A stretch of DNA of 33,458 bases from a virus. Shown here piece by piece: positions 1 to 33,458 of the stretch. The DNA is taken from IMG/VR virus record IMGVR_UViG_3300008738_000012, positions 1-33,458 of that record. One strand, given 5' to 3'. Made by a program: the position numbers and the translations under genes. The first letter of the stretch is position 1; each line of letters opens with the position of its first letter. The notes below the pieces were generated by a model. The model worked only from the letters and a program-made list of their open reading frames with translations. It was not told the DNA's origin and made no database searches.

Positions 1-461
1 ATTAGTTATAACGCAAGAGTTCTTTAATATAATCCTACAATTTTTTAATACTATTATATTACTTTAGCTTATACTAGTGTCCGATTAGTATTATTAGATA
101 TAGTCTAGTAGTTATTAGGTTTATATTATTATAATCTAGCGTAATATTAGGCATAATATCCATCTAGCTATAATCTAGTAATACTATGATATACAAGGGC
201 AAATTAGACATTCTAGGGCAATATTTGGCACAACTAGGCATACTCAACATAATACAAGAATATACCTAGATTTACACAGAATACAGCAGAATATAATAGA
301 CTAGTATAAACTACCAAGAACTAGAGCAATACTTATAAAGATAAAGAAATATAGATATATAAATACAGCAATTATAATTAAGTTTTTTATTGTTTTCATA
401 ATTATTTAAATAGTGATTAGTTTAATTAAATCTTGTGTAATTATTAATTAATTTTACACAT
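1..461. other. Non-coding left region
   Basis: No open reading frame of convincing length, start context or codon use was found on either strand. The segment is very AT-rich. Its first 325 bases hold the phased YTAG array described separately. Further right is a short inverted repeat, TGTGTAA at 434-440 and TTACACA at 454-460, just before a leftward terminator. It could be a genome terminus, a packaging region, an origin or a partition-like site. The sequence alone does not decide between these. Confidence 0.6.
65..325. repeat. Helically phased YTAG (CTAG/TTAG) array
   Basis: TAG preceded by C or T begins at 65, 75, 86, 95, 106, 116, 137, 148, 165, 176, 205, 214, 235, 267, 302 and 322. Most steps are close to one, two or three turns of B-DNA (10, 11, 9, 11, 10, 21, 11, 11, 9, 21, 32, 20). 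Ten of the sites are CTAG. In the right half AGAAT also recurs at 257, 278 and 288. The TAGGCATA octamer occurs at 148 and 235. Placing a short word on one face of the helix suggests cooperative protein binding or bending. The function is unknown. Confidence 0.6.
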
Positions 462-487
462 AAAAAAACCCCGCATTTAGCGGGGCT
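462..487 (-). terminator. Rho-independent terminator of leftward block
   Basis: CCCCGC at 469-474 and GCGGGG at 480-485 form a perfect 6-bp GC stem with a 5-base loop. On the minus strand the stem is followed by seven T residues (A-tract at 462-468 on the plus strand). It lies 30 bases beyond the last leftward gene, so it ends that transcript. Confidence 0.9.
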
Positions 488-517
488 TGTCATTAATTCA
501 AGGAGGAGTAATTTAGT

Positions 518-871
518 TTAAATATGAACTTGCATTTTATTCCTTTGGTTTGGGTTAATTAATTCTATTTTTGTATCATTTTTTTCACATCTTGCAAGAA
601 TATAATTCTTAAACCTATATTTATTAAATCTAAGCCCGTTTTTATCTAGTAATAGCTGTAATTCCTTGCCTGTATTATTATAATATTCTGTTAATCTAAA
701 CTCAATATTTTCTGCTATTTTTTCCTTCATTTCATTAGTTATAATATTATTATAGCCTTCATTAATTAAATCAATTTCTATCATTAAGCGTCTTTTAAGG
801 TTTTTGTTTCTACTCCACAAATCAACCATAAAATCTGCGAATTGTTCAAAATGCTTTCTAGATAAAGCCAT
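518..871 (-). CDS. Hypothetical protein, 117 aa, last gene of leftward block
   Basis: I do not recognise the family. The protein is basic and mostly helical, with a lysine/arginine-rich stretch (RNKNLKRRL) near residue 20. It has no membrane span. The frame stays open further upstream, but only from a TTG, and that extension runs over another small gene. The ATG at 871 overlaps the stop of the upstream membrane-protein gene (TAATG), so I chose it as the start. Transcription ends at the terminator at 462-487. A nucleic-acid-binding role is possible from composition only. Confidence 0.65.
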   Translation of the reverse strand: MALSRKHFEQFADFMVDLWSRNKNLKRRLMIEIDLINEGYNNIITNEMKEKIAENIEFRLTEYYNNTGKELQLLLDKNGLRFNKYRFKNYILARCEKNDTKIELINPNQRNKMQVHI

Positions 872-1008
872 TATATACCTACTTTCGTTAATACTAGCCC
901 AAGAACAGCCCAACCAGAGAACAGCCCAATAACTAGGATAATAAAACATTGAGTGTAATACGTCATAATTTCCCAATCTTTTTTATTTATATTTTTCGGT
1001 TTATTCAT
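871..1008 (-). CDS. Small single-span membrane protein, 45 aa
   Basis: The ATG at 1008 opens a 45-residue frame with a basic N-terminus (MNKPKNINKK), then one hydrophobic helix at about residues 21-40 (CFIILVIGLFSGWAVLGLVL). This predicts a positive-inside membrane protein. An AAGG element lies upstream. The stop overlaps the start of the next gene (TAATG), which supports expression. It is one of several tiny membrane proteins in this block. The function is unknown. Confidence 0.6.
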   Translation of the reverse strand: MNKPKNINKKDWEIMTYYTQCFIILVIGLFSGWAVLGLVLTKVGI

Positions 1009-1063
1009 TTTTTTAACCTTTTTTATTTGGGGCTATTACATTAACGAACAGCCCCTTATATTT

Positions 1064-1138
1064 TTAGCGATTATTATAATAAGCTAAAATTATACAGCCT
1101 ACAATGATTATTATTAAATACAAAAATATATCATTCAT
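1064..1138 (-). CDS. Tiny transmembrane peptide, 24 aa
   Basis: A 24-codon frame starts MNDIFLYLIIIIVGC and ends AYYNNR. It is almost entirely one hydrophobic helix with a short basic C-terminus. Its start overlaps the end of the upstream gene by 8 bases, typical of the tight packing here. It is too short for similarity-based recognition. The case for it is its position, the overlap and its resemblance in design to the peptides at 1804-1878 and 6459-6515. Confidence 0.45.
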   Translation of the reverse strand: MNDIFLYLIIIIVGCIILAYYNNR

Positions 1139-1436
1139 TTACTATTACTATTGGTAAAAGTTTATAATCTTTTAAACTCATATCCAAAACTATATGATTT
1201 TGTCCCTTATGCGTGTTTACTGTTGGTTTTCTGTTTGTACAGATTAAACAACGCATAATATCATTATCTTGTAACATTGAGTAAATTATAGGAAATCTAG
1301 TTAAATTTTTATCATTATTTCTTCTAGGTAAACTCTTTAAATAAGATTTATCAATACTGCGATTATATTTATTTTTAATTGCTTTTTCATTATAGTCTTC
1401 AATTTTTGATTTAAGCAAGAATCTAATTTGTTCCAT
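1131..1436 (-). CDS. Hypothetical protein, 101 aa
   Basis: Family not recognised. The protein is basic in its first half, and a CLIC pair of cysteines follows at about residue 65. I prefer the ATG at 1436 (MEQIRFLL) because it follows a GAAGGGA element and the stop of the upstream gene. A second in-frame ATG lies 18 bases further up. It is co-transcribed with 1438-1740. Confidence 0.6.
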   Translation of the reverse strand: MEQIRFLLKSKIEDYNEKAIKNKYNRSIDKSYLKSLPRRNNDKNLTRFPIIYSMLQDNDIMRCLICTNRKPTVNTHKGQNHIVLDMSLKDYKLLPIVIVNE

Positions 1437-1437
1437 A

Positions 1438-1740
1438 TTAATCCGTCCCTTCATTCATTGGGTTACCTCTATTCATATTTAGATTAATCTCTAAATCATC
1501 TAGGCTATTTATTTCAACTTCATCTGTTTTAACTTCCAATTTAACATTTAATTTATTTAATTCTGAACGAATATATTTTTCAGTTTGATTTAATATTGAA
1601 ACACATTGTCCTTCTGCTTGGTGTGTTAAAAAATCTAGAGTAAACAACAGCCCAACAGCCTTACCAGATTTATAAGCATCTGTGGGAACTGTGCCTTTTT
1701 GCATATTTAAATAGGGTCTAGTTAAGTATTTTTTCTTCAT
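1438..1740 (-). CDS. Hypothetical protein, 100 aa
   Basis: Family not recognised. It has a basic N-terminus, a mixed middle part and an acidic C-terminal third rich in Glu, Asp and Asn. A Shine-Dalgarno-like AAAGGA lies just before the ATG at 1740. The leader TTTAACAAAGGA is nearly identical to the one in front of the DUF932 gene at 3290. It is the first gene after the promoter candidate at 1766-1793. Confidence 0.65.
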   Translation of the reverse strand: MKKKYLTRPYLNMQKGTVPTDAYKSGKAVGLLFTLDFLTHQAEGQCVSILNQTEKYIRSELNKLNVKLEVKTDEVEINSLDDLEINLNMNRGNPMNEGTD

Positions 1741-1765
1741 GTTTTTCCTTTGTTAAAGATTAATT

Positions 1766-1793
1766 ATTATTCTTTATTAAAGGAATAAGGCAA
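1766..1793 (-). promoter_or_regulatory. Candidate sigma70-type promoter
   Basis: On the minus strand TTGCCT (1793-1788) is separated by 16 bases from AATAAT (1771-1766). It lies directly upstream of the 100-aa gene and downstream of the terminator at 1902-1928, where a new transcript would need to begin. The 24-aa frame at 1804-1878 would lie upstream of it. Confidence 0.4.
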
Positions 1794-1803
1794 AAATAGG
1801 AAG

Positions 1804-1878
1804 TTAAAATATTATAATAATTGCTAATATAATTAATGATAGTACTAAAATTTTGTAGATTGTTAAAAAAAAGTCCAT
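1804..1878 (-). CDS. Tiny transmembrane peptide, 24 aa
   Basis: The 24-codon frame begins MDFFLTIYKILVLSLIILA and ends with Ile and Phe residues. The whole peptide is one hydrophobic helix with a single Lys. GGGGCGG lies close before the ATG at 1878 and could serve as a ribosome binding site. The frame sits between the terminator at 1902-1928 and the next gene. It resembles the other tiny membrane peptides of this block. Confidence 0.4.
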   Translation of the reverse strand: MDFFLTIYKILVLSLIILAIIIIF

Positions 1879-1901
1879 TTCCGCCCCTGTATTTAAATGT
1901 T

Positions 1902-1928
1902 AAAAAAGGGCTAATTTTTAGCCCCTTT
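1902..1928 (-). terminator. Bidirectional-type terminator
   Basis: GGGCTAA (1908-1914) and TTAGCCC (1918-1924) form a 7-bp stem with a 3-base loop, flanked by A-runs on the left and T-runs on the right. Read leftward the stem is followed by six T residues. It would end the transcript carrying the DUF932 gene and the zinc-ribbon gene. Confidence 0.8.
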
Positions 1929-1984
1929 TAAATTAATACAATATTGGATTTAATTCGCAATAGAAAAAAACTATTGATTTAATA

Positions 1985-2314
1985 TTATTTTTTAAAGTTT
2001 TTAATATTGTTATTTTTTACAAAATCATCAATTAATTTATTTATATAACCAAATTCATTTCTAATTGTATTCATTGATTCTACTGATTTTCTTGAATTAA
2101 TACCAGAAATTATGCGTATTTCTTTCAACAAATTAACAGCTTCATTTTTTACAACTGCATTTGTTTTAATTTCATCAATAACAGATTTAGCGTCAATGGA
2201 TTTAGGCTTACAATCGTTACAAATATCACTAGGCGAATATTGATTAACAATTATTTCTTTTTTAATGCCTTTATCCCTACAAGTTACACAATAATTTACA
2301 GATACATTATGCAT
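1985..2314 (-). CDS. Zinc-ribbon-like small protein, 109 aa
   Basis: The N-terminal 35 residues hold two CxxC pairs (CVTC and CNDC) about 20 residues apart, a pattern expected of a zinc ribbon. The rest is helical and charged. The frame extends upstream inside the DUF932 gene. I chose the ATG at 2314 because it overlaps that gene's stop by 8 bases (ATGCATAA) and keeps the zinc motif at the start of the protein. It is followed by the terminator at 1902-1928. The specific role is unknown. Confidence 0.6.
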   Translation of the reverse strand: MHNVSVNYCVTCRDKGIKKEIIVNQYSPSDICNDCKPKSIDAKSVIDEIKTNAVVKNEAVNLLKEIRIISGINSRKSVESMNTIRNEFGYINKLIDDFVKNNNIKNFKK

Positions 2315-3290
2315 AAAGTTTTTTCCATTCATCAGATGACAAAACTTCTCTAACAGCGTCTTGTCTTCTAGTAGCAACTAAATTCTTATCGGAACTACCA
2401 CGACTTGTTTTAAGTAATACAAAAACGCCTTTATCGTTTTGGCGTTCCCATTCTGCGTCAGTATGAGTAGACCAATGAGTTAAAGCATTATAAACAGCCC
2501 AAAGGTTTTTTCCTAGACTTCCAACTTCTTCCCAATATCTGTACATTAAATAATCAAATAATTTTTGATTAATAACAGAAATATTTGGGTCAGTTTTTTT
2601 CTTTAAATCTGCTAAAGGTTTTTTACAGATAGTATCAGAAAACAATTTAGCTACTTGCTCATCTGAAACTTTACTATCACGCCATTTTAACATTTCATCT
2701 TTATTGTTATAAAATTGTTCCAACGATTTATCTAGTTTTGTTAAAATGCTTTCAACAGAAATTCCTTTAGTATGTTTCTTTTTTTGATGATACAATTTCT
2801 CTCCACCAAAAACTAAAGTGTTTTCACACAGTGAACGATAGCCCCCATTAAAAACTTGAAATCTCCATGATAAATCTAGACTTGTAAAAACATCTTGCCT
2901 AGCTTTTACAGAATCTCCACCACCAATTTCAAAATCTAAATCATTTAATTTTGTAGTTCTTAAAGACTTAGCCCCATTATCAAAACTCCAATCAGTAATT
3001 TCTAAATTATCTGTTGGTAAATCACTTTCCAATAATTTTTCAGCGTGTCTATCAAATAATAATTTTGGATTAATAACTTTGTATTTGTCTGAACGAGGTC
3101 TACCTAAAACTGTATTTGTATCTGTTCTTAGAACAGTAACAGCGTCATTTAATGGAATTAATTTTCCATCATGCTTACAAAAATTTTCTTTTGTTGTAGC
3201 TAGTGGAATATCGAAAAAACTAGTATCTTCAATATTGTGATGAACTTTTTTATCGGTAAGTTTAGCACCATGCGTCATTACTTCTGACAT
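2307..3290 (-). CDS. DUF932 phage/plasmid-like protein
   Basis: The 327-aa length and layout fit the DUF932 (phage/plasmid-like TIGR03299) family: an N-terminal leader, then an RSDKYKVINPKLLFD-like stretch, an FEIGGGDSVK strand region, and FQVFNGGYRSLCENTLV in the middle (about residues 145-165). Family members are common in phages and plasmids. Their biochemical role is not established, though a DNA-related role is often assumed from context. The ATG follows a strong AAAGGAG. A promoter-like TTGCAATAC lies upstream at 3343-3351. It is the largest gene of the leftward accessory block. Confidence 0.7.
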   Translation of the reverse strand: MSEVMTHGAKLTDKKVHHNIEDTSFFDIPLATTKENFCKHDGKLIPLNDAVTVLRTDTNTVLGRPRSDKYKVINPKLLFDRHAEKLLESDLPTDNLEITDWSFDNGAKSLRTTKLNDLDFEIGGGDSVKARQDVFTSLDLSWRFQVFNGGYRSLCENTLVFGGEKLYHQKKKHTKGISVESILTKLDKSLEQFYNNKDEMLKWRDSKVSDEQVAKLFSDTICKKPLADLKKKTDPNISVINQKLFDYLMYRYWEEVGSLGKNLWAVYNALTHWSTHTDAEWERQNDKGVFVLLKTSRGSSDKNLVATRRQDAVREVLSSDEWKKLYA

Positions 3291-3315
3291 ATATTCTCCT
3301 TTGTTAAAAGTTTAT

Positions 3316-3351
3316 TTATATACTATTTAACATCAGAAATTTGTATTGCAA
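3316..3351 (-). promoter_or_regulatory. Candidate promoter of the DUF932 gene
   Basis: On the minus strand TTGCAATAC (3351-3343) is followed by TTAAAT and TATATA about 15-25 bases on, before the gene start at 3290. The same TTGCAATAC word occurs in the leader of the gene at 4040-4333. The -10 element is not well defined. Confidence 0.35.
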
Positions 3352-3372
3352 CTATTTATTTATTTACAATAA

Positions 3373-4050
3373 TTAATGAGTTTTAAAAATTATATTATCT
3401 ATATTTTTATTCCAACATAAACCACAATTAGCACAATTTTTTGTTTTATCTAATTGTTCAGGACAAATTATACCTTTTTTTAAGTTTAACAAATTTTCAG
3501 AATTAGCCGATAATTCCATAACAGAATTGGAAAACCTAACAGAAAATCTATCCCAAATTTTATTTCTTAAATTAACAATTTCTTTACCTATTTCTGAAAA
3601 TGGAGTTCTGGCGGTATAACCAAATATTGAAATATTACTGTATTTAAATAACATTTTTTTCCAGAATTTTACATACCTAACAGAAAAAAAATCCCCAACA
3701 ACATGAAGCCTAATTAATATACCCTCTTTATGTTTTATGGATAACAAATTTAATTCATTTTCTAATCGTAACATTAATTTATCGTTACCCATAAATCTAT
3801 GAGCAAAAGGCATATTATTGCCATAACAAGTTTTCCAATGGAAACAAGTTTTAGGACAAGTTTTTCGTTCCTCTAATGACAAACTATAAATGTATTTACC
3901 TTTATGGCTTCCTTTAACAATTTTTACTTTACCTAATTTTTTATTGTTAGATACTTTTAATAACCAACCATTATGAGAAACACTATCATAAACATTATTT
4001 GTATATATTGTTCTGCCATTTTCTATTGCTAATTGTGTTTTACTTTTCAT
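3373..4050 (-). CDS. Gp88-like cysteine-rich phage protein
   Basis: The 225-aa protein has an N-terminal part with NGWLLKVSNNKKLGKV, then a cysteine cluster CPKTCFHWKTCYG at about residue 70, and a C-terminal cluster with CPEQ and CANCGLCW. This arrangement resembles the phage 'gene product 88' family (PF17338), found in many unrelated phages. The cysteines could hold a metal or an Fe-S cluster; that is inference. The frame runs 9 codons further up, but the ATG at 4050 sits at the end of the upstream gene with an overlap of 11 bases. The function is not known. Confidence 0.55.
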   Translation of the reverse strand: MKSKTQLAIENGRTIYTNNVYDSVSHNGWLLKVSNNKKLGKVKIVKGSHKGKYIYSLSLEERKTCPKTCFHWKTCYGNNMPFAHRFMGNDKLMLRLENELNLLSIKHKEGILIRLHVVGDFFSVRYVKFWKKMLFKYSNISIFGYTARTPFSEIGKEIVNLRNKIWDRFSVRFSNSVMELSANSENLLNLKKGIICPEQLDKTKNCANCGLCWNKNIDNIIFKTH

Positions 4051-4333
4051 TTTTATCAAGTATTTCTCTAATACCATAAGTTTCTTTTAATATACTATCT
4101 ACCTTTTTTCTTAAATCTTCTTTATCACTCTCATTAATTTTATTTGTAAGATTATTGCTACGAATACATTTTGAATAACTTCTAACTAAATGAATTAAAT
4201 CCATATCTAATATATCTATGTATTTGTCTTTAGATTCTGAATAATGTTTTTCCAAATCATCTTCATTCATATCACAAGGTACAACCGCCTCTTCAACTGT
4301 ACTTTGTATCTCTAATAATTTTCTAACTTTCAT
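4040..4333 (-). CDS. Hypothetical protein, 97 aa
   Basis: Family not recognised. It is acidic and helical, with many Glu, Asp, Lys and Ser residues. I chose the ATG at 4333 because it is preceded by AAGGGGA at good spacing; the longer frame to 4387 has no such site. It overlaps the downstream Gp88-like gene, implying translational coupling. Confidence 0.65.
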   Translation of the reverse strand: MKVRKLLEIQSTVEEAVVPCDMNEDDLEKHYSESKDKYIDILDMDLIHLVRSYSKCIRSNNLTNKINESDKEDLRKKVDSILKETYGIREILDKNEK

Positions 4334-4443
4334 TGTATCCCCTTTTCTTTTTTGGGCGGTAGTTTTGCTGACAACCCATTTAACCACGCATTAAGTATTT
4401 CTAACTAGTATTGCAATAATACACCCAAAACTATTAAACTTAC

Positions 4444-4497
4444 TGTAGGTACAATAGGGCGATATCCTTATTACAGCAATAACCTACTGTACCTACA
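4444..4497. repeat. Perfect 10-bp inverted repeat in intergenic leader
   Basis: TGTAGGTACA at 4444-4453 is the exact reverse complement of TGTACCTACA at 4488-4497, with a 34-base spacer holding a GATATC palindrome flanked by GGG and CC. The spot is one of the few gaps in the leftward block. It may be an operator for a dimeric repressor, a large hairpin or an origin element. Confidence 0.6.
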
Positions 4498-4503
4498 CTA
4501 AAT

Positions 4504-4677
4504 TTAACTCAAAAATATTTTGTTATCTTCTATTTCTATATTATCAATTTTAACATCAAAAGTTTGATATTCATCTTCTGCAAAAAAATATACATCATGT
4601 TTTGAAATATCTTTTTTATTTTTAATATTGTTATCTACAATATTTTTTAACTTATCCATAAATTCTATTAATGTCAT
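4504..4677 (-). CDS. Hypothetical protein, 57 aa
   Basis: A 57-residue frame starts at the ATG at 4677, which overlaps the stop of the upstream gene (ATGA). The product is acidic, with the pattern DVYFFAEDEYQTFDVKI in the middle, suggesting a small beta-containing domain. Codon use is AT-rich like its neighbours. Family not recognised. Confidence 0.6.
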   Translation of the reverse strand: MTLIEFMDKLKNIVDNNIKNKKDISKHDVYFFAEDEYQTFDVKIDNIEIEDNKIFLS

Positions 4678-4910
4678 GTTATATAATCCCCTTTTCCAAA
4701 TGTTGTTAAATCATAACCAAATTTATACTCTTCCTCTGTTTTACATAAATCACAAAACCTAATAAATTTATTTTGTGCCATAAATTTTTTACTACATATA
4801 TTACAATGTCTTTCATGCTCTTCTGATTTATCTGCACTAAATATTTTTTTTCTATTATGAACAGCACCTTTACGAAATTTACGTTCTTTTAATTGTCTGT
4901 GTTTATCCAT
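4674..4910 (-). CDS. Small zinc-ribbon protein, 78 aa
   Basis: Two CxxC pairs, CNIC at about residues 36-39 and CDLC at about 53-56, form a zinc-ribbon or zinc-finger layout. The N-terminal 30 residues are strongly basic (KERKFRKGAVHNRKK), which suggests nucleic-acid binding. It overlaps both neighbours by a few bases. It may be a small DNA- or RNA-binding or transcription-associated factor. Confidence 0.6.
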   Translation of the reverse strand: MDKHRQLKERKFRKGAVHNRKKIFSADKSEEHERHCNICSKKFMAQNKFIRFCDLCKTEEEYKFGYDLTTFGKGDYIT

Positions 4911-5256
4911 TTAAACCTTCAATTTCTACATTAAATTCAAAAGGCTCAACTGCATATTTATTTTTTTCTTTATGTACAGAAACTTTATTATCAAAATCCC
5001 ATTCATAATTTTTATCAAATGTTTCAATAAATGTACCTAAATTATCTAAATCTATTTCATTAATTGTATTATCTATTTCTAAATCATTGTTTTTATGGTG
5101 TATATCAAAATAAACATGGTTATATTCTCCGCCTTTAAAAACACTAATTTCATAATCGTTAGACAACTTTTCTTTTAATGCTAATGCAACTGCACAACTT
5201 TCACAATTTTGTGGCTCCCCTCTTTTAATATGGTCTTCTGTAACTTGTATTTTCAT
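4903..5256 (-). CDS. Hypothetical phage protein, 117 aa
   Basis: The N-terminus follows the pattern ITEDHIxxGxPxxCExCAVALALKE, which I recognise from small uncharacterised phage proteins, though not by a family name. The rest is acidic and probably beta-rich. AGGAGAT precedes the ATG at 5256. It is the first gene after the attenuator-like hairpin at 5280-5312. Confidence 0.6.
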   Translation of the reverse strand: MKIQVTEDHIKRGEPQNCESCAVALALKEKLSNDYEISVFKGGEYNHVYFDIHHKNNDLEIDNTINEIDLDNLGTFIETFDKNYEWDFDNKVSVHKEKNKYAVEPFEFNVEIEGLNG

Positions 5257-5275
5257 TTTATGTATCTCCTATAAT

Positions 5276-5316
5276 TATTAAAAAAGTAGTTTTGTGTATT
5301 TTTTAAACTACTAAAA
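5276..5316 (-). terminator. Terminator or attenuator hairpin
   Basis: AGTAGTTT (5285-5292) and AAACTACT (5305-5312) form a perfect 8-bp stem. On the minus strand it is followed by TTTTTT. It lies only about 25 bases before the start codon at 5256, so it may partly end the upstream transcript or attenuate the downstream genes. A second hairpin, TATCATT/AATGATA, is at 5354-5371. Confidence 0.6.
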
Positions 5317-5446
5317 TTTATTACAATACTTTGAAGCCCTTTATCGAAGCTAGTATCATTACACAATGATATAATCATATTTATATATCTAGACTATTAA
5401 AAAAGTATCACAACCCCTAAATGAAATTAATTTTATTTATCTACAA

Positions 5447-5782
5447 TTAATGTATTGATATTTTTTCTTGTGATGGTGGATACAAATTATCTTTTAGTGT
5501 ATCTGCAATAGCCTCGTGAATTATTATTAATGCATGGTCTAAATTTTTTGTGGGTAACAAATTTTTAGATACAATTAACAGTTCTCTTTGTAACAAATAT
5601 ACTAACAATTCTCTAGGTAAGTCACTAACATTTATTTCTTCTAACAAATTCTTTCTAACATTATATAAAAAATCTTTACATCTTTCCCCTAACACTTGAT
5701 TTTCCTCTAACAATTTTTCCATGTATTCGTTCATTTCATCCAACTGTTCTGCTGTTAATTTTTTCTTTTTAGTTCCAACCAT
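5447..5782 (-). CDS. Hypothetical protein, 111 aa
   Basis: The N-terminal third is a charged coiled-coil-like helix (KKKKLTAEQLDEMNEYMEKL); the rest is helical with leucine-rich stretches. Family not recognised. It overlaps the upstream gene by 14 bases and is followed by about 190 non-coding bases with two hairpins. Confidence 0.65.
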   Translation of the reverse strand: MVGTKKKKLTAEQLDEMNEYMEKLLEENQVLGERCKDFLYNVRKNLLEEINVSDLPRELLVYLLQRELLIVSKNLLPTKNLDHALIIIHEAIADTLKDNLYPPSQEKISIH

Positions 5783-5972
5783 ATCTTTTTCTTAAAATTG
5801 TAGATACTCTATCTAAATTAATCCTATCTAATTTTTGTTGTACTGTTCTCGGCTCTCTCAATGCTCTATCTCGTAATTTATAATGGTATCTTAATAAACT
5901 CTTTTCTGCTTTACTTTTACCATTATATATTTGTGCTTTAGTTAAAGTATTATCTAACAACCACAATCCCAT
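5769..5972 (-). CDS. Hypothetical basic protein, 67 aa
   Basis: This small, strongly basic helical protein has many Arg and Lys residues (KLRDRALREPRTVQQKLDR). Composition suggests nucleic-acid or ribosome binding, but I recognise no family. The start ATG at 5972 shares bases with the upstream stop. Confidence 0.6.
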   Translation of the reverse strand: MGLWLLDNTLTKAQIYNGKSKAEKSLLRYHYKLRDRALREPRTVQQKLDRINLDRVSTILRKRYGWN

Positions 5973-6223
5973 TATATTACTTTAATATCCCAATCCTTAT
6001 TTATAACAACAGGATTATAAGTTTCTATCCAAACTTTAGCCCCACAACTTAAAGGCTTATCTGGTCTATAAACAATATCAGAACCACCTAATATTTTTAC
6101 TGTATGTGCATAAATATTTTCTTTACTTGTCTTAACAGTAATTACTGGTTCATTCGTTCCATTCTTTGCATTGAATTTAATTTTATGCATATTAATATGT
6201 ATTCGTTTTAGTCGTTCTTTCAT
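5972..6223 (-). CDS. Hypothetical basic protein, 83 aa
   Basis: Family not recognised. The first 20 residues are basic. The remainder looks beta-rich (PVITVKTSKENIYAHTVKI, then a CGAKVWIETYNP turn), suggesting a small barrel-like domain. It overlaps both neighbours by 1-4 bases. Confidence 0.6.
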   Translation of the reverse strand: MKERLKRIHINMHKIKFNAKNGTNEPVITVKTSKENIYAHTVKILGGSDIVYRPDKPLSCGAKVWIETYNPVVINKDWDIKVI

Positions 6224-6462
6224 TTTTCTTTACCTACAATACTTTCTAAATAATAGTATCTACGTTTCTTTTTAATTCCAACTTTAGTATTATTATTTAA
6301 AATATCTTTTAACATATTTAATTCTTTTTCATCCCATTCGTTAAATCTAACAATTTTTCCATCAGATAAATGTATATGCAAAAATGCTTTCTTTGTGCCA
6401 TATCCACTACAACCTAAAGTAACAGATACAACATCTAAACTTCTATATGTAGTAGCACTCAT
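6220..6462 (-). CDS. Hypothetical protein, 80 aa
   Basis: The start at 6462 follows GGTGG at 7-base spacing and overlaps the stop of the tiny membrane peptide before it (ATGA). A GTG-initiated extension to 6501 would run through that peptide gene and is less likely. The protein has alternating strands, then a basic C-terminus (KVGIKKKRRYYYLE). Family not recognised. Confidence 0.6.
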   Translation of the reverse strand: MSATTYRSLDVVSVTLGCSGYGTKKAFLHIHLSDGKIVRFNEWDEKELNMLKDILNNNTKVGIKKKRRYYYLESIVGKEK

Positions 6463-6515
6463 ATTAACGCCACCACTATTATTATTAAAATTACAATCCA
6501 CAATATATGTGCCAT
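6459..6515 (-). CDS. Tiny transmembrane peptide, 18 aa, first leftward gene
   Basis: MAHILWIVILIIIVVALI is a single hydrophobic helix and nothing else. The ATG at 6515 has a very good Shine-Dalgarno element (AAAGGAG) five bases upstream, the best in the block. Its stop overlaps the next ATG (ATGA). It would be the first product of the leftward transcript. Alternatively it may be a leader peptide whose translation opens the next gene's start. Confidence 0.5.
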   Translation of the reverse strand: MAHILWIVILIIIVVALI

Positions 6516-6540
6516 TTTTTCTCCTTTCATTAAACTTGGA

Positions 6541-7110
6541 CTATACTAGATGACCCCGATTTCTTTCCTCATCATCGTTTCAGTACTAGGGATGTATAGC
6601 CCAAGTAAATTTGGGTAGTTTATTTGTATATAACATTTGGCACTACCCAAGCCCTTAAGTGATACCCGCCAAGGGCGTAGGTTTTCACTATTTGAAAGTT
6701 TCCTAATTTATACTGCAGTACAACCTCACAATCGAGCAGTCGTAAATAGAGTAACCTTATTTGTTACTGTGGGAACAGGGCGTTTCATAACATTAACTTA
6801 TTTCGTCACAGGCGGTTTTATCCTAGCGACTCTCTTTACCCAACTCTCTATTTACTCATTAGTAGCACTTAGTAAGCCTTCCTTTTTTAACGTCTTGATT
6901 TCAACAATGACCAGTTACTAAAAAACCTGTTATATTTATGCCTACTACTAAACAATATTAACTTGGGTGTGTTTTATACCCACGATGTCAATTCATCGGG
7001 ACAGGAACTTAATTATTGACCCATATCCTGTAGTGTCATTTAAGACTTTTCATTGGTAGTCAACCAAATTAATATTGTAATTATATAAATAGACTACTGA
7101 ATATCTATGG
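6541..7110. ncRNA. Structured non-coding island with pseudoknot
   Basis: This gap between divergent operons is visibly richer in G and C than the surrounding genes and dense in short perfect inverted repeats: CTATAC/GTATAG (6541, 6594), TTGGGTAG/CTACCCAA (6611, 6643), GCCCTT/AAGGGC (6651, 6671), AGTAAC/GTTACT (6750, 6763), and GGGTGT/ATACCC with one G-U pair near 6965-6981. GTCAAT (6987-6992)/ATTGAC (7015-7020) interlocks with ACAGGA (7001-7006)/TCCTGT (7026-7031), an H-type pseudoknot. A 95-codon plus-strand frame (6637-6921) has foreign-looking third positions and no ribosome site. The likely explanation is one or more structured RNAs, or an origin. Direction is uncertain; a rightward RNA would end at the T-tract. 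Confidence 0.5.
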
Positions 7111-7145
7111 CAATACTTTTTTTATTTTTTTTTTATTTTTTTTTA
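7088..7145 (+). terminator. Weak hairpin plus 28-base T-rich tract
   Basis: A 5-bp stem, ATAGA/TCTAT (7088-7107), is followed by runs of 7, 10 and 9 T residues separated by single A residues (7117-7144). It may end a rightward RNA from the structured island. Equally it could be an easily melted or bent segment next to the primase gene, as at replication origins. The stem is weak for a terminator. Confidence 0.35.
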
Positions 7146-7147
7146 TC

Positions 7148-7180
7148 TTGCGATACCTCCCCAATATGATAATTATAGTT
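7148..7180 (+). promoter_or_regulatory. Possible promoter of the replication operon
   Basis: TTGCGA at 7148-7153 is followed after 16 bases by TAATTA, and slightly further on by TATAGT, ahead of the primase start at 7210. Neither -10 candidate is ideal. The placement directly after the T-tract and before the first rightward gene makes a promoter here plausible. Confidence 0.3.
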
Positions 7181-7209
7181 TCATTACTTTGCTACAGGGG
7201 TACTATTAT

Positions 7210-7971
7210 ATGCTACAGGAATATTTAAATACTTTAAACTTAAACATAGGAGAATCACATCGAGGTGATTGCCCTGTCTGTAATCATAGTAATACTTTTT
7301 CAGTAACAAATTCTGGTACTCATTTATTATATAATTGTTATCATGCTGATTGTACTATATCTGGTTTTAATAACAACAAAATAACAAAAGAAATATTTAA
7401 TGCTACTATTAATAACAGCGAACAGATTAATGTAGATACAGAATATACAATACCAGATTACTTTATATCAATAAGTAAAAATGATAGAGCAAAATTATAT
7501 CTACAAAATAATAATTGTTGGTCAGCATATTTAAAAAATTTAGATAACATTTTATATGATGTTAAAAATGATAGAGTTGTATTTTTAGTTAGATACAATA
7601 ACAAAATTGTAGATGCTGTTGGAAGAAGATTAGGTAAGTATGGTTCAAAGTGGCATAGATATAACAAAAGTAAATATCCATTTGTAATAGGCGATAGTGG
7701 TGTGTCAGTAGTGTGTGAAGATTGTGCTAGTGCGTGTGCTGTATCAGATAGATATACAGGCATTGCATTAATGGGAACACATTTAACAAATGAAGCCTTG
7801 CGAATAATAGCTGATAGTTTAGTAGTAATAGTAGCATTAGATAAAGACGCAACAAGAAAAGCAATTGATATGGTTATGCGAATTAAATCTAAAGTGCCAA
7901 CAAAGTTAGTAACATTAGATAGAGATTTAAAAGTGCTAACAAAAAATGAAATATGGAAAATACTAGAATAG
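7210..7971 (+). CDS. Toprim DNA primase with zinc ribbon
   Basis: It probably makes RNA primers at the fork. Residues 21-48 form a zinc ribbon (CPVC, then C43 and C48) like that of T7-type and DnaG primases. The Toprim signature is visible as VVCEDCASA (E170) and VALDKDATRK (D211, D213). At 253 aa it is a short primase without a helicase domain; the helicase is the separate gene at 8492. The frame opens at a TTG at 7189, but the ATG at 7210 follows AGGGG at suitable spacing. It is the first gene of the rightward replication operon. Confidence 0.8.
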   Translation: MLQEYLNTLNLNIGESHRGDCPVCNHSNTFSVTNSGTHLLYNCYHADCTISGFNNNKITKEIFNATINNSEQINVDTEYTIPDYFISISKNDRAKLYLQNNNCWSAYLKNLDNILYDVKNDRVVFLVRYNNKIVDAVGRRLGKYGSKWHRYNKSKYPFVIGDSGVSVVCEDCASACAVSDRYTGIALMGTHLTNEALRIIADSLVVIVALDKDATRKAIDMVMRIKSKVPTKLVTLDRDLKVLTKNEIWKILE

Positions 7972-7972
7972 A

Positions 7973-8173
7973 ATGAAATTGTCCTCTGAACACAAGTTTG
8001 AACTAACTGAAATTCAAGATAAATTATCTAATATTTTCAATGAGTTAGGGAAGATTCTTGTGACAGAGGATGACAGAGATTTAGATGACATTATGCAAAG
8101 AGTGGAACAAATGAAATTAGAAATGGATGAGTTAATTGAAGATTATAAAATTGGAGAAAAAAATGAAAATTAA
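7973..8173 (+). CDS. Small acidic coiled-coil protein, 66 aa
   Basis: It starts one base after the primase stop. The product is highly charged and helical, with heptad-like leucines and methionines (DIMQRVEQMKLEMDELI), suggesting a coiled-coil dimer. Family not recognised. Position suggests an accessory role in replication; that is inference. Confidence 0.65.
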   Translation: MKLSSEHKFELTEIQDKLSNIFNELGKILVTEDDRDLDDIMQRVEQMKLEMDELIEDYKIGEKNEN

Positions 8174-8303
8174 AGTTGATTGGAATGGGAAAGATAATAA
8201 TAATGGTTTAATTTATGGTATAGAACATCAAGATGAAAATGAAAATGTCATTGACATTGAATGGTTTAAAACAGAAAAAGAAAGAGATGAAAATTTTAAA
8301 TAA
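8163..8303 (+). CDS. Hypothetical acidic protein, 46 aa
   Basis: A 46-residue frame (MKIKVDWNGKDNNNG, ending KTEKERDENFK) starts inside the end of the previous gene and ends inside the start of the lipoprotein gene. Overlapping both neighbours in different frames, with AT-rich codons and a GGAG element upstream (8154-8157), it looks like a real link in the operon. Family not recognised. Confidence 0.55.
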   Translation: MKIKVDWNGKDNNNGLIYGIEHQDENENVIDIEWFKTEKERDENFK

Positions 8304-8499
8304 AATTATTTTATTATTATTTGTAATTACAATGTTAAATGGTTGTGCATTTTTTGTTGCGAAAGAAACTGCAAGGGCTATAACAATTGTTGCTGAAGAT
8401 TCAAAAGATAAATCGGAAGATAAAAAAAAGAATGAAGAAAATCAAGATGAAAAACAAAGTGTTATTGATTGTATAAAAATGGTGGTATACTGTGATTGA
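8287..8499 (+). CDS. Small lipoprotein within the replication operon
   Basis: The 70-aa protein has a basic start (MKILNK), a hydrophobic core (IILLLFVITM) and a lipobox LNGC with the lipidated Cys at residue 18. A charged, Lys/Glu-rich mature part and a C-terminal CIKMVVYCD follow. It should be exported by Sec, lipidated and held on the inner or outer membrane. A longer frame from 8233 would put 18 charged residues before the signal, so the ATG at 8287 is the better start. Its early-operon location suggests superinfection exclusion or envelope modification, by analogy with phage lipoproteins such as T5 Llp; this is inference. Confidence 0.65.
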   Translation: MKILNKIILLLFVITMLNGCAFFVAKETARAITIVAEDSKDKSEDKKKNEENQDEKQSVIDCIKMVVYCD

Positions 8500-9715
8500 A
8501 AAACAAGTAATAGCATTGTGTCTACGAAAAGAGTTTTGGGATAAAGCTAAAAACATTTTATCAAAAGATATGTTTCCAAAAGAATACTCAACAATTTTTG
8601 AAACAATAAATTCATCACAACAAAAATATGAAGTGGACTTAACAGTTGATGAGTTACTTGCATTACATAGAGATAGATATCCTGCAATGCCAGAATCTAC
8701 TCGTAATAATATAGAAGAAGAAATAGAAAATTTAAAAGGTGTTGCACCTACAAATATGTCTATGGCTTTTGATTTATTATTTAATTTATGGAGAAGAGAC
8801 AAAGCTAGAGAAATAGGAGATAAAGCATTAGCAATATGGACAGGGCAAAGTGATGACTTTGGAGTGTTACAAAGAATAATTGATACAGCATTAAAGGAAG
8901 ACCCAGAACAGCACGAAACTTTTACAATTATAAGAGATACACTAAAAGATTTAATCGCAAATGAAACTAAAACGTGTGATTTTAAATTTCCATTAAAACC
9001 TTTGTACTCACAAGTTATGGGTTTAAACAAAGGGGACTTAGGAATTATATTTGCAAGACCAGAAGTTGGTAAAACATCTTTCTGTTGTTATTTAGCAAGT
9101 GAATATGTAAAAGCAGGACATAAAGTTTTTTATTGGGCTAATGAAGAAAGAGCAACAAGATTAAAAATTCGTATCTTCTGTTCTTTATTGAATATGTCAA
9201 AAGATGATTTGTATGACAATGTTGATAGTTGTAGTAACAAACTACAAGACATGGAAGTGGAAGATAAATTAACAGTTATAGATAGTGTAGGTACAGATAT
9301 TAGTGAAATACAATCTTACTGTGATTTAAATAAACCAGATATTATATTTGTTGACCAATTAGATAAAATAAAAGTAAGAGGTAATTTTAATAGAGGGGAT
9401 GAACGATTAAAAGAATTATATAGTTCTGCAAGAGAAATAGCAAAACGAAATAATTGTTTAGTGTGGGCTGTATCTCAAGCAGGTGCAGACGCAGAGGGTA
9501 AACAAATTATTAGTTATGATATGTTGGATGGTTCTAAAACAGGCAAGGCAGGTGAGGGTGATATAATTATTGGAATAGGTAGAAATAATGGTGATTACGA
9601 TTTAGACCCAACGAGATTTTTAACAATATCTAAAAATAAAGTTAATGGCGTTCATTCTACTGTAACTTGTGAAATGGATGTTAAAACAGGTGTGTTTAAG
9701 GACTTTGCAGAATGA
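8492..9715 (+). CDS. DnaB-family replicative helicase
   Basis: It unwinds DNA at the fork using ATP. The 407-aa protein has a helical N-terminal region (about 1-160) and a RecA-type core: Walker A ARPEVGKTS at 188-196 (K194), FYWANEER near 213-220, Walker B DIIFVDQLD at 283-291 (D288), and a WAVSQAGADAEG segment corresponding to motif H3. The Walker A starts with Ala-Arg-Pro as in DnaB (ARPGMGKT). The start is GTG, preceded by GGTGG, and overlaps the lipoprotein gene by 8 bases. It pairs with the separate primase at 7210. Confidence 0.85.
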   Translation: MIEKQVIALCLRKEFWDKAKNILSKDMFPKEYSTIFETINSSQQKYEVDLTVDELLALHRDRYPAMPESTRNNIEEEIENLKGVAPTNMSMAFDLLFNLWRRDKAREIGDKALAIWTGQSDDFGVLQRIIDTALKEDPEQHETFTIIRDTLKDLIANETKTCDFKFPLKPLYSQVMGLNKGDLGIIFARPEVGKTSFCCYLASEYVKAGHKVFYWANEERATRLKIRIFCSLLNMSKDDLYDNVDSCSNKLQDMEVEDKLTVIDSVGTDISEIQSYCDLNKPDIIFVDQLDKIKVRGNFNRGDERLKELYSSAREIAKRNNCLVWAVSQAGADAEGKQIISYDMLDGSKTGKAGEGDIIIGIGRNNGDYDLDPTRFLTISKNKVNGVHSTVTCEMDVKTGVFKDFAE

Positions 9716-10260
9716 AGTGGGGACTAACAACTTGTTTAGATGTAGAAACAACATTTAAAAAAGACGATGCTTATTTTTATAATGGCAATAATCAGTTAGT
9801 AAGTGTAGGATTTAAGACACAATCTGGAAAGGAAGATTACATATGGTTTTATCACAAAGAGAAAGAGCCAACAGAAAATGGTAAAGAAACACTACAAAAT
9901 TTACTTAACAGCACAAAATTACTTATTGGACATAATATTAAATTTGATTTGGCTTGGCTGTATGGTTGTGGTTTTACTTATAATGGTAGGTTATATGATA
10001 CTATGGTTGTTGAGTATCTTCTTGCTAGAGGCGTACATTGTGATTTATCATTGGATGGTTCGTGCAAAAGACGAAAAGTAAAACAGAAAAAGAAACACTT
10101 GATTGAAAGTCACATGAAAAGTGGAGTTAGTATGGAAGATATTCCGTACAAATTAATAGAAGAATATGGTAGGGGTGATGTAGATTGTACCTACGATTTA
10201 GCAATGGAACAATGTAAATTATTAGAGGTGGATATAAATGAGTTTAGTAAATACAATTAA
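9712..10260 (+). CDS. 3'-5' exonuclease subunit of split family A DNA polymerase
   Basis: It would proofread or trim 3' ends as the DnaQ-like domain of a PolA-type enzyme. Exo I is LDVET (D10, E12), Exo II is GHNIKFDLAWL (N75, D79), and Exo III is YGRGD with Y152 and D156. A basic insert (KRRKVKQKKKH, about 119-129) may touch DNA. The 182-aa product ends with a normal stop, 23 bases after the start of the polymerase gene in the +1 frame. It starts with an ATGA overlap with the helicase. In HMO-2011, as I recall, this domain is fused to the polymerase. Confidence 0.85.
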   Translation: MKWGLTTCLDVETTFKKDDAYFYNGNNQLVSVGFKTQSGKEDYIWFYHKEKEPTENGKETLQNLLNSTKLLIGHNIKFDLAWLYGCGFTYNGRLYDTMVVEYLLARGVHCDLSLDGSCKRRKVKQKKKHLIESHMKSGVSMEDIPYKLIEEYGRGDVDCTYDLAMEQCKLLEVDINEFSKYN

Positions 10261-11770
10261 TTTATCATTTGAAATGACAAAAGCATTGACAGACATGGAA
10301 GTTAATGGTATAAAGATAAATGTAGATACACTACATAAATTAAGAGATGAGTACCAAACAGAACTAGTTGTTCTTAATAAAAAGTTAGATACAATGGTTA
10401 AAGAAGCAATGGGAGATACACCAATTAATTTAGATAGTGGTGAAGATAGGTCAATGGTTATGTACAGTTGTAAAGTAAAAGATAAGAATATATGGAAAAA
10501 TTCTTTTAATTTAGGTACAGAAGTTCGTAGGGGTGGTGCAAAACGTCCTAAAAAGAGACCAAATTTAAGAAAAAGTGAGTTTAATCACATGGTAGCACGA
10601 ATGACAGATGTAGTTTATAAAACAAAAGTACAACAATGCGACAATTGTTGGGGTAAGGGAACAATAAAAAAATATACTGTTAAAGGAGATTTATATAAAA
10701 TAGCACCAAAATGTCCTAAATGTAGTGGTAAAGGTGTTTTATATATACCAACAAATGAAGTAGCAGGTTTTAAATTAGTACCTACAAATATTATGGATTG
10801 TACTGTTAATGGATTTAAAACTGATATGGATACAGCAACGAAACACATAACAGAAACTAATGAAACAGCAAAAGATTTTTTACAATCTTACACTAGGTAT
10901 AGTGCTATAAGAACATATTTACGAACATTTATTGAAGGTATAGAAAAAGGATTAGATGTTAATAATTTTATTCATCCACAATTTATGCAATGCGTAACAG
11001 CAACAGGTCGACTGTCTTCTAGAAATCCTAATTTCCAAAATATGCCTAGAGGTGCTACATTTCCTGTAAGAAAGGCTATTGTTAGTAGATTTAAAAATGG
11101 ATTTATATTAGAGGGTGATTATAGACAATTAGAATTTAGAGTTGCAGGTTTTTTATCTAAAGACAAGCAATTGTATAGAGATGTAGAAAATAATGTAGAT
11201 GTTCATCAATATACTGCAGATACAATGGGTGTTGAAAGACAAGAGGCAAAAGCACATACATTTAAACCATTATATGGCGGTGTTTTAGGTACTCCAAAAG
11301 AAATGAGATACTATGAAGCATTTAAACATAAGTATTGGCAGGTAACAAATTGGCATGATAAATTACAGAAAGAGGCTGTAGATACAAAAAAAATTAAACT
11401 ACCCTCTGGTAGAGAATATTCATTTCCGTATGCTAGATATACACAATATGGTAATGTAACAAATTCAACAGCAATAAAAAATTATCCTGTTCAAGGATTT
11501 GCAACAGCAGATTTATTACCTCTTGCGTTAGTTAACCTATATGCTATAATGAAAAAAAAGAATATGAAAAGTGTTATTTGTAACACAGTTCACGATAGTA
11601 TTATTCTTGATGTTCATCCAGAAGAAAAGATACAGTGCATAGATTGTTTAAGAAATGCAATGATGAGTATAAAAGATGAATGTAATAGTAGATACAATAT
11701 TAATTATGATATGCCTGTTGATATTGAATTAAAAATAGGCGATAATTGGTTGGAGACTAAGGAAATATAA
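10238..11770 (+). CDS. Family A DNA polymerase with DnaJ-type zinc finger
   Basis: This 510-aa polymerase lacks its own exonuclease domain. Residues 134-141 (CDNCWGKG) and 159-166 (CPKCSGKG) match the DnaJ central-domain repeat CxxCxGxG, an insert known from phage HMO-2011 polymerase. The polymerase motifs follow: TGRLSSRNPNFQN (257-268), motif A LEGDYRQLEFR (D294), motif B RxxxKxxxFxxxYG (R334, K338, F342, Y346) and motif C VHDS (D453). Phe occupies the position equivalent to E. coli F762. Motif C has Ser where HDE is usual. The ATG at 10238 has GAGGTGG upstream, inside the exonuclease gene, so the start looks genuine. Confidence 0.9.
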   Translation: MSLVNTINLSFEMTKALTDMEVNGIKINVDTLHKLRDEYQTELVVLNKKLDTMVKEAMGDTPINLDSGEDRSMVMYSCKVKDKNIWKNSFNLGTEVRRGGAKRPKKRPNLRKSEFNHMVARMTDVVYKTKVQQCDNCWGKGTIKKYTVKGDLYKIAPKCPKCSGKGVLYIPTNEVAGFKLVPTNIMDCTVNGFKTDMDTATKHITETNETAKDFLQSYTRYSAIRTYLRTFIEGIEKGLDVNNFIHPQFMQCVTATGRLSSRNPNFQNMPRGATFPVRKAIVSRFKNGFILEGDYRQLEFRVAGFLSKDKQLYRDVENNVDVHQYTADTMGVERQEAKAHTFKPLYGGVLGTPKEMRYYEAFKHKYWQVTNWHDKLQKEAVDTKKIKLPSGREYSFPYARYTQYGNVTNSTAIKNYPVQGFATADLLPLALVNLYAIMKKKNMKSVICNTVHDSIILDVHPEEKIQCIDCLRNAMMSIKDECNSRYNINYDMPVDIELKIGDNWLETKEI

Positions 11771-12438
11771 TGGAAGATTATAAAGATTATAAGTTAAGGG
11801 GAAAAGTTCATGCACCTTTTAGCCCCTATATAATGGAATTTGATATGCCTACACCATATGTAAATATGTTCAATACGTATGGAGATAAAATATCAAAAAG
11901 TGATAAAAAATCTAAACAATTAGATTGGTCAGATAATCTTGTAGGTAATGTTAAACAAGAACATAAAATTGAAGACCATTTATGGCAAGAAAAACCAAAT
12001 AAAAATTTACCAACATTTTTTAATTGGGTAGGTCATTGTACAAATTTGTATGTAAAAACAAAATTGAATGCAGATGGCGATGAATTAGATAAAGAAAAAG
12101 CTAAACAAGGAATTAAAAAAGTTATGTTACATAACAGTTGGATTGTTAATTCTATTGCAGGGGATTTTAATCCTCCTCATATGCATTTTGGAATGTTATC
12201 GGCTGCAGGTTGGCTGAAAATGCCACCATCCATTGAAAAGGATGAGGAACGAGAACACGCAGGTTGGATTGAATTTATTTATGGTACACCTGTAATGTTT
12301 ATTGACCCCAAATACCCAATAAAACCAAAAGTTGGAAAAATTTATATGTTTCCTGCATGGTTATTACATGAAGTTTATCCATTTAGGGGCAAAGGTTTAA
12401 GAAGGACTATATCTTTTAATTTAAGTTTTGAAATGTAG
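11770..12438 (+). CDS. 2OG-Fe(II) oxygenase-like protein
   Basis: The C-terminal 100 residues resemble the phage and marine bacterial 2OG-Fe(II) oxygenases of the PF13759 type: NPPHMHFGMLSAAGWLKMP (H137, H139), then KVGKIYMFPAWLLHEVYP (H200), then GLRRTISFN (R211/R212) for 2-oxoglutarate binding. The N-terminal half (KVHAPFSPYIMEFDMP) also fits. Such enzymes hydroxylate proteins, nucleobases or small molecules; the substrate here is unknown. The start overlaps the polymerase stop (TAATG). It is the last gene before a new promoter. Confidence 0.65.
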   Translation: MEDYKDYKLRGKVHAPFSPYIMEFDMPTPYVNMFNTYGDKISKSDKKSKQLDWSDNLVGNVKQEHKIEDHLWQEKPNKNLPTFFNWVGHCTNLYVKTKLNADGDELDKEKAKQGIKKVMLHNSWIVNSIAGDFNPPHMHFGMLSAAGWLKMPPSIEKDEEREHAGWIEFIYGTPVMFIDPKYPIKPKVGKIYMFPAWLLHEVYPFRGKGLRRTISFNLSFEM

Positions 12439-12466
12439 TTGCCATAGAATTTGTGTATTGTATAAT
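12439..12466 (+). promoter_or_regulatory. Sigma70-type promoter
   Basis: TTGCCA at 12439-12444 is separated by 16 bases from a perfect TATAAT at 12461-12466, itself within GTATA-A-TATAC. It begins at the stop codon of the oxygenase gene. It would drive the structured segment after it and the nuclease half of the operon. A host-like promoter here fits the absence of any phage RNA polymerase in the window. Confidence 0.6.
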
Positions 12467-12472
12467 ATACAT

Positions 12473-12692
12473 ATTGTTTAGGGGTAATATACTTGCAAAA
12501 TATTATCGCTTCTGGCTGAACAACAATAGCAAAGTTGTAAAGCAATGGCTTTAATGAGTATGTCCGATATGGATGAGGCATTAGGGTTAGGTACTGAGTA
12601 GCGTTATCATTGGAAACATGATTTGCCGTGAAAGGTTGTGGGTGCGGTCATGCTAGTCCCACGAAGCTACCTTTTAAAATAACTTGCAAAAT
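12473..12692 (+). ncRNA. Structured non-coding segment / 5' leader
   Basis: About 220 bases without a good gene lie behind the promoter and are richer in G and C than their surroundings. Hairpins: ACAAC/GTTGT (12519, 12534), AAAGC/GCTTT (12539, 12548), ATCAT/ATGAT (12606, 12618), and a two-part stem of AAAGGT+GTGGG (12631-12642) with CCCAC+ACCTTT (12658-12674). An 11-base direct repeat, ACTTGCAAAAT, flanks it at 12491 and 12682. An 18-codon frame at 12545-12601 (starting MALMSMSD) has no ribosome site. It could be a small RNA, a regulatory leader or a small inserted element. Confidence 0.45.
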
Positions 12693-12701
12693 TGGAGGTT
12701 C

Positions 12702-13568
12702 ATGTTGAACGCAAACAAAGTAGCAGATGTTGGTTATAATCCTCTACCAACAACTCTAGATGATTTATCAGAGGATAAGCTAAAGAAATTAATTGGTCAA
12801 TCTGGTGATACATCAACTGGCGGTGGAATGCCAAGGTTGTCAATTAATCACTCTACCGAAGACGATGATGGCAATCAGATTCCTAGAGGATTTTACATGA
12901 TAAGAAATTCAGAAGGTAGAAGTATATTTGCCCCAAAAGCTATATACAGACCTTTTGTTCGTACTTTCATGTATTCTGTATGGGATAATGATAGTAATTC
13001 ATTCGGTGGACAAACAATCCAATCACGTAGCATGAACGACTTGTTCTATGATACCAATGGTGGATTAAAATGTGGTAAACTTGCCCCCGATGTTTTAAAA
13101 ACACTTGACGAACATTCTCCCGATGCGGTACTTCAAAAGAGCATTAAATGTGTTCAAGTACTATATGGTTTGGTGTCCATACCAGAGGGGCAGGATGCCA
13201 CAGGAAATTCAGCAACTGTAAAAGATATACCTTGTGTTTGGTATGTAAGAGGTTCTAGTTTTATGCGTATTTCTGATTGGATTAAAACAATCGAAGCACA
13301 AAGAAAACTTATGCCTACTGCAACAGCAGAACTCTCAACTGTAAAAGGTAAAAGAGGAGGTAATATTTATTATGGTGCTAATGCTAAAACAACTGGATTT
13401 GGTAAATTTACTAAAGATGACCAAGCACAATTGTTACATTTCTTTGAATCTATTAATTCTTTTAATAATAGTATCATGGAATCATATAGAACCAATAAAA
13501 AACTTAAAGAAGATAGTGAAGATACTATTTTAGAAAGCAGATTGGTTAATAATGGTTCCAATACTTGA
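12702..13568 (+). CDS. Candidate phage ssDNA-binding protein
   Basis: The 288-aa protein has a disordered N-terminus and a likely beta-rich middle part containing the RGFYMIRNSEGRSIFAPKAIYRPFVRTF region (shown in part by ARG/PHE-rich strands near residue 80). It ends in a helical, acidic tail (KKLKEDSEDTILE). Position between polymerase and nucleases suits an ssDNA-binding or recombination accessory protein, but I cannot identify a family. GGAGG lies only 3 bases before the ATG at 12702, so the next codon, TTG at 12705, could also be the start. It overlaps the next gene by 17 bases. Confidence 0.45.
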   Translation: MLNANKVADVGYNPLPTTLDDLSEDKLKKLIGQSGDTSTGGGMPRLSINHSTEDDDGNQIPRGFYMIRNSEGRSIFAPKAIYRPFVRTFMYSVWDNDSNSFGGQTIQSRSMNDLFYDTNGGLKCGKLAPDVLKTLDEHSPDAVLQKSIKCVQVLYGLVSIPEGQDATGNSATVKDIPCVWYVRGSSFMRISDWIKTIEAQRKLMPTATAELSTVKGKRGGNIYYGANAKTTGFGKFTKDDQAQLLHFFESINSFNNSIMESYRTNKKLKEDSEDTILESRLVNNGSNT

Positions 13569-14442
13569 TTTAGTAAAGAATTATTTAACAGAGGCAAGTA
13601 AGGGCGAGGCTAAACTCTCGCCTAAACTTGTTAAAGAATTTGAAAAGGCTTGTGGGGAAGCCTTAAAAAGACAATTTAATCCTCAAAAGAAAGAGTGGCG
13701 ACTAAGAATGTCAAGTCTTGGTAAGCCTCTTTGTCAACAACAACTTGACAAAAAACAACTTCCTAAAGACGTAGAATATAATGCTGTAATGAGGTTTCTT
13801 ATGGGAGACCTCGTAGAAGCATCTGCTATTTTTATTATGAAAGCGGCAGGTATAAATATTGAATATACACAAAAAGAAGTAACTGCTGATATAGGTGGTG
13901 AAAATATTAAAGGTACATTAGATGTAAAAATTGATGGTAAAGTTTGGGATATTAAATCCGCAAGTCCATATGCATTTACAAATAAATTTGGTAATTATGG
14001 TGGATACAATAAATTAAAAGATGATGACCCTTTTGGATATTTAGCACAAGGCTACGGATATTCTAAAGCAGAAAAGGTTCCATTTGGTGGTTGGATTGCT
14101 GTAAATAAATCTACAGGGGAATGGGCAATATGTGAAGCACCTAAAGAACAGGAGGAGGAAAGTAATGAAGCATTACAAAAAGCTAGTGAAAATGTTGAAG
14201 CATTGGTTAAAAATAAACCATTTAAAAGATTATTTGAACCTAAAGATGAAAAAATAAAAATCAAAGGTGAGGATATATTTACAGGAAATAAAATCATGCC
14301 AATGGCTTGTGGTTTTTGTAGTTACAAACATCATTGTTGGCCTAAAGCTGAGTTACATAAGAAGGTTGCAACTAGGGCTGTGAACAGGCCTATGGTATGG
14401 TATACTAAATTAAAAGAGAAGGATTTAGAAAATTGCCTGTAA
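13552..14442 (+). CDS. Cas4/AddB-like PD-(D/E)XK nuclease with Fe-S cysteines
   Basis: The nuclease core is visible as GTLDVKIDGKVWDIKSAS (D124, D133, K135), matching the GxxD...DxK active site of RecB-family exonucleases. One Cys lies before the core (C61 in GKPLCQQ) and three follow it (C253, C256, C262 in ACGFCSYKHHC). This one-plus-three pattern is that of Cas4 and AddB 4Fe-4S nucleases. No CRISPR array or Cas1/2 accompanies it, so it is a phage recombination or host-DNA degradation nuclease. The length, 296 aa, is normal. It starts inside the previous gene. Confidence 0.8.
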   Translation: MVPILDLVKNYLTEASKGEAKLSPKLVKEFEKACGEALKRQFNPQKKEWRLRMSSLGKPLCQQQLDKKQLPKDVEYNAVMRFLMGDLVEASAIFIMKAAGINIEYTQKEVTADIGGENIKGTLDVKIDGKVWDIKSASPYAFTNKFGNYGGYNKLKDDDPFGYLAQGYGYSKAEKVPFGGWIAVNKSTGEWAICEAPKEQEEESNEALQKASENVEALVKNKPFKRLFEPKDEKIKIKGEDIFTGNKIMPMACGFCSYKHHCWPKAELHKKVATRAVNRPMVWYTKLKEKDLENCL

Positions 14443-14786
14443 TATTCCAATTAGAAATAAGAGATTCTGATATTGAATCAAATCGTGATATTTTTTACAT
14501 AGAAGAGTACACAAAAGACCGAAATGCTCATAATGTGCTATTTTTACGCACTAGAGACCCTTTTCGTGTTCTCTGGGGTGATAAGACGTATGAGACTAAT
14601 AAACTTACTGTAGACGAAGATATAAAGCAAATTAAAAATTTGTTAGACCGAAATGCTATCATAATTGCTAGTTTAGAGGGGTATACAGAAGAATTACGTA
14701 AAACATCACCACAAACAGCACAATATTTAGATTTACGATTAGAAGAGTTATATGAGATATACAAACCTAAAACTGTGGTTAGATGA
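14433..14786 (+). CDS. Hypothetical protein, 117 aa
   Basis: The start is TTG, overlapping the nuclease gene by 10 bases, with AAGGA upstream. The protein is mixed alpha/beta in appearance, with a C-terminal helical half (DEDIKQIKNLLDRN, then TAQYLDLRLEELYEIY). Family not recognised. It is wedged between two nuclease genes and overlaps the endonuclease start (ATGA). Confidence 0.6.
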   Translation: MPVIFQLEIRDSDIESNRDIFYIEEYTKDRNAHNVLFLRTRDPFRVLWGDKTYETNKLTVDEDIKQIKNLLDRNAIIIASLEGYTEELRKTSPQTAQYLDLRLEELYEIYKPKTVVR

Positions 14787-15154
14787 AATTAAGTCATGGT
14801 TTTAGAAGTAGATTTGAATTTGAATTTGCACAGTATTTGGCAAAGAATAAAATTAAATATGAATATGAAAAAGATAAATTTCGATATATTGTACCAATTA
14901 AATCATATACACCAGATTTTTATTTAACAGAATATGGATTTTATTTAGAATTGAAAGGGCACTTAGATGTGGCGACTAGAGTTAAACATTTACTTCTTAA
15001 AACGCAGAATCCTCATTTGGATGTTAGGTTTATATTTCCTAATTCTAAAAAGAAAATATACAAAGGTAGCAAAACTTCATACGCTGATTGGTGTAACAGG
15101 CATGATTTTTTATATGCAGATAACAGGATACCCGATTTATGGATGAAGAAATAG
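14783..15154 (+). CDS. T7 endonuclease I-like Holliday junction resolvase
   Basis: The enzyme cleaves four-way DNA junctions. The protein aligns by eye along its whole 123 aa with T7 gp3: FRSRFE (E12, matching the catalytic Glu of YRSGLE), YTPDF (D45), LELKG (E56, K58), then VKHLLL, and IYKGSKTSYADWC, which parallels LYKGSPTSYGEFC. All four catalytic positions are kept. T7 endonuclease I is a dimer that resolves replication and recombination branches before packaging. It overlaps its neighbours on both sides. Confidence 0.9.
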   Translation: MKLSHGFRSRFEFEFAQYLAKNKIKYEYEKDKFRYIVPIKSYTPDFYLTEYGFYLELKGHLDVATRVKHLLLKTQNPHLDVRFIFPNSKKKIYKGSKTSYADWCNRHDFLYADNRIPDLWMKK

Positions 15155-15420
15155 TATTACCTGAAAATAAAATGTATATTATAATGACACCTATTGGTGA
15201 AGACCAATTTAACATTATTTGTGTAGATAAAATGCAAAAACCTATTAATGAATTATATTATATGATGAGAGGATTATGTGAAATGTCTATAAAGCATCAA
15301 GAAGATTTAATTGAAATAGGAAAAGATGTTGTGTTACGAGCTAATTTTAGTAAACTAAAAGATTCTGTAAAAAGTAATGTCATCCCATTTAGACCAAGGA
15401 GAAATAATGGTAAAAAATAG
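15139..15420 (+). CDS. Hypothetical protein, 93 aa
   Basis: Starting in the end of the resolvase gene, the protein has a strand-rich N-terminal part (MYIIMTPIGEDQFNIICV), a helical middle, and a basic C-terminus (IPFRPRRNNGKK). Family not recognised. It overlaps the next gene by 14 bases. Confidence 0.6.
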   Translation: MDEEIVLPENKMYIIMTPIGEDQFNIICVDKMQKPINELYYMMRGLCEMSIKHQEDLIEIGKDVVLRANFSKLKDSVKSNVIPFRPRRNNGKK

Positions 15421-15787
15421 TAAATTTGATTTGGATTTACAATATGGACAATTACGAGAACAACAAGTTCACGATATGTTTCATAATAAAAAAATTGAAA
15501 TTAAAACAGAGAGGAATTGGTGGAAAAAAACAGGTAATATTGCTATAGAGTATGAGTGTAATGGCAAACCTAGTGGGATTGATAAAACAGAATCTGATTT
15601 TTGGATACAAATATTATCTCTAGGTGTAGATAATTATTGTAAATTAATTTTTGAAGTTCCTAGATTAAAAAGAATTGTTGAAAAATATAAACCAACACAC
15701 AGCAAAATGATAGGTGACAGAAATGCTTCTAGATGTGTTCTTATACCTTTAAATGAATTATTTGAGAAAGATAATGTCGCTGTATAA
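15407..15787 (+). CDS. Probable PD-(D/E)XK-type small nuclease
   Basis: The 126-aa protein shows GQLREQQVHDMF (possible early Glu), KKIEIKTER (E-x-K), then GNIAIEYECNGKPSGIDKTESDFWI, a layout seen in small phage PD-(D/E)XK-fold proteins that bind or cut DNA. The assignment rests on motif order only. I chose the ATG at 15407, which follows AAGGAG; the longer frame from 15377 lacks such a site. Confidence 0.5.
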   Translation: MVKNSKFDLDLQYGQLREQQVHDMFHNKKIEIKTERNWWKKTGNIAIEYECNGKPSGIDKTESDFWIQILSLGVDNYCKLIFEVPRLKRIVEKYKPTHSKMIGDRNASRCVLIPLNELFEKDNVAV

Positions 15788-15933
15788 TGAGTGTAGAATT
15801 TTGGCAATGGTGGATTTTAGTAATGGTAACAATTAATACTGTTATTAATAGCATAGTTTTTGTAATAGGTCGTAAGTTTAAACCTACTAGTCTATATAAG
15901 TTTAAAAATAAAAAAAAATTGGGGGGAAAATGA
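15787..15933 (+). CDS. Small membrane protein, 48 aa
   Basis: The ATG at 15787 overlaps the upstream stop (TAATG). One hydrophobic span (about residues 9-27, WILVMVTINTVINSIVFVI) is followed by a strongly basic tail (GRKFKPTSLYKFKNKKK). By the positive-inside rule the tail should be cytoplasmic. Its stop overlaps the next ATG (ATGA). The function is unknown. Confidence 0.65.
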   Translation: MSVEFWQWWILVMVTINTVINSIVFVIGRKFKPTSLYKFKNKKKLGGK

Positions 15934-16205
15934 AAACTGGAGAAATTTTAAATGAAGCAAAGAATCTCGTAAATGGGGATAGACATAAGGATTATGGGGA
16001 TAAAACAGAGAACCATAAAAATATAGCTAAACTTTGGTCAGCTTATTTAGATACAAAAGTTGAGCCACATGATGTAGCAATAATGATGGCTTTATTAAAA
16101 ATGGCTAGGACAAAATTAGGTGCTGTAAGTAAAGATACTTATATAGATATGGCTGCGTATGGTGCGATAGCCGGTGAAATACAATTTAAAGAGGAAAAAA
16201 AATGA
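15930..16205 (+). CDS. DUF6378 protein
   Basis: The 91-aa sequence follows the DUF6378 pattern closely: ILNEAKNLVNGDRHKDYGD, then NHKNIAKLWSAYL, then VEPHDVAIMMALLKMART and YIDMAAYGAIAGEI. This small all-helical family is widespread in phages. Its function is not established; the fold suggests kinship with MazG-like or other nucleotide-binding helical domains, which is inference. GGGGGG precedes the ATG. Confidence 0.75.
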   Translation: MKTGEILNEAKNLVNGDRHKDYGDKTENHKNIAKLWSAYLDTKVEPHDVAIMMALLKMARTKLGAVSKDTYIDMAAYGAIAGEIQFKEEKK

Positions 16206-16351
16206 AATTAATAAGTGATGATGTTATTAAAAAATTATTAGCATATCTGTATAGCAAACCTTATAGTGAGGTAGCATTACTGATAGCACATTTAAGTCAA
16301 CTGCCAGAATCAGAGAAAAAAGATGGCGGACAAAAAAATACCAAACAATAA
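16202..16351 (+). CDS. Hypothetical protein, 49 aa
   Basis: A 49-residue frame begins MKLISDDVIKKLLAYLYSKP and overlaps both the DUF6378 gene (ATGA) and the following gene (29 bases). It is helical, with a hydrophilic tail. GAGG precedes the start. Family not recognised. Confidence 0.6.
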   Translation: MKLISDDVIKKLLAYLYSKPYSEVALLIAHLSQLPESEKKDGGQKNTKQ

Positions 16352-16562
16352 TGAAGCAATATTACAATTATTATATTTTGGAATTGATTCAAAGGGTAAT
16401 TTCTTTTCAGAGAAATGGACTTGCCCACCAGAAGAGTTTCGTAAACACATGGATAGGTGGAACGATAATTACGTAGATACAATAAGGTATGAAAGCGTTA
16501 TAAAATATATAGATAATCTTTTTAAGCAAGATATTAAAGATGTTAGGGGCTATTTAGGATGA
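16323..16562 (+). CDS. Hypothetical protein, 79 aa
   Basis: Family not recognised. It has aromatic-rich patches (LLYFGIDSKGNFFSEKWTCP) and a helical C-terminal half. The start lies within the previous gene, after GAGAAAAAAG. Its stop overlaps the next ATG (ATGA). Confidence 0.6.
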   Translation: MADKKIPNNNEAILQLLYFGIDSKGNFFSEKWTCPPEEFRKHMDRWNDNYVDTIRYESVIKYIDNLFKQDIKDVRGYLG

Positions 16563-17071
16563 CAAAAACTATTATAAATATAGTGCAAAATGATTCTGGC
16601 GGAACTAATCCAGATACCCATGCACATGAAGATAAAATTTGGGAATTAACATTTGAGGATGGGGATAACACCTCATTAACAAGAATGATAATGTTAGAAC
16701 TATTGACAAAAGGAACTGTACCTACAAAGACTGTTCATTCTTTTAAGAAATGGGATTTAACAACTACACAAGGTAGTCATATTAGAACTTGGGTGGTTGT
16801 GTATGATGATAAGTCTCATGTACAATTAACAAACACCGATTTTTATTCGCTGTTATCTAATGGCCATAAGAATAGGGAAGAGGATGTTGTGACGGAAAAG
16901 CCTAGAATACTAGCTCCACCAAATCCTGCATTGTTTGGTGAAAAAAAATCTTTAACTACAGATAAAGAAAAAGAACAGTTAAAAGAATTACGTGGAAATA
17001 TAGGGGAAAATTTTGTACCTATTTTTGGTAGAGAAGATGAAGATATAACAGAAGAGGATGTTAATTACTAA
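16559..17071 (+). CDS. Hypothetical protein, 170 aa, last rightward gene
   Basis: Family not recognised. The first 105 residues look beta-rich and compact (HEDKIWELTFEDGDNTSLTR, then HIRTWVVVYDDKSHVQL). The last 60 are charged and probably flexible, with a proline-containing link (PRILAPPNPALFG) and an acidic end (EDEDITEEDVNY). The stop codon overlaps the stop of the convergent late gene by 4 bases, leaving no space for a terminator. Confidence 0.6.
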   Translation: MTKTIINIVQNDSGGTNPDTHAHEDKIWELTFEDGDNTSLTRMIMLELLTKGTVPTKTVHSFKKWDLTTTQGSHIRTWVVVYDDKSHVQLTNTDFYSLLSNGHKNREEDVVTEKPRILAPPNPALFGEKKSLTTDKEKEQLKELRGNIGENFVPIFGREDEDITEEDVNY

Positions 17072-17634
17072 CCACCTAGTGGATTTTTACCTTGTAATTT
17101 AATCTCTTCAATTTGAACGTCTTGTAATTCATTTTCTTTTAAAGCTATTGCAACTTGTTTACTTATTTCTGACATAGTATCTTCTATTATTTTTATACTT
17201 TCTTCAAGTGGTACAAGATTAATTTTTGCTAGATTTGATAATACTCTAATCATTTCTTCACTTAATTTTTTAATTTCTTTTGATATAGGTTTTAAATCTA
17301 CATCTTCTGGGATATCAAGCATAGCTATTTCTTCTCTTATTTTTGCTATTTCTTTAAATACAAGAGTTAAATCTACAGGTTGTATTTTATCATTAACATT
17401 TTTAATTCTATCTATTAAATCTACTTTGTATTCATTTGCATATAATAATACTTCATCAAATTGTTTTTCTAATTCTTTATCTTTTGCCTTCAAAGATTGT
17501 AGATTAACAGGAGGCTCATTTTCTAATACAGAAAGGCGGTTATTAAACTCACCCCATGCATAAAAACCTCCACCTATTGCCCCAATAACTCCTATTAATG
17601 CCGCATATGTGCTAAGTTTATCCATTATTTTCAT
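17068..17634 (-). CDS. Membrane-anchored coiled-coil protein, 188 aa
   Basis: One N-terminal membrane span (about residues 9-27, AALIGVIGAIGGGFYAW) precedes a long charged helical region with heptad patterning (about 45-175). Such a type II layout is shared by i-spanins and by some virion or lysis accessory proteins. No lipobox-bearing o-spanin partner sits beside it. It is the last gene of the late block and overlaps the gene before it (ATGA). Confidence 0.55.
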   Translation of the reverse strand: MKIMDKLSTYAALIGVIGAIGGGFYAWGEFNNRLSVLENEPPVNLQSLKAKDKELEKQFDEVLLYANEYKVDLIDRIKNVNDKIQPVDLTLVFKEIAKIREEIAMLDIPEDVDLKPISKEIKKLSEEMIRVLSNLAKINLVPLEESIKIIEDTMSEISKQVAIALKENELQDVQIEEIKLQGKNPLGG

Positions 17635-19400
17635 TGTTTAAGTGCCTCCAGTTCAGCGATTAGTTTGTTTTTAGTTTTATTTATTTCTAATAATTTAACT
17701 CTGTGTATTTCTACAGGGTCATTGTCACTGTAAGAATTAAGTGATGTTCCTACATATATCTCCCCAGAATAGGAAGATAAATCTACTTGTAAAAATAGCC
17801 CCATATTCGTACTGTCGTATATATCCTTTACAGAATAAAATACTAAATCTTTATACGAATCGAGGCTATTGTTCTTAAAAAATAAATCCTCTTTTGATAA
17901 GTTTTGAGTTGTTTCTTTTGTAACTTTAGCTATTTGTTTAGCTATAGCTTTTAAATTTTTCTTTAATTTTGTTTCTACTTCTGCAACATCTGTAATAACC
18001 CTGCTGTCGGTGTCCACCTCTCTATCTTCCGATTGTATATCTTCTTGCTCTCCACTTTCCTCTGATGATACTTCGGATTCCTCAGTTCTATCACCATCGG
18101 ATTCCTCCTCTTGTGATTCTTCCTGTTGCTCTGATTCATTTGTTGGTTCATTACTTGCTACTTCTTTTTCTTCTTCTACTACCTCTGTAGCAGTAGGTTC
18201 TTCCATTGTTTCTTTTTCATCTTTAATAACCTCTGGTACGCTTTCTTCGTTAGTTGCGATTTCTTCCATCGGTTCCTCAAACTCCTCAAAAGATTCCTCA
18301 GTAGGTTCATCATTAAACTCCTCCTCGGTTATCTCTTCAAAAAATTCTTCGGCTGTTATGCCTTCATCTTCTAGAAACTCCATGAACTCTTCTTCCATGC
18401 CTGTTTCTTCTAAAAAATCTGTAAAATCCTCCTCAAATTCTTCTGTAAATACTTCCTCTATCATTTCCATAGGTGGAAGTGTCATTATATCTTCAAAAAA
18501 TACCTCTTCCATTATAGGCATTTCTTCAAGAATTTCAAATTCTTCAAACATTGGTAATTCTTCAAAATCTACAATGTCGAAATCTATAGTTTCTAATTCT
18601 TCTTCAAAATAGAAATCATCTTCTAATATATATACATCATCCCAAGTATACTCATTTTCTTCCCATGTATATGTATCATCAAAAACTATATCATCATTAT
18701 ACCAATCAAAATCTTCTGGTATATCTTCTATTATATCTACAATGTCTTCATCTATTTCAGTAATATCTTCATAAACATCTTCTTGAATAGGATTAATATA
18801 GGTATAAGATACTTTTAATTCTACATTATCTATATCTGGCCCACAATGACTAGAACAATTTGCACTATCATCTATATCTAGCTGTACTTTTATATCATAA
18901 TCAGTAGATGTATTTGTACCTATAGTTGCTGTATCAGTATAAGTTTGATAGTTATTATGAGTACCTGTAACAATTCTTGTTTGTGTTGAGGTATTTCCTG
19001 TACTATCAGTTAATTCTTGTTTCATAGTAACAGAATCTTCACCATGCCAATACCATATATCACTTGACATAGTACTTGTAAAGCCATTATTTATTTCGGC
19101 TTGTGTCATGTTAGTTTTTTCAGATAATTTTATTGTTTGGCTGACACCACCATTATCTAATGTCGCTAATGAACCACTTACTCCACAGCCAGAATTACTA
19201 TTATCTACAGCACTACCTACACATTCATTTCCCATACCTACATGATGTTGCTGTGTTGTTCCATGATTAGTCCAACTTTGTGTACCTCCAGTAAATCCAG
19301 AATTATCTAATAAATTACCAGTAGTTATTGTTTCACCAAATGCTTTATCCCATACAAATAGAAAACTACAAAGAGTTAATACAGCAATAATGTATTTCAT
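17631..19400 (-). CDS. Secreted protein with hyperacidic tract, 589 aa
   Basis: A Sec signal peptide (MKYIIAVLTLCSFLFVWDKA, cleavage near residue 22) leads to a beta-rich domain (about 23-202) with a GNLLDNSGFTGGTQSW opening and a CSSHCGPDIDNVEL end, typical of carbohydrate-binding-like jelly rolls. Residues 206-466 are dominated by Glu and Asp, first with aromatic residues between them, then with Ser, Thr and Gln. A basic helix (about 477-500) and a small C-terminal domain follow. I chose the ATG at 19400; the frame continues upstream only from a TTG. The role is unknown: perhaps periplasmic or surface-exposed during lysis, or virion-attached. Confidence 0.65.
   Translation of the reverse strand: MKYIIAVLTLCSFLFVWDKAFGETITTGNLLDNSGFTGGTQSWTNHGTTQQHHVGMGNECVGSAVDNSNSGCGVSGSLATLDNGGVSQTIKLSEKTNMTQAEINNGFTSTMSSDIWYWHGEDSVTMKQELTDSTGNTSTQTRIVTGTHNNYQTYTDTATIGTNTSTDYDIKVQLDIDDSANCSSHCGPDIDNVELKVSYTYINPIQEDVYEDITEIDEDIVDIIEDIPEDFDWYNDDIVFDDTYTWEENEYTWDDVYILEDDFYFEEELETIDFDIVDFEELPMFEEFEILEEMPIMEEVFFEDIMTLPPMEMIEEVFTEEFEEDFTDFLEETGMEEEFMEFLEDEGITAEEFFEEITEEEFNDEPTEESFEEFEEPMEEIATNEESVPEVIKDEKETMEEPTATEVVEEEKEVASNEPTNESEQQEESQEEESDGDRTEESEVSSEESGEQEDIQSEDREVDTDSRVITDVAEVETKLKKNLKAIAKQIAKVTKETTQNLSKEDLFFKNNSLDSYKDLVFYSVKDIYDSTNMGLFLQVDLSSYSGEIYVGTSLNSYSDNDPVEIHRVKLLEINKTKNKLIAELEALKQ
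18003..18785 (-). repeat. Low-complexity acidic coding tract
   Basis: This part of the secreted-protein gene encodes about 260 residues in which Glu and Asp dominate. Short words such as EEF, EEM, FEE and EES recur without a fixed period. On the opposite strand it gives a long Ser-rich open frame, which is only a reflection of the GAA/GAT codons. Confidence 0.7.
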
Positions 19401-19401
19401 A

Positions 19402-19509
19402 TTAACGAATAAAGAAATAATAAACAAGACCTGCAATTATACTGACATCTAAACAAATAGACCATACAATATAAATTCTAACCATCCATAATGTTGCATT
19501 CTTTATCAT
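19402..19509 (-). CDS. Small membrane protein, 35 aa
   Basis: The frame (MIKNATLWMVRIYIVWS ... GLVYYFFIR) starts two bases after the stop of the upstream gene, and its stop lies just before the next start. It is one hydrophobic, aromatic-rich span with basic ends. The exact filling of the gap between two secreted-protein genes supports it. Confidence 0.6.
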   Translation of the reverse strand: MIKNATLWMVRIYIVWSICLDVSIIAGLVYYFFIR

Positions 19510-19511
19510 TA

Positions 19512-20297
19512 TTAATTATGTACATTAATTATTATTTTTTCTTGTGTTTTTAAATCTGATTCAATTACAATATTATCAACTTCTTCTTGTTGTTTTAGTG
19601 TAGCTAACTTTTTCTTTTCTTCTTCTATCTTTCTAGCCAGTTCTTCCTGTTCTTTTTGTATTCTTATAGTTTCTAATCTTGCTTCTTCTTTAGCTATTTC
19701 TTTATCTATTCTAGCTATTGCTTCTGCTTTTACTAAATAATCTTCATAATCAGGTCTGAGTTCAGGATACTTGTCCCACATAGCTTGAGCATCTGGGCCA
19801 ATTTTTCCATTCCAAGGGCAGGGAGTACCTGCAGATTGCATTGCCGCATGGACACGGGAATCTTGGCATAGTATAGAAACAGCCGCCACTTTCATCCCAT
19901 AGTCATATAGTACCTTAGATAATTTTATTCGTTCACAATTTAAATCCCTGATATGTTTGCCAACAGAAGCACCAAACCCCAAAGTAGAAACGGAACCACT
20001 AATACCAGTGCTACATACATCTTGAGACATTGCAGAAAATGATGGGGCGTTAGCTGAATTGACAGGTACATCTGACCCATTGGTAGTAGTAGTATTGGTT
20101 GTTGTTGATGTTGTTGTGTTCGTTTGTCCATCGTTATTATTTGTTGTTGTTGAGGTATACCCCCCTGTTATTTGTGTATTACTTCCCGAAGTATTCGTTT
20201 GGTCATTGTCATCATTTGTTGAATCTCCCCATACTGGTATACTTATACAAAGTAGAACTATTAATAAAAATGTTGATAATAAATTATTTTTTAACAA
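19512..20297 (-). CDS. Secreted Cys-containing coiled-coil protein, 261 aa
   Basis: The start is a TTG at 20297, five bases after GGAGGT. It gives a Sec signal peptide (KNNLLSTFLLIVLLCISIP, cleavage after VWG). Then come a Thr/Asn/Ser-rich linker (about 25-75), a domain with four Cys (near CSTG, LNCER, LCQDS and PCPW) that may form disulfides in the periplasm, and a C-terminal charged coiled coil (about 190-245). An extension to 20321 would interrupt the signal. It sits beside holin-like genes, so a lysis or envelope role is likely but not shown. Confidence 0.65.
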   Translation of the reverse strand: MLKNNLLSTFLLIVLLCISIPVWGDSTNDDNDQTNTSGSNTQITGGYTSTTTNNNDGQTNTTTSTTTNTTTTNGSDVPVNSANAPSFSAMSQDVCSTGISGSVSTLGFGASVGKHIRDLNCERIKLSKVLYDYGMKVAAVSILCQDSRVHAAMQSAGTPCPWNGKIGPDAQAMWDKYPELRPDYEDYLVKAEAIARIDKEIAKEEARLETIRIQKEQEELARKIEEEKKKLATLKQQEEVDNIVIESDLKTQEKIIINVHN

Positions 20298-20718
20298 GGC
20301 TACCTCCAAAATACAGCCCAACTATTGCAGACATTAGATGTGTATCCATTGGTGTAATTACAACACCTGCATAATTTCTATCAACTAATAATTCTTTTTG
20401 TTCAATTAGGAATAAGAAACCTCTAGATAATTCTGTCCAAGTTAGAAATACAGAAACATCAAAAAATACAGGTACAATTTTAGGCCATACTATTATAAAG
20501 AATACAGCAGTTAATGCTATAATTCTCCTAGTCCATTGAAATCCCTTATTTTCATAACGTCTTGCTTTATCTATTTCTTCCATTTGGAATTTACCACGAG
20601 CAAGTAGCATTTTTTGTGCTTCCTGTTTAGCTTTAATACTCTGTCCCCAAACAGTCATAACACCGCCTAAGATACTTGAGCCTAACATTGTAATCATTTC
20701 TACAGGTAATCCAAACAT
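20284..20718 (-). CDS. Holin-like protein with three membrane spans, 144 aa
   Basis: Hydrophobic spans occur at about residues 8-26, 65-86 and 126-142, with a basic amphipathic helix (KAKQEAQKMLLARGKFQMEE) between the first and second. The WTRRIIALTAVFFIIVWP stretch resembles the GTA_holin_3TM group (PF11351). A holin would form pores in the inner membrane to time lysis. No endolysin was recognised in the window, so the lysis assignment stays tentative. Confidence 0.5.
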   Translation of the reverse strand: MFGLPVEMITMLGSSILGGVMTVWGQSIKAKQEAQKMLLARGKFQMEEIDKARRYENKGFQWTRRIIALTAVFFIIVWPKIVPVFFDVSVFLTWTELSRGFLFLIEQKELLVDRNYAGVVITPMDTHLMSAIVGLYFGGSLVKK

Positions 20719-20719
20719 T

Positions 20720-20947
20720 TTATCCTCTATTATCTTTCCAATTTGATTGTTTCTTTCCTATTTGTGCGGTATTCCAAATCTGTTCTCTTATTTTATTTTC
20801 TCCATTACTAATTAAATTAGCAACTTTAAAACCTGTAGGTATCTGTATAATATTTTTATTTTCCAGATACCTATCATGTTCTTCAAGAGTCAATAACTTT
20901 TCAAAAGTTCTACCTGTTTTTTTATTTTTAAATTTATAGAACGGCAT
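20720..20947 (-). CDS. FmdB-like small phage protein without zinc cysteines
   Basis: The 75-aa protein begins MPFYKFKNKKTGRTFEKLLT, like the MPTYEYxxxxxGxxFE start of FmdB-type zinc-ribbon proteins and of related small phage proteins. The cysteines of the ribbon are absent. The ATG at 20947 lies inside the preceding small gene. The role is unknown. Confidence 0.55.
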   Translation of the reverse strand: MPFYKFKNKKTGRTFEKLLTLEEHDRYLENKNIIQIPTGFKVANLISNGENKIREQIWNTAQIGKKQSNWKDNRG

Positions 20948-21041
20948 TGTATGCAACTATAACTGCGATGATTACAACAGCAATTAGGGCAATTTTACCC
21001 TTTTTACTTAAATCACTCCACATCGTTTTTAGTTTTTCCAT
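20934..21041 (-). CDS. Small membrane protein, 35 aa
   Basis: A basic N-terminal helix (MEKLKTMWSDLSKKGK) is followed by one hydrophobic span (IALIAVVIIAVIVAY). The ATG at 21041 has GGAG upstream (AGGAGACACA). It lies between the XhlA-like gene and the FmdB-like gene. It is probably part of the lysis-type membrane cluster; that is inference. Confidence 0.65.
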   Translation of the reverse strand: MEKLKTMWSDLSKKGKIALIAVVIIAVIVAYNAVL

Positions 21042-21049
21042 TGTGTCTC

Positions 21050-21244
21050 CTAGTTATTTATTTTTATAAAAGCCCATATGGCTCCTAAAATTCCTCCCAC
21101 TGCGAGGAATACTTTAATACCCCCCAACCCCATATGGGATGTACGATTTAAATCTCGGATTTGTTTTTGCATTATATTAATATCATCACGGATATAGCGA
21201 ACATCAGTTTTTAATTCTGCAATTTCTTTATCAAATGATTCCAT
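21050..21244 (-). CDS. XhlA-like coiled-coil/membrane protein, 64 aa
   Basis: An N-terminal coiled coil (KEIAELKTDVRYIRDDIN, about 5-33) is followed by one membrane span (about 43-61, GIKVFLAVGGILGAIWAFI). This is the plan of haemolysin XhlA-type phage proteins, which act with holins. Its start overlaps the stop of the giant virion gene (TAATG). Confidence 0.65.
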   Translation of the reverse strand: MESFDKEIAELKTDVRYIRDDINIMQKQIRDLNRTSHMGLGGIKVFLAVGGILGAIWAFIKINN

Positions 21245-24200
21245 TAATTACCTGCTTTTTCCCATGCTTCTTCACTTTCTTGTTGAAGTTCTGCATTATT
21301 TTTAGTTCTAGCATAACGTATCATAGTACCCCAGAATTTATTTACAAACTCACCTCTTATTCTTGGTTTTGTAAATCCTTCTTTAAATAGTACATCTGTT
21401 AATAAATAGAAAGAATCAGGGTCAGTGGCCATATCTTGGATTAGTTTACCTCTTCTAAATCTTGCGTCTTGAATTAATAATTCTGTTATTACATAACGAG
21501 GGGATATAACACTACGTGCAACACCATATACTCTTGACATAATTGATTTTAAACCCATTTGTGTTGGGAAATTTTCTACAGCCTGTCTTCCCATATCACC
21601 TGCAACTAATGTTGTTAAGGATGATAATTCAACTAAGTGTTCAAAATCAGTTTCTGTCATTATGTCACCAAGAACTTTTGCATTTCTTTCAATATATATT
21701 TGCATTGCACCGGAATCAACTTCAAGGTTTTCAAATAATCTTCCGGCATCCACTCCTACAGGAGTACCATCTTCAGCAAATTTTACAGCCTCTTGTTGAT
21801 AGCCAACACCCTGCGTACTTCTTCTTCGATAAACTTCTTCAATTGCACCATCCCATAATGTTTTTTGTAATGATGCCTGTGCTGCTTTTCGTTTTTTATC
21901 ATTAGGAATACCTCTAATATATTTTGCTAAAGCCTGTACCCTTGCAGTTTCCCCACCTTCATACGTATCTTGTATAATAGCTCTTCTTAATGATGTAGAA
22001 TCTAATGCCTCCCTACCAAATATATTTTGTAATTGTTCAGTAGGCACACCAAATGGATTAAACTCAGGATTTAATTTAGCATTTGCTTCTGCAATATTTT
22101 TATTTTCTTTAATTTTATCTAGAGCATTACCACTTATACTATCTAATCTTTTTGATATCTGAGGACTTTTATCTTTCCAAGGTTTAAAAAATTCAGTACC
22201 TGCTTCTACCATATCATCTGATTTATATGGTATATCTAAAGTATCACTAAAGGCTCTTAAAAATCCTCTATCTAAACGTCCACCATCATCCACAAATTCT
22301 TGTACAGACTTTGTTAAATAATCTTTTGCTAATGGGTTAATCGTTCCATCATCCATTCTAAACATTTCATCAAAATCTTGTCTTGCAGCAGTATAATTCT
22401 TTCCTTTTGGCTTAACAAATAATTTAAATAAACTATTTCCACTTACACTTGGATTGTCTACTATTAGTCTACCAATACCTTCTCTAAATGGTCTTCCAAC
22501 TTTAGATTTCCAAATTTCATTAGCTTGTTTAAGTGAATCAATATTATCAAATTCATCTGTTAATACTTTTCCAAGTTTATAATTATACATACCACTTACT
22601 CTCTGACCATCTGTAATAATTTGTTTAGATGCATTTTGATATAAACTAGTTCGTATTTTTGCTAATTGACTTAGAGAAATATCAAGTGATAAATCTGCTA
22701 CTCCTTCTTTAGCAAAACCAATATCTAATTCATTTGCTAATCTGTTCATAAATTCTTGTAAAACATTTGTTCTTACTTCACCTGCTTCATCAAGAAAATC
22801 TTCTGGGTCAAATCTATCTCCTAAAGGTGTTCCTTTAGTTATGTTTTCTAATTCTTCTATAAATTTTTTATCATCTTTTAAATTTTTACGAAGTCTTGTC
22901 AATGCATCAAATCTTTTATTTGTAAAATATCTTTGAATAGACATATCTTTCATACCTTTTGAACCATCATTAATAACAGGTCTTACAGACATAGGAACAT
23001 CATCTCTTATAGATAATAAACTTTCACCTATTCGTGCTATTAATGAATCTAGTTGAGCATTATTTAATGGTGAATTTATTGCATTTCGAGCAGGAGAAAT
23101 ATTAAATCCTGTTATATTTTCATATGCCTTTTTACCTGCTTCGTCTGCTCTCTTTTTTATAGTATTAAGGAAATTTAAAGATTCTTCTGCATTTTTATTA
23201 ATATCTGCTTGAGATAATCTATATTTTGGTACAAGTTTTTTAACTATTCTACCATCACCCATATTAACATCAATAAATTTTGCCCCTTCTTCATTTAAAA
23301 TAGTATCTCTAGTTGTTACATCAGAAAAATCTAATGCTTGATTCTTTGCACTTCCTTCATTAAATGTATCTTCAGGACTTAATTCAGTTCTTTGTGGTAA
23401 TCCCAATTCATCCATTTCTTCTACCACAGTACCATCTTTAAGTGTTTTCTTTTTTATAGGTCTAAATGAATCTCGTTGTACATTACCCGTAGTAAAATCA
23501 TATGCAAAACCTTCTTTATCTATATATTTAAATATATGATTCATACTTGGATTATTTATATTTACTAATTCACCTTGAATAATTTTAGCTTGACGACCAA
23601 TAGTACCTTTATCTTTTGTTAATCTCGCCATGTGATTTGCTAATTGTTCTCTAATACCATCTAAAAACATTTCATAATTAGCAGTTTTTCCAAATTTTTT
23701 ATCCCCTAATTCTTTTAATAAAGTATTTAATGCTTTTGCATTTTCAATTTCTTTCTCTGCTAATGCCATGTCATTAACATTAAATTTAGCTGTAACTGTA
23801 TGGCCTAATCTCATTCTAGAACGGGCTTGTTCTCTAATAGTTGCTAACCATGCCATATTCATTGCTTTATCTATTGTAGTATAAATTTTTCCTTCACCAC
23901 CAGACATTTTATCAAATTTATCTAAAATACTTCGCATTCTATCGCCACGTTCCATAACTTTATCTTTAATATCATCTGGCAAAGATGAAAATTCTTTTTC
24001 CATATAACGATAAGCATCTAATGCTCTTCTGTCTTTACTTCTTAAATCCCCAAAACCAAGTACACCCTTAAATGATGGGCTTGATGTTGCTTGTGTTATA
24101 ATTTTTCTTTTTCTTTCTATTGGCATATCTGCTATATCACCAGTTGTATATCCCATAGATAATAATAATTTTCTCTCTTTTTCTTGTGTATTACCCGGCA

Positions 24201-25383
24201 AACGATGATTTATATATGTAAACCAATCTCCTGCATATCTAACAGCTTTAGCTGCTAGACGTGGGCCTACAATACCACCACCAACTTCGCCAATTACAGA
24301 ATAATCTCTTCCTATCATTCCTTGAACCATTACTCCACCTGTTACAACCATTGCAGAAGATATTATTTCAGCTTCTGCATAAGCTCCACCACCACCTATC
24401 CATGGAACACGTTTAATATATCTACCTTCTGTTTGATAAATATCCATTAATCGTTTAGTTTTCTTTTGGTCTCTTTCAGGCATTCTTTTAAGAGTTTTTA
24501 AATAATCTTCATAATCTGCCCCACTTAATTCACTTTGTACCTTACCACTTTTAAATGTTCTTTTACCTTTTTCTGTTAATACTTCACCTTTTTTTATTTT
24601 TCCACCTGCTTTTGTTGCAAAATGTCGTGCTATTTTATTTGCTCTTAATAATTTAAGAACAGCTAAAGGCCCAATAGTAACAGCTTCTTGTATAGCTATT
24701 TCGGCAATAGCTCCTAATTTTCCCAAATCTTCATTTGCGTAGGGTATTTCATCAAATTTTAACCATGCCCCACCTTCATCTAATCCTTGAGCATATCTTC
24801 TTTCATCATGTACTAAATATCTTCCATATTTATCTATTTCATTTTCTTGAAGAACACTTCTCATCCATGCTGATTTAAATCCTCTTTTCCCTGCTACAGC
24901 ATCGGATTTCCATCTTTCAAACATTTTTTCTACAGCATTCCGTCTTTGTTTATTACTTGTTACAAAACGATTATTAAATGCTAAATCTAAATATTTTGCA
25001 TGATTTTCTGGGTCTATTGCACCTCTCCCCATATCAACAATACCATTCCATAGCATAGCAAAACCTCTAGCACCACCATGTGTTACTTGTTTAAATGGAT
25101 TATTAACTACTGTTTCATCTGTTTCTTTTGTTGGGTTTTCCATACCCTCATTTAATGACTCAGCCATGTAATTTGTTGCTATATGCTCTTCTGGTGTACC
25201 ATTATCCCGTGTCTCTGCATTTAATCTTCTCATTAATTCACCTAATTGATTTACTACATCAGCACCATAATTATTTTCAAATGCTCTGGGGTCGTTTTCC
25301 CACATTTTATAATATGTACGAAGACGTTGTTTTTCTTTTTCATCAAAAGGTTTATGTAAAGTATTATTATCTTGGTCTGCCAT
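21244..25383 (-). CDS. Giant internal-virion-type protein, 1379 aa
   Basis: The length, the helical charged composition and the position at the end of the structural block fit the large internal core or ejection proteins of T7-like podoviruses (gp16 type), which leave the virion with the DNA and form a conduit through the envelope. Only a few hydrophobic segments are visible, near residues 225-245 (IAIQEAVTIGPLAVLKLL) and 340-375 (EIISSAMVVTGGVMVQGMIG and following). No lysozyme or transglycosylase motif is evident to me. It is preceded by the 785-aa gene, possibly its partner. Assignment is by size, composition and context. Confidence 0.55.
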   Translation of the reverse strand: MADQDNNTLHKPFDEKEKQRLRTYYKMWENDPRAFENNYGADVVNQLGELMRRLNAETRDNGTPEEHIATNYMAESLNEGMENPTKETDETVVNNPFKQVTHGGARGFAMLWNGIVDMGRGAIDPENHAKYLDLAFNNRFVTSNKQRRNAVEKMFERWKSDAVAGKRGFKSAWMRSVLQENEIDKYGRYLVHDERRYAQGLDEGGAWLKFDEIPYANEDLGKLGAIAEIAIQEAVTIGPLAVLKLLRANKIARHFATKAGGKIKKGEVLTEKGKRTFKSGKVQSELSGADYEDYLKTLKRMPERDQKKTKRLMDIYQTEGRYIKRVPWIGGGGAYAEAEIISSAMVVTGGVMVQGMIGRDYSVIGEVGGGIVGPRLAAKAVRYAGDWFTYINHRLPGNTQEKERKLLLSMGYTTGDIADMPIERKRKIITQATSSPSFKGVLGFGDLRSKDRRALDAYRYMEKEFSSLPDDIKDKVMERGDRMRSILDKFDKMSGGEGKIYTTIDKAMNMAWLATIREQARSRMRLGHTVTAKFNVNDMALAEKEIENAKALNTLLKELGDKKFGKTANYEMFLDGIREQLANHMARLTKDKGTIGRQAKIIQGELVNINNPSMNHIFKYIDKEGFAYDFTTGNVQRDSFRPIKKKTLKDGTVVEEMDELGLPQRTELSPEDTFNEGSAKNQALDFSDVTTRDTILNEEGAKFIDVNMGDGRIVKKLVPKYRLSQADINKNAEESLNFLNTIKKRADEAGKKAYENITGFNISPARNAINSPLNNAQLDSLIARIGESLLSIRDDVPMSVRPVINDGSKGMKDMSIQRYFTNKRFDALTRLRKNLKDDKKFIEELENITKGTPLGDRFDPEDFLDEAGEVRTNVLQEFMNRLANELDIGFAKEGVADLSLDISLSQLAKIRTSLYQNASKQIITDGQRVSGMYNYKLGKVLTDEFDNIDSLKQANEIWKSKVGRPFREGIGRLIVDNPSVSGNSLFKLFVKPKGKNYTAARQDFDEMFRMDDGTINPLAKDYLTKSVQEFVDDGGRLDRGFLRAFSDTLDIPYKSDDMVEAGTEFFKPWKDKSPQISKRLDSISGNALDKIKENKNIAEANAKLNPEFNPFGVPTEQLQNIFGREALDSTSLRRAIIQDTYEGGETARVQALAKYIRGIPNDKKRKAAQASLQKTLWDGAIEEVYRRRSTQGVGYQQEAVKFAEDGTPVGVDAGRLFENLEVDSGAMQIYIERNAKVLGDIMTETDFEHLVELSSLTTLVAGDMGRQAVENFPTQMGLKSIMSRVYGVARSVISPRYVITELLIQDARFRRGKLIQDMATDPDSFYLLTDVLFKEGFTKPRIRGEFVNKFWGTMIRYARTKNNAELQQESEEAWEKAGN

Positions 25384-25384
25384 T

Positions 25385-27742
25385 TTATTTAGGCCCTCCT
25401 CTATCTATATGTTCTCTCATACTTCTTACTGCTCCAATTAATTGCATTATAGTTTTATTTTCTGTTATATATTTATCAAAACCACCATGAGTCATACCAC
25501 GCAACCATTGTTCTAATTCTTGGTATGCAGAACCAATTGCGGTAGACTTTTTATCTTTTTCTAAAGAAAATAATTTTTCATCCATAAACTTATGTAATTT
25601 AGTATTCATATTATGTTTTGCTAAAAGAGGCTGTACCATTTTAAGTATTTTTTCTTGCTCTATAGGTATGGAATTTTCTAATTCTACCACTTTATCCTTC
25701 CACATATCTTTAGTACCCCACCAATCAGCTTTTTCCCATGCATGAGATTCTGCAATTATATTATTACTAATATCATTTTCAATATCATTAGGTATAATAT
25801 TATTAGGGTCTTCTAATTCTTGTCTTGATTTATAACCATGACTACCTAAAATAGCATTATCTATTAATTCTAACGCATCTTTATTAGGTCTTATTACAGC
25901 TTTTTCACCATCTGTCATTGTTGACCATATACCTTGTGCTTCTCTATCTCTTATATCAATATCGGGTCTTTCACCAAAATCATATGCCATTAAAGATGCT
26001 AATCTTCCATTATAATAATAATTTATTTTGTTAAAACCACCACCTTCTTTATCTTCAAGATAATAATCTTTTATTTCCCCAGTTTCTGTATCTTTAATTT
26101 CAGAAAAATAATAATTACCTTTTAATTGATGCACATATTCATTTTTTATAACTTTAAAACTTTCATTATATGATTTCCACCATTCTGCTAAAGTATCATG
26201 TGTTTTAGAATATTTACTATTTCCTCTAATTTTTGCTATCATATAATCATCACTAGATATATTCATTAATGTTTTAAGTTTTGATTTAGCTTGGTCTAAA
26301 CTTCCCCATGTATCTTCACCAACTCTGGATAATGCTTTTTCAAAATCTTGGTCAGAAATTGCACGGCCTCCACCTCCACCTTGCTCTGCCATTGCTAAGT
26401 TAAATGCTAGTGTTACTGTTAAATATTCAATAGCAGCCGCTTGACTTATTTTTTCCATTCCTGCATCAATTTCACCAAAAGTATTTATAGCATTCTGTAT
26501 TCTACCTCTAAAATCCCCCTCACCTTCTTCACTTAAAATCATTTTATTTTTTTTAGCTTCATCATAATATCCTAATAAATTTTGTAGTTGATTTAATTGA
26601 CCTGTTTTACCAAAAAGACCTTCAGATAAATTAAATAAATTTAAACTTAGACCAGACATACCTACTGTTTCGTATGCTTTTAATAATCTGTCTCCTATCT
26701 TTTGTAATCTTGTATTAGCATCCATTGCAGCCATTGCTTTACTTTGTTCTGACCCAGTTATTTGTCTATTAGGAAGAACAGTTCTTTGAGTTGTACCTTC
26801 CATATTACCACCAACTGTAAATTTTTTAGCCATTAAATGCATTGCATCAAGCATTTCATCATGTGTTTTATTATAGTATATAGCTATTTGAGAAATTTCT
26901 TCAAATGTTTTATGTTTCTCCCAACCTTTCACATCATTTTGAAAATTCCATAAAGCATTTGCTGTAAATAAATAATGAGGTTGATTATCCATTACAGTAT
27001 AATAATGATTTTTATCTTTAAATTTAAATCCCCCATATTGATTATTCATAAGAACCGGGGCCATTACATTAATCATACTATTTTTATCATTAACATTAAG
27101 ATGAATTTTATCATCAGGCCTAACAATAACTTCATTTGGTGCTGTAGTTTTTTGTAAATTAGGAATAACATCAAATAAGTCTTCAACATTTTTTCCTTTA
27201 TTTGGCCCACTTTGTATCATTGTAACACCTGTTATAGAGTCTGGTTTACGAGGTTTATCATAATCAGTAGCAACTTGATACATATCTTCCCAGTTTTTTA
27301 TCCATTCATAATCATACTCATTAAATTTGTGCCCTTTAGACGGGTCTGATATATCTACGTCTCTTGGGTATAGCCATGCTTCCAAACCACTTTTCCATTC
27401 ATTTTTAATTGCATCTGAACCAGTTTCATGTTCTGTCCTAAAAGCATCCCACTTTCGAGAATCAAAATCTCCATCTGTCCAAAAATTATTTTTTAAAAAT
27501 ACTTCAAAATCATCTAAACGAGTTTTCTTCTGTTGCCATTCACCACCAAGAATATCATTTGGGTCTGTCCATGTAAAAGTTAAATTACCAAATTTTTTAG
27601 TATTTTTTTTATTGGATGCTTTTGCTGCTTCTGCTATTTCTTTAGCTTTTAGGGCCATTTCTGCATTATAAGCTCTTTCTTGTGATGTAACATCCATATA
27701 TCTTTGTGCTCCACCTTGTAATGCTGCTTTATACCACTTCAT
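25385..27742 (-). CDS. Large virion protein, 785 aa
   Basis: The protein is rich in Asp, Lys, Asn and Trp and is probably mostly helical. It has no membrane span, apart from a mildly hydrophobic stretch near 440-455 (AIEYLTVTLAFNLAMAEQ), and no recognised catalytic motif. An N-terminal Lys/Ala helix (AEMALKAKEIAEAAKASNKK) is notable. It stands one base before the 1379-aa gene and overlaps the gene upstream. By context it is an internal core or ejection protein; the family was not recognised. Confidence 0.5.
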   Translation of the reverse strand: MKWYKAALQGGAQRYMDVTSQERAYNAEMALKAKEIAEAAKASNKKNTKKFGNLTFTWTDPNDILGGEWQQKKTRLDDFEVFLKNNFWTDGDFDSRKWDAFRTEHETGSDAIKNEWKSGLEAWLYPRDVDISDPSKGHKFNEYDYEWIKNWEDMYQVATDYDKPRKPDSITGVTMIQSGPNKGKNVEDLFDVIPNLQKTTAPNEVIVRPDDKIHLNVNDKNSMINVMAPVLMNNQYGGFKFKDKNHYYTVMDNQPHYLFTANALWNFQNDVKGWEKHKTFEEISQIAIYYNKTHDEMLDAMHLMAKKFTVGGNMEGTTQRTVLPNRQITGSEQSKAMAAMDANTRLQKIGDRLLKAYETVGMSGLSLNLFNLSEGLFGKTGQLNQLQNLLGYYDEAKKNKMILSEEGEGDFRGRIQNAINTFGEIDAGMEKISQAAAIEYLTVTLAFNLAMAEQGGGGGRAISDQDFEKALSRVGEDTWGSLDQAKSKLKTLMNISSDDYMIAKIRGNSKYSKTHDTLAEWWKSYNESFKVIKNEYVHQLKGNYYFSEIKDTETGEIKDYYLEDKEGGGFNKINYYYNGRLASLMAYDFGERPDIDIRDREAQGIWSTMTDGEKAVIRPNKDALELIDNAILGSHGYKSRQELEDPNNIIPNDIENDISNNIIAESHAWEKADWWGTKDMWKDKVVELENSIPIEQEKILKMVQPLLAKHNMNTKLHKFMDEKLFSLEKDKKSTAIGSAYQELEQWLRGMTHGGFDKYITENKTIMQLIGAVRSMREHIDRGGPK

Positions 27743-28323
27743 TATATTGCTCCTCTTTTTGGCATAAATCCACCTTCATCTTGTGGTAAATTTTCCATTA
27801 CACTATCAATTTCTGGATTACCTATATCTTCTTCTTCTTCTTCTGAACCCATCATAGCTTGTGCTTCTAAATCTCTTTCCATATTACTAAATTCTTCTGG
27901 TCTATTAGAAGCCATCATTTTATATAAATCTGTTTCATTTAATGTTTCTTTATCTTTTGGATGAATATTATATACAGATGCTGTAACATTATTATCTAAT
28001 GCTAATCCAATTAAATATACAGTTAAAGGTAGTTTAATTAATTCTGCTGTGTCGGGTGTCCATTTACCTTCTGTAAATCCTACAAAAGACATAGTATTTA
28101 CAATTGATTCTATTGATGCTCCTGCCGCCATTATATTTAACATATTATCTTTTGCTTTTTCTGTTCCTTCTATTTTACTAATAATATAATTAGCAGCTTC
28201 TTCTGGTTTTGAAAATTGTGAAGGTTTTTCCCATACTCTAGAACCACTAGGTACAGTCATTCCTTGACCCGGAATTGGTTGGTCAAATGGGTCATAGTTT
28301 ACATTATTTACATCTAAAGCCAT
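27742..28323 (-). CDS. Hypothetical acidic virion-block protein, 193 aa
   Basis: Family not recognised. It has a proline/glycine-rich N-terminus (DPFDQPIPGQGMTVPSG), a helical centre and an acidic C-terminus (GSEEEEEDIGNPEID). Start and stop each share bases with neighbours (TAATG), tying it to the structural operon. It may be a small structural or assembly protein. Confidence 0.5.
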   Translation of the reverse strand: MALDVNNVNYDPFDQPIPGQGMTVPSGSRVWEKPSQFSKPEEAANYIISKIEGTEKAKDNMLNIMAAGASIESIVNTMSFVGFTEGKWTPDTAELIKLPLTVYLIGLALDNNVTASVYNIHPKDKETLNETDLYKMMASNRPEEFSNMERDLEAQAMMGSEEEEEDIGNPEIDSVMENLPQDEGGFMPKRGAI

Positions 28324-28724
28324 TATCCTGTACTCCCTAATTTTATATTGGGGGAACCTGTACCACTTGTTACAGATGTTCCAAATAGTTTTTTACCACT
28401 TACTGTATTAGTACTATTTATAGCATCCCTAACATATATACTTGCTAAAGCATCAAAACCAGTTTGCATTGATTGATTTCTAACTTCCATTAATCTTTCT
28501 AAATTTGTAAGTGCTTGTCTAGATGCATTTAATTGGTATGGTGTACCTGTAATATAACCATATTCTCCACGAGGTGCATTAGGCATTGGAAAATTTGTTG
28601 CCGCTGCATTTCTTGTCATAAATCCTGATGATTGAGCACCCCCATTTCCACCACTACTACCACTACCAAACGCAGCAGAACCTACTTTTATCGCTAAATC
28701 TATCCAATCTGTCCAATCTGCCAT
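28323..28724 (-). CDS. Hypothetical Gly/Ser-rich structural-block protein, 133 aa
   Basis: A short helix (DWTDWIDLAIKVGSAAFG) leads into a Gly/Ser linker, then a helix (ASRQALTNLERLMEVRNQ) and a Ser/Thr/Gly tail. It looks like a small virion component next to the repeat protein. Family not recognised. GGATAAT precedes the start at 28724. Confidence 0.5.
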   Translation of the reverse strand: MADWTDWIDLAIKVGSAAFGSGSSGGNGGAQSSGFMTRNAAATNFPMPNAPRGEYGYITGTPYQLNASRQALTNLERLMEVRNQSMQTGFDALASIYVRDAINSTNTVSGKKLFGTSVTSGTGSPNIKLGSTG

Positions 28725-28742
28725 TATTATCCTTTCTTAGTT

Positions 28743-30521
28743 TTATCCCGTTGTTCCACTATTTTTATTTTCCTTCATAACATCAAATATAGCACCACCA
28801 ATTGTCATCCAAAATGAATCTTTAGCTTTATCATTATACATATCCATACTAAAACCATTTTGTTGTGCTGTTAGTGCCGCTTGATGTGCTCTTGCTTCAC
28901 GAGCTTCTGTTATATTTACAAACCATTCTGCTTCATCTCTATACCGATTCCATAATCTATTTTGGGCTGTTACAGTTAAATCTAGTAATTGTTGGGCGTT
29001 CTGTTGATTAATTCTATTTTGTTCTGCTGTATTAGTAGTATTAACAGCCCTTCTCCATGTAACATTTGATTGGTCAATTTGGGCTGCCATTTCAGCATTA
29101 AACTTATCTCTACTATCTTCAACTTGTGTATTAAATTTATTTAAAGCATTTGCTTGGTCAACATTAAATTGTTGCATTGCTGATAATCTATTTTTATTTG
29201 CTGTAGATATTTGTGTTCCTAATGTTTTATAAAATTGGTCAACTTGGTCTTGTGATTTTGCATTAAATTGTTCTGCTGCATTTTGTGCTGCTGCATCAGT
29301 TAATAATGTTTGATTTTTTGATTGTTTATTAAATATTTCAGCTTGTTGTTTATTATTTAAATTAGCCATATCTATTTGTAAAAAATCTTTTGCACTTTGT
29401 ACAGCCGTAGTTAATCTTGCATCTAAATTTTTAGTATCCATTGATGCTAAAGTTGCTGCATTTTGTAGTACAGCTTGTTGAGATGAATTTAAATTAGCAA
29501 GTTTCATTCCTTGCATCATTTTTGCATTTTCTAATGCTATTTGTTGTTCAGATGTAAAATTAAGATTATTAACTTCAGAAATTTTAGCCGCATTTAAAAC
29601 ACGAGTTTGCTGTTCATTACTTAATTCTTGACCAGTTAATGATGCACGTAATTGTGCATTTACAATTGCTGTTTGTTGTTTATTAGATAAATTTTGAAGA
29701 TTGAATTTGGCATGGACTTGTGCATCTTGTACAGCAACAGCAGTAGCAGTTTCCATTGCTGCGTGTAATATAGCTTGTCCTGCCATACTTGAAGCTCCTA
29801 AACCTCTTGCTAACATTGTAGCGTTTGCGTGTTGTATTGCACCAGATGCAAAAGCAGGTATTTGATTATTATCAAATTGACTCATCAATTGTTGCAATTG
29901 ATATTGTACAGTTGCTTCTTGAGGAGTGTTCATTGTTTCAGCACTAGCAGCATTAAATCCACCTACACTTGCTAAATTTGCTGCAGTAACTTGCTCTGAA
30001 GCAGATAAAACTCTAGTAGGTGCAGTTGCTTGTGCCGCAATACCTTGAGAAGCAGTTGCCAGAGCTTGTTGACTTACAGTTCCTTGAGGTGCTGTTATAG
30101 CTCCTTGAGATAAACTACCTAATTGTGCATTAGCTTCAGCTACAGAATTTTGTACAGTTGTTGCTGAGTAAGTTCCTGCACTTGGTGCAGTAGGTGTAGT
30201 AACATCTATATTAGTAGTTCCTACTTGAGTTGCGGTTGTACTTGGGGCTGTACCTAGTGTTTTTCCTGTTGCAGTTTCTAAAGTATCTGTAGATGTTGTT
30301 GCAGGAGTATAAGTTAACTCTGTACCAGATGGTAAAGAAGTAGGATTTAGATTCATAGATGGTTGACCTGTTGCAGGGTCAATACCTACTCCAGTTTGTG
30401 CCAATGTCTTTTTTAAAATTGGCTCGTGCCTCTCCTCTAAAGTAGATGGTGCATTTATGCCAAGAATAGTTGGGTTCTCTACAGTCTCTCCTGTTCTATA
30501 TTTTTTCTTTTTAGTTACCAT
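28743..30521 (-). CDS. Ala/Gln-rich repeat virion protein, 592 aa
   Basis: Domains by eye: a basic N-terminus (VTKKKKYRT), a Thr/Ser/Pro-rich linker (about 55-120), an Ala-rich helical part (about 120-270), six exact 22-residue repeats (about 276-404), a further Gln/Asn-rich helical part (about 405-520) and a C-terminal domain with a short hydrophobic end (DSFWMTIGGAIFDVM). The protein is probably long and helical, as in tail-fibre shafts, needles or ejection proteins. It lies between tail-type genes and the giant internal proteins. Confidence 0.6.
   Translation of the reverse strand: MVTKKKKYRTGETVENPTILGINAPSTLEERHEPILKKTLAQTGVGIDPATGQPSMNLNPTSLPSGTELTYTPATTSTDTLETATGKTLGTAPSTTATQVGTTNIDVTTPTAPSAGTYSATTVQNSVAEANAQLGSLSQGAITAPQGTVSQQALATASQGIAAQATAPTRVLSASEQVTAANLASVGGFNAASAETMNTPQEATVQYQLQQLMSQFDNNQIPAFASGAIQHANATMLARGLGASSMAGQAILHAAMETATAVAVQDAQVHAKFNLQNLSNKQQTAIVNAQLRASLTGQELSNEQQTRVLNAAKISEVNNLNFTSEQQIALENAKMMQGMKLANLNSSQQAVLQNAATLASMDTKNLDARLTTAVQSAKDFLQIDMANLNNKQQAEIFNKQSKNQTLLTDAAAQNAAEQFNAKSQDQVDQFYKTLGTQISTANKNRLSAMQQFNVDQANALNKFNTQVEDSRDKFNAEMAAQIDQSNVTWRRAVNTTNTAEQNRINQQNAQQLLDLTVTAQNRLWNRYRDEAEWFVNITEAREARAHQAALTAQQNGFSMDMYNDKAKDSFWMTIGGAIFDVMKENKNSGTTG
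29310..29696 (-). repeat. 22-residue coding repeats
   Basis: A QQ or equivalent pair occurs at residues 282, 304, 326, 348 and 392, with a degenerate unit at 370, exactly 22 residues apart. Each unit follows the pattern L/F-x-S/N-x-QQ-x-A-x-x-N-A. Twenty-two residues are two 11-residue (hendecad) turns, which favour long, slightly right-handed coiled coils. Confidence 0.75.
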
Positions 30522-30655
30522 TATTTTCCTTGCCTATTATATTTCTTCCATGATTTTAATTTATGTTTATTCTTAGGTTTACTCCTTGTCGAATTACCTA
30601 TACTTGTTCTTTTTCGTACTGGTGTAAAATATGTGTTTCCTATTTGTTTAGCCAT
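30521..30655 (-). CDS. Small basic protein, 44 aa
   Basis: The frame begins MAKQIGNTYFTPVRKRTSIG and ends KSWKKYNRQGK; more than a quarter of the residues are Lys or Arg. Start and stop both overlap the neighbouring genes as TAATG, which makes expression very likely. It may bind DNA or RNA or an acidic virion surface; the family was not recognised. Confidence 0.7.
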   Translation of the reverse strand: MAKQIGNTYFTPVRKRTSIGNSTRSKPKNKHKLKSWKKYNRQGK

Positions 30656-31719
30656 TATCTAGCTGTACATGGTACTCCTTTTGACGATACAAATGGTTGT
30701 TCTGCAAATGCCATGTAGATATGAGTATCTCCATCTCCGTTTTGAGTACCTCCTGCGTATCGTTGTTTAAATCCATTAGAAAGAATGTCTATGTTAACAT
30801 CACTTCCAGTATCATATTCAGCCGCATTAGTATTAGCAATTAATTGATGTGTTGCACCATTACTAGGGTCTCTTTTTGTATCATGCATATACCAAGAACC
30901 TGTTGACCCACTTTCTTTTGTAATTACTAAAGCAGGTTTAAATCCTGTATAGACAAATGTACCATCTGCATTACCGTTACCTGTGTAGCTACCAAATTTA
31001 GAATATCCTTGTATAGGGGCAAAAACATATGCTATCGTTGCCTTACCATCATCATTTACTCCGCCTGATGCACCAAATGTGCAAACGGAAGATGTTGGCG
31101 TTGTATCATTCCATCTATTTGAATCATCACCATCAGCCCCATTTGTATTTAATCTACAACCACCATCATTACCTGTTGAAACATGATAAACAAACCAATC
31201 ATCACCATCGCTACTTCTATCTTTACAAATCATTACTTCTGGTACTGCACCTAATCCGTGAGCTACAGTTCCTACCGCACCTGTTCCTGTATAATCAAGA
31301 ATAGAAAATCCCGCTGTGGTATTTACTTGATAACTCCCACCGGGATTATTTCCACTCTCTGTAAATGTTGTTTTTGTTCCACCATTAGCTTTCCATTGCC
31401 AAGCTACATAAGTTCCACCACTTCCATCAACTCCATCATCATCACCTACTGTAAAGCCATCAGAACTAAAAGCTGTTAATCCAGCAGCTTGAGTTTGTTC
31501 TGCATCAGTACCGTCTGAATGAAGTAATTTTGTCGTACCTCTGGAGCTATCATAAAGATTATGTGACCTAGCTGTACCACCAGCCCTTTTTTTAATCCAT
31601 ACAAAATCTGGTTGTAAATCTGAATTACCACCATTTGTTATAGCTTGACCAGAACCCGAACCAGACCATAAAACTATCTGAAAATGTGCTGATGGGTCGT
31701 CTATTGTTGTATAAGCCAT
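30655..31719 (-). CDS. Tail or surface protein with three repeated beta modules
   Basis: Three related units can be aligned by eye: QPDFVWIKKRAGG...LYDSSRG (about 12-115), VPEVMICKDRSSDGDDWFVYH (about 133-232) and KPALVITKESGSTGSWYMHD (about 238-346). Each ends with an S-x-G-F or G-A strand and an alanine-aromatic strand (VAWQWK, IAYVFA, YMAFAEQ). The modules resemble the DUF7483-type repeats of marine phage structural proteins. A receptor-binding or capsid-decoration role is likely. Confidence 0.6.
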   Translation of the reverse strand: MAYTTIDDPSAHFQIVLWSGSGSGQAITNGGNSDLQPDFVWIKKRAGGTARSHNLYDSSRGTTKLLHSDGTDAEQTQAAGLTAFSSDGFTVGDDDGVDGSGGTYVAWQWKANGGTKTTFTESGNNPGGSYQVNTTAGFSILDYTGTGAVGTVAHGLGAVPEVMICKDRSSDGDDWFVYHVSTGNDGGCRLNTNGADGDDSNRWNDTTPTSSVCTFGASGGVNDDGKATIAYVFAPIQGYSKFGSYTGNGNADGTFVYTGFKPALVITKESGSTGSWYMHDTKRDPSNGATHQLIANTNAAEYDTGSDVNIDILSNGFKQRYAGGTQNGDGDTHIYMAFAEQPFVSSKGVPCTAR

Positions 31720-31720
31720 A

Positions 31721-33187
31721 TTATCCGTACTCCGCTAAATTTTTTGTGCATAGCGCATAATACCCGCTTGGTACCGCATACTCGAAATTCCCATAACCAT
31801 TAGCGTCTGCGTTACCACTTGATATTGAGTCATCTCCTCCGGGGTTACCAAAATTTATATAAAAAGTATTAGCCAAAGAACCATTTACACTAACTGCTAA
31901 AGGGGCATTACTTGGTAAATCTGTTGTAACTGCTGTTGCATTAGAAAAATCAGTATCATCAAAAGCACTTCCAGTATACCAATTACCATTTGCTGAAACA
32001 TATAAATCATTATTATCAATATCTACAGCAAATCCATATTTCGCTGTCACTAAATTTACTGAATTTTGTAATGTTGAACCATTTGAAGCATCTTGTGCAA
32101 AAGTAATATTGTAATTTGCATTTGCTTCTATTAAAACAGCACAAGATTCATTAACAGGAAAATTATATAAATCAGTTCCAGAAGGCCAAATATCTAAATT
32201 TACAACTCCTACTTGTGTATTTTGTGAGCCAGTATTTTCATATTCAAAATACCATTTTCCATTTGAAGGTGCTATTGTGCTAACAGCAGTAAAAGAACTG
32301 CCAGAACTTGTTCTTATACCTTCAACATTGCCCTCTGATAAAGTAGCATTTACAGCACTTAAAGGATTCATCGTAGCAAAATTATTGCTAGGCGTATCTG
32401 TTGTAATATCTGTTGCGGCTAGGTTAGTTACTGCCATATGATGGTCATTACCACTTGTATCTGCACCTATACCACTTGAATTTTGACTTGTGCCTGTTTC
32501 TTGAAACTCTAATTTAAAACCATTATTTCCAAAACTACCTGTATATTTTATAGGAATCCAAACGCCATTATCATTTGTTTCACCAAAATCACTCGCCGCT
32601 TTAGCATCCCCATCTATAAAATATAAATCTGATAAATACCCATCAAAATACTGTGAGCTTGAATCAACAAATTTTCCTACAAAATGGTCTATGTTATTTG
32701 CCCCTACTCTGTCATTATCTGTATTTTGTGCAGGAATATTACTTGAAGAGGCAAAACTTGTTACTCTTTCACCATTAACATATAATTTAATTCTATCTCC
32801 TGCTGTACCATCTGTAAAATCAATAATATATACTACATGATACCAAGCGGAAACATCTCTATACTTCGCATTAGTTTTTAAATTTGTTGCTGTGTTATCG
32901 GCCGCACCAAGAGAATTTGATGAATAAAGTTGTAATTCATCACCATCAGTAAAATTTATTTGAACGTATTCACCTCCACTTGATTCTCCTGCGGAAAAAA
33001 TACATCTATGTGCCCCTAGACCAGAACTTAATTTTGCCCAAAAAGAAACAGTCCATTTTTTTGCATTGCTTGATGAACTTCCTAAACTAGCAATAGTCAT
33101 AGAAGGACTATCGCCATCATTAAAACGAACAGAATTTTCTATCTCATAACCCGCGGCTGAATTTGCTCCACCTACTAAAAAAACCAT
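31721..33187 (-). CDS. LamG-like tail/receptor protein, 488 aa
   Basis: Residues about 15-215 form a concanavalin A/LamG-like domain (KKWTVSFWAKLSSG, then WYHVVYIIDFTDG, then IKLYVNGERV and YFDGYLSDLYFIDGDA). After a linker, residues about 310-485 resemble a SPRY-like beta sandwich (SSGSSFTAVSTI, NGKWYFEYEN, VGVVNLD, YGFAVDIDNNDLYVSANG). Both folds bind sugars or proteins, so this is a good candidate for host surface recognition. It starts three bases after the stop of the partial gene at the edge. Confidence 0.7.
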   Translation of the reverse strand: MVFLVGGANSAAGYEIENSVRFNDGDSPSMTIASLGSSSSNAKKWTVSFWAKLSSGLGAHRCIFSAGESSGGEYVQINFTDGDELQLYSSNSLGAADNTATNLKTNAKYRDVSAWYHVVYIIDFTDGTAGDRIKLYVNGERVTSFASSSNIPAQNTDNDRVGANNIDHFVGKFVDSSSQYFDGYLSDLYFIDGDAKAASDFGETNDNGVWIPIKYTGSFGNNGFKLEFQETGTSQNSSGIGADTSGNDHHMAVTNLAATDITTDTPSNNFATMNPLSAVNATLSEGNVEGIRTSSGSSFTAVSTIAPSNGKWYFEYENTGSQNTQVGVVNLDIWPSGTDLYNFPVNESCAVLIEANANYNITFAQDASNGSTLQNSVNLVTAKYGFAVDIDNNDLYVSANGNWYTGSAFDDTDFSNATAVTTDLPSNAPLAVSVNGSLANTFYINFGNPGGDDSISSGNADANGYGNFEYAVPSGYYALCTKNLAEYG

Positions 33188-33190
33188 GTA

Positions 33191-33458
33191 TTACTCCTTA
33201 ACTGGAAATTCGCCTAATGGTCTTGTTATGCTCCCATCACCTTGTTCTGTATAAGTAAACAAAGCGGCTAACGCATCAACATCACTAGCATTATCTATTT
33301 GAGTTTGCATAGAGTTACATTTAGTTCTCACACTTGCTCTCCAAGTCTTCCAACCACTATCCATTGTTCCCCCAGTTTCAGTCGCCTTTACTACTCGCCA
33401 ATCAGAAGGTGCAAGTATTCCTGCACATTGTCTATCTATTAATTCTTTTTTTATATAT
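33191..33458 (-). CDS. Partial late gene, cut by window edge
   Basis: The frame is open to the right edge and ends at 33191; 88 codons are visible. It contains APSDWRVVKATETGG, then GWKTWRASVRTKCN, and ends RPLGEFPVKE. The Trp-rich, charged pattern is like small tail-fibre accessory proteins of podoviruses, but the family was not recognised. The start lies outside the window. Confidence 0.6.
   Translation of the reverse strand, partial: YIKKELIDRQCAGILAPSDWRVVKATETGGTMDSGWKTWRASVRTKCNSMQTQIDNASDVDALAALFTYTEQGDGSITRPLGEFPVKE

Follow-up and report, generated by a model that had tools for sequence, protein, structure and literature searches.

GOLLD and ROOL are large multi-domain noncoding RNAs of phages and bacteria, recorded in Rfam, with many helices and pseudoknots. 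The HK022 put RNA and other antitermination leaders (EAR) are structured RNAs that lie just after the promoter in early phage operons. Phage PhiTE is reported to evade ToxIN through RNA mimics of the ToxI pseudoknot (PMC3475682). The locus described here lies in a window of 33,458 nucleotides (the whole stretch of viral DNA analysed, IMG/VR record IMGVR_UViG_3300008738_000012) and holds an array of predicted RNA modules that is similar to GOLLD and ROOL in being long, rich in helices, pseudoknotted and linked to phages; it differs from them in having no Rfam match and in that its modules are separately mobile, reshuffled and also found singly. The 5' module, named M6, resembles HK022 put and EAR only in its position at the 5' end of the predicted transcript, and is larger than HK022 put and pseudoknotted. 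M6 and a second module, M2, are comparable to riboswitch leaders (SAM-V, preQ1-II and others) as 5'-leader pseudoknots close upstream of a ribosome binding site (RBS), but they show no shared downstream pathway and no consistent switch. The succession of pseudoknotted modules also recalls ToxI and pseudo-ToxI of type III toxin-antitoxin systems, and mimicry of the kind reported for PhiTE is a possible use (PMC3475682); unlike ToxI, however, the array has no direct repeats of one unit (TRF returned a T-tract only), and its modules vary in size and sequence. No toxin gene was seen. As far as Rfam 15 and the literature search show, M6 and M2 are undescribed RNA families: the search found no papers on these RNAs, and a pelagiphage transcriptome paper makes no mention of noncoding or untranslated RNA.

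In the window, the gap between the divergent genes measures 687 nt by the ORF calls and is limited by a minus-strand gene start at about 6462 and by the plus-strand primase gene at 7189. The first-pass annotation had described it as GC-richer than its surroundings, and in fact GC content is 36% within 6541-7110 as compared to 31% across the window. The inverted repeats that had also been pointed out are present, but at short range their number is close to chance (17 vs. 11.4 in shuffled sequences for 6-bp arms and loops up to 60, with 9 of 60 shuffles as high), whereas at longer range they are in excess (8 vs. 1.8 for 8-bp arms and loops up to 150, 0 of 60 shuffles). Single-sequence folding was mildly unusual, with z of -1.9 on the plus strand and -1.07 on the minus strand. 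Inverted repeats and folding of a single sequence would not by themselves prove a structured RNA, and the case is made by comparison with relatives. As already annotated, tRNA and tmRNA genes are absent (none by ARAGORN); nor did Rfam 15 give any family at the gathering cut-off, either in the window or in 16 relatives, or at looser thresholds in the window and, up to E 0.5, among ten relatives. PreQ1-II scored 19.6 bits, the cut-off being 47.

A primase search yielded 74 viral loci, and scans of viral contigs with three pieces of the gap gave 46, 8 and 45 stretches, with 114 and 79 in wider scans; these scans used fixed sequence patterns, so that divergent copies escape them. Sister phages with primases 87-95% identical have the same flanks and differing gap contents, with gain and loss at module borders. 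Position 6855 is joined directly to 7078 in L007, the segment 6952-7078 is missing from L004 and L006, and in L005 M2 adjoins M5 and a divergent M4 is found in a different order. Judged by this comparison, at least six modules that can be separated from one another make up the gap, and not the one fold across the region that had been assumed. The structured extent covers about 7078-6534 on the minus strand, downstream of the promoter-like site at 7107-7080. The predicted features are the following:

7080..7107, minus strand: promoter-like site TAGATA-16-TATAAT, its -10 end 16 nt from the M6 P1 junction
6952..7078, minus strand: M6, five-helix pseudoknotted RNA of about 110 nt
7078-7064/6966-6952, minus strand: M6 P1, closing stem
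7063-7058/7021-7016, minus strand: M6 X, the pseudoknot, with X5 in J and X3 in the P3 loop
7046-7044/7037-7035, minus strand: M6 P2, small hairpin, replaceable by inserts up to 125 nt
7031-7027/7005-7001, minus strand: M6 P3, ACAGG/CCTGT
7000-6994/6987-6984 and 6981-6979, minus strand: M6 P4, hairpin with loop AATTGA, AATTAA or, rarely, CGTATAT
6859..6951, minus strand: M5, stem-closed by TTAGTAG/CTACTAA, inner helix TTAGTAA/TTACTAA
6740..6855, minus strand: M4, stem-closed, outer stem GTAAATAGAG/CTCTATTTAC
6692..6740, minus strand: O, weak hairpin
6658..6692, minus strand: module J, hairpin GTGA-AA-ACC-TA-CGCC-NTT-GGCG-GGT-TCAC
6613..6653, minus strand: M2, H-type pseudoknot GGC-UU-GGGUAG-U-GCC / AAA-CUACCC (6648-6643 with 6618-6613), swappable payload between
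6534..6606, minus strand: M1, long hairpin ACTTGGgCTATAC/GTATAGTCCAAGT adjoining the RBS
6459..6515, minus strand: micro-ORF MAHILWIVILIIIVVALI, 18 codons, hydrophobic, following AAAGGAG, with an ATGA overlap with the next start
6220..6462, minus strand: first ordinary gene of the leftward operon, an ORF with no Pfam or PHROGs match

The segments of M6 were analysed in 42 non-redundant copies. Since P1 and X3 were displaced by a single column in part of the rows of a first MAFFT alignment (A1), the test of X was made segment by segment. All 11 distinct J types had an X5 that matched the X3 belonging to it (permutation p = 1e-5), and the mean score was 4.6 for own and 3.5 for swapped partners in a permutation test. 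The variants of X comprise TTGACT/GGTCAA, TCTG/CAGA, GCCG/CGGC, TAAGAC/GTCTTA, TAGGGTT/AATCCTA, GCA/TGC and others, and compensatory changes are present in P1, P2, P3 and P4 as well. When scanned without requiring P3, the copies contained CCTGT in 72 cases and CCAGT in five, and every CCAGT was paired with ACTGG. The covariance model R1 gave 80 matches in 82 loci, and M6 of the window scored 95 bits (E 5e-20). Counted over sequences and not over evolutionary events, compensatory change was seen in 15 of 23 M6 pairs as compared to 12.0 in shuffles (1 of 500), two-sided changes in 191 cells as compared to 57.5 (0 of 500), and pairing in 95.2% of the helix cells of the fitted alignment as compared to 79.3% when shuffled and 33-41% when slid. 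This second alignment (A2) was fitted to the covariance model and leans towards it; for this reason the X test and the P3 variant, which are independent of the fit, weigh more. In copies with large inserts the covariance fits misplace the 5' half, which brings P1 pairing down to 89%. A copy lacking P2, P3 and X through internal deletion, with P1 and P4 kept, heads a long array at L161:1362-1420 (-).

The first-pass annotation had drawn an H-type pseudoknot from two 6-bp pairs, both of which exist. ACAGGA/TCCTGT (7001/7026) was borne out by the compensatory variant ACTGG/CCAGT in five contigs. GTCAAT/ATTGAC (6987/7015), on the other hand, is not conserved, and a helix of at least 5 bp was found in only 6 of the 42 non-redundant relatives: the 6987 side forms the apical loop of P4, which is nearly constant, and the actual partner of the 7015 side is TTGACT at 7063-7058. 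A pseudoknot is thus present, but with another partner strand, the true helix being X (7063-7058/7021-7016). The broader proposal of a conserved, pseudoknotted RNA, for which covariation among homologues had been named as the check, is strongly borne out by the covariation observed across more than 50 distinct sequences. A protein-coding reading of the array is not supported, as conservation tracks the helices, with indels, compensatory changes and inserts of any length. On these grounds, the region almost certainly encodes a structured RNA.

Of the remaining modules, M5, M4 and J each display a small number of compensatory changes. M5 is 98.7-98.9% identical in L004, L005, L006 and L159, where its position in the array differs, and in L128 its inner helix is compensated (CTAGTCA/TGACTAG). 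M4 has relatives in L005, L007, L122, L123, L124 and L127, with GGG/CCC, GAG/CTC, GTGAG/CTCAC and TGTTGG/CCAACA as variants of its inner closing helix; in L123 it occurs on its own and is followed by a terminator-like hairpin and T8. Relatives of module J were found in L123, L132, L143 and L221, and the P2 loop of the M6 of L168 encloses a variant of J that has GTGG/CCAC and TCC/GGA. M2 is represented by about 50 distinct copies, usually directly upstream of an RBS. Its variation is scarce, the search patterns having fixed most of the module; a variant combining GGU/ACC with GAGUAG/CUACUC was nevertheless found, together with G-U intermediates, in two scans, only the first of which is unbiased because the second required the compensated form. 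The 13-nt arms of M1 are 92% complementary and fold at -23.6 kcal/mol, but no relatives were found outside near-identical contigs, and M1 is the least supported module. O, 94% identical in L110 and weak in folding, is also weakly supported.

The first-pass annotation implied an RNA read from the plus strand, whereas several observations indicate the opposite. Among the helix cells that are not Watson-Crick, 13 are G-U and 4 are A-C on the minus strand, and the P1 of the window has one T-G pair where the plus strand would show an A-C mismatch. On the minus strand the modules run from the promoter-like site to an RBS and a start codon, and in almost every locus the gene nearest the left side of the array (in window orientation) is a minus-strand gene. 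Positions 7110-7080 are 90-100% identical in L004-L007 despite the differing module set behind them, and in other phages TTGAC[AT]-17-TATA sites are spaced equally far from M6. In about 31 of 54 M6 loci the end of the best promoter-like site is 13-17 nt upstream of the P1 junction, so that the predicted transcription start falls at the 5' end of P1; strong sites (score of at least 9.5) were present upstream of 37 of these 54 loci and of 32 of 260 control segments. At the other end, M6 lies 26-46 nt upstream of a start codon in 26 of 52 cases and M2 15-35 nt upstream in 34 of 64, the next start codon being found more than 50 nt away in about half of the cases. A plus-strand RNA terminating at the T-rich tract 7117-7146 would be in line with the T-run and with the folding z of -1.9 on that strand, but the G-U to A-C ratio, the promoters and the start codons point to the minus strand, and the tract occurs in close relatives only while M6 is widespread; we regard this possibility as hardly credible. 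Comparison of the sequences places the array RNA on the minus strand with high probability.

The T-rich tract itself, with regularly spaced A (T7AT10AT9), lies between the divergent transcripts and is kept in the sister phages L004-L007. The divergent promoter region also contains an imperfect palindrome, ATAGATATTCAGTAGTCTAT (window 7089-7108), conserved in L004-L007, which is a possible operator. At the array ends of L147 and L161 there is a terminator-like hairpin (GCTTGACTTTTTTTTAATTTTCGAGTATACT) whose 3' arm and T-run double as the -35/-10 promoter of the next gene. In the divergent region of L087 (G007 40,322-40,786), M6 is found in one direction and M2 in the other, so that both divergent transcripts would carry such leaders.

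The RBS at the end of the array serves the micro-ORF, which is conserved with conservative changes in L005, L006, L007 and L159. The GTG start at 6501 given for the following gene in the ORF list is probably wrong, the ATG at 6462 being the likelier start. Across loci, the genes downstream of M6 and M2 are diverse, including primase-like and SSB-like proteins (the latter by our own reading), Dam methylase and unknowns, with no common pathway. Among ten M6 records examined, which are partial and share ancestry, no gene family that might encode a protein partner of M6 occurred in all, the best reaching 6 of 10. A downstream terminator as a general rule was also rejected, as a terminator-like hairpin follows 10 of 122 groups and 24 of 552 random segments. 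Inspection revealed neither a conserved anti-SD switch nor a terminator switch.

These observations bear on a reading of the array as tandem ligand-binding riboswitch leaders, in which every module would be an aptamer for control of the operon. The size of M6 and M2, their pseudoknots, their invariant loop bases and their 5'-leader position would fit such a role. However, no Rfam riboswitch was matched, the expression platform is inconsistent and terminators are uncommon, the downstream genes have no pathway in common, and the P4 loop and P2 of M6 are replaceable wholesale, all of which makes this reading improbable. The P2 position of M6 in fact behaves as a socket, with more than 20 different insert types. 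Identical inserts occur in M6 scaffolds that differ in P1 and X, as does GTTGCGATGCACTCAGTGCTATTAGTCAA in three subtypes; a 59-nt hairpin, GTTCAATAGGTG..., is found within M6 (L110), within the M2 payload (L212) and alone (L143), and the GCAATGTAARACTGGTTTGAAACG hairpin in at least four different closings.

About 80 marine virus contigs and one isolate, Pelagibacter phage HTVC115P, carry M6. In the isolate it lies precisely in the unannotated gp07-gp08 gap, inside a co-directional operon, and the predicted RNA would span 2741-2863 on the plus strand of that record, the strand of gp07 and gp08. M6 was present in 23 of 30 records searched whole (most phage records being fragments), with exactly one copy in each. 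HTVC115P was the sole match in a DNA search of phages with three arrays, and a 36-nt piece of the gap also occurs in it. No true copy emerged from two pattern scans that covered 84,980 genomes of bacteria and archaea: the M2 pattern was absent, and the M6 core gave four isolated matches, none confirmed by the covariance model. M6 was not found in the first 11 kb of HTVC033P, nor in 10.5 kb of HMO-2011. The DNA polymerase of the window is closest to that of HTVC033P (47.5%) and of other HMO-2011-type phages. At window 9712-11770, its exonuclease-like part (182 aa) and its polymerase part (510 aa) are in two overlapping ORFs, while in HTVC033P and HMO-2011 they form one gene; either the gene is truly split or the contig contains a frameshift.

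The first-pass annotation had offered an origin as an alternative to an RNA, and the evidence so far favours a leader. A DNA-level element, either an origin or a recombination hot spot where single-stranded hairpins matter, would suit the change of sign of GC skew at the gap, the adjoining T-rich tract 7117-7146 and the hypervariable mosaic. The skew, however, also tracks gene direction, the G-U pairs of one strand and the promoter and RBS spacing favour RNA, and M6 precedes many different genes, also inside co-directional operons such as that of HTVC115P; we consider such an element very unlikely. That the array is a mosaic leader, on the other hand, appears highly likely from these comparisons.

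Our preferred reading, towards which we lean only slightly on the comparative data, is that the array serves the leftward early operon of an HMO-2011-type marine phage as a 5' leader RNA that acts in cis and is hot-swappable. The minus strand from 7078 to 6534 would be the 5' untranslated leader of this operon, a string of independently folding modules that begins with the 5'-terminal M6 and ends just before the RBS of the micro-ORF and the next gene. Whole modules are exchanged between phages, and hairpins are plugged into the open loops of M6 and M2. The pseudoknots and the closed P1 stem at the 5' terminus would protect the mRNA against decay that depends on the 5' end, and/or the nascent RNA polymerase or the ribosome would read them, in a put-like or leader-like action; the result would be high expression of the early operon while the genes behind the leader are exchanged. 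Structure, strand, modularity and position come from comparison, whereas we infer cis action from how closely the array is tied to transcription start and RBS, and the chances that the leader acts on its own transcript seem to us evenly balanced. What speaks most against cis action is that each genome has one copy, that there is no fixed target gene and that modules are swapped rapidly.

The main rival explanation is a trans-acting noncoding early RNA whose modules each bind a host or rival factor and could, for instance, counter RNA-based defence as mimics or decoys. It would explain the fast module swapping, with its high turnover between close relatives and nested swaps, and it agrees with the single M6 in all 23 matching records, which is odd for a general mRNA stabiliser, and with the downstream gene that is not fixed. 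The terminator-like hairpins that end some copies suit a free small RNA, and PhiTE, which is reported to escape ToxIN by mimics of the ToxI pseudoknot (PMC3475682), offers a precedent. However, half of the M6 and M2 copies lie 15-46 nt from a start codon, which is needless for free RNAs, tandem repeats of the ToxI type are absent, and the patterns used in the scans of bacterial genomes brought up no similar RNA. We therefore hold a trans-acting RNA to be possible but rather unlikely. A combinatorial system, in which early transcripts draw on a shared pool of nestable RNA modules, each for a different host factor, is a speculative idea to which we give slightly less credit still.

The modules account for blank intergenic gaps in marine phage genomes, including gp07-gp08 of HTVC115P, and, as the phages with M6 or M2 include this pelagiphage isolate, they are testable in culture. 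RNAs seldom evolve through a socket architecture of this kind, in which a conserved pseudoknot receives hairpins that are swapped whole, and the inserts are a natural library for probing the role of phage leader RNAs. If the combinatorial system were true, the RNA leader would be a mosaic accessory locus in its own right.
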